Origin: an uncultured Pelagibacteraceae bacterium | GTDB lineage: Bacteria; Pseudomonadota; Alphaproteobacteria; Pelagibacterales; Pelagibacteraceae | Length of the DNA stretch: 64,000 nucleotides | Reading direction: 5' to 3' | Assembly (NCBI GenBank): GCA_902537845.1 | Contig: CACBDC010000002.1 | Coordinates: 1-64,000, forward strand | Shown: positions 1 to 64,000 of the stretch, piece by piece | Layout of the letters: each line of letters begins with the position of its first letter | How positions within the stretch are numbered: position 1 is the first letter of the stretch | Position numbers and translations under genes: made by a program | Notes under the pieces: model-generated | Database searches by the model: none | Seen by the model: the letters and a program-made list of their open reading frames with translations, nothing else | Told to the model about the DNA's origin: nothing

Positions 1-1
1 A

Positions 2-1138
2 ACCAGCGAATTTTCAAATTTAACAAATTTTTTATTTTCTAAAATAAATAATCCCTATGAAGAAATCAATTACGTGATTAAAAATAATGACACTGTAGAG
101 AAAATATTGAAAAAGTTTAAAGTTAAAAATAATGATATAAAAAGTATTTCAGCTAAATTAAAACAACAAAACTTATCAAATATATATTCCGGAAGAAAAC
201 TCACATTAGTAATTAAAAAAAATGAGGAAGGGTATAATAATCTAATAAACCTGGTATATCCAATAAACAATACTTCAAGCATAGAAATAAGAAAATTCAA
301 AAATGATTTTTTGGTAAAAGAAAATATTTTGCAACTTTATAAAAAAGAAGTTGTAGTTAAAAAGGAAATTAAGAATAATCTGTATAGCTCTGCAGTAGAC
401 TCAGGTGTAGAACCAAACATAATTGTAGAGTTTGCTAGAATTTTTGGTTTTGAAGTAGACTTTCAAAGAGATATTAGAAAAGGTGATTGGTTTGAAATTC
501 TTTACGAAAAATTTGAGGATGACAACAATAAAATTAGAGATACAGGTAAAATTATTTATGCATCTATGTTTGTTAATGGAGAAGAAATAAATCTTTATAA
601 CTTTAAGTATAATAATGAGGAAGATTATTACGATATCAAAGGTAAAAGTATAACAAAATCCTTAATGAAGACTCCAATAAATGGAGCACGTTTATCCTCT
701 GCTTTTGGTATGAGAAAACATCCTATATTAGGATATAACAAAATGCATAGAGGAACAGATTTTGCGGCACCTTCTGGAACTCCAATAATGGCTTCTGGAT
801 CTGGAACCGTGACAAGAGCAAGATGGTGCGGTGGTGGCGGTAATTGTGTAAAAATAAAACATAACTCAACTTATGAAACTATTTATGCGCACATGAAAGC
901 TTTTGCTAAAGGTATTAGAGAGGGGAAAAAAGTTAAACAAGGGCAAATTATTGGTTACGTAGGTTCAACAGGTTTGTCAACCGGTCCGCACTTGCATTAT
1001 GAAGTCATAGTAAATGGTAAAAAGGTAAATTCGCAGAAATTAAAATTACCATCAGGAAAAACACTTAAAGGCGAAGAAAGAAAACAATTTGAGTTGGATA
1101 GAATTAAAATTGATTTAAAATTAGCTGAGTTGAGATAA
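2..1138 (+). CDS. M23 family metallopeptidase (LytM/DD-endopeptidase), 5' partial
   Basis: Zinc peptidase expected to cut peptidoglycan cross-links in the periplasm. The ORF track starts it at GTG 74, but the frame is open to the window edge, so the true start and any signal peptide lie outside. Counting from base 74, the catalytic domain has the HxxxD zinc motif at H225/D229 (HRGTD) and the HxH motif at H306/H308 (GPHLHYEV), the LytM signature. The upstream part resembles the LysM/OapA-like regions of these proteases (inference). It converges with the DUF4167 gene, with 7 bases between the ends. The family call is firm; the exact cross-link cut is not shown. Confidence 0.93.
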   Translation, partial: TSEFSNLTNFLFSKINNPYEEINYVIKNNDTVEKILKKFKVKNNDIKSISAKLKQQNLSNIYSGRKLTLVIKKNEEGYNNLINLVYPINNTSSIEIRKFKNDFLVKENILQLYKKEVVVKKEIKNNLYSSAVDSGVEPNIIVEFARIFGFEVDFQRDIRKGDWFEILYEKFEDDNNKIRDTGKIIYASMFVNGEEINLYNFKYNNEEDYYDIKGKSITKSLMKTPINGARLSSAFGMRKHPILGYNKMHRGTDFAAPSGTPIMASGSGTVTRARWCGGGGNCVKIKHNSTYETIYAHMKAFAKGIREGKKVKQGQIIGYVGSTGLSTGPHLHYEVIVNGKKVNSQKLKLPSGKTLKGEERKQFELDRIKIDLKLAELR

Positions 1139-1145
1139 TTTTATA

Positions 1146-1526
1146 CTAATTAGAAGTAGGCTGTGTTTTTTTTTCCAAAACTTCTTCTTTCGGCAATGAC
1201 TTATCCTCGTTGCTAGACTTATCAATTGAGCTGTCTCTTCTTTCATTTAATTCATTAAATCTTCTCAAGAAGTGATCGGCGTGCTGTAGATAATTTTGGG
1301 CTAGTACAGGATCGCCATTGCTTTGGGCATCTTTTGCAAGTTGTTGATACTTTTGCATTGCTTTTTCAACATTATGAATGTTATTCATTGAACCATTTCT
1401 ATTAAAATTCAAATTTCCATTGTTATTAAGGCTATTTGAATTGTTCGAATTTAAGGAACCACTTCTTCTTCTAAAATTATTTTTTTGGGGTCTCGATCTA
1501 AAATTTCTTCTTCTATTATTATTCAT
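1146..1526 (-). CDS. DUF4167 domain-containing protein
   Basis: Small basic protein of 126 residues. The first 45 residues are Arg/Asn/Ser-rich low complexity, followed by a predicted helical segment (about 52-95) with the pattern VEKAMQKYQQLAKDAQSNGD and HADHFLRRF, which is characteristic of DUF4167. The tail is acidic and polar. Molecular function is unknown; the basic N-terminus suggests nucleic-acid contact (inference). It lies 4 bases downstream of prmC, a placement common in alphaproteobacteria, and probably shares its transcript. Confidence 0.85.
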   Translation of the reverse strand: MNNNRRRNFRSRPQKNNFRRRSGSLNSNNSNSLNNNGNLNFNRNGSMNNIHNVEKAMQKYQQLAKDAQSNGDPVLAQNYLQHADHFLRRFNELNERRDSSIDKSSNEDKSLPKEEVLEKKTQPTSN

Positions 1527-1530
1527 ATAT

Positions 1531-2373
1531 TTATTGTTTAAAAGTTGCGATCACGCCTCTAACATTGTTTCTATAGTCTTTAATTAATTGTTTAATTCTA
1601 AATTTGTTATCAATTAATATTTTTGAAACTTTTTTTATCTGCTCGTTTCCAATTTCTAAGGCGAGCGTACCTTTAATCTTTAAAATATATTTGGATTTGT
1701 AGATAACTTTTTTAACAAGGTCAAGCCCATCATTTCCTCCGTCTAGGGCCATTCTAGGTTCAAATTTTTTTATATCGTCGCTCAAGTTTTTTATTAGATT
1801 TCTATCTATATATGGTGGGTTAGATACTATTAAATCAAATTTTTTGTTTATTACACTTTCAAAAGATTTGTTTATAAACTTCACTTTATGAAATAAATTA
1901 TGCTTAATTGCGTTATCTCTGGCTATTTTGATAGCTTTTTTTGAAATATCAATTCCCAAACCGTAAGATTGATTTAAATTACACAATAAACTTATAATTA
2001 TACAACCAGAGCCAGTGCCGATATCTAAGATTGAAATTTTCTTTCCTTTAAAATTATTTGCCAATTGTTCAACTAAAAGCTCTGTTTCTGGTCTAGGTAT
2101 AAGCACATCTGAAGTAACTTTAAATTTTTTGCTCCAAAACTCTTTTTCTTCAAGAATATATGCTATTGGTTCTTTTCTACAACGTCTCTTAATATAATTT
2201 TTAAATTTTGATATTTTATTTTCATCCACCTTTTCGTTTAAATTAGTTAGAATTTGTTCTCTGCTTTTATTTAGTGTTTTAGATAATAAAATTTCGGAGT
2301 CAATAAGGTGAGATTGTATTCTGTGCTCTCTTAATAAATTAGATCCAATTTTTAACGCTTCAAAAGTGATCAT
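1531..2373 (-). CDS. prmC: Peptide chain release factor N5-glutamine methyltransferase
   Basis: Methylates the glutamine of the GGQ motif in release factors, using S-adenosylmethionine. The 280 residues are near the usual length. An N-terminal helical domain is followed by a Rossmann methyltransferase with the SAM motif [10 protein letters not shown] and the catalytic NPPY motif ([11 protein letters not shown]) that binds the glutamine amide. The ATG overlaps the prfA stop codon as ATGA, so enzyme and substrate are made by coupled translation. Confidence 0.97.
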
Positions 2374-3446
2374 GAGTTCAAATTTTCAAGTTTTAAGTTT
2401 TGTTCTTTCAATCGAAGTTGTTGGTTCATTTCCTCATGAATTTCTCCACTTAAAAACTCATCAAGTTTATGTAGCGTCAAATTAATTCGATGATCAGTAA
2501 CTCGTCCCTGAGGAAAATTATATGTTCTGATCCTTTCCGACCTGTCACCAGTTCCAATTTGACTTCTTCTATTGGTCGATCTCTCTTGATCTTTTCTTCT
2601 TTTTTCTGCTTCATAAACTCTTGATCTTAATATCTTAAGAGCTTTAGCTTTGTTTTTGTGTTGAGACTTTTCATCTTGTTGACTAACAACAACACCGCTA
2701 GGAATGTGCGTTATTCTTACAGCACTATCTGTAGTATTTACTGATTGACCACCAGGTCCACCAGCTCTAAATACATCGATTCTTAAGTCTGCCTCCTTTA
2801 TTTCAACATCTACATCTTCTGCCTCTGGTAAAACTGCAACCGTTGCTGCAGATGTGTGAACTCTTCCTTGTGTCTCTGTTTCTGGTATTCTTTGAACTCG
2901 GTGAACACCGGACTCATATTTTAAATATGAATAAATATCATTTCCATTTACTGAAAAAATTACCTCTTTAAAACCACCAGCTTCACTTTTAGAAATATTA
3001 ATAATTTCTAATTTCCATTTTTTTTTTGAACAAACTTTTTCATACATCTTAAATAAATCAGCACAAAAAAGTGAGGCTTCTAAGCCTCCAGTTCCTGCCC
3101 TAATTTCTACAATCGCGTTTTTATTATCATCTTCATCTTTTGGTAATAAAAATAACTTTAAATCATTTTCATATTTTTCTTTTTTTTTTATCAATTCATT
3201 TAAATCTTTTTGGGCTAATTCTATAATTTCTTGATCATTTGACCTATCTTGAACCATATTAAGTAAATCTTTTTTTTCACTTTCAAAATTTAAATAATTC
3301 TTCGCGGTGTCTATAATATCCCCTAGGCTTGAATACTCTTTTGATTTTTTTGCAAACAGTTTTGAGTCAATACTGCCTGAGGAAAGTTCTTTTTCTAAAT
3401 TATCGTGCTTTTGAATAATATCTTTTACTTTATCAAGAGGAACCAT
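2370..3446 (-). CDS. prfA: Peptide chain release factor 1
   Basis: Class I release factor that recognises UAA and UAG and triggers peptidyl-tRNA hydrolysis. Visible motifs are the PxT codon-recognition loop ([16 protein letters not shown] is, from memory, usual in alphaproteobacteria) and the catalytic GGQ loop ([15 protein letters not shown]). The ORF track begins at 3497 inside ispG. I prefer the ATG at 3446 ([11 protein letters not shown]), which gives 358 residues, the normal length. It sits 4 bases after the ispG stop with AAGG just upstream. The extra 17 residues of the longer ORF are out-of-frame ispG sequence. Confidence 0.97.
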
Positions 3447-3450
3447 AACC

Positions 3451-4539
3451 TTATTGATCTTTTGTCTTTTCTTCCACGAGCTTAACAACTTTTTCAATTA
3501 TCTCGGAGCTTGGGACTTTTGTGTGGGGTATACCAGACAGGTATAATAAATTGTTATCCTGACCTCCGCCAGTTAAACCAATTTCTGTTTGAGCAGCTTC
3601 GCCAGGCCCGTTAACTACACACCCAATTATTGATAGGCTTATAGGTTTTTTTATATGAGCTAATTTTTTTTCTAATAACTTTACTGTCTCAATAACTGGA
3701 AAGGCTTGTCTTGCACAAGAGGGACATGAAATTATATTAACCCCTCTTGAGCGTATGCCTAAGGACTTTAGTATTTCAAATCCTGCCTTTACTTCATCAA
3801 TCGGGTCTGAAGACAGAGATACTCTAATTGTGTCTCCAATTCCATCCATCAAAAGCTGCCCTATGCCAATCGATGATTTGATACTTCCAGTTAATAATCC
3901 TCCTGCTTCCGTAACTCCTAGGTGTAAAGGATAATCACATATTTCTGATAATTTTCTGTATGCTTTGACTGTTAAAAATATATCAGAAGATTTCACGCTT
4001 ATTTTAAAATTAAAAAAATCATTATCCTCTAAAAGTTTAATATTATTTTCAGCACTTTCTACCAGCGCCTCAGGACATGGCTCTTTATACTTTTCTAATA
4101 AGTCTTTATCCAAAGATCCAGCATTAACTCCAATTCTAATAGAACAATTGTTATTTTTTGCAGCTTTCAAAACTTCAATAATCCTATCGTTATTTCCAAT
4201 GTTACCTGGGTTTATTCTGAGGCAGCTTGCTCCCATCTCGGCTGCTTCGATTGCTCTTTTATAATGAAAATGAATATCTGCAACTATTGGAACTGAAACC
4301 TCTTTAACTATTTTTTTCAGTGCTTTAGTTGAATCTTCATCAGGACAAGATACTCTAACAATATCTGCCCCTGCATCTTCTAAAGAAAGAATTTGTTTCA
4401 CTGTAGCTTTAATATCTGTAGTTAACGTATTTGTCATTGACTGAACACTAATCAGTGAGTCACCTCCTACCATTATATTCCCAACTTTAATTTTCTTGGT
4501 TTTTTTTCTCTTTATTATTCTATGTGGTCTGACTTCCAT
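3451..4539 (-). CDS. ispG: 4-hydroxy-3-methylbut-2-en-1-yl diphosphate synthase
   Basis: [4Fe-4S] enzyme of the MEP isoprenoid pathway that converts MEcPP to HMBPP. It has 362 residues, the compact bacterial form. The N-terminal TIM-barrel signature ([15 protein letters not shown]) precedes the C-terminal cluster-binding segment with [10 protein letters not shown] and CVVNGPGEA. The ATG follows directly after the lysC stop (TAGATG), and prfA follows 4 bases downstream, so it is an operon member. Confidence 0.97.
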
Positions 4540-5751
4540 TTAGTCTAAATCAAATATTGTGTGTAATTTTTTAATAGCTTTCAATATATTATTTTCATTT
4601 ATTATAACCGAAAGTTTGATCTCAGAAGTTGATATTGCTAAAATATTTATATTTTCATCTGATAAAGCTCTGAACATTCTATAGGTGACTCCTGGTGTAG
4701 ATACCATTCCTGCTCCAACGATTGAAACTTTTGCAACTTTGTCGTTATGAATTATTTCATTGTATTTTATTTTGTTATTTTTTCTAAGAATTTCTTTAGT
4801 CTTAAAAACATCATCTCTTTTTACTGTGAAAGTGATATCAGTAGTTTTTTGATCTGACGAAATATTTTGAATTACCATATCCACATTTATTTGCGCTTTA
4901 CTTAAGGGTTCAAAGATATTTGCAGCAATTCCTGGTCTATCTTGAACACCAATAATTGTTATTTTCGCATCATCTTTTGAATATGCTACTCCAGTTACAC
5001 TTTTTGTATAATCAATATTTTCTTGACTAAAAATTTTTGTTCCTTTTCTCTCAGTAAAAGTTGATCTGACTTCTAGAGGTATGTCATACATCATTGCAGT
5101 TTGAACGGCGGAGGGTTGCATCACTTTTGCTCCCAATGAAGATAGCTCGAGCATTTCATCATAAGAGATTTTGTCAATTTTTTTTGCGACTGGTATTTTA
5201 TTTGGATCGGTTGAAAAAACTCCATCAACATCAGTATATATTTCACAAGTATCCGCATTAAATATTTTCGCTACCGCAACTGCCGTAGCATCAGAGCCCC
5301 CTCTTCCAATAGTAGTTACATCTCCATTTTTTGAAATTCCTTGGAAGCCTGGAATTATTGCAACTCCTTTATCTTCCAAGTATTTATTTATTTTTTCAAC
5401 ATTCATATTTACTATTCTAGCATTTGCATGATCGCCATTCGTAAGGATTGGAATTTGCCAATTCAACCAAGATTTTGCTTTTATTTTTAAATCTATCAAA
5501 GCACCTGATAGAAGTGCACAAGTAACTTGCTCTCCTGAGGATAAAAGAACATCTAATTCTCTTTTGTTAAATTCACTTGAAATTTTATTGGATAGATCTA
5601 TTAATTCGTTAGTTTTTCCTGCCATAGCTGAAACTACCACGATAACTTTATTTCCAGAAGATTGCTCATTTTTAATAATTTTAGCTACATGTTGGATTCT
5701 CTCAATTGTGCCAACAGATGTACCGCCAAACTTTAATACTTTTTTAAACAT
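4540..5751 (-). CDS. lysC: Aspartate kinase
   Basis: Phosphorylates aspartate at the head of the lysine/threonine/methionine and diaminopimelate pathway, feeding dapD and dapE elsewhere in the window. The 403 residues match monofunctional aspartokinase. The amino-acid kinase domain starts with KFGGTSVG and carries TIGRGGSDATAVA. Two C-terminal ACT domains (ITIIGVQDRPGIAANIF and VSIVGAGMVSTPG) are the expected site of end-product inhibition. First gene of the minus-strand lysC-ispG-prfA-prmC-DUF4167 block, divergent from ubiG across 62 bases. Confidence 0.97.
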   Translation of the reverse strand: MFKKVLKFGGTSVGTIERIQHVAKIIKNEQSSGNKVIVVVSAMAGKTNELIDLSNKISSEFNKRELDVLLSSGEQVTCALLSGALIDLKIKAKSWLNWQIPILTNGDHANARIVNMNVEKINKYLEDKGVAIIPGFQGISKNGDVTTIGRGGSDATAVAVAKIFNADTCEIYTDVDGVFSTDPNKIPVAKKIDKISYDEMLELSSLGAKVMQPSAVQTAMMYDIPLEVRSTFTERKGTKIFSQENIDYTKSVTGVAYSKDDAKITIIGVQDRPGIAANIFEPLSKAQINVDMVIQNISSDQKTTDITFTVKRDDVFKTKEILRKNNKIKYNEIIHNDKVAKVSIVGAGMVSTPGVTYRMFRALSDENINILAISTSEIKLSVIINENNILKAIKKLHTIFDLD

Positions 5752-5813
5752 TTAAAGAATGTAATATAATAAATATAGATATTAATATTAATTTAAATTT
5801 TAATTTATACAAA

Positions 5814-6542
5814 ATGAGTACTACTATAAATAAACAGGAAATTCAAAAGTTTTCAAGGTTAGCTGATGAATGGTGGGATGTTAATGGAAAATTCAAACCT
5901 CTTCACATGTTTAATCCAATTAGGATTGAGTACATTTTAGAAAATATTGAACAACACTTTAAAATTAAAAAAGATACAACTGATTATTTAACTGGGCTTA
6001 ATATTTTAGACATTGGTTGTGGAGGAGGACTTATAAGTGAACCCATGGCTCGATTAGGCGCAAAAGTAACAGGTATAGATGCTTCTGAAAAAAATATTAG
6101 TGTAGCAAAATTACACTCAAAAAAGAGTGGTCTTCAAATAAACTACTTTAAGGCATCACCTGAAAATTTAAATTATACCGAAAGTTTTGACATAATTCTC
6201 AATTTAGAAATAGTAGAGCACGTGGATAACGTAGATTTATATTTGAAATCTTGCAACAAATTATTAAAAAAAAATGGATTAATGTTTACTGCTACCTTAA
6301 ATAGATCTTTTATATCTTATATTAAAGCTATAATTGGTGCTGAGTATATTTTGAGGTGGCTTCCAATTGGTACACATGATTGGAACAAATTTATAAAACC
6401 TGAGGAACTTGAAAAACTTTTATCCCAAGAAAAATTTTCTACTTTAGATATTTCAGGTTTAAACTTTAACCCGTTCTTAAAAAAATGGAAAAAATCAAAA
6501 AATTTGTCAGTAAATTATATTATCAGTAGTATAAAGAACTAG
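5814..6542 (+). CDS. ubiG: Ubiquinone biosynthesis O-methyltransferase
   Basis: SAM-dependent O-methyltransferase that acts twice in ubiquinone synthesis, at the inner membrane. The 242 residues include the UbiG N-terminal signature (FSRLADEWWDVNGKFKPLH), SAM motif I (LDIGCGGGLISEPMARLGA) with the acidic end GIDAS, and the late LNRS-----GAEYILRWLP region. ATG 5814 is the only reasonable start. The 3' end overlaps the convergent DUF1178 gene by 4 bases. Confidence 0.96.
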   Translation: MSTTINKQEIQKFSRLADEWWDVNGKFKPLHMFNPIRIEYILENIEQHFKIKKDTTDYLTGLNILDIGCGGGLISEPMARLGAKVTGIDASEKNISVAKLHSKKSGLQINYFKASPENLNYTESFDIILNLEIVEHVDNVDLYLKSCNKLLKKNGLMFTATLNRSFISYIKAIIGAEYILRWLPIGTHDWNKFIKPEELEKLLSQEKFSTLDISGLNFNPFLKKWKKSKNLSVNYIISSIKN

Positions 6543-6961
6543 TTATCTTTATCGACCCATGGAATTGATAATAGTTCTATTCCCTCATCTGCAAGCTCTT
6601 CTCTTTCCTTAGGAGTTGCAGTTCCATAAATAGCTTTATTATTTTTTTTATCATAGTAAATTTCTCTTACTTTTTTACTGAAATCCTTACCAACAAAATC
6701 AAAATTTTTTTCAATGTAGTTTCGCAATTTTAAAAGTTTATTTTTTTCAATTTGGATATTTCTATTTGAGGTGAAAATTTGCTCTGTATCATTTTTTTTG
6801 CTTGATATCATTGGGGCCATAATTGATTTTTTAATCTTTTTTGATGAACAATAAATGCAATCTAATAATTTTTTATTATTTAATTTTTCAAATTCTTCAG
6901 AATTTGAAAACCAGCTTTCAAACTCGTGACCATTGTGACATTTTAAATTATATTTAATCAT
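6539..6961 (-). CDS. DUF1178 family protein
   Basis: Protein of 140 residues with the DUF1178 pattern: N-terminal KCHNGHEFESWFSNS, then CIYCSSKKIKKSIMAPM. Together these make a Cys/His set that could bind one zinc ion. The C-terminus (GTATPKEREELADEGIELLSIPW) is the family's conserved end. Function is unknown. It follows argJ with no gap (TAGATG), so it is probably cotranscribed, and it converges on ubiG with a 4-base overlap. Confidence 0.88.
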   Translation of the reverse strand: MIKYNLKCHNGHEFESWFSNSEEFEKLNNKKLLDCIYCSSKKIKKSIMAPMISSKKNDTEQIFTSNRNIQIEKNKLLKLRNYIEKNFDFVGKDFSKKVREIYYDKKNNKAIYGTATPKEREELADEGIELLSIPWVDKDN

Positions 6962-8266
6962 CTAATTTCTATAATCAGCATTTATATCTATGTAATCATG
7001 TGTAAAGTCACAAGTATAACACTTAAATGCATCATTTCCGAGTTTTAAATTTATTTCAATTTCAATTGATCCCCATTGCATGTATTCCTTTAATTTTTTT
7101 TCATCATACGTTTCTGAAATTTTTCCATTCTCAGCTACAACAAAATTTCCTATTTTAATTTTTAATTTTTTTTGATCAACAATTTCTCCCGATTTACCAA
7201 TTCCCATTGCAATTCTTCCCCAGTTAGGGTCTTCTCCTGCTACTGCAGTTTTTACTAAAGGGGAATTAGCAATTGAAAAAGCAATATTTTTTGCGCTCCC
7301 TAAAGATTTGGCATTAATCACATTTATTGTAACAAATTTCTTGGCTCCTTCACCGTCAACAACTACTTGTTTTGCCAAATTTAAACAAAGTTTTTTCAGC
7401 GCTATTTCAAATTTTTGAACTACTTTGTCGTTTAAAGAAATATTTTGACCAATTTTTATAGCTCTAGTGGAAAAAATTGAAACCATATCATTGGTAGATT
7501 GGTCGCTGTCAACTGTTATTGCATTAAATGAATTTGCAACTGCTCTTTTTAAAAGAGTTTTTAATAAATTTGAATTAATGTCAGCATTTGTAAATATGAA
7601 AGAAAGCATTGTTGCTAAATTTGGAGCAATCATTCCAGATCCCTTAGCTATACCACATATTCTTATTAATTCATCACCGACTATTATTTCTTCATAGGCT
7701 AATTTTGGTTTAGTATCTGTCGTCATAATAGCTGATGCCATTTTAATCCAGTACATTTTGTTATGATCAGTTCTCAGTCTATCCACTAAGTCTGGAAGGC
7801 GTTCTTTGATTTGTTCGACGGGAAACTCCTCGCCAATTACTCCAGTTGAAGCAAAAATAAGGTCTTTAATTTTAACTGTTTCATTTGTGCCTTTCTGATT
7901 TTTAGACTCTTTAATGGTTAAAACTCTTGATAAATTTTTAGCGAGTGTGTCTATGCTTTCTTTTCCTTGTTTTCCTGTAAAAGTGTTTGCATTTTTTGTA
8001 TTAACAAGTAGACCTTTGATAATTTTTTTGTGAGAATTATTATTCCAAGGAATGAATTCGGATGTAATGCTGTTAGTTGTAGTAAGTGTTGCATAATTGG
8101 CCCCTTTAGTAAAATAAAATAATGCTAAGTCATCTCTTCCATCTTTATACAAATCTGCAGATATAGACGCCATTTCTAAACCATCAATTTGTTTAAGGCT
8201 TTGAAATTGTCCCATTTTAGATAATTTTGTTTTATCGTTTAAGAAATTTTTAATATTTATTGTCAT
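6962..8266 (-). CDS. argJ: Bifunctional glutamate N-acetyltransferase / N-acetylglutamate synthase
   Basis: Runs the cyclic ornithine pathway of arginine synthesis by moving acetyl from N-acetylornithine to glutamate. The 434 residues are slightly longer than usual. The self-cleavage and nucleophile site is visible as GSGMIAPNLATMLSF, where the Thr becomes the N-terminus of the beta chain. VDSDQSTNDMV and GEDPNWGRIAM are also diagnostic. Whether it uses acetyl-CoA as well (bifunctional) cannot be told from sequence. Divergent from secA across 44 bases. Confidence 0.96.
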   Translation of the reverse strand: MTINIKNFLNDKTKLSKMGQFQSLKQIDGLEMASISADLYKDGRDDLALFYFTKGANYATLTTTNSITSEFIPWNNNSHKKIIKGLLVNTKNANTFTGKQGKESIDTLAKNLSRVLTIKESKNQKGTNETVKIKDLIFASTGVIGEEFPVEQIKERLPDLVDRLRTDHNKMYWIKMASAIMTTDTKPKLAYEEIIVGDELIRICGIAKGSGMIAPNLATMLSFIFTNADINSNLLKTLLKRAVANSFNAITVDSDQSTNDMVSIFSTRAIKIGQNISLNDKVVQKFEIALKKLCLNLAKQVVVDGEGAKKFVTINVINAKSLGSAKNIAFSIANSPLVKTAVAGEDPNWGRIAMGIGKSGEIVDQKKLKIKIGNFVVAENGKISETYDEKKLKEYMQWGSIEIEINLKLGNDAFKCYTCDFTHDYIDINADYRN

Positions 8267-8310
8267 TATTGCTGTTTTATTTAAATTAATAATACATATA
8301 TAGGTGTATA

Positions 8311-10875
8311 ATGAATCTATTTACAAGAACTTTTAGTAAAATATTTAAAAGCTCTAATCAACAAGAATTAGACAAAATTCAAAACATTATTGAAGCTATA
8401 AATAATAAAGAAAATGAAATTAAGTCATTATCAGAGGCTGATTTTAAAGAAAAAACATTTAATTTTAAAAAAAATGCTCAAAATGGATCCTTTAAAATTG
8501 ACGAAATAGTACCTGAAAGTTTCGCGTTAGTTCGTGAAGCAGCAAAAAGAACTTTAGGGGAAAGGCATTATGATGTCCAACTCGCTGGAGGTTTAATTTT
8601 GCATAGTGGTAAAATCGCAGAAATGAAAACAGGAGAGGGAAAAACCCTTGTTTCAACATTGCCAGCTTACTTAAACTCCTTAAGTGGTAAAGGTGTTCAT
8701 ATAGTTACTGTGAATGATTATTTAGCCAAAAGAGATTCGGAGTGGATGGGAAAAGTTTTCAATTATTTGGGTGTATCTACTGGATGTATCACAAATGAAT
8801 TAAACGATATAGAAAGAAAAATAAATTATAAAAAAGACATTACTTATGCAACTAACAATGAGTTGGGATTTGATTACTTAAGGGACAATATGAAATATGA
8901 GCTTGACGATATGGTTCAACGAAATCATAATTTTTGTATAGTTGATGAAGTAGATAGTATACTTATTGACGAATCCAGAACTCCTCTTATAATTTCAGGT
9001 AAACTTGAAGATAAAACTACACTTTATACAACGTCAAATGATTTTATAAAACACCTACAAAAAAATGATTTTGAATTAGATGAAAAAAATAAAAATGCGA
9101 TTCTTACAGATTTAGGAATTGACAAAATTGAAAAACTTGCGCTTCAGAGGAAAATATTAAAAAATAATAATTTTTATGATCCTGCTAATTTAGATTTAGT
9201 TCATCATATCAATCAAGCATTAAAAGCAAATTTACTTTTTAGGAAAGACACAGATTACATTGTAAGAGATGGAAAAGTGCAAATTATTGATGAGTTCACT
9301 GGTAGAATTTTAGGTGGTAGAAGATTTTCTGACGGACTTCATCAAGCGATTGAAGCAAAAGAAAATGTAAAAATTGAAGAAGAAAATCAAACTTTAGCTT
9401 CAATAACTTATCAAAATTACTTTAGATTGTACCTAAAATTGGCTGGAATGACTGGTACAGCAATGACTGAGGCTGAAGAGTTTTTTGATATTTACAAATT
9501 AAGTGTTGTATCTATACCTACAAATAAAAAAATGCAGCGTAAAGATTTTAATGATCAAATCTTTAGAACCGAAAAAGAAAAATACAATGCAATAACAAAT
9601 AAAATAATTGAATGTAATAAAAAAAATCAACCAGTATTAGTTGGAACAACGAGTATCGAGAAGTCAGAAAATATATCGGCTCACCTAAAAAATAAAAAAA
9701 TTAAGCACAATATTTTAAATGCTAAACAACATGAGAAAGAAGCGAAAATTATTGCTGAAGCAGGAAAAGTTGGAGCTGTAACGATAGCAACTAATATGGC
9801 TGGCCGAGGGACAGATATAAAATTGGGTGGTAATAAAGATTTTATTAATGATGGAAAGAAAGAAAATGAGATAGTGGTTAAAGAAAATGAAAATAAAGTA
9901 AAAAAACTCGGAGGTTTATTTATTATAGGGACCGAACGTCACGAAAGTAGAAGAATCGATAATCAGTTAAGAGGAAGGTCTGGAAGACAAGGAGATCCTG
10001 GAAGTACAATATTTTTTATCAGTTTACAAGATGAATTAATGAGAATATTTGGAGGTGACTCTATTGATGGAATGCTTAAAAAGCTTGGTTTGAAAGAAAA
10101 TGAATCGATTGATCATCCATGGATAAATAAAGCAATGGAGAGGGCGCAGAAGAAAGTTGAAAGTAGAAACTTTGATATAAGAAAAACATTAATTAAATTC
10201 GATGATGTTATGAATGATCAGAGGCAAGTAATTTTCTCTCAAAGATTAAAAATTCTTAAAGAACAAAATATTAACCAGATTTTAAATGATTTTTTTGGTG
10301 AAATTATAACTAATTTAAATACTGTTAGGAGCAATTTTCAAAAATCTGGTGATGAAAAAAACTACCTTACAGAAATAAAGAATATTACTGGAAATGTGAT
10401 CAGTGATAACGACTTATTGAAATACGGGAAATTAGAAGAAACTGAGTTCAAAAAAAATTTAAATGAATTATATTTAAGAAAGAAAAATTCAAGAATAGAA
10501 ATTTTAGGCGAAAATCAAAATAATAGTTTAGAAAAAAAAATATTTTTACAAATAATTGATTTTTCATGGCGGTCGCATTTGCAGTATTTAGAACAACTTA
10601 GACAAGTAATTGGTTTGAGGCAATACGGTCAAAAAGATCCTTTATCTGAGTTTAAAAAAGAAGCTTTTGTCTTATTTGAAAGTTTATTATTAAAAATAAA
10701 GAATGATTTAATTAAATTTCTTCTAAATCTTAATATAATCGTCTCTAATGAGAAAATACAAAAGAAAGAGTCAGATAAGGTTCAGGAAAATAAATCGGAA
10801 AGAAAAGTTGGCAGAAATGAAAAGTGTCCATGCGGCTCTGGAAAAAAATTTAAATTTTGCCACGGCAATGTTTAA
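8311..10875 (+). CDS. secA: Preprotein translocase ATPase SecA
   Basis: Motor of the Sec pathway that pushes unfolded precursors through SecYEG. The 854 residues include Walker A (MKTGEGKTLVSTLP), Walker B/DEAD-like VDEVDSILIDESRTPL, the helicase motifs AGMTGTA and NMAGRGTDIKLGG, and LRGRSGRQGDPGS. The C-terminal zinc finger CPCGSGKKFKFCH (CxCx8CH) is intact, implying SecB or ribosome contact. A weak GGTG precedes the ATG. It stands alone; its end is 2 bases from the convergent phrB. Confidence 0.99.
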   Translation: MNLFTRTFSKIFKSSNQQELDKIQNIIEAINNKENEIKSLSEADFKEKTFNFKKNAQNGSFKIDEIVPESFALVREAAKRTLGERHYDVQLAGGLILHSGKIAEMKTGEGKTLVSTLPAYLNSLSGKGVHIVTVNDYLAKRDSEWMGKVFNYLGVSTGCITNELNDIERKINYKKDITYATNNELGFDYLRDNMKYELDDMVQRNHNFCIVDEVDSILIDESRTPLIISGKLEDKTTLYTTSNDFIKHLQKNDFELDEKNKNAILTDLGIDKIEKLALQRKILKNNNFYDPANLDLVHHINQALKANLLFRKDTDYIVRDGKVQIIDEFTGRILGGRRFSDGLHQAIEAKENVKIEEENQTLASITYQNYFRLYLKLAGMTGTAMTEAEEFFDIYKLSVVSIPTNKKMQRKDFNDQIFRTEKEKYNAITNKIIECNKKNQPVLVGTTSIEKSENISAHLKNKKIKHNILNAKQHEKEAKIIAEAGKVGAVTIATNMAGRGTDIKLGGNKDFINDGKKENEIVVKENENKVKKLGGLFIIGTERHESRRIDNQLRGRSGRQGDPGSTIFFISLQDELMRIFGGDSIDGMLKKLGLKENESIDHPWINKAMERAQKKVESRNFDIRKTLIKFDDVMNDQRQVIFSQRLKILKEQNINQILNDFFGEIITNLNTVRSNFQKSGDEKNYLTEIKNITGNVISDNDLLKYGKLEETEFKKNLNELYLRKKNSRIEILGENQNNSLEKKIFLQIIDFSWRSHLQYLEQLRQVIGLRQYGQKDPLSEFKKEAFVLFESLLLKIKNDLIKFLLNLNIIVSNEKIQKKESDKVQENKSERKVGRNEKCPCGSGKKFKFCHGNV

Positions 10876-10877
10876 AA

Positions 10878-12278
10878 TTAAATTTTTTTAAATGCTTTTA
10901 ATGCTTTTGCTCTAGCTTCTTCATGTTTAACGATTGGTAAAGGATAATCTCTTCCTAATTCAAATCCAGGTTCATTAAATTCCCATGGTTTGTGAATAAA
11001 TTTTTTTGATAAATTTCTTAATTCAGGAACCCATTTTTTTACGTATTCACCCTCTTTGTCAAATTTTTCTCCCTGCAAAATAGGATTAAATATTCTAAAG
11101 TATGGAGCAGCATCAGCACCACAACCAGCAACCCATTGCCAGCCTGCAACATTACTAGCTGGACTATAATCTAAAAGGCAATTCTTAAAATATTTTTCTC
11201 CCTCTTTCCAATTAATCAATAAATGTTTTACCAAGAACGATCCGACGATCATTCTCACTCTGTTATGCATCCACCCAGTGGTATAAAGTTCTCTCATTCC
11301 AGCATCGACAATAGGGTAGCCTGTTAAGCCCTTTTTCCATGCTGATAAAAACTTGGAATTTTTTTCCCATGGAAATTTATCAAATTTTTTAGAGTAATTA
11401 TTTTTTAACATGTGTGGAAAGTGATTTATTAATGAATGATTAAATTCTCGCCAACCTATTTCAGCTAGAAACTTTGTAGTTCCAATATTTTTTGGTTTTT
11501 TGTTTATACATTCATTCCAAATTGTTTCTACATGTATTTGACCAAATTTTATAAAAGGAGATAATTTTGATGTTCCAGTAATATTTGGAAAATTTCGTCC
11601 TTCAGAATAATTTATAATTTTATCTTTAATGAAATTTTGTAGTTGCTCTAATCCACTTTCTTCATTAGGTGACCAAATCTTTTCAAAATTTTTGAACCAT
11701 TTTTTTTTTGGCAATATTTTTTCAGGTTTTATGCAATTCTTAAAATAGTTGATTTTTTTTTTACATGTTTTAATTTTTTTTTCTTTTGATGGAATTTTCT
11801 CAATATAATATTTTTCTGCATTTCGCCAAAAAGGGGTGAATACTTTAAAAGGACTGCCATCATTTTTTTTAATTTCGTCAATCTCATTAAGAGAATTTCC
11901 TTTTAACCTTTTAAAAGAAATGTTTCTATTTTCTAAGATATTTGAAAGATATTTATCAAATTTTAAATATTCTGGTTCATAGACCTTATTCCAGTAAATC
12001 GTAAAATCTTGTTTTTTAACCAGCTCATCAAAAAATATTTTAAAAGAATTCGACCTAACTATTTCAAGATTAATTTTTAAACTATCCAATTTTTTTTTAA
12101 AATTTGAAAGAGATTTACTTAGCCACCATTTTTGAGCTTCCTGATCTTTGTATGTTTCTTCTTTGTATAAATAAAAAACTACTACATGGTCATGATTTAT
12201 TGTAGCCTCAATAAGTCCATCATTTTTTGTAATTCTAAAGTCATCTCTTAACCAAAAGAGCCCAATTTTTTTTGTCAT
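10878..12278 (-). CDS. phrB: Deoxyribodipyrimidine photolyase (cryptochrome/photolyase family)
   Basis: Light-driven repair of cyclobutane pyrimidine dimers using FAD. The 466 residues show the N-terminal antenna domain (FWLRDDFRITKNDGL) and the C-terminal FAD-binding domain (WREFNHSLI, GYPIVDAGMRELYTTGWMHN, WQWVAGCGADAAPYFRIFNP). The pattern fits class I CPD photolyase; a cryptochrome role cannot be excluded. This is a useful enzyme for sunlit surface water. It follows tRNA-Phe by 53 bases, so may be read from the same transcript. Confidence 0.94.
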   Translation of the reverse strand: MTKKIGLFWLRDDFRITKNDGLIEATINHDHVVVFYLYKEETYKDQEAQKWWLSKSLSNFKKKLDSLKINLEIVRSNSFKIFFDELVKKQDFTIYWNKVYEPEYLKFDKYLSNILENRNISFKRLKGNSLNEIDEIKKNDGSPFKVFTPFWRNAEKYYIEKIPSKEKKIKTCKKKINYFKNCIKPEKILPKKKWFKNFEKIWSPNEESGLEQLQNFIKDKIINYSEGRNFPNITGTSKLSPFIKFGQIHVETIWNECINKKPKNIGTTKFLAEIGWREFNHSLINHFPHMLKNNYSKKFDKFPWEKNSKFLSAWKKGLTGYPIVDAGMRELYTTGWMHNRVRMIVGSFLVKHLLINWKEGEKYFKNCLLDYSPASNVAGWQWVAGCGADAAPYFRIFNPILQGEKFDKEGEYVKKWVPELRNLSKKFIHKPWEFNEPGFELGRDYPLPIVKHEEARAKALKAFKKI

Positions 12279-12331
12279 AATTTTATAATTATCAGAAAAA
12301 TTTTTTAATTTCGATGCGTAAAACTTGTATG

Positions 12332-12406
12332 TGGTGGCCTTGGTAAGAATCGCACTTACGACACATACCTTTTCAGGGTACTGCTCTACTACTGAGCTAC
12401 AAGGCC
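12332..12406 (-). tRNA. tRNA-Phe (GAA), CCA encoded
   Basis: Folds as a 75-nt cloverleaf. Acceptor GGCCTTG pairs with CAAGGCC. The D stem is GCTC/GAGC and the anticodon stem GTACC/GGTAT, with loop CTGAAAA giving anticodon GAA. The T stem is GTAAG/CTTAC, then A73 and CCA. The D loop is only 7 nt (AGTAGTA) and lacks the G18-G19 pair. The T loop reads TGCGATT, with G where T55 (pseudouridine) is nearly invariant. The first base is also the last base of the infA stop codon TAG. Confidence 0.95.
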
Positions 12407-12621
12407 TAAAATCTAAAAGTAATTCTACCTTTAGTTAAATCATATGGCGTCATTTCAACCATTACATTGTCACCGGCAAGAACTCTAATTCTATTCTTTC
12501 TCAACTTTCCAGCAGTATGAGCTAGAATTTCGTGATTGTTTTCTAATTTCACTCTAAACATTGCGTTCGGCAAAAGTTCGGTTACTTTTCCTTTAAATTC
12601 CAGAGTTTCTTGTTTTGCCAA
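12406..12621 (-). CDS. infA: Translation initiation factor IF-1
   Basis: OB-fold protein that fills the ribosomal A site during initiation. The 71 residues match the family ([38 protein letters not shown]). The start lies 29 bases inside the 3' end of hisD in another frame. The TAG stop contributes its G as base 1 of tRNA-Phe. The infA message must therefore be cut by RNase P exactly at its own stop codon. Confidence 0.98.
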
Positions 12622-13921
12622 TTAATCTTCCTTTTTTTAATCTTATTTTTACCGAATAAGCATGCCCATCTAAATTCTCATGCTTTGCTAAATTTATAAC
12701 CGATGAGCTTAATCTTTCAATACCTGTTTTTGTTATTTTTATTAACGACTGTCTCTTTAAAAAATCATTTACAGATAGACCAGAGGAAAATCTTGCAGAA
12801 CCTGACGTGGGTAAAACATGATTAGGTCCGGCAATATAATCGCCTATAGCCTCAGGCGAAAATTTACCCTCAAAAATTGAGCCCGCGTTTTTAACTCCTC
12901 TAATTATTTTTTTATTGTTTTTTGTGCATAACTCTAAATGTTCAGGAGCTATGGTATTCACAATTTCTAAGATTTTTTTAATACTACTAGCATAAATTGC
13001 CAAACCAAAATTTTTTAAGCTTTTTGATGCTATACTTTTTTTAGGTAATTTATTTAATTGTCTTTTTAAAGAAAAATTTACCTTTTCTATCAAATCTAAA
13101 TTATTTGTAATTAAAATTGATTGAGCATAGATATCATGTTCTGCTTGGGCAATTAAATCTGCTGCAACAAAATCAGGATCAGCTGATTTATCAGCAACTA
13201 TACTGACCTCTGAGGGCCCAGCAACCATATCAATACCTACATCACCAAAAACTTCTTTTTTTGCTGATGCAACAAATGTATTTCCTGGTCCTACAATTTT
13301 ATCAACTTTCTCGAAATTTTTTGTTCCATATGCTAAAGCTGCGATAGAATGAGCCCCTCCAGTTTTATAAATTTTTTTAACCCCACATTTTTTTGCAGCA
13401 TAGACTACAGCTGGGTTTATTTTAGAGTCTAAAGAGGGAGTTGTTAAAAAAATGTTTTTAACTCCTGCAACTAATGCAGGAATACAGTTCATCAAAACTG
13501 TACTAGGATAGCTTGCTGTACCCCCAGGCACATAAACTCCAACTTTATCTAAAGCTGAATATTTATAAGAAAGTTCATTTTTATATTTATCTTTAAATTT
13601 AAAAGATGAAAATTTTTGTTTAGAGTGAAATTTCTTGATTCTGTTGTAAGCAAGATCAATTGCACTTCTTATTTTTTTGTCGGTTTTCTTTGAAATTTTA
13701 TTTACTTCTTTATTTGAAAAAAAAATCTTGTTTGATTTAGTTTTTATTTTAGAAAATTTTTTTTCGTAATTTAATACTGCTTTATCACCTTTTTTTTTCA
13801 CATTAAGTAAAATTTTTTTTACAGCTGATGTTTGACTCTTTTGAGTAAATTTCCGTTTATTTAAAAATACCTCTAATTCTTTAGATGAATTTTTCTTATT
13901 ATATCTCAAAATTTTTAGCAT
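12593..13921 (-). CDS. hisD: Histidinol dehydrogenase
   Basis: Catalyses the last two steps of histidine synthesis, histidinol to histidine, with NAD and zinc. The 442 residues carry [54 protein letters not shown] and the zinc/catalytic region TIAPEHLEL. After the normal family end ([11 protein letters not shown]) there is an extra tail of about 14 residues, [14 protein letters not shown]. Most of this tail is encoded inside the start of infA. The ATG shares its A with the upstream stop (TAATG). Confidence 0.97.
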
Positions 13922-14364
13922 TATAAAACTTTATGTTTTGGTTTGTTTTTTGTATCCCAAGCTGCTCCTTGATCATCTAAGGTTACTTCTATGACCTCAC
14001 TAATAATTCGTATTATAGAATCTCCGGCAAAAATTATTTTCATTTCATAGTTATTATCACGAGTTTTATTTGTTTCAATAGCTAGAAAATCTAAGAAATT
14101 TTCTTTTTGAACTTGGCTTATATTTTTTGACACTACTTTTAGAACATTTTCGAATTTTAAAATAGTTCTAATTCGCTTATTTTTTCTAAAAACGCCTTTT
14201 TCAACATCTTCCCACATAAAACGATTTAATTGCATAAGAAAAATTTTATTTTTTTTTAAATTTGCGATGTCAGAAACGCTTGCAATTGAATCTTGGAGAT
14301 GAGCAGAGACTACTCTTAGATCATCCTCGGTTCTCGCAATCAGTTTTAAATTTTTTGCTTTCAT
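13921..14364 (-). CDS. DUF2948 family protein
   Basis: 147 residues matching the alphaproteobacterial DUF2948 pattern: LKLIARTEDDLRVVSAHLQDSI near the N-terminus, LMQLNRFMWE, and the conserved end VTLDDQGAAWDTKNKPKH. Function is unknown. It sits between murA (1-base gap) and hisD (TAATG overlap), the same position it has in many alphaproteobacteria, so it is cotranscribed with them. Confidence 0.88.
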   Translation of the reverse strand: MKAKNLKLIARTEDDLRVVSAHLQDSIASVSDIANLKKNKIFLMQLNRFMWEDVEKGVFRKNKRIRTILKFENVLKVVSKNISQVQKENFLDFLAIETNKTRDNNYEMKIIFAGDSIIRIISEVIEVTLDDQGAAWDTKNKPKHKVL

Positions 14365-14365
14365 T

Positions 14366-15625
14366 TTAGATTCTTATTATTTCTGCTTTACATTTTTTTA
14401 GTTTATTTTCTAAAAATTCATAACCTCTATCAAGGTGATAAATTCTATTTATTATTGTTCTATTCTCAGCAACTAAACCAGCTAGCACTAAACTTACAGA
14501 TGCACGTAAATCGGTTGCCATTACTTCTGCCCCTGTTAATTTTGTAGGACCTTTAATAATAGCTGTTTTATTTTTAATCTCAATTTGTGCACCCATTCTC
14601 TTTAATTCTGGAACATGCATAAATCTATTTTCAAATATATCTTCTTTAATTTTTGAAATCCCATTAGCTTGAGTAAGAAGTACCATTAATTGAGCTTGTA
14701 GATCAGTTGGAAAACCAGGATACGGCTTAGTGGTAATACTTATACTTTTCAGATTATTATTTTTTATGATGATAAGTGAAGATTTATATTTTTTTATATT
14801 AACTCCAATTTTTTTTAAAAGATTAATTTCACTCTTAATCATTTTTGGGTTTATCTTGTTAATTATTACTTTTTTTTTTGCCATTAAAGCGCACGCAATA
14901 ATGTAAGTGCCTAACTCTATTCTATCAAAAATTACCTCATGAGATACTTGTGAAATATTTTTTTTACTTTCAATAATAGTTATAGTTCTTCCTTTTAAAT
15001 TTATATTCGCTCCTAGTTTTTTTAAGAATGATATTAAATCTTTAATTTCAGGTTCAATTGCACAGTTTTTTAAAATAGTTTTACCTTTAGCTCTAAATGA
15101 AGCCAATAAAGCATTTTCTGTAGCGCCTACAGAAATAGAGGGAAATTTTATTGTTGTGCCTTTTAATCCTTTTTTGGCTTCAGCAAAAATATAACCATCT
15201 TTAATCTTAATTTTTGCACCTAGTTTCTTAAGAGCAAATAAATGCAGGTCTACCGGCCTTGTTCCAATTGCACAACCTCCAGGTAAAGAAACCTTTGCCT
15301 TGCCGTATCTAGTTAATAATGAACCTAAAACTAAAACTCCAGCTCTCATTGTTTTAACCAACTTATAGGGAGCTAATGTATTAAGATTTTTTTTGTAATT
15401 TTTAATTTCTATTAAGTTTTTTCTTTTATTAATTTTTGTTTTTAAACCAATAAAATTTAGCAGTTCAACCATTGTAAAAATATCTTTTACTAAAGGAATA
15501 TTTTTAATATTTGCCCTATCAGCGAGAATTGTAGCTGCTAGAATTGGCAAAGTAGAGTTTTTAGAACCTGATATAGAAATTTTTCCGCTTAATTCTCTTT
15601 TCCCTTTGATAATTAACTTTTGCAT
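14366..15625 (-). CDS. murA: UDP-N-acetylglucosamine 1-carboxyvinyltransferase
   Basis: First committed step of peptidoglycan synthesis: enolpyruvyl transfer from PEP to UDP-GlcNAc. The 419 residues are the normal length. The catalytic cysteine is C118 in SLPGGCAIGTRPVDLH, so the enzyme should be fosfomycin-sensitive. The N-terminal GKISISGSKNSTLPILAAT, and TDLRASVSLVLAGL near the C-terminus, confirm the EPT fold. It lies 8 bases downstream of dcd. Confidence 0.98.
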   Translation of the reverse strand: MQKLIIKGKRELSGKISISGSKNSTLPILAATILADRANIKNIPLVKDIFTMVELLNFIGLKTKINKRKNLIEIKNYKKNLNTLAPYKLVKTMRAGVLVLGSLLTRYGKAKVSLPGGCAIGTRPVDLHLFALKKLGAKIKIKDGYIFAEAKKGLKGTTIKFPSISVGATENALLASFRAKGKTILKNCAIEPEIKDLISFLKKLGANINLKGRTITIIESKKNISQVSHEVIFDRIELGTYIIACALMAKKKVIINKINPKMIKSEINLLKKIGVNIKKYKSSLIIIKNNNLKSISITTKPYPGFPTDLQAQLMVLLTQANGISKIKEDIFENRFMHVPELKRMGAQIEIKNKTAIIKGPTKLTGAEVMATDLRASVSLVLAGLVAENRTIINRIYHLDRGYEFLENKLKKCKAEIIRI

Positions 15626-15633
15626 TAAAGAGG

Positions 15634-16188
15634 TTAAATTTTTGGAAGGGTTACACCTTTTTGCTTCATATATTTACCTTTTCTCTTGGCATAAGTTACA
15701 CTTGGCTTCTCATTTCCTTTTATAAAAATAAATTGAGCCACACCTTCATTTGCATAGATTTTGGCAGGTAAGGGAGTAGTATTTGAAAATTCAAGAGTAA
15801 CATGCCCTTCCCATCCTGGCTCTAGAGGTGTAACGTTTACAATAATGCCACATCTTGCATAAGTTGATTTACCAAGACAAATAACAAGCACATCATCTGG
15901 GATTTTAAAATATTCTACTGTTCTAGCTAATGCGAAAGAATTCGGTGGAATTATACATTCCTTTCCAATTTTAGTAACAAAACTCTCTTTTTTAAAAACT
16001 TTGGGATCAACTATACCTGAATTAACATTAGTAAAAATTTTAAACTCATTAGATACCCTTGCATCATAACCATATGAGGATAAACCAAAAGAAATTTTTC
16101 CCTTCCTTACCTGCTTGCTGACAAAAGGCTTGATCATACTTCTTCTTATTGCAGCTTTTTTAATCCATTTGTCTGATAGAACTGTCAT
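15634..16188 (-). CDS. dcd: dCTP deaminase
   Basis: Deaminates dCTP to dUTP, the precursor route to dTMP. The 184 residues include [52 protein letters not shown] (the catalytic Glu is in the TPLEPGWEG loop) and the C-terminal [13 protein letters not shown]. Its ATG overlaps the stop of a tiny upstream ORF as ATGA, suggesting coupled translation. Confidence 0.97.
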
Positions 16189-16295
16189 TTTTTCTTTTTT
16201 TTCTTTAAATCAGCTTTTTTTCTTTTTTTTAGATTTCTTCTTAATGCGATCTCACGACTTTTAAGTAAAGAATCTTTTTTTTCAAAAGATTTCAT
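16185..16295 (-). CDS. Small lysine-rich protein (36 aa)
   Basis: Too short for the ORF track. ATG 16295 opens a 36-residue frame (starts [20 protein letters not shown], ends in a run of lysines). Its TGA overlaps the dcd ATG as ATGA, and it begins 6 bases after the stop of the 64-residue gene upstream, so it exactly fills the gap. The protein is very basic with a predicted amphipathic helix. I do not recognise the family. A translational-coupling leader for dcd is the alternative. No clear Shine-Dalgarno is seen. Confidence 0.6.
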
Positions 16296-16301
16296 TAAAA
16301 A

Positions 16302-16496
16302 CTAGTTTTTATCTGGGTTTGTTAAGTCCTCTAAAGTTATGGGCTTATCAATATCGTGCATTGGTTTTTTATCTGTGTCTTTAGGAATAGTATTGGACCT
16401 CTTGGCTCTTCTTTGCTCTATTCTTGCTTTTCTCTTCGCCTCTTTTTTCATGGCTTTATCGCCTCTTGTAGATTTATAATCGTAATGAATTCCCAT
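16302..16496 (-). CDS. Hypothetical small basic protein (64 aa)
   Basis: 64 residues starting MGIHYDYKSTRGDKAMKKEA, followed by a highly basic helical stretch (KRKARIEQRRAKRSN) and an acidic tail (DIDKPITLEDLTNPDKN). It is predicted soluble, with no signal peptide or membrane segment. Not recognised. It lies 115 bases after the DUF255 gene on the same strand and just before the 36-aa ORF and dcd. The basic-then-acidic layout is typical of small ribosome- or RNA-associated proteins, but that is only a guess. Confidence 0.75.
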   Translation of the reverse strand: MGIHYDYKSTRGDKAMKKEAKRKARIEQRRAKRSNTIPKDTDKKPMHDIDKPITLEDLTNPDKN

Positions 16497-16611
16497 AATA
16501 AGTGCCTCTTCATTAATTTTTCAAATTTACTTCTTGAGCACAAGTTTTGCAAGTCCCTTAATAAACTTGGGTGTATAATTGTAAATAAAATCGACAGAAA
16601 TACGGCAACTT

Positions 16612-18342
16612 TTAATCCTCAACTGCACAACCTTGCTCATTACAGTTTTGCCCTTTATTGATGTTATTGTAAAAATCTAATGATCTTATAGCTGTCATCA
16701 TGTGATTTTTATAAATATTTAAGTATCCATTAAGACTATTAGATAATTTTTTTGCTTCTTCCATCATTCCTAATCTAATTAAATTTATAAGCATTACAGA
16801 ATTTCCGTTAGGTATTGTGTTATCACCAATGTCTACAGGTTTGAAAAAAACGTCATTATTATCTTTTGGATTTTTTTGAAAAATATCTTTTTGAAATAAA
16901 TAAAACTTTTTAAAAGCTTCTAGAGTTATTTTTTTTGCTAAATCTTTATATTTGAAATTCATTGTTTTATCTGAAAGATCATTTAGGGCATTAATCAAGA
17001 AGGCATAATCTTCAAGAAAAACTATATTTTTTGAAAAGCTATGATAAATTTTATCCTCAATATATTTTTTTTCAATTCTCATAAAAAATTCTTCAGCTAG
17101 TTTGAGGTATCCCATATTTGGTAAAATTTCGTCAGATGCTACTAAAGAGCTTATCCATAAACAATTAAGATCTAACTGAGTTTTATCGTCAAAAAAAGGT
17201 TTCTTTTTTTTTAATCTTATTTCAAGTAACTTATTTAAAATTTCTTTAATTGGTTGTTCTTTTTCTACAAGAATTATTTTTCCTTCCCAGTTCCCCTCCG
17301 GTCTTATCTCAAAATATTTGTCAATATTTTTAATATTTTTAACTTCATCATAATTGAATGTGTAGTATTTACCCTCCTCACCTTCACTGTCAGCATCGTA
17401 CGCGGAACCTAAAAAATTTTCCTTATTAAGAAAATTTTTTTTAAGAAATTCAATAGTTTGTTTTAATTTATCTTTATAGTAATTTTTGTGATTAATTTTA
17501 CAATACTTTGATAGAAGTAAAATAAATTGAGCATTATCATAAAGCATTTTTTCAAAGTGCGGGACTATCCAATTTTCATCAACTGTATATCTTGCAATTC
17601 CACCCTCTATGTGATCATAAATTCCTTTAGAACAAAGTTGATTGATTAAAAGATTAACCGGTTCAATATATTTTTGATCTTTCGTTTTATTATAAAAGTA
17701 TAAAAGAGTTTCATATAAATTAAATGTAGGAAACTTTGGTGAGCCCTTATATCCACCTTTTGAGGTATCTAAATTATTTATTGATATTTCTAATATTGGC
17801 TCAAGATCTTGGCTCAAAACAGAATTTTTTTTAAGATCTAAATTTTTGATAATTAAATCTTTTTGTTTAATTATATTTTCCCTTTGATCTCTATAAGCAT
17901 CAGAAACTTTTTTGAGAACTTCTTTAAAAGATGGTAATCCATGATGAGGGTTTTTTGGAAAATAAGTTCCACCCATAAATGGTACCCCATTCTCATCAAG
18001 AAACATGGTCAAAGGCCAGCCACCTCCGGTTTGATTAAATAATTGAAATGAACTTTGAAAAATAAAATCTAAGTCCGGCCTCTCCTCTCTGTCTACTTTA
18101 ATATTTACAAAATATTCATTCATAATGTCTGCGGTCTCTTTATCTTCAAAACTTTCATGCGCCATCACATGACACCAGTGACAACTCGCGTAACCAATGC
18201 TAAGTAAAATTGGTTTTTTACTTTTTTTTGCAAACTCTAAAGTTTCTTGTGACCAGATTTGCCAATTAACAGGATTATCTTTATGTTGTTTAAGATAAGG
18301 ACTATGATCTTCGTTTAAAATATTTTTATTAATTTGTATCAT
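16612..18342 (-). CDS. Thioredoxin domain-containing protein (DUF255, YyaL/SPATA20 family)
   Basis: 576 residues. The N-terminal DUF255 thioredoxin-like domain has the family hallmark YASCHWCHVMAHESF with a CxxC pair, then NIKVDREERPDLD and GGWPLTMFLDENGVPFMGGTYF. An (alpha/alpha)6-barrel-like region follows (FPTFNLYETLLYF, HFEKMLYDNAQFI, DADSEGEEGKYYTF). Homologues are, from memory, often about 650-700 residues, so the C-terminal part is trimmed. The substrate is unknown. It overlaps the upstream TVP38 gene by 14 bases. Confidence 0.9.
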   Translation of the reverse strand: MIQINKNILNEDHSPYLKQHKDNPVNWQIWSQETLEFAKKSKKPILLSIGYASCHWCHVMAHESFEDKETADIMNEYFVNIKVDREERPDLDFIFQSSFQLFNQTGGGWPLTMFLDENGVPFMGGTYFPKNPHHGLPSFKEVLKKVSDAYRDQRENIIKQKDLIIKNLDLKKNSVLSQDLEPILEISINNLDTSKGGYKGSPKFPTFNLYETLLYFYNKTKDQKYIEPVNLLINQLCSKGIYDHIEGGIARYTVDENWIVPHFEKMLYDNAQFILLLSKYCKINHKNYYKDKLKQTIEFLKKNFLNKENFLGSAYDADSEGEEGKYYTFNYDEVKNIKNIDKYFEIRPEGNWEGKIILVEKEQPIKEILNKLLEIRLKKKKPFFDDKTQLDLNCLWISSLVASDEILPNMGYLKLAEEFFMRIEKKYIEDKIYHSFSKNIVFLEDYAFLINALNDLSDKTMNFKYKDLAKKITLEAFKKFYLFQKDIFQKNPKDNNDVFFKPVDIGDNTIPNGNSVMLINLIRLGMMEEAKKLSNSLNGYLNIYKNHMMTAIRSLDFYNNINKGQNCNEQGCAVED

Positions 18343-19051
18343 CGAAAAATTTTTTTTTTATTAATAAAGAAAACAACATTAAGCAAATAAACATTAAAAT
18401 TGGTAGATATATTTCTGGAGTAAATAATAAATTAAGTATACTAAAATCTTGAGCTTGTTCTACGTAGGTATTCAATCCAGCTCCTATAGTATTCATTATA
18501 AAAAAACTAGGAATAAAACCAAATAAACTTGCTAAAAAATAGTTAATTTTTTTCATGCCAAATAAAATTGGAATTAAATTTTGCAATCCGAAAGGAACAC
18601 CCAAACCACCAATTAATCTATAAATAAAAAAATAATAAAATTCATTTTTTTGAAACAATTGAATATATTTTTCAAATTTTTTTGCTAAAATTGTTTTGAT
18701 TAAGTCTCTGAAAAAGAAGTTACCTATTGAGTATAAAACTAAGGCTCCTAAAGATATCGAGATAACTGAAATAAAAGTGCCAAGTAATTTACCAAATAAT
18801 ATGCCTGAAATAATTAATATGGGAGATCCAAAACCTAGTAATGAAACCCAAATTATCGCAAAAATGAAATAATAAATTAAATTGATTGTTATGTTGTTGC
18901 TTATATAAATACTTAAACTTGATTGAAGTTCTTTGTAATAAGAAAAGTAACCAAGTCTGTCAATTTGAATGTTTGTGAAAATAAAATATAAAAAAGCAAA
19001 CAATATGAGTAAGTAAGATACTCCTAAAAAAATTTTCAAATTATTACTCAT
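18329..19051 (-). CDS. TVP38/TMEM64 family membrane protein
   Basis: 240-residue integral membrane protein with about five to six hydrophobic segments. The core carries the VTT/SNARE-associated signature: FGSPILIISGILFGKLLGTFISVISISLGA, then FFIYRLIGGLGVPFGLQNLIPILFGMKKINYFLASLFGFIPSFF. The family includes DedA-like proteins implicated in lipid transport or scrambling; the substrate here is unknown. First gene of the long minus-strand run down to phrB, divergent from rpmH across 50 bases. Confidence 0.9.
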   Translation of the reverse strand: MSNNLKIFLGVSYLLILFAFLYFIFTNIQIDRLGYFSYYKELQSSLSIYISNNITINLIYYFIFAIIWVSLLGFGSPILIISGILFGKLLGTFISVISISLGALVLYSIGNFFFRDLIKTILAKKFEKYIQLFQKNEFYYFFIYRLIGGLGVPFGLQNLIPILFGMKKINYFLASLFGFIPSFFIMNTIGAGLNTYVEQAQDFSILNLLFTPEIYLPILMFICLMLFSLLIKKKFFDDTN

Positions 19052-19101
19052 ATTTTACCTGTACAACAGACGACAATTAAAATATATACCTTAAAATATT
19101 T

Positions 19102-19236
19102 ATGAAAAGAACTTACCAACCAAGCAATTTAGTAAGAAAAAGAAGACACGGTTTTAGAGCAAGAATGGCTACTAAGACCGGAAGACAACTTATTGCTCGA
19201 AGAAGAGCCAAGGGAAGAAAAACTCTCTCAACGTGA
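19102..19236 (+). CDS. rpmH: 50S ribosomal protein L34
   Basis: Too short for the ORF track. ATG 19102 opens a 44-residue frame that matches L34 ([20 protein letters not shown], then [20 protein letters not shown]) and ends in TGA at 19234-19236. It is followed after 6 bases by rnpA, the universal bacterial order. Note the ORF listed at 19113-19295 on the other strand is its shadow. Confidence 0.98.
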
Positions 19237-19242
19237 AATAAA

Positions 19243-19593
19243 ATGGTTAAGCTTGAAAGTCTAAAGAAAAGCAACCAATTTAAAAAGGCTCTCAAAGAAA
19301 AGAAAATTCACACTGATTATTTTTCAATTTTTGCAGCAAAAAATTTTTTTAAGCCAAAACATAAAGTCAATTTGCTAATTAGTTTTGTTATGAAAAAAAA
19401 AATTGGAAATGCAGTCAAAAGAAACAAAATAAGAAGAAAATTAAAAGCAATTGTTCAGAAATTGTTAAAAAAAAGGGGTGCAATTAATAAAGATTACACT
19501 TATATAGTTTTCGGTAAGTCTAATGCTTATGCTCAAAAACAAGATGTACTTTTGCCATTAATGGAGAAAGGATTTAATAAATTAAAAAGATAA
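19243..19593 (+). CDS. rnpA: Ribonuclease P protein component
   Basis: Protein subunit that helps RNase P RNA remove 5' leaders from tRNA precursors. The 116 residues include the RNR signature KKIGNAVKRNKIRRKLKA. It lies between rpmH (6-base gap) and yidD (no gap). RNase P is the enzyme that must cut the two tRNA genes here whose 5' ends coincide with stop codons. Confidence 0.95.
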   Translation: MVKLESLKKSNQFKKALKEKKIHTDYFSIFAAKNFFKPKHKVNLLISFVMKKKIGNAVKRNKIRRKLKAIVQKLLKKRGAINKDYTYIVFGKSNAYAQKQDVLLPLMEKGFNKLKR

Positions 19594-19917
19594 ATGACTA
19601 AAATTCTAATCTTATTTATAAAATTTTATAAATATTTTATTTCTCCAATATTAGGAAATAATTGTAGATTCCTTCCTACCTGTTCTGAATACTTTATAGA
19701 GGCTCTAAAAACTCAAGGTTTTAAAAAAGGATTTGTAATAGGATCAAAAAGAATTTTAAAGTGCCATCCTTTTAAAAAGCTTGGTGGCGATCAAGGTGTA
19801 GATTTCGTACCAATTCCAAAAAATGCGAATAGACAAGAAAGATTAAAAAAAATTGTAGATGGCTTACAAAAGGCTGGATGGAAATACGAAGATAAAAAGG
19901 AAAGTAAAAATGGATAG
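19594..19917 (+). CDS. yidD: Membrane protein insertion efficiency factor YidD
   Basis: 107 residues. An N-terminal amphipathic/hydrophobic helix ([14 protein letters not shown]) is followed by the family core [26 protein letters not shown] and [10 protein letters not shown]. Acts at the inner membrane with YidC. The ATG follows directly after the rnpA TAA, and the end overlaps the yidC start by 8 bases. The C-terminal tail of about 30 residues is Lys-rich and longer than in short homologues. Confidence 0.95.
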
Positions 19918-21592
19918 AAATGTTTTTGTAGCAATTGCTCTTTCAATGTCTGTTTTGCTTTTCTGGGGTGCTTTTTTTGAAACTCCCAAAAAAAATTCTG
20001 AACAACAAACAAATCAAAAATTAGAGCAAAAAAATGAGCAAACCTCGATCGCGCCAACGATTAATCAGCCACAGATAATAAAAAAACTCACCAGAGAGGA
20101 GTCTATTAATTCAAGCGAAAGAATTAAAATTGAAAATGATAGTGTAGTTGGTTCAATTAATTTAAAGGGTGCTTTGATAGATGATATATCTTTTAAAAAG
20201 CACAAACAAAAAGTTGAAGATGGAAAAAATATTATTTTTTTAAACCCATCTGATACTGAAAACGGTTTTTACATAGAAACTGGTTGGACAAGTATTGGAA
20301 ATAAAATTAAAGTTCCAACAAAAGAGACTGAATGGACAATTAAGGGTAATAATATTTTAAGCGACAATTCTCCTATTATTTTGCAATGGAACAATAATGA
20401 GGGTGTTATTTTTGAAAAAAGAATTGAGTTAGATGACAAATATTTATTTAAAATATCGCAACAAGTCAAAAATAATTCGAATTCACCTATTGATCTGTAT
20501 CCGTATGCACAGATGACAAGGAATAAAATCCCCGACGATATTCAAAATTTTTATATTCAACATGAGGGGTTTATCGGTGTTTTTGATGATGAATTAAAAG
20601 AAGACGACTACGATGATGTAGAAGAAAAAAAAATAGTAAGAGAGTCAAGTGAAGGCTGGCTTGGGATAACAGATAAATATTGGATGACTGCCTTTGTACC
20701 TGAGTCAGGTAAAAATTTTAAATCTACATTTCTTTACGAAAATGGATTTAAAGCGAATTATATTATCAATGAAGCGGTTAATATTGGTAAATCATCAACT
20801 GGATCAAATAAACTGAGATTATTTATTGCCGCTAAAGAGGTAGAGACAATTGATGGATATGCTGCAGACCAAAATATAAATAAATTTGATTTAGTTATAG
20901 ACTGGGGATGGTTCTACTTTTTCACAAAACCTCTTTTTTTTGTTATAGATTATTTATTTAAAATTTCAGGGAATTTTGGAACAGCTATAGTTTTATTAAC
21001 TATTGCTATAAGACTTATTTTCTTCCCACTAGCTAACTTCTCATTCAGGTCTATGGCTAAAATGAAAGCAGTTCAGCCGGAGATGATGAGACTTAAAGAA
21101 CTACACAAAGATGATAAAGTTAAATTGCAACAAGAGATGATGGCGTTATATAGAAAAGAAAAAATAAATCCTGCATCGGGTTGTTTGCCTATTTTAATTC
21201 AAATTCCTTTCTTTTTTGCAATTTATAAGATGCTTTTTATTTCTTTAGAAATGAGGCATCAGCCATTTTTTGGTTGGATAAAAGACTTATCTGCACAAGA
21301 TCCAACTTCTTTATTCAATTTATTTGGTTTAATTCCGTGGGATCCCCCGGGGTTTATGATTATAGGTATTTGGCCAATATTAATGGGCGCCTCTATGTGG
21401 GTTCAACAAAAGCTAAACCCTGCTCCTGCAGATCCTATACAAGCAAAAATATTTGCTTTCTTTCCATTATTTTTAACGATCATACTTGCTTCTTTCCCTT
21501 CCGGGTTAGTCGTTTACTGGACGATTAACAATATCCTAACAATAGCTCAACAGTACGTAATTGTTAAAAAAACGACTGTTAAAACAAATTAG
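19910..21592 (+). CDS. yidC: Membrane protein insertase YidC (Oxa1 family)
   Basis: Inserts and folds inner-membrane proteins. The ORF track starts at 19859 inside yidD; I choose ATG 19910 ([20 protein letters not shown]), which puts the first membrane segment at the N-terminus as in other Gram-negative YidC. A periplasmic domain spans about residues 50-330 and the Oxa1 core is C-terminal ([50 protein letters not shown]). About 560 residues. The stop is followed at once by argB, with no engB between. Confidence 0.97.
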
Positions 21593-22462
21593 ATGTCAAA
21601 AAATATTTCTCTAGACGAGATAAAAGAATTTTGGCCTGAAAAAGCTCCAGATATTAATATTGTTCAAAAATACATTAAAAAATATGAAAACGAAAAAATT
21701 GTAATTAAATATGGTGGCAATGTTTTAATAGACAGAAATGTCTTTAATAATTTTATATCTGATATAAATGTTCTTAATAGATTGGGTTTATCTGTAATTG
21801 TAGTCCATGGTGGTGGCCCAAGAATTAAAAGAGAGTTAGATAAGAAAAAAATCGTATCGAAATTTATTAATGGCTTAAGAGTTACTGATAAAAACATAAT
21901 TGATACCGTGGAGGAAGTTTTAATTGATTTTAATAAAGACATAGCTAGTTCTCTTATGAAATTAGGTTCTCAAGCAACTATGTTTCATACTAAGACTGAA
22001 AACATTATAGAAGTTGAGCCTGAAAGAAAAGAACTTGGATTTGTTGGAATGCCAAATAGAATAAATGATAATTTTATTCAAAATGCATTAAATGAGAATA
22101 AAATTCCAATCATAGCGCCTTTAGGTTTAGGAAAGAATGGACAAACATATAATATTAATGGTGACACTGCCGCAAGTGCTATTGCAAAAAAACTTAAGTC
22201 TAGAAGACTAATATTAATGACGAATGTTGAAGGTGTATATGATGATCAAAAAAAATTAATATCAGAAATAAAACCTTTAGATCTTGAAAATCTTATTAAA
22301 TGGAAAGTTGTTCAAGGAGGTATGATTCCAAAAATAGAAAATTGCGTAGATGCTGTTCAAAATGGTGTGAGAGGTGTGGTAATTCTAGATGGAAGAAAAC
22401 CTCACTCGATTTTACACGAAATTTTTTCTGATAAGGGATCTGGAACACTGATTAGGGAATGA
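21593..22462 (+). CDS. argB: Acetylglutamate kinase
   Basis: Second step of arginine synthesis: phosphorylates N-acetylglutamate. The 289 residues show VIKYGGNVLID, VVHGGGPRIKREL, NINGDTAASAIAKKLKSRRLILMTNVEGVYD and VVQGGMIPKIENCVDAV, all typical of the amino-acid kinase fold. The ATG abuts the yidC TAG, and the end overlaps the HAD gene as ATGA. Works with argJ at 7-8 kb, which makes the pathway cyclic. Confidence 0.97.
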   Translation: MSKNISLDEIKEFWPEKAPDINIVQKYIKKYENEKIVIKYGGNVLIDRNVFNNFISDINVLNRLGLSVIVVHGGGPRIKRELDKKKIVSKFINGLRVTDKNIIDTVEEVLIDFNKDIASSLMKLGSQATMFHTKTENIIEVEPERKELGFVGMPNRINDNFIQNALNENKIPIIAPLGLGKNGQTYNINGDTAASAIAKKLKSRRLILMTNVEGVYDDQKKLISEIKPLDLENLIKWKVVQGGMIPKIENCVDAVQNGVRGVVILDGRKPHSILHEIFSDKGSGTLIRE

Positions 22463-23124
22463 AAAATTTAAAAGATATAAAATTTTGGTTATTTGACTTA
22501 GATAATACCCTTTATGATGGCGCTACTAAAGTTTTTGATCAGGTAGATAAAAAAATGTCAAAATTTATTTCTGAAAAACTTAATGTCGGCATTGAAGAAG
22601 CTAGAAAAATTCAAAAGAACTATTTTCAGGAATATAATACAACTTTAAACGGAATGATAAAAAACCATAAAATAGATGCTGATGAATTTTTAGAGTTTGT
22701 TCATGACGTAGATCTGAGTTTTTTAAATAAGGATAAAGATTTAGAGGAAGAAATTAAAAAATTAGAAGGAAAAAAAATAATTTTTACAAATGGCTCTAGA
22801 GCGCATGCCCTCAACGTCACGAAACGAATAGGAATAGATAAGCTTTTTGATGGAATTTTTGATATACGAGATTGTGAGTTTATTCCAAAGCCTTCAAAAG
22901 AACCTTATAAAAAATTAGTAGAAAATTACAAAATTGAGCCACAATATTGTATATTCTTTGAAGATATTGCAAGAAATTTAAAACCAGCATACGAGTTAGG
23001 AATGAAAACTGTTTGGATAAAAAATGATGAACCTTGGGCGGCTAAATATTCTGACTCAGAATTTATCAACTATAAAACTGACAATTTGGCAAAATTTTTA
23101 AAGGAGATTAATGAGTTACGTTAA
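22459..23124 (+). CDS. HAD-family pyrimidine 5'-nucleotidase-like hydrolase
   Basis: 221 residues. HAD motif I is [15 protein letters not shown] (nucleophile Asp plus DxT), motif II FTNGSR, and motif [24 protein letters not shown]. The pattern fits the Sdt1/pyrimidine 5'-nucleotidase branch, expected to dephosphorylate UMP/CMP-like nucleotides, but substrate in this superfamily is hard to read from sequence. It lies between argB and dapD, a common alphaproteobacterial position. The dapD Shine-Dalgarno (AAGGAG) is inside its 3' end. Confidence 0.87.
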
Positions 23125-23938
23125 GCTAGAGAAAATTATAAACGAAAGTTTTGAAAAAAAAGAAAAAGTAGGTCCAAAATCAGATAAAAAACTAATAAAA
23201 GCTATTAATGAAACTATTAATTTAGTTGATGGTGGAAAAATTAGAGTGGCCAATAAACAAAATGGTAACTGGATTGTAAATCAATGGATTAAAAAAGCTA
23301 TTTTGTTAAGTTTTAGAATAAACAAAATGGAGATGATGAAAGGTCCTTATACTACTTGGTATGACAAAGTGCCTGGAAAAACAGTTAAGTGGAAAGAGAA
23401 AGATTGGAAAAAAGCTGGTTACCGTCATGTACCTAACGGAGTTGTTAGAAAAGGAGCATATATTGCCAAAAATGTAGTTTTAATGCCAAGCTTTATAAAC
23501 CTTGGAGCTTATGTTGATGAGGGTACTATGATTGATACTTGGGCATCAGTTGGTTCTTGTGCTCAAGTTGGAAAAAACTGTCATATTTCTGGAGGTGCAG
23601 GTATAGGAGGAGTTTTAGAACCCCTTCAAGCTGGTCCGGTAATAATTGAAGATAATTGTTTTATTGGTGCCCGGTCTGAAATTGCCGAAGGCGTTTTGGT
23701 AGAAGAAGGTGCTGTACTTTCAATGGGAGTTTACATTGGAGCATCTACAAAAATAATAGATAGGAACAGTGGGGAAATATATTATGGAAAAGTACCTGCA
23801 TATTCAGTTGTGGTACCTGGTAGCTTACCTAACAAATCAAACCCAAACGGTCCCTCATTGTATTGTGCAGTTATAGTTAAAAAAGTTGATGAAAAAACTA
23901 GAAGTAAAACTTCTATTAATGATCTTTTAAGAGACTAA
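23111..23938 (+). CDS. dapD: Tetrahydrodipicolinate N-succinyltransferase
   Basis: Succinyl-CoA-dependent step of the succinylase branch of lysine/diaminopimelate synthesis. The 275 residues form a left-handed beta helix of hexapeptide repeats ([61 protein letters not shown]). ATG 23111 is preceded by a good AAGGAGA and overlaps the HAD gene by 14 bases. dapE follows with a TAATG overlap. Confidence 0.98.
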
Positions 23939-25101
23939 TGCCTAAAATAAATGAATTAACATTAGCTAAAGAGCTTATAAAGTTTCCAAGTGTAACACCA
24001 AAGGATGCAGGTGCCATAGTATTTTTATCAAAACAATTAAAAAAGTTAGGTTTTAATTGTAAGATTCTAGAATTTAAAGATAAAAGTAAAAAAAGTAAGC
24101 CGATTAAAAATATTTATGCGAGGCTAGGAAAAAAAAGTCCTAATTTATGTTACGCTGGTCATACAGATGTTGTGCCACCAGGTAAAATTGAGGATTGGAC
24201 AGTTAATCCCTTTAAACCAATAATTAAAAAGAATCATTTAATTGGAAGAGGTGCTAATGACATGAAAAGTTCTATTGCTTGTTTTGTATCCGCAGTTGAA
24301 AAATTTTTAAAAAAAAGAAAAAAATTCAATGGTTCTATAAGTTTTTTAATCACAGGAGATGAAGAGGGATTAGCAATAAATGGAACAAAAAAAGTTGTCG
24401 ACTATTTAAAAAAAAAAAAAGAAAAAATAGATTTTTGTATTGTAGGTGAACCTACAAATCCAAATAAACTTGGAGAGATGATTAAAATAGGAAGACGCGG
24501 TAGTATATCTGGGACTATAGTGATTTATGGGTCGCAAGGCCACGTGGCTTACCCCCACCTTTCTAATAACCCAGTAAATACATTAGTAAATATATGTAAA
24601 AAACTTAATGATCATAAGTTGGATAAAGGTAACAAAAACTTTCAGCCTTCAAATTTAGAAATTACATCTGTAAATGTCGACAATACAGCTACCAACGTTA
24701 TTCCAGCAAGTGCTAGAGCGCAGTTTAATATAAGATTTAATAATATTCATACATCAAGCAGTTTAAAGAAAAAAATTACTTCGATAGTTAAAATTTTAAG
24801 TAAGAAAAATAAATGTAAATTTAAAATAAATTTCCATGTTAGTGGCGAATCTTTTCTTACTAAACCTAATAAAACTATTCATATGGCTAGAAGTATAATT
24901 AAAAAAGTTACTAAAATAACGCCTGTATTTTCAACGACTGGTGGGACCTCAGATGCAAGATTTATCAAAAAAATTTCTCCTTGTCTTGAATTTGGATTAG
25001 TAAACAAAACAATGCACAAAATTGATGAGTGCGTGGCTCTAAAAGATTTAAAAAATCTCACTAAAATTTATCATAATATCCTTGAGGATTATTTTAAGTG
25101 A
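23938..25101 (+). CDS. dapE: Succinyl-diaminopimelate desuccinylase
   Basis: M20-family zinc amidase that removes succinate to give LL-diaminopimelate. The 387 residues show the metal ligands in YAGHTDVVPPG, GRGANDMKSS and the catalytic pair in TGDEEGLAINGT. The dimerisation domain follows, with GRRGSISGTIVIYGSQGHVAYPH. STTGGTSDARFI is near the C-terminus. It is the direct pathway partner of dapD and overlaps the SET-domain gene as GTGA. Confidence 0.97.
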   Translation: MPKINELTLAKELIKFPSVTPKDAGAIVFLSKQLKKLGFNCKILEFKDKSKKSKPIKNIYARLGKKSPNLCYAGHTDVVPPGKIEDWTVNPFKPIIKKNHLIGRGANDMKSSIACFVSAVEKFLKKRKKFNGSISFLITGDEEGLAINGTKKVVDYLKKKKEKIDFCIVGEPTNPNKLGEMIKIGRRGSISGTIVIYGSQGHVAYPHLSNNPVNTLVNICKKLNDHKLDKGNKNFQPSNLEITSVNVDNTATNVIPASARAQFNIRFNNIHTSSSLKKKITSIVKILSKKNKCKFKINFHVSGESFLTKPNKTIHMARSIIKKVTKITPVFSTTGGTSDARFIKKISPCLEFGLVNKTMHKIDECVALKDLKNLTKIYHNILEDYFK

Positions 25102-25547
25102 AACCATACAAAGTTAGAAAGTCCAAAATTGATAATTTTGGACTTTATGCTGCAAAAGATATTAAAAAAGGTGCTAGGATAATAGAATATAAAGGCAAAG
25201 TAATAACAAGAAGAGAAGCAGAAAGAAATCCAAAATACGATAACGGCAAAGCGATTTATCTTTTTAATTTAAATAAGAAATACGATTTAGATGGAGACTT
25301 TAAGTTTAATACCGCAAGATTAATAAATCATTCTTGTAATCCTAATTGTGAAGTAACAGGAACAGGGCTTAAAGTTTGGGTGCACGCTATAAAAGATATT
25401 AAAAGCGGAGAGGAATTTTCTTATGATTATGGATTTAGTTTTGACGAAGATTTTAAAAATTATCCCTGTAAGTGTGGATCAAAAAATTGTTGCGGTTATA
25501 TAGTCAGAGAAGGATCTAGATGGAGGATACAGAAATATAAAAAATAA
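25098..25547 (+). CDS. SET domain-containing protein-lysine methyltransferase
   Basis: 149 residues that are essentially one SET domain plus a post-SET zinc motif. The N-terminus has IDNFGLYAAKDIKKGARIIEY. The SAM/lysine pocket is INHSCNPNCEV (about 76-86) and SGEEFSYDYG (about 103-112). The post-SET part is PCKCGSKNCCGY with cysteines near 124, 126 and 131. It resembles the catalytic core of eukaryotic histone methyltransferases; the bacterial substrate is unknown. The GTG start overlaps the dapE stop (GTGA). A glycosyltransferase follows without a gap. Confidence 0.92.
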   Translation: MKPYKVRKSKIDNFGLYAAKDIKKGARIIEYKGKVITRREAERNPKYDNGKAIYLFNLNKKYDLDGDFKFNTARLINHSCNPNCEVTGTGLKVWVHAIKDIKSGEEFSYDYGFSFDEDFKNYPCKCGSKNCCGYIVREGSRWRIQKYKK

Positions 25548-26681
25548 ATGAAGAAAATTCTTTTTATATCAACTAGAAACCCTTACTCGAATAGATATTC
25601 TGGTGATGTAATAGGATCAAAAAAAATTGTTAATACTTTAAAAAAAATAAGTAACCTTGATATTCTTACTATAGATGACAACCAAAACCTTTCATCGAAC
25701 AATTTTTATATTTTCAAAAAACCATCTTTTTTTTCAAAAATTATTCATATAGTAAAATCTCTAATTTTTTTAAAGCCACTTCAATTTGGTTTTTTTTATT
25801 CAAATGAAATGCAAAAATTTATTAATGACAACGCATCAAATTATGATTTAATTTTTTTTTATCACATAAGAGCGAGCCAGTACCTTCCGAATAATTTTTA
25901 TGGGAAAACTATTATTGAAATAGGAGATCTATACTCAAGCAACTATATGCAAACTTTTGATAATTTAAATGTACTTAATCCATTGAAGTACATTTATTTA
26001 TTAGAGAGTTTTCTTGTCAAAAGAATAGAAAATGAAATTTTAAGAAAATTTGACAAAATAATATTTTTTTCTAAACAGGAAATTAAAAAAATTGATAAAC
26101 AATTTTTAAATAAAGTTATCCATATGAATATTTCGATAGAAAATATTAAAAAAAAATATCGATACTCAAAAAACAACAAAAAAATTCTGTTTATTGGAAA
26201 TTTAAAATACTTACCAAATATTTTAGCAGTGAAAAATTTTATAAAATTAATTCTGCCAAAATTAAAAAAGAAAATACCAGATATAAGATTAGAGATTATT
26301 GGAGAGGTGAGCAATTTTGATAAATTTTTATTGTCTAAAAACAAAAATGTTAAATTTTGGGGTGCACAAAAAAATTTGGATAAATTCATCAATGGTTCTA
26401 TTTGCGGATTAGCAAATTTGAAAATAGCAACTGGAGTTCAAGGCAAAATTTTATCGTATATGTCTTACGGGTTGCCAGTAGTTTGTTCAAAAAAAGTTGC
26501 TCACAATTTTGATAAACATGTACTTAGCTATAGTGAAGAAAATGAGATGATAAATAAAATTTTCAAACTAAAAAATAGCAAAAAATTAAGTGATCAAATT
26601 TCAAAAAAATCTTTGCGTTTCATAAATAGTTTTAGATGGAAAAAAATTGAAAAGAACTATTTAAAAATCATAAAAAATTAA
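25548..26681 (+). CDS. Glycosyltransferase (GT-B fold, group 1/4-like)
   Basis: 377 residues. The C-terminal nucleotide-sugar half has KKILFIGNLKYLPNILAVKNF, LEIIGEVSNF and GLANLKIATGVQGKILSYMSYGLPVVCSK, typical of GT-B enzymes that use a nucleotide-sugar donor. The N-terminal half starts ILFISTRNPYSNRYSGDVIGS. Donor and acceptor are unknown; surface polysaccharide or lipid glycosylation is the likely use. The ATG abuts the SET gene stop, and the 3' end overlaps truA (opposite strand) by 4 bases. Confidence 0.85.
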   Translation: MKKILFISTRNPYSNRYSGDVIGSKKIVNTLKKISNLDILTIDDNQNLSSNNFYIFKKPSFFSKIIHIVKSLIFLKPLQFGFFYSNEMQKFINDNASNYDLIFFYHIRASQYLPNNFYGKTIIEIGDLYSSNYMQTFDNLNVLNPLKYIYLLESFLVKRIENEILRKFDKIIFFSKQEIKKIDKQFLNKVIHMNISIENIKKKYRYSKNNKKILFIGNLKYLPNILAVKNFIKLILPKLKKKIPDIRLEIIGEVSNFDKFLLSKNKNVKFWGAQKNLDKFINGSICGLANLKIATGVQGKILSYMSYGLPVVCSKKVAHNFDKHVLSYSEENEMINKIFKLKNSKKLSDQISKKSLRFINSFRWKKIEKNYLKIIKN

Positions 26682-27418
26682 TAGAAAACTTTTTCTAAAT
26701 AAAGCCCATCAGGAGGTGCAGGGGGAGCGCAAAGTTTTCTTTTTTTTGAATTAATCAAGGATTTGATTGTTTCTGGTTTCCATTTTTTTTCACCTACAAA
26801 TTTTAAACAGCCAACCATTGATCTTACTTGTTTTTGTAAAAAAGATTTTGACTCAAAAGTAATTATAATTTTTTCACCTTTTTTCATTATTCTAGACTTG
26901 GTTATAGTCCTAATAGGGTTAGTAGCTGAGCATGAAGAAGCTCTCATTGAAGAAAAATTGTGCGTTCCTGAAAAATATTTAATTGCCTTTTTCATTTTAT
27001 TTATATCAAGTTTTTTTTTTATTAACCAAGACCTATTTTTATAAATAGGTGAAATAGTTGGTCGATTTAAAATTATATATTTGTATATTTTCTTTTTAGC
27101 ACTAAAACGTGCATGAAATTTAATATTTTTTTTTTTTATACTTGTTATTGAAATTGTTTTATTTTTTAAAAAAAAATTGACTGTGTTTAAAAATTTAAAT
27201 TTATCTTTTATTTCATGAGAAAATAGAAAATTTGCACTTTGACCTTTAGCGTGAACACCGGCATCAGTACGGCCAGAGCCATTAATTTTAATCCTCTTTT
27301 TAAGTGCTTTTGATAATGCTTTTTGAATTGTAGATTGAATAGAAATCCCATTTTTTTGAATTTGCCATCCAACAAAATTAGTGCCAAGATATTCAATAAT
27401 TATTTGATAATTGAACAT
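26678..27418 (-). CDS. truA: tRNA pseudouridine(38-40) synthase
   Basis: Isomerises uridines 38-40 in the anticodon arm. The 246 residues carry the catalytic Asp52 in NGSGRTDAGVHAKGQSA, the N-terminal EYLGTNFVGWQIQ, and HNFSSMRASSCSA. The ATG shares a base with the fmt stop (TAATG). Last gene of the def-fmt-truA run. Confidence 0.96.
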   Translation of the reverse strand: MFNYQIIIEYLGTNFVGWQIQKNGISIQSTIQKALSKALKKRIKINGSGRTDAGVHAKGQSANFLFSHEIKDKFKFLNTVNFFLKNKTISITSIKKKNIKFHARFSAKKKIYKYIILNRPTISPIYKNRSWLIKKKLDINKMKKAIKYFSGTHNFSSMRASSCSATNPIRTITKSRIMKKGEKIIITFESKSFLQKQVRSMVGCLKFVGEKKWKPETIKSLINSKKRKLCAPPAPPDGLYLEKVFY

Positions 27419-28335
27419 TAGGTAAGTATCTCACCTTTAACAATTTTATATCCTGCTAAAAAACTGTTAGCATCAAGCACTGCTTTTCCCTCTTTTTGAA
27501 TTAAGTTAATTTTAATAGCTTTATCATTACAACTAACCACGAGATCGTCTGTTAAAACCTCTCCTATCTCTCCTTGATTGTCATATAATTCTGCTTCAAG
27601 AATTTTAATTCTTTTCCCATTGTGTTTAAACCAAGCTCCAGGATATGGATTTAGACCGTTAATCTTTGCAATGAGTTTTTTAGCGTTTTCATTCCAATCA
27701 ATTTCTGACTCTTTTTTGCTTATTTTTTTTGCGTAAGTAACAAATTTATCCTGTTGATCAGTAAGTTTTACTATATCTTTTTCAAACAAGGAAATCGACT
27801 CTAGTATTAATTCTGCACCAATATTGGAAAGTCTTTTACTTAAAGATAAATAATTGTCTTTTGGATTGATATTGGTACTTTTCTGTAAAACATACGGGCC
27901 AGCATCAAGTTTAGGAACAATTTTCATTATGGAAATTCCAGTTTCCTTGTCCATTTCCATAATAGATCTTTGAATAGGTGCCGCACCTCTCCATCTTGGA
28001 AGAAGTGATGCATGAATATTTAAAAATATTAAATTTTTAATATTTAAAAATTTTTCTGGAATAATCTGACCGTAAGCAACTACTATTACAAAATTTACGT
28101 CAGAACTTTTTACAAATTCATAATCGGAGTCATTATTTAAATTCTCTGGAAATCTTACAGGGATTTTTAATTTTTCTGCCTCTATATGAATTGGAGATTT
28201 TATTATTTTTTGACCTCTAGATTTTTTCTTTGGTGGCTGAGTATATACTGATTTAATATCGTGATTTAAATTTAAAATTTGTAATGTTGGTATGGAAAAT
28301 TCTGGTGTTCCCATAAAAATTATTTTTGAAGCCAT
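27418..28335 (-). CDS. fmt: Methionyl-tRNA formyltransferase
   Basis: Formylates initiator Met-tRNA using 10-formyl-THF. The 305 residues show IIFMGTPEFSIPTLQIL, the catalytic region NIHASLLPRWRGAAPIQRSIM and ETGISIMKIVPKLDAGP. The C-terminal tRNA-binding domain has INGLNPYPGAWF. It lies 5 bases after def, which removes the formyl group, and overlaps truA. Confidence 0.97.
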   Translation of the reverse strand: MASKIIFMGTPEFSIPTLQILNLNHDIKSVYTQPPKKKSRGQKIIKSPIHIEAEKLKIPVRFPENLNNDSDYEFVKSSDVNFVIVVAYGQIIPEKFLNIKNLIFLNIHASLLPRWRGAAPIQRSIMEMDKETGISIMKIVPKLDAGPYVLQKSTNINPKDNYLSLSKRLSNIGAELILESISLFEKDIVKLTDQQDKFVTYAKKISKKESEIDWNENAKKLIAKINGLNPYPGAWFKHNGKRIKILEAELYDNQGEIGEVLTDDLVVSCNDKAIKINLIQKEGKAVLDANSFLAGYKIVKGEILT

Positions 28336-28340
28336 CTGTT

Positions 28341-28865
28341 TTAAAGTACAACTTTATCAAGTTCTTTTTTTTGTTTGACTAATTTTTTTACAATCATATC
28401 TCTCTTTAATTTAGATAAATAATCAATAAATAATACTCCATTCAAGTGATCAATCTCGTGTTGTATACAAGTAGATAGAAGACCATTAGCCTTGATTTCT
28501 TTTTTTTTTCCGTGGTAATCAATATATTTAACCTGGCATTCCGATGGCCTTTCTATTTCCGCAAAGTAACCTGGTAGAGACAGGCAGCCTTCTTCGTGGA
28601 TAGAAGTATTTTTAGATGTAGAAATTATTTCAGGGTTAATCAAAAAAAAAGGGTTTTTTTTCTCTTTGTCTTTTGACACATCAATCACTATTGCACGTTT
28701 TAAAACCCCTACCTGCACCGCGGCCAAACCTATGCCAGGAGCTGAATACATAGTTTCCAGCATATCATCCAGCAACCTTCTTAATTCATCATCAACTTTT
28801 TCTAAAAATTCACTTTTTTTTCTTAATATGGGATCTGGTTCAACTACAATTTTTCTTTGAGACAT
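28341..28865 (-). CDS. def: Peptide deformylase
   Basis: Metal-dependent removal of the N-formyl group from nascent proteins. The 174 residues have all three motifs: [19 protein letters not shown] (metal ligand C94) and QHEIDHLNG (H136, E137, H140). The start is [16 protein letters not shown]. It lies 17 bases after the large periplasmic protein gene and is clustered with fmt. Confidence 0.97.
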
Positions 28866-28882
28866 TACTAATTATATTTTAA

Positions 28883-30616
28883 TTAAGTCCGCAATGGTAG
28901 AGCTGAATTCAAAACTTTATTTCTTATAGTTACTAAATCCATCTTATTTAAAAGATTAGTCACAAAATATATAGTTTCTGGATCAAGTTGATAAGGTTCG
29001 TCCTCACCAATAATTTCAACAATCTTTAAAGCTAAGAAAGCTTTCTGATCTTTTTCGATCAATTGTAATAAATTTTTTGGTACATCAAATTTTTTTGAAA
29101 GTTCAGTATATTTAAAGTTAGCTGGTAAAATAAATCCATCTTTAAGAAGTGCATCGGCTAAAGCTAAATCTTTTGCAGAAATAAAATATTTCTTATTTTT
29201 TGATATTCTTTTAAAAATTTTATCTATATCTTTTTGTACTTTTTTTTTATTTTCGCCTTCAACAAAATACTTCAAAATTTTTGATTGATGTAAAATTTTA
29301 TCATTATATTTTACTTTTCCTAAAAAAATATCTTCCTCAGAAACAATCCGTGTCAGTGATATTTCTTTGTATCTATCCGGTAAGTTTTCAATACCAATTT
29401 CTTCAATTTTATCGCTCAAAAACTTTGAATAAATATTACTTAAATCTGCTTTTTTAAATAAATCTTCCAATAGAAAAAGATACTCTATTTTTAATTCGTT
29501 TGACTCAGATAATAAGTATTTCTGGTAAATAAGTGCTCTTGCATCACTTTCATTTAAAGTTTGATAATTTGACTTCGCATTAACTAAGATATTTAAATTA
29601 AAAGGTATTTGTTTGTAAATTTCAAAAATCTTTTTTTTATCTAGTTGATTATTATTTGCCGCAATTTCTAACTCTTTTAACTTTTCTTTATCTGAAGCAT
29701 CCTCTAATTTAATAAGATTCGCTGCATTTAAATATTTCCATATCTCTGTTTTTGTTTTTTCTGTAGGTTCATACTTAAAATCAGCGATAGTTATGCTGGA
29801 CAGATAAAAATTTAAAAGATTTTTTTCGTTAATTTTGTTTATTGTTTTATCTGAAACTCCTAAAAGAAAATTTATCTTATCATCATAAAATTTACTTGAC
29901 TGATTCTGCTCACGTAATAGATCCAGTAGAAGTTGAGCTTCTGCTTTTTTATTGTTAAAGATTAAACAATAAATCTTAAATTTTTCTAAATAAGAATCTT
30001 TTATATTTGCATCAATAAATTTTATTTTTTCACAGCCTTCTTTTATGTTTGCACTTGCTATATTTTTATCTACTAAATATTGAACAGCTCGGCCTTTACC
30101 TTCAAATTCTTCATTCTGTTTCAAAAAACTTTCTATAAGTTCAATCCGATCATTTTGAATTAACCAATTAATCTTTAAATCAACAAATTCTTTCTCGGTC
30201 ATTCCTTGAGGTGGATAGGAAAATGAAAATAAGATTATTTCCAAAATTTCGTTAGAAGATTTTGAAAGTGGAATTTTGCTAAGCCTTTTCATACTTGATC
30301 TTAAATCATCAGCCTTTGTTGAAGACCACATATTCAAATTAAAATCATAATTCGCAGGTTCAAAAATACCATAAACTTTTTGTTGATTTGATTGAATTGA
30401 GGCGCCTTCTTGAATTTGAATTTTTTCCAACGCTTTGATTGTTTGAGATGATTGTGAGTTAGATTGAGATTGCGAAGCTTCATTCTCTTTCTGTAGAGAT
30501 TCATTTGTAACTTCCTTTTTATTTTTCCAAATATCTATTTTCTCTTCACTCAAAATTGGTGAAAAAGAAAAAATAATTAATAAGCCTAATAAATAACTAA
30601 AGCTTTTTAATTTCAT
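28883..30616 (-). CDS. Secreted/periplasmic hypothetical protein, helical-repeat-like (577 aa)
   Basis: 577 residues with a clear signal peptide (MKLKSFSYLLGLLIIFSFSP, likely cleaved just before EEKID). A Gln/Ser/Asn-rich linker runs to about residue 75, followed by a long all-helical region with paired helices reminiscent of TPR/HEAT-type scaffolds. No catalytic motif is visible. An unnamed protein of this kind lies near aroK in many alphaproteobacteria (from memory). It overlaps the upstream 59-aa membrane protein by 20 bases, so the two are probably made together. Function unknown; a cell-envelope scaffold is possible. Confidence 0.8.
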   Translation of the reverse strand: MKLKSFSYLLGLLIIFSFSPILSEEKIDIWKNKKEVTNESLQKENEASQSQSNSQSSQTIKALEKIQIQEGASIQSNQQKVYGIFEPANYDFNLNMWSSTKADDLRSSMKRLSKIPLSKSSNEILEIILFSFSYPPQGMTEKEFVDLKINWLIQNDRIELIESFLKQNEEFEGKGRAVQYLVDKNIASANIKEGCEKIKFIDANIKDSYLEKFKIYCLIFNNKKAEAQLLLDLLREQNQSSKFYDDKINFLLGVSDKTINKINEKNLLNFYLSSITIADFKYEPTEKTKTEIWKYLNAANLIKLEDASDKEKLKELEIAANNNQLDKKKIFEIYKQIPFNLNILVNAKSNYQTLNESDARALIYQKYLLSESNELKIEYLFLLEDLFKKADLSNIYSKFLSDKIEEIGIENLPDRYKEISLTRIVSEEDIFLGKVKYNDKILHQSKILKYFVEGENKKKVQKDIDKIFKRISKNKKYFISAKDLALADALLKDGFILPANFKYTELSKKFDVPKNLLQLIEKDQKAFLALKIVEIIGEDEPYQLDPETIYFVTNLLNKMDLVTIRNKVLNSALPLRT

Positions 30617-30776
30617 TTGTTACATCAATTTGGTATTTTTTTTCTGGACTTGGAAAACTTATTTTTTCAATTAAAAAAATCGCAACAATAAAAATAACAA
30701 TTACTAATAATAACTTTACTAAAGTTTTAATTATAGAACTTCCTAAACTTGGCTGCCTATTGTATTTAAGTTGCAT
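30597..30776 (-). CDS. Small single-pass membrane protein (59 aa)
   Basis: One residue below the apparent ORF-track cut-off. ATG 30776 opens a frame ending TAG at 30597, overlapping the next gene's start by 20 bases. A basic N-terminus (MQLKYNRQPSLGSSIIKT) leads into one hydrophobic helix (about 20-37, LVKLLLVIVIFIVAIFL) and a short polar C-terminus. The layout fits an inner-membrane protein with its N-terminus inside. Not recognised. Good coding features (positive-inside rule, tight overlap) support it, and it starts 72 bases from the divergent aroK. Confidence 0.72.
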   Translation of the reverse strand: MQLKYNRQPSLGSSIIKTLVKLLLVIVIFIVAIFLIEKISFPSPEKKYQIDVTNEIKKL

Positions 30777-30848
30777 ACTGTAAGATTTAATTTAAACTCA
30801 ATAAATAAGACATATTTATGAAAATTCAAAATCAAAAAGGATGTTAAA

Positions 30849-31364
30849 TTGCCTAAAAACCTAATTTTAACAGGAATGATGGGAGTAGGCAAATCAACTA
30901 TTGGTAAAATTTTAGCCAAAAAGCTTAATTATAACTTTGTAGATATTGATAAGCTTATCGAGATTAAAGAAGGTTGTTCGATAAATTTAATATTCAAAAA
31001 TAAAAGTGAAAATTACTTTAGGAAAATTGAGAGTGAAATTACTCTTGCAGAATTAAAAAAAAATAACTCTGTAATTTCCTTAGGCGGAGGAGCTTTTTTA
31101 AGTAGTTCAATAAGGAGTTATGCTAAAAAAGTGTCTCTTAGTTTTTGGCTAGACGTTCCACTGGAAGAATTGATTAAAAGATTAAAGAAAAGTAGACAAA
31201 GACCACTTTTATTTAATAAAAATATAAGTGAAACTGTTAAAAAAATTTATTTTGAAAGAAAAAAAATTTATAATGAGGCTGATCATAGAATTAAATGTAG
31301 ATCTTTAAGGTCTGAAGAAATAGCGAAAAAAATACTTGTTTTTTATGAAAAATCAGGAAATTAA
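30849..31364 (+). CDS. aroK: Shikimate kinase
   Basis: Phosphorylates shikimate in aromatic amino-acid synthesis. The 171 residues have Walker A GMMGVGKSTIG, the DIDKLIE shikimate site, and GGGAFL. The start codon is TTG at 30849: the reading frame has no usable ATG, and AAAAAGGA lies 8 bases upstream. The nearby ATG at 30841 opens only an 8-codon frame. aroB follows with a 20-base overlap. Confidence 0.96.
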   Translation: MPKNLILTGMMGVGKSTIGKILAKKLNYNFVDIDKLIEIKEGCSINLIFKNKSENYFRKIESEITLAELKKNNSVISLGGGAFLSSSIRSYAKKVSLSFWLDVPLEELIKRLKKSRQRPLLFNKNISETVKKIYFERKKIYNEADHRIKCRSLRSEEIAKKILVFYEKSGN

Positions 31365-32457
31365 ATTTAAAAGTAAAAGCAGCAATTATACAATTATAGT
31401 AGGTAATAATTCCCTAAAAGTTTTGCCAAAACGAATAAGATCGCTTTGCCCAAAAACAAAAAAAATAGCTCTAATAATTGATCGAAATATTCCTGTGAAA
31501 TTTAAAAAAGATTTAAAAAAAAAATTAAAAAATTATAACCTTTTATTTTTACCATTCGTTGCAAACGAAAAAAATAAATCACTGCATACAATTAATTTTT
31601 TTCTAAAAATATTGCTGAATAAAAATTTTAACAGATCCGACTTAGTGATTGGTGTTGGTGGTGGTATCACTGGGGATGTAGCGGGTTTTGTAGCGAGTAT
31701 TTTTAAAAGAGGAATTAATTTCATTAATGTTCCCACAACATTACTTGCCCAGGTTGACGCGGCTATAGGAGGAAAAACTGGAGTAAACTCAAGTCATGGA
31801 AAAAATCTTATAGGATCATTCTATCAGCCAAAATTAGTTTTAAGCGACACATCTCTTTTAAATTCTTTATCTAAAAAAGAAATGATTTGTGGTTATGCTG
31901 AAATTTTGAAGCACGCAATTATTAAAGATAAAAAGTTTTTTTATTGGTTGGAAAAAAATAGTAAGTCGATCTTCAATAAAAAAAGTAAAGAGTTAGCTTA
32001 TGCAATTAAAAAAAGCTGTGAAATAAAAATTCATTTCGTAACTCAAGACCTTAACGAAAAAGGTTTAAGAATGACTCTAAATTTCGGTCATACATTTGCT
32101 CATGCTATTGAAGTTAAAAATAATTACTCCAAAAAAATTGCTCATGGGGAAGCTGTTTTATCTGGCATGATTTTAGAAACCAAACTTTCTACTTTAAAGA
32201 ATATTTGCTCACCAAAGACACTAAACCAAATTAAAAATATTTATTTGCAAAATGGTTTGGCTTATACTTTTAAAAAATATTCAAAAAAAAACTCAATTAA
32301 TAATTTAATCACTTATCTTAAAAATGATAAAAAAAATGATGATGACAAAATAAATTTTATTCTCTTGAAAGATATAGGTAAACCTACTTTGCCTAATAAA
32401 AATAAAGTTTCAATACAATATTTAAAAAAGATCAGTAAAATTATTTCTCAATACTAA
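31345..32457 (+). CDS. aroB: 3-dehydroquinate synthase
   Basis: Second step of the shikimate pathway (DAHP to dehydroquinate) using NAD and a divalent metal. The ORF track starts at TTG 31336; I prefer ATG 31345, three codons in, giving 370 residues. Motifs are GVGGGITGDVAGFVASIFKRGI, VPTTLLAQVDAAIGGKTGVN, and metal ligands in CGYAEILKHAII and LNFGHTFAHAIE. The 3' end overlaps the convergent bolA gene by 17 bases. Confidence 0.97.
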   Translation: MKNQEIKFKSKSSNYTIIVGNNSLKVLPKRIRSLCPKTKKIALIIDRNIPVKFKKDLKKKLKNYNLLFLPFVANEKNKSLHTINFFLKILLNKNFNRSDLVIGVGGGITGDVAGFVASIFKRGINFINVPTTLLAQVDAAIGGKTGVNSSHGKNLIGSFYQPKLVLSDTSLLNSLSKKEMICGYAEILKHAIIKDKKFFYWLEKNSKSIFNKKSKELAYAIKKSCEIKIHFVTQDLNEKGLRMTLNFGHTFAHAIEVKNNYSKKIAHGEAVLSGMILETKLSTLKNICSPKTLNQIKNIYLQNGLAYTFKKYSKKNSINNLITYLKNDKKNDDDKINFILLKDIGKPTLPNKNKVSIQYLKKISKIISQY

Positions 32458-32698
32458 TCTCTAAGGCATGAATTTTTGTTTTAAGATCCTGACTTAAAAT
32501 TTTCATTATCATTTTTTGAGCGCTCACTCTTGATATAGAGTTTAAATATAGAGATTTAATCTTCAAATGTAAGTGAAATTTATTTGGAGTAAATGATTTA
32601 TGCCCCCTGTGCTTGTGAGAATTATCAACAATTTTAATGTCCTCAATTTTTATTTGATTATTTATTTTCTCACAAATTTCTTCAAAATAATTTTTCAT
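32441..32698 (-). CDS. bolA: BolA family protein
   Basis: 85 residues. The BolA core is visible as DIKIVDNSHKHRGHKSFTPNKFHLHLKI, with the conserved His residues that bind [2Fe-2S] clusters with monothiol glutaredoxins. BolA proteins act in iron-sulfur delivery or as redox-linked regulators. Divergent from the J-protein gene across 30 bases; bolA next to J protein-cobS-cobT is a conserved alphaproteobacterial arrangement. Confidence 0.9.
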   Translation of the reverse strand: MKNYFEEICEKINNQIKIEDIKIVDNSHKHRGHKSFTPNKFHLHLKIKSLYLNSISRVSAQKMIMKILSQDLKTKIHALEISIEK

Positions 32699-32728
32699 TT
32701 TTTTAATTTTACTATATAGAATTATTCA

Positions 32729-33244
32729 ATGAAAATAATTTGTGATTGGGAAAATTGTAATGAAATTGGGGCGTATAAAGCGCCTGTGGAAAAAGATAAT
32801 AGCAAAAAATATAGATTACTTTGTTTAAATCACATTAAAATTTTTAATCGAAATTGGAATTACTTCGAAAATATGAATGACCAAGAAATAGAATTTTTTA
32901 TTAAATCTGACTTAACATGGCATAAATCTACAAAAACTTTTGGATCTTCTGACAACTTTTTCAATATGTTATGGAATAATGCTTTAGATGATAAATTAAA
33001 CATCTTTAAAAGCTCAAATTTTAGAGATTTTAAAAGAACAAAAGTTTCTCAGCAGGATAAAGATGCTTTACAAGTAATGGATTTAAATCAGGATGTTAAA
33101 TGGGAGCAAATACACTCAAAATTCAAAGAACTTGTAAAAAAATACCATCCTGATAAAAACCAAGGAAATAAAAAGTTTGAAGACAAGCTAAAAAAAATTA
33201 CATTGGCTTATAGTCAACTTAAAAAAACTTTAGGAAAAAAATGA
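32729..33244 (+). CDS. J-domain (DnaJ-like) co-chaperone
   Basis: 171 residues. The J domain is C-terminal (about 110-171) with the HPD motif in [19 protein letters not shown], the reverse of classical DnaJ. The N-terminal part ([16 protein letters not shown] and [17 protein letters not shown]) holds three cysteines and a histidine that could form a small zinc site. Expected to stimulate DnaK on a specific client. Overlaps cobS as ATGA, so the J protein, CobS and CobT are translationally coupled and may act on one target. Confidence 0.92.
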
Positions 33245-34218
33245 GTTCAGAACAGTTTATACAAAAACCTGATATGAAATTATCAGTCAAACAAACTTTT
33301 GGTTTTGAAAGCGATATGAAGGTTGGTGCTTTCTCGAAGAAAAATGAATATGTTCCAAAAATTGACCCTGATTACAAGTTCGATAAAGATACTACGTTAG
33401 CAATATTGGCTGGTTTCTCTTTTAACAAAAGAGTTTTAATTCAAGGTTATCACGGAACAGGTAAGTCTACTCATATAGAACAAGTGGCTGCAAGACTAAA
33501 TTGGCCATGTGTAAGAGTGAACTTAGACAGTCATATAAGCAGAATTGATTTGATAGGCAAAGACGCAATTATTTTAAAAGATGGGAAGCAGGTTACTAAG
33601 TTTAAAGAAGGTATCTTGCCATGGTCAATTCAAAACCCTGTTGCCCTTGTCTTCGATGAGTATGATGCCGGCAGACCAGATGTAATGTTTGTAATTCAAA
33701 GAATTTTGGAAAGTGATGGTAATTTTACTTTGTTAGATAAAAATAAGGTATTAGAACAACATGATTTTTTCAGAATATTTGCGACCACTAATACAGTAGG
33801 CTTAGGAGATACTACGGGTCTCTATCACGGCACTCAACAAATTAACCAAGGTCAGATGGATAGATGGAATATTGTCTCCACACTAAATTACCTTCCATTT
33901 GAAAAAGAATTAGAAATAGTTTTAGCAAAAAACAAAGATCTTAATAATAAAGATGGGAAGGAACTTCTTTCTAATATGATCAAAGTTGCTGATCTTACAA
34001 GAAAAGGATTTATTAATGGTGATATCTCTACTGTTATGAGTCCTCGTACAGTTTTACATTGGGCAGAGAATACAAGTATTTTTAAAGATCAAGGATATGC
34101 TTTTAGGATTACATTTTTAAATAAATGTGATGAATTAGAGAAAAAAATTATTTCTGAGTATTACCAGAGATGTTTTGGTGAAGATTTACCAGAGTCATCT
34201 ATCAATATCACTTTATAA
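33241..34218 (+). CDS. cobS: CobS-type AAA+ ATPase (cobaltochelatase subunit CobS-like)
   Basis: 325-residue AAA+ ATPase. Walker A is [18 protein letters not shown], Walker [15 protein letters not shown], and the arginine-finger side reads [19 protein letters not shown]. The pattern is clearly CobS, the ring ATPase that works with CobT and CobN to put cobalt into the corrin ring. No CobN or other cobalamin gene is in the window, so the substrate is open. Starts inside the J-protein stop, and cobT follows after one base. Confidence 0.93.
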
Positions 34219-34219
34219 A

Positions 34220-36019
34220 GTGGAAAATAAGAAAGAAAAAATAGCTGATTTTAAAACTGCGATAAGTTCTACAGTAAGATCATTATCTAATTCTGAAAAA
34301 ATCGAAGTTTCTTTTGGCAATGATAATTCCAAATCTGGAACAAACTCAATTAGACTGCCAGAACTAAGCCCTGTTAATAATAAATTAAATTATAATCAAA
34401 TAAGAGCGATAGCAGATTCAAAATCCTTGAGACATAGATTCTCTAATCCAAAAGTATTTAAACAATATGAGCCGGAAGGAAATATATCTAAACAGTTATA
34501 TAGTATTTCAGAAAAAATTAGATGTGAAAAAATTGGAACTAGCTATTTTAAAGGAGTAAAAAACAATATTGAAACTTTTTACCAAGATAGAGTAAATAAC
34601 TTAGATCTTAAAAGCAGTGAAGATAAAATTATTGAGTCTTTTGAAAATTATTTGAGAACAAAATTTCTTGATTTTAAAAGTAACGTTCAAATCGACAAAA
34701 AACTAAAATCATACAAAAAGGATTTAAATGAGAAATTTAAAAGTAAGATCAGTCAATTAAATGAATTTACCTTAAATCAAGAAAAATTTAATTCTCTTAT
34801 TTCTGAGCTTATTGCAAATATGAATCTCGATGAAAATCTAGATGAGGAGGAAAAAAAAGATGATGAAAAAAATAACGATGATAAACAAAATAAACCAGAT
34901 AATCATGAAAAACAGGCAAAAGAAAAAGCGGATAAGCAAGAGGAAATGTCTATAGACTCTACCATGCCAGATCTTGAAAATGAAGCTAAGGAATCAGACC
35001 AGGCTGAGGAAAATATTGAAATAGAAGACAGTTCTAAACAAGATTTAAGAAAAAAAGGGAAAAGTGCTTTAGGTGACTTAAATTATAAAACCTACACTGA
35101 AGAATTTGATGAAATTATTAAAGCTGAGGAATTGGAGAATACTGAAGAACTTACTAGACTAAGAAAAAATTTAGATCAGCAATTATTACAACTAAAAAAT
35201 TTCATTTCTAAACTTGCAAACAAGTTGCAAAGAAAACTTTTGGCCAAACAAAATAGATCTTGGAATTTCGACCTTGAGGAAGGTTTATTAGATACATCAA
35301 AATTGCCAAGAATAATTATGGATCCATTTAATTCTTTATCTTTTAAAAAAGAAAAAGATATTGAGTTCAAAGATACATTAGTAACAATTTTAATTGATAA
35401 CTCTGGTTCAATGAGAGGTAAACCAATTTCAGTAGCAGCAATCTGCGCTGATATATTATCAAGGACGTTAGAAAGATGTGCAGTCAAAGTAGAAATACTT
35501 GGCTTTACTACAAAACATTGGAAAGGAGGATCTTCTAGAGAAAAATGGATGAAAAATAATAAACCAACTTTACCAGGAAGATTAAATGATCTTAGACACA
35601 TTATTTATAAATCAGCGGACACACCTTGGAGACAAGCTAAAAATAATATGGGTCTAATGCTTAAAGAGGGGTTATTAAAAGAAAACATTGATGGTGAGGC
35701 ACTTAAATGGGCTTACAATAAAATGAATAGAAGAAAAGAAGAAAGAAAAATCCTTATGGTTATCTCAGATGGGGCTCCAGTGGATGACTCTACTTTGTCA
35801 ACGAATACAAGTGACTATCTTGAGTCTAACCTAAAAAAAACAGTCAAATGGATTGAGAATAAAACAAACATTGAATTATTAGCTATTGGTATTGGTCATG
35901 ATGTTACAAGATACTATAATCAAGCTGTAAAAATTACAGATGTTCAGGATTTAGGTGATGTAATGATAAATCAGCTAACTGATCTATTTGTCGAAAAAAA
36001 TAAAAAAACAATTCACTAA
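34220..36019 (+). CDS. cobT: CobT-type VWA-domain protein (cobaltochelatase subunit CobT-like)
   Basis: The ORF track starts at TTG 34175 inside cobS; I choose GTG 34220 ([18 protein letters not shown]), one base after the cobS stop, giving 599 residues. The N-terminal helical part is followed by a highly acidic, Lys/Asp/Glu-rich linker (about 200-290) and a C-terminal von Willebrand A domain with the MIDAS motif [14 protein letters not shown] and [13 protein letters not shown]. It is the partner of the AAA+ CobS ring. The 3' end overlaps the opposite-strand transporter by 4 bases. Confidence 0.92.
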
Positions 36020-36591
36020 TTCTTTATTTCTGAAACCGAACTTTCAGAAAAGTCTTTTATTTTGTTAATTAGTAATCTAAATGGAATTAACATTGCCAGT
36101 GCTATAAATAGCTTAACGGCTAAATCTCCGAAAGCTAAAGTCACCCAAGGTATTCCTGTTGCATAAAAAGCAATTGAAAAAAATAGTAATGTATCTGTTA
36201 CAGATCCAATTATTGATGATACAAGAGGAGCTACATACCATATTTTTTTTCTTAAAGAGTTAAAGATTTGAATATCTAAGTTTTGAGCAATAAAAAATGC
36301 AACACCGGAGCCGACAGCGATCCTAATAGAAATAATATCTGAAAAATTAGTCGATACAAATATTGTGAGGAGCACTCCAATAGTAAAACCAATATATACA
36401 ATTTTTCTCGCAACCAATTTGCCGTAAGCGCGGTTTGCTAAATCTGTGATTAAAAAAGTTATCGGGTAACTAAAAGCACCATAAGTTAAGATTTCATTTA
36501 ATCCAAAATATTGGATTGGAAACTGAACTAAATAGTTTGAGAGAACTACAACCAAACCCATTAGTAGGGAGAGTTTATAAAATAAATTCAT
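36016..36591 (-). CDS. VUT family (YhhQ-like) queuosine precursor transporter
   Basis: 191-residue integral membrane protein with about six hydrophobic helices. The signature is [30 protein letters not shown] and [42 protein letters not shown], which fits the VUT/YhhQ family that takes up queuine or preQ0/preQ1 for tRNA modification. It starts 7 bases after rpmB, and its 3' end overlaps cobT by 4 bases. The family is fairly sure; the substrate is from family knowledge. Confidence 0.88.
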
Positions 36592-36598
36592 TTTTGAA

Positions 36599-36877
36599 TT
36601 ATGATTTTGCTGAAATTGATGCTTTAATCTTTTTAACTTTTTTTGATAGTTTAGCGTTTTTTGCTGATATTAAAAACTTGTCCAAACCCCCTTTGAAGTC
36701 GACAGTTCTAAGCGCAGCGTTCGCTACATTTAATTTGATATCCTTTTTTAAGATATCGCTTCTAAATGTGACTTTCTTTAAATTGGGCAAAAACCTTCTT
36801 TTAGTTTTATTTTTCGCGTGACTAACGTTGTGACCTTTTAAGGGTGATATTCCTGTCAATTCACATTTTTTAGACAT
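36599..36877 (-). CDS. rpmB: 50S ribosomal protein L28
   Basis: 92 residues matching L28: MSKKCELTGISPLKGHNVSHAKNKTKRRFLPNL, followed by the basic core and a Lys-rich end. Only one Cys in the N-terminal motif, so a zinc-free form. It has its own predicted promoter 16 bases upstream of the ATG, overlapping the end of pyrD, and a VUT transporter gene follows. Confidence 0.96.
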   Translation of the reverse strand: MSKKCELTGISPLKGHNVSHAKNKTKRRFLPNLKKVTFRSDILKKDIKLNVANAALRTVDFKGGLDKFLISAKNAKLSKKVKKIKASISAKS

Positions 36878-36892
36878 AATTTTTCCACGTGT

Positions 36893-36921
36893 TATATAGT
36901 TCTTGTAGACCTAAGGGTCAA
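36893..36921 (-). promoter_or_regulatory. Predicted sigma70-type promoter of rpmB
   Basis: On the minus strand, TTGACC (36921-36916) is separated by exactly 17 bases from TATATA (36898-36893), followed by a short leader and the rpmB ATG at 36877. The -35 box matches the consensus at 5 of 6 positions. It overlaps the pyrD stop codon. It would give rpmB and the VUT gene transcription independent of lysS-pyrD. Confidence 0.6.
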
Positions 36922-37964
36922 GCGTTAATTCCAACTGCTTCACTTATATTTTTGAGATTTTCTTTTTTTAAAATTGATATTAAGTCTTTCTTTATTTCTT
37001 TAACAATTCCCGGCCCTTTGTATACCATGCCTGTATATAATTGCACAGCATCGGCACCTGCTGATATTTTTTCAAAAGCACTTTCACCAGAATCTACTCC
37101 TCCAACTCCTATTATCTTAATCTTACCTTTGGTTTCTTTGTAGAATTTTTTAATTAAATTTGTCGAAATATCTTTAAGTGGTTGTCCTGATAACCCTCCA
37201 GTTTCGTGTTTTTTAACATCGAAAAGATTATCGCGATTACTATCTGTTGTATTGGAAACTATTATACCTTGTATTTTATGGATACTTACTAAGTCTACTA
37301 TTTTACCAATTTCATTATCATTAATATCTGGTGAAATTTTTATTGCTATCGGACAATCAATTTTTTTTTCTTTTATGATTTTGTTTATTCCAGATAAAAG
37401 TTTTTTCATCTCCTCTTGATCATGAAAATTTCTCAAACCCTCAGTGTTCGGGGAGGAGATATTAATTGTTATATATCCGGCGTGCATTGCAAGTCTTGAA
37501 AGGCAAATATAATAATCATCCTCTTTATTTTTTGTTTCTTTGTTCGGACCAATGTTAATTCCCAATAAGCCATCTGGGTCATTATTTGATATTCTTTTTG
37601 AAACAGTTTCTGACCCATGATTATTAAATCCAAGACGATTTATTAGCGCTTGATCTTTCTCTAATCGAAATATTCTTGGTTTAGGATTTCCCAATTGCTG
37701 TTTTGGAGTAACAGTGCCTACCTCAATAAAACCGAAACCAAATTTAAAAAGAGAATTGTAGACTTCAGCACTTTTATCAAAACCAGCTGCTAAACCTATC
37801 GGATTTGGAATTGTTTTTCCTAAAAGACTTATCTCAAGCATTTCTTCGCTTTCAACATTAAAAAAACTTTTTGGAAGAATATTTGCTTTCAAAGATTTAA
37901 TAGCTAGATCATGAGCTACTTCTGGATCTAATGAAAATATATAAGGTCTTAAAATTGAAAACAT
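36918..37964 (-). CDS. pyrD: Dihydroorotate dehydrogenase (quinone), class 2
   Basis: Fourth step of pyrimidine synthesis, passing electrons to the quinone pool at the inner membrane. The 348 residues show the class 2 N-terminal helices (ILRPYIFSLDPEVAHDLAIK), IGLAAGFDKSAEVYNSL, the catalytic Ser in ISSPNTEGLRNF, and IIGVGGVDSGESAFEKISAGADAVQLYTG. Its ATG shares a base with the lysS stop (TAATG). Confidence 0.97.
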   Translation of the reverse strand: MFSILRPYIFSLDPEVAHDLAIKSLKANILPKSFFNVESEEMLEISLLGKTIPNPIGLAAGFDKSAEVYNSLFKFGFGFIEVGTVTPKQQLGNPKPRIFRLEKDQALINRLGFNNHGSETVSKRISNNDPDGLLGINIGPNKETKNKEDDYYICLSRLAMHAGYITINISSPNTEGLRNFHDQEEMKKLLSGINKIIKEKKIDCPIAIKISPDINDNEIGKIVDLVSIHKIQGIIVSNTTDSNRDNLFDVKKHETGGLSGQPLKDISTNLIKKFYKETKGKIKIIGVGGVDSGESAFEKISAGADAVQLYTGMVYKGPGIVKEIKKDLISILKKENLKNISEAVGINA

Positions 37965-39532
37965 TAATTATTACTTATTTTATCTTTCATTAACTCAATT
38001 GTCTCCTTCAATCCAAAGAAACTGACAAAATACCCCATCCTAGGTCCGTTTTCCTCTCCAAATACTACTTCATAAATTAATTTAAACCAGTCTCTTAGGT
38101 TTTTATCATATCCATTTTCTTTACCAGTTGCATAAACAATTGTTTGAATTTCCTCTGGTTTTAAATTTTGTTTAATTTCAGATAATTTTGTAACAAGATT
38201 TTCTAATGCTTTTTTTTCATTTGCTGAAGGTTTTTTAAATTTTTTATTCGGTTCAACTTTATCTTTAAAGTAATTAATTGCGAACTCAGTTAATCCATCT
38301 AATATAGGGTAATCTTTCGGTTTTATTTCTTTATGAAATCTATTTATAAACTTCCACAAAATTTCTTTATTATCGGCATTACTGGAACCAACTAAATTTA
38401 ATAGCATCGAAAAAGGCATGACGACTTTCTCCTCTGGGGGCTTTCCATTATGCACATGCCAAACTGGATTTAAAATTTGATCTTTTTCTTTTTGACTTGG
38501 ATATTTTTCAATACTTGTTAAATATTCATCAACTGTTTTAGGCACAACTTCTGCATAGAGTTTTTTTGCTCTTTTTGGATTAGGGTACATATATAAAGAC
38601 AAGCTTTCTGGTGATGCATATCTAAGCCATTGTTCAATGGAAATCCCATTTCCTTTTGACTTTGATATTTTTTCTCCTTTTTCGTCTAAAAAAAGTTCAT
38701 AAGCAAAACCATTTGGAGGATTTTTTCCAAGAATTTTACAAATCTTATTTGATAAAATGGCACTCTCGGTTAAATCTTTACCGTACATTTCAAAATCAAC
38801 ATCGAAAGTGAACCATCTCATTGCCCAATCAACTTTCCACTGAAGCTTAGCATTTCCGTTTAAAATACTTGTTTCTATTTTTTCTCCATTATTATCAAAA
38901 ACTGCCGTGCCAGTTTTCTTGTCTACCTCTAATAATGGTATTTCAAGTACTATTCCAGATTTTGGGCAAATTGGTAAAAATGGACAGTATGTTTTTCTTC
39001 TTTCCTCTCTTAAAGTTGGTAAAATAATATTCATCACCTCTTCATATTTTTCAGCAACTCTTAATAATGATTTATTAAAAACTCCATTTTTATAATTTTC
39101 TGTTGAACTTTTGAAAGTGAATTTAAATTTAAATTTATTCAAAAATTCTTTTAGCATCTCATTATTATGCTCTCCAAAACTATTAAATTTTTTAAAAGGA
39201 TCAGGAATGTCTGTTAAGGGTTTACCTAGATTATCTTTTAAAACTTTATCGTTAGGAATATTATCAGGGACTTTTCTTAAACCATCCATGTCATCAGAAA
39301 AAGTAATAAGCTCATGATCAATATTTTCTATGTGATTTAAAGCATTGATCATCATAGTAGTCCTGGCTATTTCTCCAAATGTTCCTATATGAGGTAAACC
39401 ACTTGGTCCATATCCGGTTTGAAAAGTAATTTTACCCTTTTTTTTTATGATATCTTTTCTATCTTTTAAAAGCTTTCTAATTTCAACAAATGGCCAGGAC
39501 GAAGTAGATTGAATTAAGTTATTATTCAGCAT
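37964..39532 (-). CDS. lysS: Lysyl-tRNA synthetase, class I
   Basis: 522 residues. This is the archaeal-type class I LysRS used by alphaproteobacteria, not the class II enzyme of E. coli. HIGH-like signature is SGLPHIGTFGE (about 44-54); KMSKS-like is EKISKSKGNGIS. WAMRWFTFDVDFEMYGKDL is also typical. First gene of the lysS-pyrD pair, divergent from trkH across 93 bases. Confidence 0.96.
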   Translation of the reverse strand: MLNNNLIQSTSSWPFVEIRKLLKDRKDIIKKKGKITFQTGYGPSGLPHIGTFGEIARTTMMINALNHIENIDHELITFSDDMDGLRKVPDNIPNDKVLKDNLGKPLTDIPDPFKKFNSFGEHNNEMLKEFLNKFKFKFTFKSSTENYKNGVFNKSLLRVAEKYEEVMNIILPTLREERRKTYCPFLPICPKSGIVLEIPLLEVDKKTGTAVFDNNGEKIETSILNGNAKLQWKVDWAMRWFTFDVDFEMYGKDLTESAILSNKICKILGKNPPNGFAYELFLDEKGEKISKSKGNGISIEQWLRYASPESLSLYMYPNPKRAKKLYAEVVPKTVDEYLTSIEKYPSQKEKDQILNPVWHVHNGKPPEEKVVMPFSMLLNLVGSSNADNKEILWKFINRFHKEIKPKDYPILDGLTEFAINYFKDKVEPNKKFKKPSANEKKALENLVTKLSEIKQNLKPEEIQTIVYATGKENGYDKNLRDWFKLIYEVVFGEENGPRMGYFVSFFGLKETIELMKDKISNN

Positions 39533-39625
39533 AGTACAGGTTTATTAAATTTTATATGCAAAATACAGATATAATTACTACATATTAAGTTGAATTTTGA
39601 AACTATTTAAATAATCTCGTTTTTA

Positions 39626-41074
39626 ATGGCTAGCAACAAAACAGTTTTTTTCTTAATCGGAATATTGCTCATAGTGTTGGGGCTTTCAATGTTGGCGCCT
39701 TACTCTATGCAAGTTTTATATAAAGAAAATAGCCACAGTTTTATATCATCCTCTTTCGTAACAATATTTATTGGAATTTTATGTATATTGGCTAATCTAG
39801 ATAAAGATTTAAAATTAAATCTTAGACAAACTTTTCTATTCTCAACTCTTGCTTGGGTGACAGTCGCAATTTTTGGTAGCTTACCATTTATATTATCCAG
39901 TCAAACATTTTCATTTAGTGACGCTTTTTTTGAGAGTATGTCAGGCATAACAACTACAGGAGCTACGATTATATCGGATTTAGATAATAGCCCAAAAAGC
40001 ATTCTTTTATGGAGAGCTATTATGCAATGGCTTGGAGGTATAGGTATTGTCGTAATGGCAATAACAATTTTACCATTACTAAAGGTTGGTGGCATGCAAC
40101 TTTTTAAAATGGAAGGTCCAGATAGCACGGAAAAAATTTTACCTAGAACTATTGAAGTGGCAACCATCATAATTTCAACCTATATAATTCTTACTCTATT
40201 TTGTGGTTTTTTTTATTGGATATTTGGAATGTCAATATTTGACAGCATTTGTCACGCGATGACAACTATAGCAACTGGTGGTTTTTCAACTCATAATGAC
40301 TCGATTGGTTTTTTTAAAAATTCGAATATAGAAATTGTAGCAAGCATATTTATTATTTTGGGGAGCATACCCTTTATATCTTATTTAAAATTTTCTCAGG
40401 GAAATAAAAAAATATTTTTTCAAGATGTTCAAATTAAAGGTTTGCTATATCTTTTGACTTTATCAATATTAATTATGTTCATATACTTATTGTTCATAAA
40501 TTATGAGAGTAATTTATTTGAAAAAATAAGAATTTCTTCATTCAACGTCATTTCTATTTTATCAGGCACAGGGTACGTAACTGACGATTTTGGTCTATGG
40601 GGAAAATTTTCTTTAATTTTTTTCTTATTCTTGATGTTTATCGGCGGATGTGCAGGATCAACAGCATGTGGAATAAAGATTTTTAGATTACAAATGCTTT
40701 TAATTTTTCTTAAAAATCAAGTGAAAAAATTAATTTATCCAAATAGCGTAATCATAACTAAGTATAACAACCAAAAAATTTCAGATGACTTTATTAGATC
40801 TGTAATTATCTTTATTTTCTCTTTTTTATTTATTTTTTTAATTATCGCAATGCTACTTTCAATAAGTGGATTAGATTTTGTTACCTCAATATCTGGTGCT
40901 GCTAGTTCAATCTCGAATGTTGGCCCTGGTTTAGGTGAAATAATTGGGCCTGATGGTAATTACAAAAATTTACCAGATTTATCAAAATGGATCTTAGCAA
41001 CAGGAATGTTACTTGGTAGATTAGAGCTATTTGCAGTTCTCGTTCTTTTCTTTCCATCTTTTTGGAGAAATTGA
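39626..41074 (+). CDS. trkH: Trk-type potassium uptake membrane subunit TrkH/KtrB family
   Basis: 482-residue membrane protein with about ten hydrophobic segments. It shows the four pore-loop repeats with selectivity-filter glycines, such as GITTTGATIISDL, TTIATGGFSTHND, ISILSGTGYVTDDF and SSISNVGPGLGEI. The motif GGCAGSTACGIKIFRLQ is diagnostic. It needs a cytosolic TrkA-type gating partner, which is not nearby. The AmpG-like gene follows after 2 bases. Confidence 0.95.
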   Translation: MASNKTVFFLIGILLIVLGLSMLAPYSMQVLYKENSHSFISSSFVTIFIGILCILANLDKDLKLNLRQTFLFSTLAWVTVAIFGSLPFILSSQTFSFSDAFFESMSGITTTGATIISDLDNSPKSILLWRAIMQWLGGIGIVVMAITILPLLKVGGMQLFKMEGPDSTEKILPRTIEVATIIISTYIILTLFCGFFYWIFGMSIFDSICHAMTTIATGGFSTHNDSIGFFKNSNIEIVASIFIILGSIPFISYLKFSQGNKKIFFQDVQIKGLLYLLTLSILIMFIYLLFINYESNLFEKIRISSFNVISILSGTGYVTDDFGLWGKFSLIFFLFLMFIGGCAGSTACGIKIFRLQMLLIFLKNQVKKLIYPNSVIITKYNNQKISDDFIRSVIIFIFSFLFIFLIIAMLLSISGLDFVTSISGAASSISNVGPGLGEIIGPDGNYKNLPDLSKWILATGMLLGRLELFAVLVLFFPSFWRN

Positions 41075-41076
41075 TT

Positions 41077-42450
41077 ATGGAAATTTATAAAAAACAAACT
41101 TTAGCTGAAACATTCTCCGTTTATTTTGATCGTAGAATGATAAAAATATTATTACTTGGTGCAATAAGCGGTTTTCCGTGGGTTATAATTGGAAGCAGTC
41201 TAAGCCTTTGGTTAAAAGAAGACGGTTTAAGTAGAAGTACAATTGGATGGGCTGGATTAATATTTGCTGTATATGCTTTTAATTATCTGTGGGCTCCAAT
41301 TGTAGATAGAATTAAAATTCCTTGGTTAACAAAAAAATTAGGTCATAGACGCGGATGGATAGTAACCATGCAAACTATAATACTTTTAAGTTTAGTTTGC
41401 TGGAGTTTAGTAAACCCGACTGCTAATTTGACACTAGTTATAAGTATTGGTCTTATAATTGCAATTGCTTCCGCTACTCAAGACATTACAGTTGATGCTT
41501 TAAGGATTGAACAAATCGGAGAGACTGAGGGTAAGGCAATGCAAGCTGGTGCTGCTATGGCAGTGGTGGGTTGGTGGACTGGATATAAATTAGGTGGGAT
41601 GGTCGCGCTGAATACTGCTGAATTTTTACAAAATTCTGGTTTTGAAAACTACTGGCAATTAACCTTTTTAGTTTTGGGGATTTTTATTATTATTTGCAAT
41701 ATTGGATTAATGTTCATCAATGAACCCCAACCGACGGATAGGACTGAAATCCAAAGACAAAATGATAAGATAATTCAAGATAAAATAGGTAAATCGAATT
41801 TCATAACAAAAATAATAGCTTGGTTAACTGGGACCGTTATTGGCCCAGTGGTAAGTTTTTTTAAAAAAAATGGTTTCAATGTTGCGATTGCAATATTAGG
41901 TTTTGTTTTTCTTTTTAAAATTGGTGAGGCTTTCCTCGGTAGAATGTCTGTAATTTTTTATAAGGAAATAGGCTTTACAAAGTCTGACATCGCTCTCTAT
42001 TCGAAAGGTCTAGGTTGGATTACCACTGTAATTTTTACTCTACTAGGTGGACTTTTCGCAATCAGGTCTGGCGTTATAAAAGCCATGTTTTTATCAGGAA
42101 TATTAATGGCTGCTACAAACTTGTTATTTTCATTATTAGCTTGGTCAGGAAAATCTGAATGGTTATTTGCTATTGCTGTTATATTTGACGATATGGCTGC
42201 TGCATTTGCTACAGTTGCTTTCGTTGCATTCATTTCAATGTTAGTAGACAGAACTTATACTGCTACACAGTATGCTTTACTTGCGTCAATTGGAACTGCA
42301 GGAAGAACTACCTTGGCTTCGTCCTCAGGAGCTCTAGTTGATTGGCTCAATGGTGATTGGGGAATATTCTTTATCATCACTGCAGTGATGGTAATTCCAT
42401 CTTTGATATTTCTATATTTGATAAAAGATAAGCTAAATTTAAATGATTAA
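41077..42450 (+). CDS. AmpG-like MFS permease (muropeptide transporter family)
   Basis: I start it at ATG 41077, not the track's TTG 41062 inside trkH, giving 457 residues and about 12 membrane segments. The AmpG-family signature is visible: YAFNYLWAPIVDRIKIPWL, ASATQDITVDALRIEQIG (family motif TQDIxxD) and TATQYALLASIGTAGRTTLASSSG. AmpG members import anhydromuropeptides for wall recycling. The next gene, an NlpC/P60 peptidase, overlaps by 8 bases, which supports a recycling role. Other solutes remain possible. Confidence 0.87.
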   Translation: MEIYKKQTLAETFSVYFDRRMIKILLLGAISGFPWVIIGSSLSLWLKEDGLSRSTIGWAGLIFAVYAFNYLWAPIVDRIKIPWLTKKLGHRRGWIVTMQTIILLSLVCWSLVNPTANLTLVISIGLIIAIASATQDITVDALRIEQIGETEGKAMQAGAAMAVVGWWTGYKLGGMVALNTAEFLQNSGFENYWQLTFLVLGIFIIICNIGLMFINEPQPTDRTEIQRQNDKIIQDKIGKSNFITKIIAWLTGTVIGPVVSFFKKNGFNVAIAILGFVFLFKIGEAFLGRMSVIFYKEIGFTKSDIALYSKGLGWITTVIFTLLGGLFAIRSGVIKAMFLSGILMAATNLLFSLLAWSGKSEWLFAIAVIFDDMAAAFATVAFVAFISMLVDRTYTATQYALLASIGTAGRTTLASSSGALVDWLNGDWGIFFIITAVMVIPSLIFLYLIKDKLNLND

Positions 42451-43183
42451 ATATTTTACTAATAATTTTAGCATTATAAACCTTTATAAAAGCGCTTCAA
42501 CAAAATCTGAAATAGTTACGCAAATGATTTACGGAGATAGTTTTTCAGTTTTAAAAAAAACAAGAAAGTGGCTCAAAATTAAGATAAAAGAAGACAATTA
42601 CAAAGGATATATACAAAATAAAAATTTTCGTAATTATTTAATCCCTTCTCATAAAATAAGTGTTTTGAAAGCAAATGTTTATAATTCCCCAAATTTTAAA
42701 AAAAAAAGATATGAGTTATCATTTGGTTCAAAAATTAAAGTTACAAGAAAAAAAGGTATTTTTTTAAAATTTGATAGAGGTTGGATAAAAAACAGTGACA
42801 CTAAGCATGTGTCATTTAAAGAAAAAAATCTTTTTAAAAAAATTACTATATTTAGGAATGTAAAATATAAGTGGGGAGGAAAATCTTATAAAGGGATTGA
42901 TTGCTCCGGGTTGATACAAATATTTTTTAATTTTAATAATAAATTTTGCCCAAGAGATGCAAAAGATCAGGTAAAATATTTTAAAAAAAATATTCAATTA
43001 AAAAATATTAAAAAAAACGATATTATTTTTTGGAAGGGGCATGTTGCATTAGCTTTATCAAAACAAAAATTAATACATGCTTATGGACCAATGAGGAAAA
43101 CTGTAATTATGAATATAAGTCAAACTATAAAAAAAATAAGTCAAACTGCAAAACTTAAAGTAATTGGAATTAAAAGAGTTTAA
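42443..43183 (+). CDS. NlpC/P60 family peptidase with SH3 domains
   Basis: 246 residues. Two bacterial SH3-like domains (about 10-65 and 70-125) precede the NlpC/P60 papain-like domain. Catalytic Cys154 is in KGIDCSGLIQIFF, His200 in WKGHVALAL and the third residue His212 in LIHAYGP. There is no signal peptide or lipobox, so it should act in the cytosol, like YkfC-type enzymes that trim L-Ala-gamma-D-Glu units from imported wall peptides. Overlaps the AmpG-like gene by 8 bases. Confidence 0.9.
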   Translation: MIKYFTNNFSIINLYKSASTKSEIVTQMIYGDSFSVLKKTRKWLKIKIKEDNYKGYIQNKNFRNYLIPSHKISVLKANVYNSPNFKKKRYELSFGSKIKVTRKKGIFLKFDRGWIKNSDTKHVSFKEKNLFKKITIFRNVKYKWGGKSYKGIDCSGLIQIFFNFNNKFCPRDAKDQVKYFKKNIQLKNIKKNDIIFWKGHVALALSKQKLIHAYGPMRKTVIMNISQTIKKISQTAKLKVIGIKRV

Positions 43184-43221
43184 TGGAGCAAGGGCAGTTT
43201 CAGTCTCCCTCCACTACCCTT
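43184..43221. other. Possible H-type pseudoknot in convergent intergenic region
   Basis: Right after the NlpC/P60 stop, TGGAG (43184-43188) can pair with CTCCA (43209-43213) and AAGGG (43190-43194) with CCCTT (43217-43221). The two helices interlock as an H-type pseudoknot, and the complement folds the same way. This is a local G+C-rich patch in A+T-rich DNA. No T-run follows, so it is not a standard intrinsic terminator. It could be a 3'-end stabilising structure or an RNA element; the remaining 67 bases to the SGNH gene show nothing clear. Confidence 0.35.
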
Positions 43222-43288
43222 AAAAATATAATATTCTATCTCGTGAAAACTTATTAGTCTCTTTTCAGTTGTATGTGGATAATAGATT

Positions 43289-44416
43289 TTATTTTGAATA
43301 ACTAAAATACGCTTTTTCCAATCTTTTTAAACACTTATTCGAAGGATGGGAGGCATCAAAAAATTCGTGTTTGGCACAATTCATTTTGTTAGGATTAAAA
43401 GATCCAACAACATCAATTTGATTCGTTCTTGAAAATTCATGTACTACAGTCTCTACAATTTCAATAGCTTTAAAAATTGGTTCATTTTTTAATTTGAATA
43501 CATCTGGATGATAAGGCGTTAAAAGAAAAATAATCTCACTATTTTTTTCAAAATATTTTTTATATTTTAACAGCAAATTAAGAACGTCCTCATCTAAAAG
43601 TTTATCCAAAGAAATTTTATAATTTATAGTGTTTAGATCGATTTCTACATTTTTTGAATTCTTATCTAGCTCTCTTTTTTTCTTACTTCCATCAAATAAA
43701 ATTACATTAGTTTTCTCTAAATTAACCCCATCTAAATTTGTTGTTATATAATTTTCGTTTATATCTTTTTTAAGATAAATTTTTAAAGAGGTTTTAAAAT
43801 ATTCATAGCTAAATAAATTTTTAATTGATTTTGAAAAAAATTGATCTTGGGTTTTATTTTTTTCAATTTTTTTTGTCTCAAATTTGATATTTTCAATAAA
43901 TTCGTAATAACTCTCAGAGTTTTTAACCCACCTATTGTCTTTGTTAAAATTTAGTGTGAAAGGATGAATAGATAAAAATATTTTCTTTTTTTTTGTATCG
44001 GATGGGGAAAAGTTATTTGATAGTGCAAAATAATCCTCAAAAGTTGCGCCAGGCATACCTAAATTAAGTAATGAATTACAATATTTATCTAATACGCGTG
44101 GGTTTTGAACAACGCTTATTGAAACAACCGAACTAGCGCCAAAAACAATACAATCTTTATCTTTATATCTTTTAGAGAAGAGGTTGTACAAATCTCTATC
44201 GTTCCAGTTTTTATCTTTATAAACTAAAAATCCTCTTTCTAAAATTAGCTTATTTAATTTTTCTTCAAGATTTAATTCATTTTTATTTAAGTTTTTTTTA
44301 GATGTATATATTTTCTCTGGATCAATAGTAAAATTAAATGCCGCTATAAAAACCACCAAAATAGTTAACAGTGCAATCGTCTTAAAAAAATAACTTTTAT
44401 AAAATTTATTTCTCAT
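43289..44416 (-). CDS. Membrane-anchored SGNH/AlgX-like protein
   Basis: 375 residues. One N-terminal membrane anchor (about 11-28) precedes a predicted periplasmic domain. The pattern fits SGNH-fold acetyl esterases/transferases: a GASS block near 93-96 (IVFGASSVVSIS), conserved GMPGATFEDYFAL, and a C-terminal DxxH (D354, H357 in FFDASHPSN) that would complete the Ser-His-Asp triad. It lies 2 bases after an MBOAT gene, as AlgX/AlgJ/PatB-type partners do. Likely works in O-acylation of an exported glycan; the family call is inferred from motif spacing and context. Confidence 0.72.
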   Translation of the reverse strand: MRNKFYKSYFFKTIALLTILVVFIAAFNFTIDPEKIYTSKKNLNKNELNLEEKLNKLILERGFLVYKDKNWNDRDLYNLFSKRYKDKDCIVFGASSVVSISVVQNPRVLDKYCNSLLNLGMPGATFEDYFALSNNFSPSDTKKKKIFLSIHPFTLNFNKDNRWVKNSESYYEFIENIKFETKKIEKNKTQDQFFSKSIKNLFSYEYFKTSLKIYLKKDINENYITTNLDGVNLEKTNVILFDGSKKKRELDKNSKNVEIDLNTINYKISLDKLLDEDVLNLLLKYKKYFEKNSEIIFLLTPYHPDVFKLKNEPIFKAIEIVETVVHEFSRTNQIDVVGSFNPNKMNCAKHEFFDASHPSNKCLKRLEKAYFSYSK

Positions 44417-44418
44417 AT

Positions 44419-45954
44419 TTAAAATTGTAAGTAAATAAATTCACTTTCTCGGTTTAAAAATAATATACTTGTAATTAATATTAAAACTGTAAATAGCGAC
44501 CAGAGTACATTTGGCTTCCATTTTATATTGATAAAACTTTTTCTTTTTCTTAATAAATTTTCATCATTAAACTCATTTTTAATATTTTTAAATAAAAACT
44601 CTTGTGTATTAGGAAATAAAAAAATTATCATAAAACTAATGATTAGCCAAAATATTCCATGATAAGGCTGAGATGCAAATAATCCAACTTGAAATAAATC
44701 AATCAAATCTAATTTTCCAAATCCGAAAATCGCTTTAAAATATTCTAGGGAACTTTCTATAGAATTAGATCGAAAAACTATTAAGGCTAATACCACCGAT
44801 AAAAAAGTTATCAATTGAGCAAAAAAATCTTTAAAATTATTTTTCTGTTCTTTTAAATGATTATTTTTAAAATTTTTCCATAAATTAAATATTATTATAT
44901 AAAAACCATTTATGACTCCAAATAATATAAAATTCCAGCCTGCTCCATGCCATAATCCAATTAACGCAAATGAAATGAGCGTTGGAATCATTAAACTAAG
45001 TAAGAAATCTTTTGCGAATCCGAAATTTTTTATTCCAGATAATCTTGAAAAATACATGGAAAGAGGAAAATATAAATAATTTCTAACTAAATTGCTAAGA
45101 GTTATGTGCCAACAGATCCAAAACTCACTAATATTTTTTGCCTTGAAAGGTGAAAAGAAATTAATTGGTAAAATAAAACCAAACATTAACGCAATGCCTA
45201 AAGCCATGTCGGTATAACCGGAGAAATCAAAATAAATTTGGAATGCATAACCAATTGCGCCCACCCAAGCATCAAAAAAGTTTAAAGGTATTCCAGATTC
45301 AACTGAACTAAAAAATGGATTTACATAAAGTGCAAGGTTATCTGCTAAAACAACTTTTTTAAATAAACCAACAGCAAAAGTTGTGATACCAACATTTAAA
45401 TGATTTATGTCAAAATTTTTCGAAATTTGATTTTTAATTTGTGGCATGAGAAAACCATGTCTTACTATTGGACCAGTAACAATTTGAGGAAAAAAACAAA
45501 CATACAAAAAATATCTCCTTAAGTTTTGATCTGAAACTTTCCCTAGGTAACAATCAACAAGATATGTAATTTGTTGAAACGTAAAATATGATATTCCTAA
45601 TGGTAAAATTATAGTTTCAATTATATAATTCTTATTAAAAAATACATTGATATTTTCTATAAAAAAATTTGTATATTTATAATATCCTAAAATAAGAAGG
45701 TTGATAAAAATTCCAAAAAAAAGTTTTAATTTATTATTATCTTTAATTAATAAATTTCCAATGAAAAAATTTAAGATAATAGAAAAAATTAGTAAAAATA
45801 AATATTTTATATTCCACCACGAATAAAATAATAGTGAAATGATTATTAAAAAATCAACTCTGAAAGTATTGCGAGTAAAATTTATTAAAAAATAAAAGCT
45901 TATTAAAGCGGTTGGTAAAAAAATAAAAATAAATATATAGCTGTTAAATAGCAT
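44419..45954 (-). CDS. MBOAT family O-acyltransferase (AlgI/DltB-like)
   Basis: I start at ATG 45954 (MLFNSYIFIFIFLPTALISF), as is usual for AlgI-type proteins; the track's upstream start adds 19 residues. About 511 residues with around 10-12 membrane segments. Hallmarks are LPLGISYFTFQQITYLVDCY, FPQIVTGPIVRH, YFDFSGYTDMALGIALMFGF and the catalytic His in LIGLWHGAGWNFILFG. It should pass an acyl group across the membrane to an acceptor handled by the SGNH partner. Divergent from the FkbH-like gene. Confidence 0.93.
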   Translation of the reverse strand: MLFNSYIFIFIFLPTALISFYFLINFTRNTFRVDFLIIISLLFYSWWNIKYLFLLIFSIILNFFIGNLLIKDNNKLKLFFGIFINLLILGYYKYTNFFIENINVFFNKNYIIETIILPLGISYFTFQQITYLVDCYLGKVSDQNLRRYFLYVCFFPQIVTGPIVRHGFLMPQIKNQISKNFDINHLNVGITTFAVGLFKKVVLADNLALYVNPFFSSVESGIPLNFFDAWVGAIGYAFQIYFDFSGYTDMALGIALMFGFILPINFFSPFKAKNISEFWICWHITLSNLVRNYLYFPLSMYFSRLSGIKNFGFAKDFLLSLMIPTLISFALIGLWHGAGWNFILFGVINGFYIIIFNLWKNFKNNHLKEQKNNFKDFFAQLITFLSVVLALIVFRSNSIESSLEYFKAIFGFGKLDLIDLFQVGLFASQPYHGIFWLIISFMIIFLFPNTQEFLFKNIKNEFNDENLLRKRKSFINIKWKPNVLWSLFTVLILITSILFLNRESEFIYLQF

Positions 45955-46036
45955 TATTATGAAAATATTATTACTAATCGTATAAATAAGGTATAAATTC
46001 TTAAATATCAAAATTTAAAATAGATAACTCAAAAAA

Positions 46037-47677
46037 ATGCAAAAAAAGAAATTCCTAATTTTGAGAAATTACACTATCGAACCCGTATTCAATGAAATTG
46101 AGGATAAATTTCAAAATAAAGGTATAAAGGCGAAATTTGATTATTCAAGCTACGACTCAGCACTACCTGAACTCCTAAGGATGACTTCAAAAAAATTAAA
46201 AGAATATGATGGAATTTTAATTTTTTTATCATTCGAAAGCTTTGTATCAAATATTCATAAAAAAAAAATTAAGGACTCATTTTTACTTTTTAAAAACTTA
46301 ATAGAAGAAATTTCAAAGCAGCTTAGAGTAAATAAAATAGAAAATATTAATTGGTTTATTTTATCTCATCAAAAATTCATTACCCATAAAATCAACAATA
46401 ACAAGGTACAAAGTCAAATCTTAAAGCTCAAAAAAAAGATTCTTAATTTTTATGATTTTAGAAGTGAAATTCTTAAATTTCACTCTACGAAAAATATATT
46501 CGATCTAAGATATTGGAAAAGCTCAATGTTTCCTTTTAGCGGTTTAGGTTTAAGAATTGCTTCAAATATTATTTTTATAAAATTACAATTAATTTTAAGA
46601 AGTAAATATAAATTATTAATCCTTGATGCTGATAATACTTTGTGGAATGGGATAATTGATGAGGCGGGATACAAAAATATAAACTTCAAGAATAATTTAT
46701 TAAAAATAAATTATTTAATTTTTCAAAAAAAAATCAAGGAATTAAAAAAAAAGGGTATCATTCTTTGTTTATGCACCAAAAATGACATTGTCTCTATCAG
46801 AAATGTTTTCAATTATCATAAAAGGAAAATGAAACTTAAATTAAATGATTTTCTGATAATAAAAGCAAATTGGGATGATAAATATAAAAATATTTTAGAA
46901 ATTCATAAAAAATTAAACCTTTCTCCAGAAAATAGTTTGTTCATTGATGACTCAAATTTTGAAATTGAAAGTATTAATTCAATGATTCCTACAATTGATA
47001 CACAAAATATTCTTGAATTTGAAAATTATTTTAAAAATATAGATAAAATATTATTACCAGAAAATATTAAATTCACTAAGGAAGACGCGCTAAGAGAAAA
47101 ACTTTATGAAGATGAATTTAAAAGATCAACAGTAAAAGAAAAACATAAAAATTTTAACAAATATATAAAAAGCCTAAACATTGTTCTCGAAATCAAAAAA
47201 AATTCAATAAAAAATCTTACAAGGCTTGCACAGCTTTCGCAAAGAACAAATCAATTTAATTCTAGTGCAATTAGATATGATGAAAAAAACTTAAGAAAGC
47301 TTCTTAAAAATAAAAGCAATTCAATTTATCAATGCTCCGCTAAAGATAAATTTGGTAATTACGGAATTATTGGCTTAATAATTGCAGAAAATAAAAACGA
47401 AAAAATAATAATAAAAAGTTTTGCAATGAGCTGTAGAGCCTTGGGTAGAGAAATTGAAATTAATTTCTTTAATTTTGTCATTAAATCTTTATTAAGAAAT
47501 TTCAATAAGGAAGTGGCAATTTTATTCAAAAAAACCAATAAAAATAAATTAGTAGAGGATTTTCTAAAAAAAAATTGTAAAAGGGGATTGAATTGGAAAA
47601 AAGAAATATTTTTTTATCCAAAAATATCAGATTCTAATAAGAGAGTTAAATTGATTAAAATAAATAATGAAAAATAA
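46037..47677 (+). CDS. FkbH-like protein (HAD-IIIC phosphatase with acyltransferase-like C-terminus)
   Basis: 546 residues in the FkbH architecture. The N-terminal region (about 1-185) resembles the SGNH-like part; the HAD-IIIC domain has nucleophile D197 in LLILDADNTLWNGIIDE and SLFIDDSNFEIESI; the C-terminal GNAT-like part includes NQFNSSAIRYDE and FAMSCRALGREIEINFF. Characterised FkbH proteins load a glyceryl group from 1,3-bisphosphoglycerate onto an acyl carrier protein. An ACP gene overlaps the 3' end by 11 bases, which fits. Very A-rich coding. Confidence 0.9.
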   Translation: MQKKKFLILRNYTIEPVFNEIEDKFQNKGIKAKFDYSSYDSALPELLRMTSKKLKEYDGILIFLSFESFVSNIHKKKIKDSFLLFKNLIEEISKQLRVNKIENINWFILSHQKFITHKINNNKVQSQILKLKKKILNFYDFRSEILKFHSTKNIFDLRYWKSSMFPFSGLGLRIASNIIFIKLQLILRSKYKLLILDADNTLWNGIIDEAGYKNINFKNNLLKINYLIFQKKIKELKKKGIILCLCTKNDIVSIRNVFNYHKRKMKLKLNDFLIIKANWDDKYKNILEIHKKLNLSPENSLFIDDSNFEIESINSMIPTIDTQNILEFENYFKNIDKILLPENIKFTKEDALREKLYEDEFKRSTVKEKHKNFNKYIKSLNIVLEIKKNSIKNLTRLAQLSQRTNQFNSSAIRYDEKNLRKLLKNKSNSIYQCSAKDKFGNYGIIGLIIAENKNEKIIIKSFAMSCRALGREIEINFFNFVIKSLLRNFNKEVAILFKKTNKNKLVEDFLKKNCKRGLNWKKEIFFYPKISDSNKRVKLIKINNEK

Positions 47678-47912
47678 AGAGGAAATTTTAAAAAAAATAA
47701 GTCCAATATTTATAAAAATTTTCAAAAATAAAAAGTTGAGGATTAAATTCAATTCATCCGCTAAAAATATTAAAAATTGGGACTCACTCGCTCATATAAA
47801 TATAATTTTAAATATTGAGCGAATGTTTAAAATAAAATTTAAAGTATCAGAGATAGCTGAACTAAAAAATGTAGGAGAAATGGTAGATCTTATTTTAAAG
47901 AAAAAAAAATAA
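47667..47912 (+). CDS. Acyl carrier protein
   Basis: 81 residues. The phosphopantetheine site is Ser40 in NWDSLAHINIILNIERMF, matching the DSL motif, followed by the ACP helix II-III pattern (KFKVSEIAELKNVGEMVDLIL). Unusually Lys-rich for an ACP, as expected with such A-rich DNA. It overlaps the FkbH-like gene by 11 bases, so it is most likely the dedicated carrier for that enzyme, not the fatty-acid ACP. Confidence 0.9.
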   Translation: MKNKEEILKKISPIFIKIFKNKKLRIKFNSSAKNIKNWDSLAHINIILNIERMFKIKFKVSEIAELKNVGEMVDLILKKKK

Positions 47913-47923
47913 CTTAGACCTTT

Positions 47924-48727
47924 ATGATTAATTCTTTAATTAAAAAAGATGCTAGATTAAAATTTTTTTATTCAAATGTATCTAATTCATTTAACCATCA
48001 ACAAAAAAAATTATATAAAAAAATTGATAAATTTTTAAATATTTATTGCAAATATCATAAATTAAGCCACAAGAAAATTTTAAATTTATATTTTAATTTT
48101 TTAAAATCGTACTCTAAAGATTGTGAAAATTTTGTAAAAACAAAAAAATACCCTCATAGATTAAATAAAAGATTAAAGAAAGTAGATAGAATTTCGTATG
48201 AACTTGCATTGATAATTTCCTGTTTAGTAACTAATCACAGATTTGGCATTATGGAACAAATTTCTAAAATAAAAATATCGAAGAATTGTTTATTTGTGGG
48301 AGTGGGAACAGGGCTCGAAATTTTTATTTTAAAAGAAAAACTAAAATATTATTTAGCTTATGACCCTGGATCATCAAATTTTATTTTCAATATAATAAAA
48401 AAGAAAAATTTCAGAAAAAAAAATTATAACTTTTCAATTAAAAACTTAGATACAATTTTTGCAATCGAATTTTTAGAACATTTGTCAAAGCCTTTCGAGT
48501 TTCTAAAAAATATATTCTTTAGTATGAAAAAAGGCTCAAAGTTAATCTGTACTACAGCTAAAAATATTCCCCAATTTGACCACCTGTTTAATTTTCATTC
48601 TCAAAAATCATTCGAGAACAGAGTTAAAAGGATAGGATTTAAAATATTATTTAAAAAAATATTATTACATAGGGATGATTTTCAAAAAATAGGTTCTGAT
48701 AACGTTTTTTATATTTTGAAAAAATAA
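47924..48727 (+). CDS. Class I SAM-dependent methyltransferase
   Basis: 267 residues. A Lys-rich N-terminal helical region (to about 120) is followed by a Rossmann core with the SAM motif CLFVGVGTGLEIF, the acidic strand YLAYDPGSS, and the post-II block TIFAIEFLEHLSKPFEFL. The target is unknown; position after FkbH and ACP suggests O-methylation of the ACP-bound or transferred group, or of a sugar. Last gene before tRNA-Ser, 11 bases after the ACP gene. Confidence 0.82.
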   Translation: MINSLIKKDARLKFFYSNVSNSFNHQQKKLYKKIDKFLNIYCKYHKLSHKKILNLYFNFLKSYSKDCENFVKTKKYPHRLNKRLKKVDRISYELALIISCLVTNHRFGIMEQISKIKISKNCLFVGVGTGLEIFILKEKLKYYLAYDPGSSNFIFNIIKKKNFRKKNYNFSIKNLDTIFAIEFLEHLSKPFEFLKNIFFSMKKGSKLICTTAKNIPQFDHLFNFHSQKSFENRVKRIGFKILFKKILLHRDDFQKIGSDNVFYILKK

Positions 48728-48741
48728 ATTTATTTAAACAC

Positions 48742-48831
48742 TGGCGGAGAGAGAGGGATTCGAACCCTCGAAACGGTTTCCCGTTTACACGCTTTCCAAG
48801 CGTGCGCCTTCAACCACTCGGCCACCTCTCC
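48742..48831 (-). tRNA. tRNA-Ser (GGA), CCA encoded
   Basis: 90-nt cloverleaf with the long class II variable arm. Acceptor GGAGAGG pairs with TCTCTCC. The D arm keeps GTGG, the anticodon loop TTGGAAA gives GGA, the variable arm is AAACGGGAAACCGTTT, the T arm GAGGG-TTCGAAT-CCCTC, then G73 and CCA. All standard tertiary bases are present. Its first G is also the last base of the TAG stop of the upstream glycosyltransferase gene. Confidence 0.97.
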
Positions 48832-49853
48832 TATTTGAAATCATCGATAAGTTTTATAAATTTTTCAATGTATTCTTTGTAAGTTGGAAGTTTGTTTTTT
48901 TTCATGTCTTTTTGAATCTTTTTATAGTTTTTCTTAATACTGTTTAAAGTTCCTAAAAAACTCAAAAAATTTCTTTTTGTAACAAATATTCCCTTTTTGT
49001 CTCCAATTACATGTTTTATTTCGTTAAAAATAACAACGGGTCTCCTTCTGGCTAAAGCTTCTAATAATACCATTGGATGACCCTCGGTAAATGAAGGTAA
49101 AATAAAGATATTATGATCATCATAGTATTTGATTAATTTAGTTTTATTACTTTGTGTGGGAAGAACCTTTATATTACTTTGATTTATCTTATGTGAGCTT
49201 CCTTGTTCAGCCCCAATGATTGTTAAGGAAATATCCCTTTTATTTTTGATTAATTCAGACAGCGCATAAATTCCCTTCTCAACTCTTAATCTTCCTACGT
49301 ACAATAATTTGAAATTTTTAATTTCTATATTCTTGGGTTGCCTTAGCCAAACAGAGTCTAATTGAGAAGGATTAATAATTTTTCCTTTTTTTCCTTTAAG
49401 AATGTAATCTCTGCAACTAATTAAGTTTGAAACAGCAGCAACAAGACTAAACATAAAATGATAAATTAAAGGACCAATTCTACCAAGGATGGCTCTATAT
49501 TCGCCGTAACCATCGCTTCTTAAGTATACTATGGGTTTTCGACCAAGAATTTTTATAAACAAAGCTATTAGAAATGTATAGGGGGATATTGAGATTATCA
49601 AAAATTTGGTATCTGTGTTTTTTGAAGCAATTTTTACTTCTGATAAATATGAAAAAATATTACTGAATATTTTTATTCTTTTTATCTTTATCTCATGAGA
49701 TCTCTTTTTAAATGATTTCCTGCCAAAAAGATTGACTTCAAATTTTTTATTTAACCCTTCTGGAGTAGATTTTAAATCTAAATTATCACAATAATATTTA
49801 TCATCGTCTATTGAAATACTCTCATTAGAAAAAATAAATAGTTTTTTTTTCAT
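48831..49853 (-). CDS. Glycosyltransferase family 4-like protein
   Basis: 340 residues in GT-B layout. The C-terminal half has [33 protein letters not shown] and the donor-binding [27 protein letters not shown]. The N-terminal half starts [13 protein letters not shown]. Sugar and acceptor are unknown. The ATG shares a base with the lepA stop, so it rides on the lepA transcript. The stop TAG gives its G to tRNA-Ser. Confidence 0.88.
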
Positions 49854-51661
49854 TATGTGTCTTTATTTATTTTTAAAACTCCAATAAAGGCCTCTTGGGG
49901 AATTTCAACTTTACCAAACTGTTTTGACCTAGCTTTACCTCTTTTTTGTTTTTCTAAAAGTTTTCTTTTTCGGTCGGTGGCGCCTCCTCCATGAATTTTG
50001 GTTAACACATCCTTTTTGAACCCTTTAATTGACTCTCTAGCAATAATTTTGCCCCCGATTGCTGCTTGAACTGGTATCATAAAATTATGTCTCGGTATTA
50101 AATCTTTTAATTTTTCACAAACTTGTCTTCCGGTAGACTGAGCAAAATCTTTGTGGATAATCATTGCTAAAGCGTCTACTGGTTCAGCATTAACCAAAAT
50201 TCCAAGTTTGACTAAATCCCCCTCCCTATATCCAGAAATCTCATAATCAAAGCTAGCATAACCACTTGAAATAGATTTTAATTTATCATTAAAATCAAAT
50301 ACTACTTCGTTCAACGGTAGATCATAAGATAAAACTGCTCTTTTTCCTGAGTAACTTAAGTTAGTTTGAATTCCTCTTTTATCCTGACAAATTTTTATAA
50401 TGGATCCTAAGTATTCATCAGGAGTAATGATAGTAGATTTGATCCAAGGTTCCTCTATTTTATCTATTTGAGATGGATCAGGCATATTTGATGGATTTTG
50501 CAAATCTAAAATCTCACCCTTTGTTTTGTGTACTTTATAAATAACTCCGGGAGTAGTTGTAATAAGATTAACGGCAAATTCTCTTTCAAGTCTCTCGGTA
50601 ATTATCTCTAAGTGCAATAAACCTAAAAATCCACACCTAAAACCTAATCCTAAAGCGCTAGAAGACTCAGGTTCATACGAAAAACTTGCATCATTAAGTT
50701 TTAATTTTGCTAAACCATCTTTAAGTTTTTGATACTCTGAACTATCTACCGGAAACAACCCACAAAATACAACAGGTTTACTTGGTTTAAAACCGGGAAG
50801 TGGTTTTTCAATAGGATCGCTTGCATCGCAAATAGTGTCTCCAACTTTTGTTTCTGAAAGAGATTTTATACCTGTAATTATAAATCCAATTTCACCTGAG
50901 CTTAACTCCTCAATATCATTTGGTTTGGGTGTAAAGACACCCACTTTTTCAATTACATATTCTTGGGCATTAGACATTAATTTTATTTTCATATTTTTTC
51001 TTAGTTTACCGTTGATGACTCTGATAAGAATAACCACGCCAAGATAGCTGTCATACCAACTATCTACTAGTAAACATTTTAATTTTTCACCCACAGCCCC
51101 ATTTGGAGGAGGTAGTTTATTAATAATTGCCTCCAAGATATCGTCTATTCCCTCTCCTGTTTTTCCAGAACAAGAAATAGCATTAGTTGTTTCTATGCCC
51201 ACAACGTCCTCGATTTCTTTTTTTGTTTTTTCAATGTCTGAAGCCGGTAAATCTATTTTGTTTAAGATTGGTATAACTTCATGATTAATTTCTAAAGCTT
51301 GGTACACATTTGCTAAAGTTTGAGCTTCTACACCTTGAGTACTATCTACGATTAAAAGTGATCCTTCGCACGCTGATAAAGATCGACTTACTTCATAACC
51401 AAAATCTACATGACCAGGAGTATCGATAATATTTAATAAATAATCTTTACCATCTTTTGATTTATAATTAAGTTTCACTGTTTGTGCTTTAATTGTAATT
51501 CCTCTTTCTCTCTCAATATCCATAGAGTCAAGAACTTGCTGCTTCATTTCACGATCTGAAAGTCCTCCACATTTATGAATGATACGATCAGCAATTGTTG
51601 ATTTGCCATGATCAATATGCGCAATTATCGAGAAATTACGTATTCTTTTTATATCTGACAT
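49853..51661 (-). CDS. lepA: Elongation factor 4 (LepA)
   Basis: Ribosome-associated GTPase linked to initiation and back-translocation under stress. The 602 residues match LepA: G1 [16 protein letters not shown]3 [17 protein letters not shown]4 NKIDLP, then the LepA-specific C-terminal segment ([20 protein letters not shown]). TAATG overlap with the pheT stop. Confidence 0.98.
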
Positions 51662-54063
51662 TAGGACCTAATTGTAGCGCCAGTTTTCTTACTAACTGTA
51701 TCAATAATTCTTTTGCTGATTTCGTCTAAATCATTTTCCGTTAAAGTTTTATCGATAGCTTGTAAGGTAACATTAATTGCAACTGACTTTTTATCTTTTG
51801 GAATATTTTCTCCTTCGTAAACATCAAAAGTTGATACTTTTTGTATAAGGTCAGTGTCCACTTCTCTTATTATTTTTTCAAGAGTCCCAATTTTAAAGAT
51901 GTTATCAATAATGAAAGCAAAATCTCTTTGAGATTTCTGAAAATCTGAGGCTTGAAAACTTTTTTTACTTTGTCTTAATTTTTTATTTGGTTCAGGGATA
52001 TTTTTCAAAAAAATTTCAAAACCAAAAATATTTTTATCCTTATAATCTAAGTTTTTTATAATTGCAGGGTGTATTTCTCCAAAATAAGCTAAATGGGGTC
52101 CTTTTTCTGATTTTAAAGTTACTGATCCTGATCTTCCAGGGTGATAACTGTTCTTTGTATTGTCGCTTATAAATAGATTTTTTTCTTCAATTCCGAGCTC
52201 AACAAGAGTTTTTATGGCATCACTTTTAATATCAAAAACATCTACGTCTCTCTCCTTGTCCAGCCAGCTCTTTCTATTAACTTTTCCACACTTCAAACCT
52301 CCAACTACAATTTGTTGTTCGCCTGGATTTTTTCCAAAAAATGTTGGGCCTATTTCAAATAAAGACAGATCTTCGTATCCTCTATCCTGATTTTTTTTAA
52401 GGTAAATTGCTATATTAGAGAAAATCGAACGTCTTAAAACATTTAGATCAGAAGAAATAGGATTTAATATCGGAATTTCTTTTTCACCTTTAGAAAACTG
52501 TTTATCAATTTTTGAGTCTGTAAAAGACCATGTGACTATTTCCATATAGCCTTTCGAAGCTAAAGATCTTTGCGATAGATGAAAAAGTTTTTGCTTGAAG
52601 TTTAAAGTATCTTGAGTTCTAGATTTGTTTGGGCTAACTAATTTAATATTTTTAAATCCTTTGATCCTAATTAGTTCCTCGATTAAATCTTCATCCAAAC
52701 TTATATCTGGTCTCCAACTTGGGACTTCAACTTTAATAGAACTTTGATTTTTTTTACATTTGAATCCTAATGATGTCAAAATTTTACTAACTTCATTAGC
52801 TGTAATTGGAATACCAATTAGTTTCTCAAATTTTTCAACTTGAAAATTTATTATTTTATTTTTTTGGTTAATCTTCCCGGTAATTTGAAACTTACTTGCC
52901 TTCCCTCCACAAATTTTTAAAATTAGTTCAGTCGCGTGCTCTAAACCCTCTTTAATCGAGTTAGGATCAATCCCTCTTTCAAATCTATATTTAGCATCGG
53001 TATTTATATTAAGAACTTTAGCTGTTTTTCTTATTGATGATGGATTAAAATAAGCCGCTTCTAAAAGTATATTTTTTGTTTCTAACTCAGTAGAGGTAGT
53101 TGTTCCTCCAATAATTCCTCCTAAACCAAGAACACCAGATTTATCAGAGATTACGCACATTCCTTTTTTTAACTTATAAATTTTATTATCTAATGCTTCA
53201 AATGCTTCACCTTCTTTTGCATTTCTTACTATAATCTCTTTATTTATCTTATCAGCGTCGTAAGCATGTAATGGTCTATTTAAATCAAACATTACATAAT
53301 TGGTTATATCCACCACAGCGGAGATAGGCTTTAAACCTAATGCGATTAGTTTATTTTTAAGCCACTCAGGACTTTCCCTGTTAGAAATATTTTTTATATA
53401 ACAGCTCCCAAATGTATCACAACCTTGGTTTTTTTCTTTAGTAATTGATGTTTTAATTTGGTGTTTTGTATCTTGTTTAATACTTTTTCTTTTAGCTTGT
53501 ATTAATTTTCCAATTCCTGCTGAAGAAAGATCTCTTGCAATTCCTCTGATGCCTAAGCAATCGGCGCGGTTAGGGGTTATAGAAATATCTATAGATTTTT
53601 GTAAACCGCTTTTAAAGTAGCTTTTTCCTAACTCTTTCTCCTTGTTTCGAATTTCAATTATCCCATCGTTTTCGCTAGATAAATTTAATTCACTTTCAGA
53701 ACAGAGCATACCTCTAGACTCAACACCTCTAATTTTAGCAATTTTTAATTCAAAATTTGTTTTGGGTATAATTGCACCTGGAGGAGCATAAATTGTAATG
53801 AGACCTTCTCTAACATTAGGTGCGCCACAAACAACTTTTAAAATCTCTTTGCCTCCGATTGTTACCTCGCAGACTTTTAGTTTATCAGCATTAGGATGTT
53901 TTTCTACTTTTAAGACTTTTGCAATTTTAAATTTACCCATCTCTCCAGAGTTTTCTTTTAATCCTTCTACTTCGAGACCAATGTTTGTAAGCTTATCAAT
54001 AATTTCACTCTCCTTAGCTGATGTTTTGAGGTGCTCTTTAAGCCAAGGGATTGTAATAATCAT
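51661..54063 (-). CDS. pheT: Phenylalanyl-tRNA synthetase beta subunit
   Basis: Large subunit with editing and tRNA binding. The 800 residues run from the N-terminal EMAP/tRNA-binding-like domain ([25 protein letters not shown]) through the B3/B4 editing region ([44 protein letters not shown]) to the C-terminal ferredoxin-like anticodon-binding domain. Start overlaps pheS as ATGA, ensuring balanced synthesis. Confidence 0.98.
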
Positions 54064-55127
54064 TTGCTTAACCCTCTATAATTTGTTGGGACATCTAAAG
54101 GATCGAATCCAAAATGACTTAACCATCTATAGTCAGCTTCAAAAAAAGCTCTTAGGTCGTGTATTCCATATTTTAACATTGCCAACCGGTCAATACCTAT
54201 ACCAAAAGCGAATCCTTGATATTTTTTTGAATCTATTTTCACATTTTTTAAAACATTAGGATGAACCATTCCGCAACCTAATACTTCCAACCATTTATTG
54301 CCTTCTCCAATTATAATTTTTCCTTTTTCAACTTTATATCCGATATCAACTTCAGCTGACGGTTCTGTAAAAGGAAAATGACTTGGTCTAAACCTCATTT
54401 TTACATTTTTAACCTCAAAAAATTCTTTTATAAAATAATCAAGACAACCCTTAAGATGTCCCATCGTAATACCCTTGTCTATGTGAAGTCCTTCAAGTTG
54501 ATGAAACATTGGGGCATGTGTCTGATCACTGTCACATCTATAAGTTCTTCCTGGAACGATTATTTTAAAAGGTGGTTTACTTGATAACATTGTTCTAATT
54601 TGAACTGGTGATGTATGTGTTCTTAACAATAATTTTTTATTTTCCTCTAAGTAAAAAGTGTCGTGCATGTCTCTAGCGGGATGTTCTTCTGGAGTATTTA
54701 ATGCTGTAAAATTATTGTACTCCGTCTCAACATCAGGCCCCTCTGCAACTGAAAAACCTATTTCTGAAAAAATTGAGGATATTTCATCGATGACTTGTGA
54801 CACTGGGTGAATTTTTCCTTGTCGATCAGGTCTAATCGGTAAAGTAACATCAACTTTTTCATTTTTAAGTTTTTCGTTTATTTCGAGCGTTTCTATCTCG
54901 ATATTTTTTTGCTCTAACTGATTAGTTAGATCGTCTTTTATTCTATTAAGACTTGAGGCAAATTCTTTTCTTTTTTCAGGATCTAATGAACCCATAGATT
55001 TGAACTGAAGAGTAATTTGACCATTTTTTCCAAAAAATTCGGTTTTAATACTTTGGAGATCATCCTTTGTTTTAACGGAATCTATCTTTGCATTAAAAAC
55101 AGAACTTATTTTATCTAAATCGCTCAT
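54060..55127 (-). CDS. pheS: Phenylalanyl-tRNA synthetase alpha subunit
   Basis: Catalytic class II subunit; charges tRNA-Phe with phenylalanine. The 355 residues show the N-terminal coiled coil and motif 2/3 regions: [49 protein letters not shown] and the C-terminal [18 protein letters not shown]. It lies 48 bases after rplT. No obvious attenuator hairpin or Phe-rich leader is visible in that gap. Confidence 0.98.
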
Positions 55128-55175
55128 TAGGATATTGATTTTTTATATTAAGTTGAGATTAAATCAAAGGCCCTT

Positions 55176-55532
55176 TTAAGCTAGGGAGGATTGAACCTTT
55201 TTAACCACTGATTTAAAGACTTCGGGATTATTATAAGCAAGCTCTGCTAGAACTTTTCTATCTAGCTTGATTTTTGATTTAGCTAGACCATTTATAAATT
55301 TAGCATACGTAAGCCCTTCAGCTCTTACTCCGGCATTAATTCTTTGAATCCATAAAGATCTAAATTCTCTTTTTTTTGCTTTCCTATCTCGGTAAGCATA
55401 TTGCATTGCTTTTTCCATTGCTTGACGAGCAATTCTAATTGTATTTTTTCTTCTTCCTCTTTGGCCTTTGACTGATTTTAAAACCTTGTTATGTTTTGCT
55501 CTACTAATTACACCTCGTTTTGTTCTAGCCAT
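55176..55532 (-). CDS. rplT: 50S ribosomal protein L20
   Basis: 118 residues of L20 ([56 protein letters not shown]). Assembly protein; in E. coli it also represses its own operon. One base separates it from rpmI. Confidence 0.98.
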
Positions 55533-55533
55533 A

Positions 55534-55740
55534 TTATCCTCTTAAGTTGTATGGCATATACGATTTGACAATTTTGGTGTCTTGCTTAGTCATTATTGTA
55601 GTGCCCCTTTGTTTTCTAATTTGTGAATTTGTTCTTTTTATCATTCCGTGTCTTTTACCAGCTTGAGGCATTTTTATTTTACCTGAGGCAGTAAATCTAA
55701 ATCTTTTTTTTGCTGAGCTTTTTGTTTTTAGTTTTGGCAT
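55534..55740 (-). CDS. rpmI: 50S ribosomal protein L35
   Basis: 68 residues matching L35: [20 protein letters not shown], then [24 protein letters not shown]. It lies between infC (59-base gap holding a predicted promoter) and rplT (1-base gap), the universal order. Confidence 0.98.
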
Positions 55741-55752
55741 AAATATTCCGGC

Positions 55753-55781
55753 TTTATATAGGCATTAATTAATCTTTACAA
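55753..55781 (-). promoter_or_regulatory. Predicted sigma70-type promoter of rpmI-rplT
   Basis: In the 59-base gap after infC, minus-strand TTGTAA (55781-55776) is followed after 17 bases by TATAAA (55758-55753), 12 bases before the rpmI ATG. The -10 matches 5 of 6 and the -35 4 of 6 consensus positions. It would allow L35/L20 synthesis separate from thrS-infC. The short leader leaves no room for the long L20 operator known in E. coli. Confidence 0.5.
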
Positions 55782-55799
55782 GATGCTATTATTGGCTAT

Positions 55800-56345
55800 T
55801 TACAGAGGTTGAATTATCATGACCATTTGACGACCTTCGAATTTTGGTTGGCTTTCTACTTTGGCTATCTCTTTCGTCTCCTCTATAATTTTATTCATTA
55901 AGTCTTTACCAAGCTCAGTATGTTGCATTTCTCTACCTTTAAATTTTACTGTAAATTTTACTTTATTACCTTTTGAAATAAATTTTTTAGCATTTTTAAT
56001 CTTAAAATTATAATCATGAGCTTCTGTACCCGGCCTTAGTTTTATTTCTTTCAAAGATACAATTTTTTGTTTTTTCTTTGCTTGATTAGCTTTTTTTTGC
56101 AAATCATACTTATATTTTCCCATATCCATTATTTTGCAAACAGGTGGATTAGCGTTAGGAGAAATTTCAATTAAATCTAAACCCTCTTGTTTTGCTAGTT
56201 CAATCGCTTTCTTTAACGGCATAGCTCCAAGATTTCCACCATCGCTTCCAATTACTTGAACGTCTAAAGCTCTAATTCTCTCATTAGCTTTTGGACCTTG
56301 AGGTTTGCTTCGTCTTTGAAAATAATTGGGTTTAAAGTTTGACAC
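55800..56345 (-). CDS. infC: Translation initiation factor IF-3
   Basis: 181 residues. The N-domain has PKANERIRALDVQVIGSDGGNLGAM, the linker KKKQKIVSLKEIKLRPGT, and the C-domain NFKIKNAKKFISKGNKVKFTVKFKGREM. The start codon is GTG at 56345, placed directly after the thrS TAA (TAAGTG). infC often uses a rare start (AUU in E. coli) so that IF-3 can repress itself; GTG here is milder. Proofreading of initiator tRNA is its role. Confidence 0.96.
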   Translation of the reverse strand: MSNFKPNYFQRRSKPQGPKANERIRALDVQVIGSDGGNLGAMPLKKAIELAKQEGLDLIEISPNANPPVCKIMDMGKYKYDLQKKANQAKKKQKIVSLKEIKLRPGTEAHDYNFKIKNAKKFISKGNKVKFTVKFKGREMQHTELGKDLMNKIIEETKEIAKVESQPKFEGRQMVMIIQPL

Positions 56346-58265
56346 TTAATTTAAGGGCAACTTATTTGAGGCAAGCATATTTTTTATTAAGTCTTCTCTT
56401 TTTATAGTTTCTTGTTTATCAGAACCTAATTTTCTAATAGTTACTGTATTATCAGCAACCTCTTTTTTACCACAAACAATTATATATGGAATTTTTGCTA
56501 GAGAATGTTCTCTGACTTTATAATTTATTTTTTCGTTTCTTAAATCCATTTCACATTTTATACCCTCTTTAAATAAATCTTCAAATAACTTTTTTACATA
56601 GTCATTGTTTTCTTCTGCTATAGGGCACACAATAGCTTGTGCTGGTGAGAGCCAAAAAGGTAATTTACCAGCATAATTTTCAATTAAAATTCCGATAAAT
56701 CTTTCCAAAGATCCAAAAAGTGCTCGATGCAACATAACAGGAACTTTTTTACTGCCGTCTTTAGCTACATAAGATGCTCCTAATCTGTTTGGTAAATTTA
56801 AATCTACTTGTAAAGTTCCACATTGCCAGTCTCTTCCGATAGCATCCCTTAAAACAAATTCAATTTTAGGTCCATAAAAAGCTCCTTCACCTTTATTTAT
56901 AGTATATTCAAGTTTAGATTGCTTAATTGCTGCAAGAAGAGCTGCTTCAGATTTATCCCACACACTATCATCTCCAACTCTTTTTTCAGGTCTATCAGAA
57001 TATTTTAAAATTACATTCTCAAATCCTAAATCTTTATAAATTTCTAAAATTAAGTTTGTTACAGAAAGCGACTCTTCTGTAATTTGATCTTCTGTACAAA
57101 ATATATGCGCATCATCCTGAGTGAAGGCTCTAACTCTTAGTAAGCCATGTAAAGCTCCAGATGGTTCGTACCGGTGTACTTTCCCGAATTCCGATAATTT
57201 AAGAGGTAAATCTCTGTAACTTTTTAAACCTTGATTAAAAACTTGAACACAACCCGGACAGTTCATAGGTTTCACAGCGAATGTTTTTTCATCTGGTGTT
57301 TCAGACGTAAACATATGTTCCCCAAATTTTTCCCAATGGCCCGACTTTTCCCAAAGTGATTTATCTAAAAGTTCAGGGGTATTGATTTCCTTGTAACCAG
57401 CAAGTCTTTGTTTTGCTCTCATATATTCTACGAGTCTTTGAAATAGCAACCATCCCTTTTCATGCCAAAATACTGCACCCGGGCTTTCCTCTCTAAAGTG
57501 AAAAAGATCCATTTCTTTACCAAGTTTTCTATGATCCCTTTTTTCAGCTTCTTCAAGACGATGTAAATAATCATCAAGCTCTTTTTTAGTGCTCCAACAT
57601 GTTCCGTAAATCCTTTGAAGCATTTCATTATTAGAGTCGCCTCTCCAATATGCTCCTGATACCTTTGTTAATTTAAAAGCTTTCCCAATTTTTCCAGATG
57701 AAGCTAAATGAGGTCCTCTACATAAATCGTGCCATGTTTTTCCATGATGATAAACTGATAATTCCTCATTTTCAGGTATGCTTTCTATAATTTCTGCTTT
57801 GTACTTTTCTCCAATTTTTTTGAAATGTTTTATTGCTTCATTTCTTTTCCAAACTTCTCTTTTAGTTTCTACATCTCTATCAACTATTTCTGACATTTTT
57901 TTCTCAATTTTATTTAAATCATCGCTCGTAAAAGGTTCTTTTCTGGCAAAGTCATAGTAAAAACCATTTTCTATAACTGGTCCTATAGTAACTTGTGTGC
58001 CAGGAAATAGTTCTTGAACTGCCATCGCCATTATATGAGCAGCATCATGTCTGATGACCTCCAATCCTTCTTTGTCTTTTGGAGTAATAATTCTTACCTT
58101 TGCGTCTCTTGTAATGCTATGACTGAGATCTTTTAGGTCTCCATCAACTTCCATGATTAAAGCAGTTTTTTCGAGAGTCTTGCTGATTTTTTTTGTTAAT
58201 TCAAAACCATTTATTGATTTATCAAAATCTATCTTTTTTCCATCTAATAATTGAATTTGAGGCAT
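56346..58265 (-). CDS. thrS: Threonyl-tRNA synthetase
   Basis: 639 residues in the usual order: TGS domain (N-terminal 60), editing domain with HDAAHIMAMAVQELFPGTQ, class II core (VKPMNCPGCVQVFNQG with the zinc Cys, YEPSGALHGLLRVRAFTQDDAHIFC, VPVMLHRALFGSLERFIGIL) and the anticodon-binding domain. Shares a base with the upstream glycosyltransferase stop (TAATG). Heads thrS-infC-rpmI-rplT-pheS-pheT-lepA. Confidence 0.98.
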   Translation of the reverse strand: MPQIQLLDGKKIDFDKSINGFELTKKISKTLEKTALIMEVDGDLKDLSHSITRDAKVRIITPKDKEGLEVIRHDAAHIMAMAVQELFPGTQVTIGPVIENGFYYDFARKEPFTSDDLNKIEKKMSEIVDRDVETKREVWKRNEAIKHFKKIGEKYKAEIIESIPENEELSVYHHGKTWHDLCRGPHLASSGKIGKAFKLTKVSGAYWRGDSNNEMLQRIYGTCWSTKKELDDYLHRLEEAEKRDHRKLGKEMDLFHFREESPGAVFWHEKGWLLFQRLVEYMRAKQRLAGYKEINTPELLDKSLWEKSGHWEKFGEHMFTSETPDEKTFAVKPMNCPGCVQVFNQGLKSYRDLPLKLSEFGKVHRYEPSGALHGLLRVRAFTQDDAHIFCTEDQITEESLSVTNLILEIYKDLGFENVILKYSDRPEKRVGDDSVWDKSEAALLAAIKQSKLEYTINKGEGAFYGPKIEFVLRDAIGRDWQCGTLQVDLNLPNRLGASYVAKDGSKKVPVMLHRALFGSLERFIGILIENYAGKLPFWLSPAQAIVCPIAEENNDYVKKLFEDLFKEGIKCEMDLRNEKINYKVREHSLAKIPYIIVCGKKEVADNTVTIRKLGSDKQETIKREDLIKNMLASNKLPLN

Positions 58266-59422
58266 TAATTTTTTATTAATCTTTTATATTCTTTTAAATT
58301 AGATTGGCACATTGTTTCAACATCAAATTTTTTTGTAATGTTTTTTCTACCTTCATTTCCCATTGATTTCAATTCTTCTTGAGATAATTGCATAACAGTA
58401 TTTAAAATTTTAGCAAGTTCTCTAGGGTCATCATGCTTATACAAAAACCCAGATTTTTTATTGATAATTGTTTCTTTAGATCCTCCAATATCACTAGCAA
58501 CAATTATTTTCCCCATAGATTGAGCCTCTACTGAAACTCTACCAAATGCTTCTGGCTCTATCGAAGCCGAGACAACAACATCTGATATAGAATAAGCTAG
58601 AGGCATTTCTTTACAATGAGATATAAATTTTATTTTTTTATTTAAATTATATCTTTCAACTAAATTAATTAGTTTTTTTTTATAAACTTTTCTACCTTGA
58701 TCTGATCCAAGTATTAAAGCTTGAAAATTAGTAATATTATAATCCTCAATCAAAATATTTAGGGACTCAATGAATTTTTCTTGTCCCTTCCAATACGTTA
58801 ACCTACCTGGTAAAAGTATTGTAAAATTATTTGAGGATAGACCCCACTCTTGTTTGAGTTTTTCTTGTTTAAGTATTGAGATATTTTTTGAGTTATAATA
58901 GTCGATATTTATGCCTCTAAATATTACTCTTAGTTTTTTTTCTTTACTTAAATATTCTGAATAATTTTCATTTATATGATTAAATATAAAATTTGATCCT
59001 GCTATTGTAAGCTTTGCTCTTAGCATAATACTATTATAAAATTTTTTTAAATTATTTTTAAAATTATAAGTTCCGTGAAAAGTTGTTACAAAAATTCGAT
59101 TAGTTAGGAGAGATGCAAAATAACAAGCCCAAGCTGGCGCCCTGCTTCTAGCATGAATAATATTAATTTTATAGAAGATAATATAAAAACATAAAACAAT
59201 CGCATTAAAAAAAATTAAAAATGGATTTTTTGAGTGAACTGGGAGTCTGATTATTTTAACTTTGTCTTTTTTAACAAATTTTAACAGTTCTCCCCCTGAG
59301 GTAGCTATAAAAGATCTACAATCATTTTCTGGAAGAAAATGAGCAATGTCATAACAGCCTGTTTCTGCTCCTCCATAACCAAGTTTAGGTATGACTTGTA
59401 GAACATTTATTTTAGTAGTCAT
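58265..59422 (-). CDS. Glycosyltransferase family 4 protein
   Basis: 385 residues. GT4 features: NVLQVIPKLGYGGAETGCYDIAHFL at the N-terminus (GGAE acceptor loop), IIHARSRAPAWACYFAS, then the donor site with FTILLPGRLTYWKGQEKFIESL, ILGSDQG and EPEAFGRVSVEAQSMGKIIVASDIGG. This looks like an enzyme for lipopolysaccharide or other surface glycan. It drives directly into thrS and is divergent from the hydrolase gene across 36 bases. Confidence 0.92.
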   Translation of the reverse strand: MTTKINVLQVIPKLGYGGAETGCYDIAHFLPENDCRSFIATSGGELLKFVKKDKVKIIRLPVHSKNPFLIFFNAIVLCFYIIFYKINIIHARSRAPAWACYFASLLTNRIFVTTFHGTYNFKNNLKKFYNSIMLRAKLTIAGSNFIFNHINENYSEYLSKEKKLRVIFRGINIDYYNSKNISILKQEKLKQEWGLSSNNFTILLPGRLTYWKGQEKFIESLNILIEDYNITNFQALILGSDQGRKVYKKKLINLVERYNLNKKIKFISHCKEMPLAYSISDVVVSASIEPEAFGRVSVEAQSMGKIIVASDIGGSKETIINKKSGFLYKHDDPRELAKILNTVMQLSQEELKSMGNEGRKNITKKFDVETMCQSNLKEYKRLIKN

Positions 59423-59458
59423 GTTATTTGTTATATAATAGCACTAAAACATTCTTAT

Positions 59459-60214
59459 ATGAAAAAATTCAAATATTTAAAATTATCAAAGACAAAAAAA
59501 CTTAGATTTATTGATAATTATTTTAAAAAAAAACTTTATATTGTTTTTTTACCCGGTTTCATGTCTGATATCGAAGGAAAAAAACCTCAATATCTTTTAA
59601 AATTTGCTAAGAGATACAAATTGGGTTTTTTAAGTTTAGAATACTCTGGACATGGAAAATCTTCAGGAGATTTTATTAAGGGAAATATAAGTATTTGGTC
59701 AAATGATACTAGAAGAGTAATCAAAAAAATTTTAAAAAAAAATAACTTTATTTTAATAGGATCAAGTATGGGTGCCTGGATAGCTCTAAATCAATTTAAA
59801 TATTTTAAAGCTCAAATAAAAGGCTTTATAGGTATTGGCTCGGCTCCAGAATTTTTAACAAAACTTATGTGGAATAAATTTCCAAAAAAAACAAAGAAAG
59901 AATTGCTGAAAACAGGAAAAATATTAATTAAAAATGGTGACTATGAATATCCAATTACTTTACAGCTTATTAAAGATGGAAGAAAAAATAAAGTTTTACA
60001 TAAAAAAATAAATTCTAAAATAGATGTAACAATGTTTCACGGTCAAAAGGATGAAGTTGTTCCGGTTAGTTTCTCTAGGTTAGTATTGAAAGTTTTTAGT
60101 AATGCTAAAAAGAAAGTTGTAATAATAAAAAATGGTGATCACAGTTTATCTAATCAAACACCCTTAAAGAAAATAATTAAAGAATTACATTCCATTATTA
60201 AAAATATAATTTAA
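59459..60214 (+). CDS. Alpha/beta hydrolase
   Basis: 251 residues. The nucleophile elbow is GSSMGAW (Ser103), the acid D198 in FHGQKDEVVP, and His228 in KNGDHSLSNQ. The oxyanion region is FLPGFMSDIEGKKPQ, and EYSGHGKSSG matches serine esterases related to ABHD10. No signal peptide, so cytosolic. Substrate unknown; a thioesterase/esterase role is likely. The 3' end overlaps the convergent SDR-like gene by 30 bases. Confidence 0.9.
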   Translation: MKKFKYLKLSKTKKLRFIDNYFKKKLYIVFLPGFMSDIEGKKPQYLLKFAKRYKLGFLSLEYSGHGKSSGDFIKGNISIWSNDTRRVIKKILKKNNFILIGSSMGAWIALNQFKYFKAQIKGFIGIGSAPEFLTKLMWNKFPKKTKKELLKTGKILIKNGDYEYPITLQLIKDGRKNKVLHKKINSKIDVTMFHGQKDEVVPVSFSRLVLKVFSNAKKKVVIIKNGDHSLSNQTPLKKIIKELHSIIKNII

Positions 60215-61063
60215 CCCTTCCTCATAGGAAGGGTATTTCAAAACGTATTTAAAAAAAGCTTTCATTTTTTTGTTATTTACTTTTTTTGAGTCTTTATAAA
60301 AGTTTTGTAACATTTTGCTTTCAACTTCCTCAAGTTTTACTGAATTGGGTTTCTCTAGTTTTAATAATTTTGCGCCGTAGGCTGCTACTTCAATTTGTGA
60401 GGCGGGTTTATCATCACAAATATTATAAATTTCATTATTTTTAAAATTATCAAGAGACTTAAATAAAATGTTAGCTATGTCCTCAACATGAATTCTTGAA
60501 AAAAAGTGATTTTTTTTGTCTACAATTTGTACTTTACCAGTTTTTAATCTTTTCAAAATGTTAAACTCATTTGAATATATGCCAGCTAATCTGAAAATTT
60601 GAAGCGGATAATTCTTTTTATTCGATAAACTTGTCCAGTTTTTTTCTGCTTCTAATCTACTTATCCCATTATCTGATGTGGGTTGAGTTACGCTATCTTC
60701 ATTAACCCAATCACCTTTATGATCTCCATATACACTAGTTGCTGATAAATATGTAATCCATTTACAATTTATTTTTTTTTTTAGATTTGTATCAAGGTAA
60801 TTTACTACAATATCTTTGCCATCAATTGGCGGAATAGAAACTAAAATGTAATCTGCTTCCTCTATTTTTTTTTTAATAGACTCATCAAACTTGCTATCTG
60901 TAAATTGGTATGACTTTATTTTAATATTATTAAACTCTATCTGATGAGTTTCCTGTCTAGAAGTAACACTTAAATCAAAATCTTTTTTTTCATTAATTAA
61001 CTTATTAATAAAACTTTCTGCGACTTGGCCGAAGCCAAAGCAAAAGATTTTTGTTTTAATCAT
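60185..61063 (-). CDS. NAD(P)-binding SDR/epimerase-like protein
   Basis: 292 residues. Rossmann start KIFCFGFGQVAESFINKLI with a GxGxxA-type loop, then ILVSIPPIDGKDIVVNYL, the SDR-like WITYLSATSVYGDHKGDWVNE (T/S and Y of the active site) and FSRIHVEDIANILFKSLD. Resembles YeeZ-type extended SDR proteins whose reaction is unknown. The ATG shares a base with the gltB stop, so it is cotranscribed with glutamate synthase. It overlaps the hydrolase 3' end. Confidence 0.85.
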   Translation of the reverse strand: MIKTKIFCFGFGQVAESFINKLINEKKDFDLSVTSRQETHQIEFNNIKIKSYQFTDSKFDESIKKKIEEADYILVSIPPIDGKDIVVNYLDTNLKKKINCKWITYLSATSVYGDHKGDWVNEDSVTQPTSDNGISRLEAEKNWTSLSNKKNYPLQIFRLAGIYSNEFNILKRLKTGKVQIVDKKNHFFSRIHVEDIANILFKSLDNFKNNEIYNICDDKPASQIEVAAYGAKLLKLEKPNSVKLEEVESKMLQNFYKDSKKVNNKKMKAFFKYVLKYPSYEEGLNYIFNNGM

Positions 61064-64000
61064 TAACCTGCTTTCTTAATATGTGGCTTTAAACTAATAG
61101 GATTATCCAATTTATCAAGCATTTCTATGGGACAAATTTGTTTAAATTTTTTAAGTTCATTATCAAAATCATTTAATATTTTTTTAGCAATTTTTGAATT
61201 TGTTTCGTTGACAAAAGTATTTAAATTTTCTTTTAAAAATTTCTTCCAATAATCTGTCTCAACTTCTTGCCAAATAATTGAAGTTGGATTAGCAAAATTC
61301 TCAAAAGTATTATTATCGTCATAAATAAATGCCATTCCACCTGTCATTCCTGCTCCAAAATTGTCGCCAACTTCTCCTAATATAATAGCTGTCCCACCTG
61401 TCATGTACTCACAACCATGAGCTCCACATCCCTCTATAATCGAAAAACTTCCAGAGTTTCTAACAGCAAACCTCTCTCCCGCTTGTCCTGATGCAAATAA
61501 TTTTCCTGAGGTTGCTCCATAAAGAACAGTATTTCCTATGATTGTATTTTCATCTGAAACTAATGAACTTTTTGGAGAAGGATATACAACGATAGTTCCT
61601 CCAGACAATCCTTTACCAACGTAATCGTTACAATCACCCTCGACGGTTAGTTTTACTCCTTTAGTCAAAAAAGCTCCGAGTGACTGTCCTGCAGAACCCT
61701 CAAGTTTTATTTGCACAGTATTTTCCTTTAATTTATTGTTGCCAAATTTTTTATATACATGATGAGATAATCTTGTTCCTACTGATCTTGATGTATTTTC
61801 TATTTCGTATGTAAACTTATTTTCTGTGTCTAATTTAATTTTATCTTTTATCTCTGACCAAATCTTTTCATCGAGAGTATCCGGAACAGCATTGATATGT
61901 TTATCTTTACAATATCTTAGGTTTTCTCCTGGATCTGTTTGAACTAATAAAGGATTTAAATCTAAATCATCTAAGTTGGAGGCGCCTTTATTTACCTGGG
62001 TTAACAAATCTGTTCGTCCGATAATTTCGTTAATAGACTTAAATCCAAGAGAGGCTAGAATTTCCCTTACCTCAGTTGCTGCAAATTTAAATAAATTAAC
62101 AACTTTTTCTGGAGTGCCAGTAAATTTTTCTCGTAAAGCTTCATCTTGACTACAAACTCCAACCGGACATGTGTTTGAATGACATTGTCTTACCATTATG
62201 CATCCCATTGCAACTAAAGATGAAGTTCCCATCCCGTATTCTTCTGCTCCCATCATTGCCGCCATCACGATGTCTCGGCCAGTTTTTAATCCACCATCTG
62301 TTCTTAAAGTAACGTTATGTCTTAAATTATTTAACGTAAGAATTTGGTTTGCCTCTGTTAAACCCATTTCCCATGGAATACCAGCATACTTAATACTTGT
62401 TTGAGGACTTGCTCCGGTTCCACCTGAATGACCTGAAATTAAAATGATATCCGCTTTTGCTTTAGCAACTCCTGCTGCTATTGTTCCAATACCTGTTGAA
62501 GCTACTAGCTTTACTCCAACTCTCGCACCTGGATTGATTTGTTTTAAATCATAGATAAGTTGTGCTAAGTCCTCTATAGAATAAATATCATGATGTGGCG
62601 GTGGTGATATTAAAGTTACGCCAGGTGTGGAATGTCTTAATCGCGCTATTTCCTCTGTAACTTTAAAACCTGGAAGCTGTCCACCTTCACCAGGTTTAGC
62701 GCCTTGGGCAATTTTTATTTCAATTTCATTAGCGTTATTTAAGTAATCAACAGTTACTCCAAATCTTGCAGATGCTATTTGTTTCACTCTTGAGTTCGCG
62801 CTATCTCCGTTAGGTAATATTTTAAACCTTTTTGCATCCTCGCCCCCTTCTCCGCTACAAGAGGCACCTTTAATTCTATTCATTCCCATTGCTAAAGTTT
62901 CGTGAGCTTCTGCTGATAAAGCTCCATGAGACATACTTCCACTTCCAAATCGTTTTAAAATTTCTTCAATTGGCTCTACCTGGTTAATATCAACAGGCTT
63001 TCTTTGTTTTTTAAATTCTAGTAAGTCTCTTATATTTATAGGAGGTAAATTATGAATTCCAGCTGAGTACTTTTTATACAGTTCATAAGATCCGCTACCT
63101 ACAGCGCTTTGTAATAAATGAATTAATTTTCCTTGATATTGGTGATCTTCTCCACTTTTTCTATATCTGTATAAACCTCCGATTGGTAAAGTGAATACAT
63201 TTTTTGCATTAAATTTTTCATGAAGTTCTTTAATCTTTTTTTCGATTCCGATTATACCTATTCCTGAAATTCTTGAGGACATGCCTGGAAAATAATCTGA
63301 TACAATAGCTCTACTCAATCCTACAGCTTCAAAGTTGCATCCACCCCTATAAGAACTAATTACTGAAATCCCCATCTTAGACATAATCTTTAATAGACCA
63401 GCATCAATTGATTTTTTAAATTTGCTTACACAAGTCTCGAAATCTATTTTACCAAATAATTTTTTTTCAAATCTTTGATAAATACTGTCTATTGATAAAT
63501 AAGGGTTTACTGTTGTAGCGCCAACTCCTATTAAAATAGCAAATGAGTGCGTATCCATTGCATCAGAGCATTCAACATTTAGAGAACAATAACCTCGTAA
63601 ACCGTGTTTTACTAAGTGAGAGTGAACTGCTCCTACAGTCAATATACTTGGTATACTTGCTTTTTGATTTGAAATATTTTTATCAGACAATACTAAACAA
63701 GTACTACCTTGTCTTACTGCAGTTTCAGCCTCTTCTCGTATTGACTCTATTCTTTCCTTAAGAGATCCCTCAATGTCAAAAGTACAATCAATTATCTTTA
63801 CTTTTTTTGAAAAAAATTTTTTGAACTTTTTAAATTGTGAATTGGTAAGTATAGGGCTGTCTAAAACATAAATATTTTCTTCAGTAAGGTTATCGAAATC
63901 TAAAATGTTGCCTAGGTTTCCAAATCTTGTTTTTAGACTCATAACTTTATTTTCTCTAAGAGAGTCTATTGGGGGATTAGTTACTTGGCTGAAGTTTTGT
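61063..64000 (-). CDS. gltB: Glutamate synthase (NADPH) large subunit, 5' partial
   Basis: Makes glutamate from glutamine and 2-oxoglutarate. The ORF track starts at an internal Met (63942), but the frame runs on to the window edge with the conserved NFSQVTNPPIDSLRE, so the gene is cut. About 978 C-terminal residues of the usual roughly 1500 are present: the FMN site (GSGSMSHGALSAEAHETLA, GAKPGEGGQLPG), the 3Fe-4S cysteines (MVRQCHSNTCPVGVC) and the beta-helix C-terminus (EGCGAHGCEYMTGG). The glutaminase domain lies outside the window. Confidence 0.98.
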   Translation of the reverse strand, partial: QNFSQVTNPPIDSLRENKVMSLKTRFGNLGNILDFDNLTEENIYVLDSPILTNSQFKKFKKFFSKKVKIIDCTFDIEGSLKERIESIREEAETAVRQGSTCLVLSDKNISNQKASIPSILTVGAVHSHLVKHGLRGYCSLNVECSDAMDTHSFAILIGVGATTVNPYLSIDSIYQRFEKKLFGKIDFETCVSKFKKSIDAGLLKIMSKMGISVISSYRGGCNFEAVGLSRAIVSDYFPGMSSRISGIGIIGIEKKIKELHEKFNAKNVFTLPIGGLYRYRKSGEDHQYQGKLIHLLQSAVGSGSYELYKKYSAGIHNLPPINIRDLLEFKKQRKPVDINQVEPIEEILKRFGSGSMSHGALSAEAHETLAMGMNRIKGASCSGEGGEDAKRFKILPNGDSANSRVKQIASARFGVTVDYLNNANEIEIKIAQGAKPGEGGQLPGFKVTEEIARLRHSTPGVTLISPPPHHDIYSIEDLAQLIYDLKQINPGARVGVKLVASTGIGTIAAGVAKAKADIILISGHSGGTGASPQTSIKYAGIPWEMGLTEANQILTLNNLRHNVTLRTDGGLKTGRDIVMAAMMGAEEYGMGTSSLVAMGCIMVRQCHSNTCPVGVCSQDEALREKFTGTPEKVVNLFKFAATEVREILASLGFKSINEIIGRTDLLTQVNKGASNLDDLDLNPLLVQTDPGENLRYCKDKHINAVPDTLDEKIWSEIKDKIKLDTENKFTYEIENTSRSVGTRLSHHVYKKFGNNKLKENTVQIKLEGSAGQSLGAFLTKGVKLTVEGDCNDYVGKGLSGGTIVVYPSPKSSLVSDENTIIGNTVLYGATSGKLFASGQAGERFAVRNSGSFSIIEGCGAHGCEYMTGGTAIILGEVGDNFGAGMTGGMAFIYDDNNTFENFANPTSIIWQEVETDYWKKFLKENLNTFVNETNSKIAKKILNDFDNELKKFKQICPIEMLDKLDNPISLKPHIKKAG

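Follow-up and report, generated by a model that had tools for sequence, protein, structure and literature searches.

A divergent MBOAT–SGNH and FkbH–ACP–methyltransferase cassette in a SAR11 genome, a candidate for carrier-dependent surface acylation

Three described systems come closest to the locus reported here. The first is the Dlt system (DltA-DltC-DltB-DltX-DltD), which D-alanylates teichoic acids using a carrier protein, the MBOAT protein DltB and an SGNH partner. The acyl relay of MBOAT-SGNH pairs has been described, including the part played in it by the F-x-Y-x-x-F motif of PatA and DltX (PMC12148441). The second, O-acetylation of the PatA/PatB and AlgI type, combines an MBOAT ending in F-x-Y-x-x-F with a periplasmic SGNH protein, and its reported donor is acyl-CoA with no carrier involved; according to the same source, MBOAT/SGNH systems other than Dlt evidently use acyl-CoA, which counts against an ACP donor in the present case (PMC12148441). 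The third comprises the glyceryl- and methoxymalonyl-ACP sub-clusters (FkbG-K; Mad11-15) found in polyketide and tetronate biosynthesis, where FkbH is accompanied by an ACP of its own and by a methyltransferase, and the FkbH homologues of polyketide synthase (PKS) systems form glyceryl-ACP from 1,3-bisphosphoglycerate (PMC7489565).

The window analysed here, a 64-kb (64,000-nucleotide) stretch of a Pelagibacteraceae (SAR11) genome, contains a five-gene divergent cassette that shares features with all three, with an MBOAT and an SGNH-type partner on the minus strand and FkbH, an ACP and a methyltransferase on the plus strand. A divergent pair of operons had been proposed in a preliminary description, and all five open reading frames are in place; the MBOAT, FkbH, ACP and methyltransferase identities proposed there are supported by matches to PF03062, TIGR01686, PF00550 and PF13489, respectively. 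The features of the region are as follows.

42443..43183, plus strand: conserved NlpC/P60 gene that bounds the insertion slot on its left, context only (profile match and relatives)
43289..44416, minus strand: candidate SGNH/GDSL-type periplasmic acyltransferase partner with a DltD/PatB-like role, 375 aa (invariant residues; fold matches of a low-confidence model)
44419..45954, minus strand: DltB-like MBOAT, about 511 aa with the probable revised start (PF03062, TIGR04091, DltB structure matches)
44422..44439, minus strand: C-terminal hexapeptide FIYLQF of the MBOAT, an F-x-Y-x-x-F acyl-relay motif as in DltX and PatA (sequence)
45955..46036, no strand: intergenic stretch separating the divergent MBOAT and FkbH genes, about 80 bp with the revised MBOAT start
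46037..47677, plus strand: FkbH-family acyl-loading enzyme, 546 aa (TIGR01686)
47667..47912, plus strand: dedicated ACP, 81 aa, phosphopantetheine Ser40 in WDSL (PF00550; aligned with cassette ACPs)
47924..48727, plus strand: class I SAM methyltransferase, 267 aa, from a subfamily associated with FkbH (PF13489; methyltransferase fold)
48742..48831, minus strand: tRNA-Ser(GGA), right edge of the insertion slot (also present in the slot loci scanned)
48831..49853, minus strand: GT4 glycosyltransferase at the right slot edge, adjoining lepA, context only (profile match and relatives)

The MBOAT, the only one in the source genome (75% complete), matches PF03062 in a profile search (E=9e-20) and scores 173.2 bits against TIGR04091 (DltB), below the 375-bit equivalog cut-off; its profile matches the DltB structures 6bug and 8jem with E of about 1e-54, and the protein is thus homologous to DltB though not an equivalog. 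The full open reading frame (44419-46011, minus strand, 530 aa) starts with TTG at 46011, but because the aligned relatives begin at an internal ATG, the gene is probably the shorter 44419-45954, encoding 511 aa. His302 and His355 (530-aa numbering) are invariant in the alignment, in keeping with the conserved histidine expected of the MBOAT in PatA/PatB-type pairs, and the C-terminus reads EFIYLQF, the PatA/PatB-type ending that is also common to most FkbH-linked MBOATs. In Dlt the relay motif resides in the separate DltX, whereas here it is fused to the MBOAT, so that a separate DltX would not be needed (the open reading frames listed begin at 60 aa).

The SGNH-type protein has one transmembrane segment, an N-terminal helix, and has no match among Pfam and NCBIfam profiles. 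Ser95 and the Asp354-x-x-His357 motif are invariant across the SGNH partners of FkbH-linked MBOATs and are candidate catalytic residues, and an AF2 model of low confidence (pLDDT 54.6) gives matches to GDSL/SGNH esterase folds and, weakly, to PatB (7trr). These residues and fold matches support the label 'SGNH-like' that the protein had been given.

FkbH scores 252.3 bits against TIGR01686 (cut-off 146.65), placing it within the family, and its profile matches PDB 3slr. The HAD motif DADNT at residues 197-201 and the DD motif are invariant alignment columns, as is Cys466 inside the C-terminal SCR motif, and by analogy with the PKS homologues the enzyme would load a glyceryl unit onto the ACP. 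The acp start overlaps the 3' end of fkbH, and the product, with 21.5 bits against PF00550, is barely above the cut-off; an 81-aa protein with WDSL provides a dedicated carrier like the DltC of Dlt-type systems. The cassette differs from Dlt in that FkbH stands in place of DltA, with no DltA adenylating ligase among the cassette genes, in the added methyltransferase, and in its Gram-negative host, where teichoic acid is not expected. It differs from PatA/PatB and AlgI-type systems in having an ACP and a loading enzyme, and from the methoxymalonyl-ACP sub-clusters in ending in MBOAT/SGNH and in lacking a PKS and the two dehydrogenases (FkbI/FkbK type); neither the open reading frames nor profile searches revealed a dehydrogenase between nlpC/P60 and lepA. 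The remark in the preliminary description that no PKS is present holds in so far as no modular PKS is in view in the source genome (75% complete), but two ketosynthase-family matches do occur, one of them limited to a fragment of the profile.

Many unrelated loci share this gene set, more than chance would give. An MBOAT lies near FkbH in 35 of 80 FkbH loci of named genomes, in Bacteroidota, Bacillota, Pseudomonadota, Nitrospinota and others, and all 35 have an ACP; this count rose from 19 with an all-ORF search, since pruning the open reading frames for overlap had lost ACPs and FkbH genes at GC-rich loci. FkbH and MBOAT domains fall within 2.2 kb of each other in six Pseudomonadota genomes, against about 0.25 expected at random, and the five-gene set is also found in Kiloniella spongiae L093, L112, L192 and L193. 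At L093, from the cultured strain K. spongiae MEBiC09566, the genes form one operon in the order MBOAT-SGNH-MT-ACP-FkbH. No FkbH relatives were found in the viral contigs scanned. Co-occurrence of MBOAT and FkbH elsewhere, on which the preliminary description had staked its reading, is therefore present, and the grounds named there for rejecting that reading do not hold. The interpretation is supported, but it applies well beyond this window, the cassette being widespread. It is limited in that FkbH and ACP also serve other enzymes, AAC3-like acyltransferases at two SAR11-order loci and PKS/NRPS elsewhere.

The two halves of the cassette lie on opposite strands, which counts against reading them as one pathway. 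They could be unrelated neighbours, an acetyl-CoA-dependent MBOAT/SGNH O-acetyltransferase of the PatA/PatB or AlgI type beside an FkbH-ACP-methyltransferase set that feeds another enzyme, as the PatA-type fusion of the C-terminal motif would also allow. Two SAR11-order loci (L016/L128 and L017) have FkbH and ACP beside a soluble AAC3-like acyltransferase that replaces the MBOAT, suggesting cytoplasmic N- or O-acylation, and in a tree with long branches the highly divergent cassette FkbH groups with SAR11 FkbHs lacking an MBOAT rather than with that of L115 (Nitrospinaceae). The FkbH-MBOAT pairing therefore does not look simply inherited as a block, and joint inheritance finds no support in the FkbH tree; the pairing may have been assembled here separately from other MBOAT-linked FkbHs. 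However, the MBOAT itself clades with those of L018 and L115 (support 97/96), each of which has an ACP nearby, with a ligase in L018 and FkbH in L115. The constant presence of an ACP at FkbH-MBOAT loci also argues against unrelated neighbours, as does the source genome (75% complete), in which no soluble AAC3-type acyltransferase was found. Moreover, the cassette sits in a hypervariable slot at tRNA-Ser(GGA) that holds nothing in several close relatives, so that the five genes together make up a single variable unit. We regard chance adjacency as improbable.

The methyltransferase was the weakest piece of the original proposal, and its place in the route is now supported by strong matches confined to FkbH-bearing genomes: all 16 genomes with such matches have FkbH, compared with a background of 57 of 399 Pseudomonadota genomes (hypergeometric, about 4e-15), and 12 of 20 strong matches in the 399 genomes lie within 4 kb of FkbH. 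The subfamily carries the motif N-x-P-x-x-D-H-x-[YF]-x-F and adjoins FkbH in other phyla too. We infer from this gene linkage that the acyl-ACP is methylated, and methylation of a carrier-held C3 acid is probably part of the cassette route. A different donor for the same machinery is possible but doubtful: FkbH and tailoring enzymes would deliver another C3 unit (unmethylated glyceryl, lactyl or hydroxypropionyl), and the methyltransferase would act on the acceptor sugar or on the ester after transfer. To our knowledge FkbH chemistry is described only in PKS/NRPS systems, and many FkbH-ACP-MBOAT loci include genes for MaoC and SDR enzymes, which could remodel glyceryl-ACP, and L068 has a glyoxalase-family gene, so the transferred group presumably differs between cassettes. 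MaoC and SDR are both absent from the window, however, and the methyltransferase accompanies FkbH even at loci with no visible MBOAT, such as L016 (same subfamily, 44% identity) and L109, which favours action on acyl-ACP.

The tRNA-Ser(GGA) is present in all 23 slot loci scanned and empty sites occur in relatives, so the slot may be a tRNA-associated genomic island, but no integrase was found among the slot genes of the window. Matches to an Rfam CRISPR repeat and a plastid UTR scored under the gathering threshold and were dismissed. Three same-genus genomes have in the nlpC/P60–tRNA-Ser–GT4–lepA slot a Dlt-like set of ACS-like AMP ligase, ACP and MBOAT together with an SGNH or AT3-SGNH protein, and a polysaccharide-deacetylase-like protein is among the other cargo of the slot. 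We propose that the loading enzyme is the variable part, an acyl-AMP ligase replacing FkbH in same-slot relatives. An in-place swap next to one MBOAT-SGNH pair is not claimed, because the L018 set (MBOAT 51%, SGNH about 40% related) lies on the opposite side of the tRNA-Ser.

The slot is flanked by nlpC/P60 and ampG, and O-acylation of peptidoglycan by MBOAT/SGNH pairs is known from other bacteria (PMC12148441), both of which would suit peptidoglycan, or a lipid, as the acceptor in place of an exported glycan. The two flanking genes are kept whether the slot holds this cargo, other cargo or none, which implies no functional link, and they were rejected as partners of the cassette; the deacetylase-like cargo and the glycosyltransferase at the slot border also speak against this acceptor, which we think rather unlikely.

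The cassette appears to make a small C3 acid out of an intermediate of sugar breakdown, keep it bound to a carrier protein, probably methylate it, and carry it across the membrane to a polymer of the cell surface. We consider it likely that this is an ACP-dependent, Dlt-like transmembrane acylation, although its donor chemistry, methylation and glycan acceptor are inferred. In this scheme FkbH, as its family suggests, would draw on 1,3-bisphosphoglycerate and load its C3 acyl group as glyceryl onto the dedicated ACP, and the methyltransferase would tailor the bound unit, most simply to O-methylglyceryl. On the cytoplasmic side the MBOAT would then accept the ACP-bound acyl group and pass it to the tyrosine of its own C-terminal FIYLQF. 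From there, as in Dlt and Pat, the SGNH protein would take it up on its catalytic serine and hand it to a polymer exported to the surface, which is probably a glycan. The whole cassette would be exchangeable cargo of the tRNA-Ser slot.

We found no description of FkbH-ACP-MBOAT surface acylation as a pathway in the mostly open-access literature searched. The chances seem about even that these loci represent a widespread and so far undescribed class, in which FkbH diverts glycolytic 1,3-bisphosphoglycerate to an ACP, interchangeable tailoring enzymes (methyltransferase, MaoC/SDR) modify it, and an ACP-dependent MBOAT with a fused motif and an SGNH partner make glycerate-derived surface esters in many phyla. 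If so, the Dlt logic of carrier-protein donor, MBOAT and SGNH would extend beyond D-alanine and teichoic acids, with a swappable loading module, here exchanged for FkbH, an enzyme known chiefly from antibiotics of the polyketide and peptide classes. The cassette would then be a candidate for making surface decorations derived from glycerate, of which the glyceroyl group of a Tannerella glycan is one whose genes are not known (PMC6120980), and since cultured carriers exist the pathway is directly testable. As exchangeable cargo in SAR11, the cassette would bring surface variation of a kind that could affect recognition by phages and grazers.

All five open reading frames of the cluster in the preliminary description were found where it had placed them:

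43289-48727, minus strand (MBOAT gene and the gene for a 375-aa SGNH-type protein) and plus strand (fkbH, ACP and methyltransferase genes): the cassette

The genome containing it is 901 kb and 75% complete, and belongs to a SAR11-type organism, its relatives within the family being named Pelagibacteraceae. The MBOAT matches PF03062 and is DltB-like (173 bits, under the DltB equivalog cut-off), and its start is probably an internal ATG at 45954 because its relatives start there. The gene for the 375-aa protein follows after 2 bp. A family search with this protein gave no match; it has a single N-terminal transmembrane helix and invariant Ser95, Asp354 and His357 residues, and a low-confidence model (pLDDT 54.6) has its best PDB matches mostly among GDSL/SGNH esterases, with PatB matching weakly. 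On the plus strand, FkbH scores 252 bits against a cut-off of 146.65, the 81-aa ACP carries a WDSL phosphopantetheine motif and its gene overlaps the end of fkbH, and the methyltransferase gene is the third member of the unit.

The cassette sits between a conserved nlpC/P60 gene and tRNA-Ser(GGA), which abuts a GT4 gene and lepA and is present in 23 of 23 slot loci scanned. In relatives, nlpC/P60 and GT4 lie anywhere between about 0.2-0.3 kb and over 8 kb apart, and in four genomes (G002, G031, G004 and G044) nothing but the tRNA gene and about 100 bp fills the slot. Because the slot is empty in these relatives, and the extra DNA of the window is bounded on one side by the conserved GTTGTATGTGGATA block and on the other by the 3' end of the tRNA, the five genes are one accessory unit; its GC content is 22.9%, versus 29.0% for the window. 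The flanking nlpC/P60, ampG and GT4 genes were rejected as evidence on the acceptor, because they remain where the slot is empty. In SAR11, the location described for the O-chain cluster proper is next to the rRNA genes (PMC11898729), and the slot is thus a distinct variable site. At 43184-48831 of the window and in loci L150-L169 it is a hypervariable cargo slot in SAR11 relatives, with contents from none to more than 8 kb. Proteins of 577-605 aa whose N-termini look signal-like recur in its cargo (L150, L153, L154, L162 and L168), without a Pfam family in the two scanned, L150 and L153; elsewhere in the window, 28883-30616 is a 577-aa ORF that also lacks one.

Other loaders occupy the same slot. 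That of G087 (L018) encodes an acetyl-CoA-synthetase-like AMP ligase, an ACP, an MBOAT (51% identical to that of the window) and an SGNH protein (about 40%). This set lies across the tRNA from the window position, and we therefore do not claim an in-place loader swap. The slots of G020 and G026 (L020, L021) hold a ligase, ACP, MBOAT and AT3-SGNH fusion, and that of G062 (L158, 1577-5094) a KAS III, ACP, deacetylase-like protein (DUF2334) and two further genes, suggesting a third donor type.

The preliminary description had left it to be seen whether MBOAT and FkbH co-occur elsewhere. Using profiles built for this analysis and one genome per species, we found an MBOAT in 35 of the best 80 FkbH loci, with an ACP in all 35, and the FkbH and MBOAT genes are neighbours in most pairs. 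Loci with FkbH, ACP and MBOAT span Bacteroidota, Bacillota, Pseudomonadota, Nitrospinota, Verrucomicrobiota, Elusimicrobiota, Omnitrophota, Nitrospirota and one archaeal MAG. All five gene kinds occur together in loci including L192, L193, L112 and Kiloniella spongiae L093, the last in one strand-uniform run. FkbH and MBOAT domains lie within 2.2 kb in at least 6 of 399 Pseudomonadota genomes, compared with about 0.25 expected from random placement in 4-Mb genomes, although both families probably favour polysaccharide clusters and the true background is therefore higher. The constant ACP and the close adjacency nonetheless argue that the pairing is more than co-clustering. FkbH homologues are also seen in archaeal genomes (L089, L077 and L136); L089, a Micrarchaeota MAG with FkbH, ACP and MBOAT, is on a contig that may be contaminated.

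The window pairing itself may have been assembled separately, because the tree positions differ: its divergent FkbH groups, with long branches, among SAR11 FkbHs without MBOAT, and its MBOAT groups with L018 and Nitrospinaceae L115. Separate assembly makes a weaker case for inherited function, but the repeated pairing would then be more telling. That FkbH and ACP instead serve an enzyme other than the MBOAT is weakened by the content of the window's genome, in which, at 75% completeness, there is one MBOAT, no AAC3-like enzyme was found, and only two ketosynthase-family matches occur.

The only close relative of the window methyltransferase METHYLTRANSFERASE among 150 related genomes is in G110 (44% identity), 93 bp from an FkbH gene. 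A profile seeded with six FkbH-linked proteins gave 20 strong matches (E<1e-20) in 16 of the 399 Pseudomonadota genomes, and 12 of the 20 matches are within 4 kb of FkbH. FkbH is present in 16/16 of these genomes versus 57/399 overall (hypergeometric about 4e-15, or about 3e-14 excluding the window genome); the seeds bring in a degree of ascertainment, although the genomes searched had not been selected for FkbH linkage. FkbH is absent from 16 of 17 genomes with weak matches. The subfamily also adjoins FkbH without a visible MBOAT in L016 and L109, which favours putative action on the FkbH product.

SAR11-order loci L016 (7852-11533; also L128) and L017 (2-2202) combine FkbH and ACP with an AAC3-like (Antibiotic_NAT) acyltransferase, and one has the window-type methyltransferase. 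These could represent a cytoplasmic glyceroylation route, and they are of interest for the still unassigned gene behind the Tannerella glyceroyl group (PMC6120980). A third carrier protein of the window's genome (L172, contig C7, about 36 kb) has as neighbours a pair resembling transketolase and a protein resembling metallo-hydrolases, both named by eye from sequence.

In the Dlt system, DltB moves D-Ala from the carrier DltC to a DltX tyrosine and then DltD; Pat uses acetyl-CoA as donor, has no carrier protein, and carries the corresponding hexapeptide as a fused part of its MBOAT (PMC12148441). The window MBOAT ends in FIYLQF, and most FkbH-linked MBOATs have an F-x-Y-x-x-F C-terminus. With this end, an ACP and FkbH, the cassette joins a fused relay of the Pat type to a carrier donor of the Dlt type, which FkbH would load. 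The model proposed at the outset is retained as the best explanation. In the form predicted here, FkbH would load the ACP with glyceryl, the methyltransferase would methylate the acyl unit on the ACP, and the MBOAT and SGNH-type protein would transfer it to an exported glycan. The transferred group probably differs between cassettes, since MaoC-like dehydratase and SDR genes lie beside the loader and MBOAT in the FkbH-ACP-MBOAT loci L115, L129, L112 and L058. No description of the cassette was found in the open-access literature, with subscription literature mostly outside the search. The cassette is real and recurrent, and the analysis shows its protein families, motifs, gene linkage and slot. 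It is predicted to be a carrier-protein-dependent variant of MBOAT-SGNH acylation, outside Dlt because it has no DltA and its MBOAT falls below the DltB cut-off, and outside the acyl-CoA-dependent Pat class because it has an ACP.
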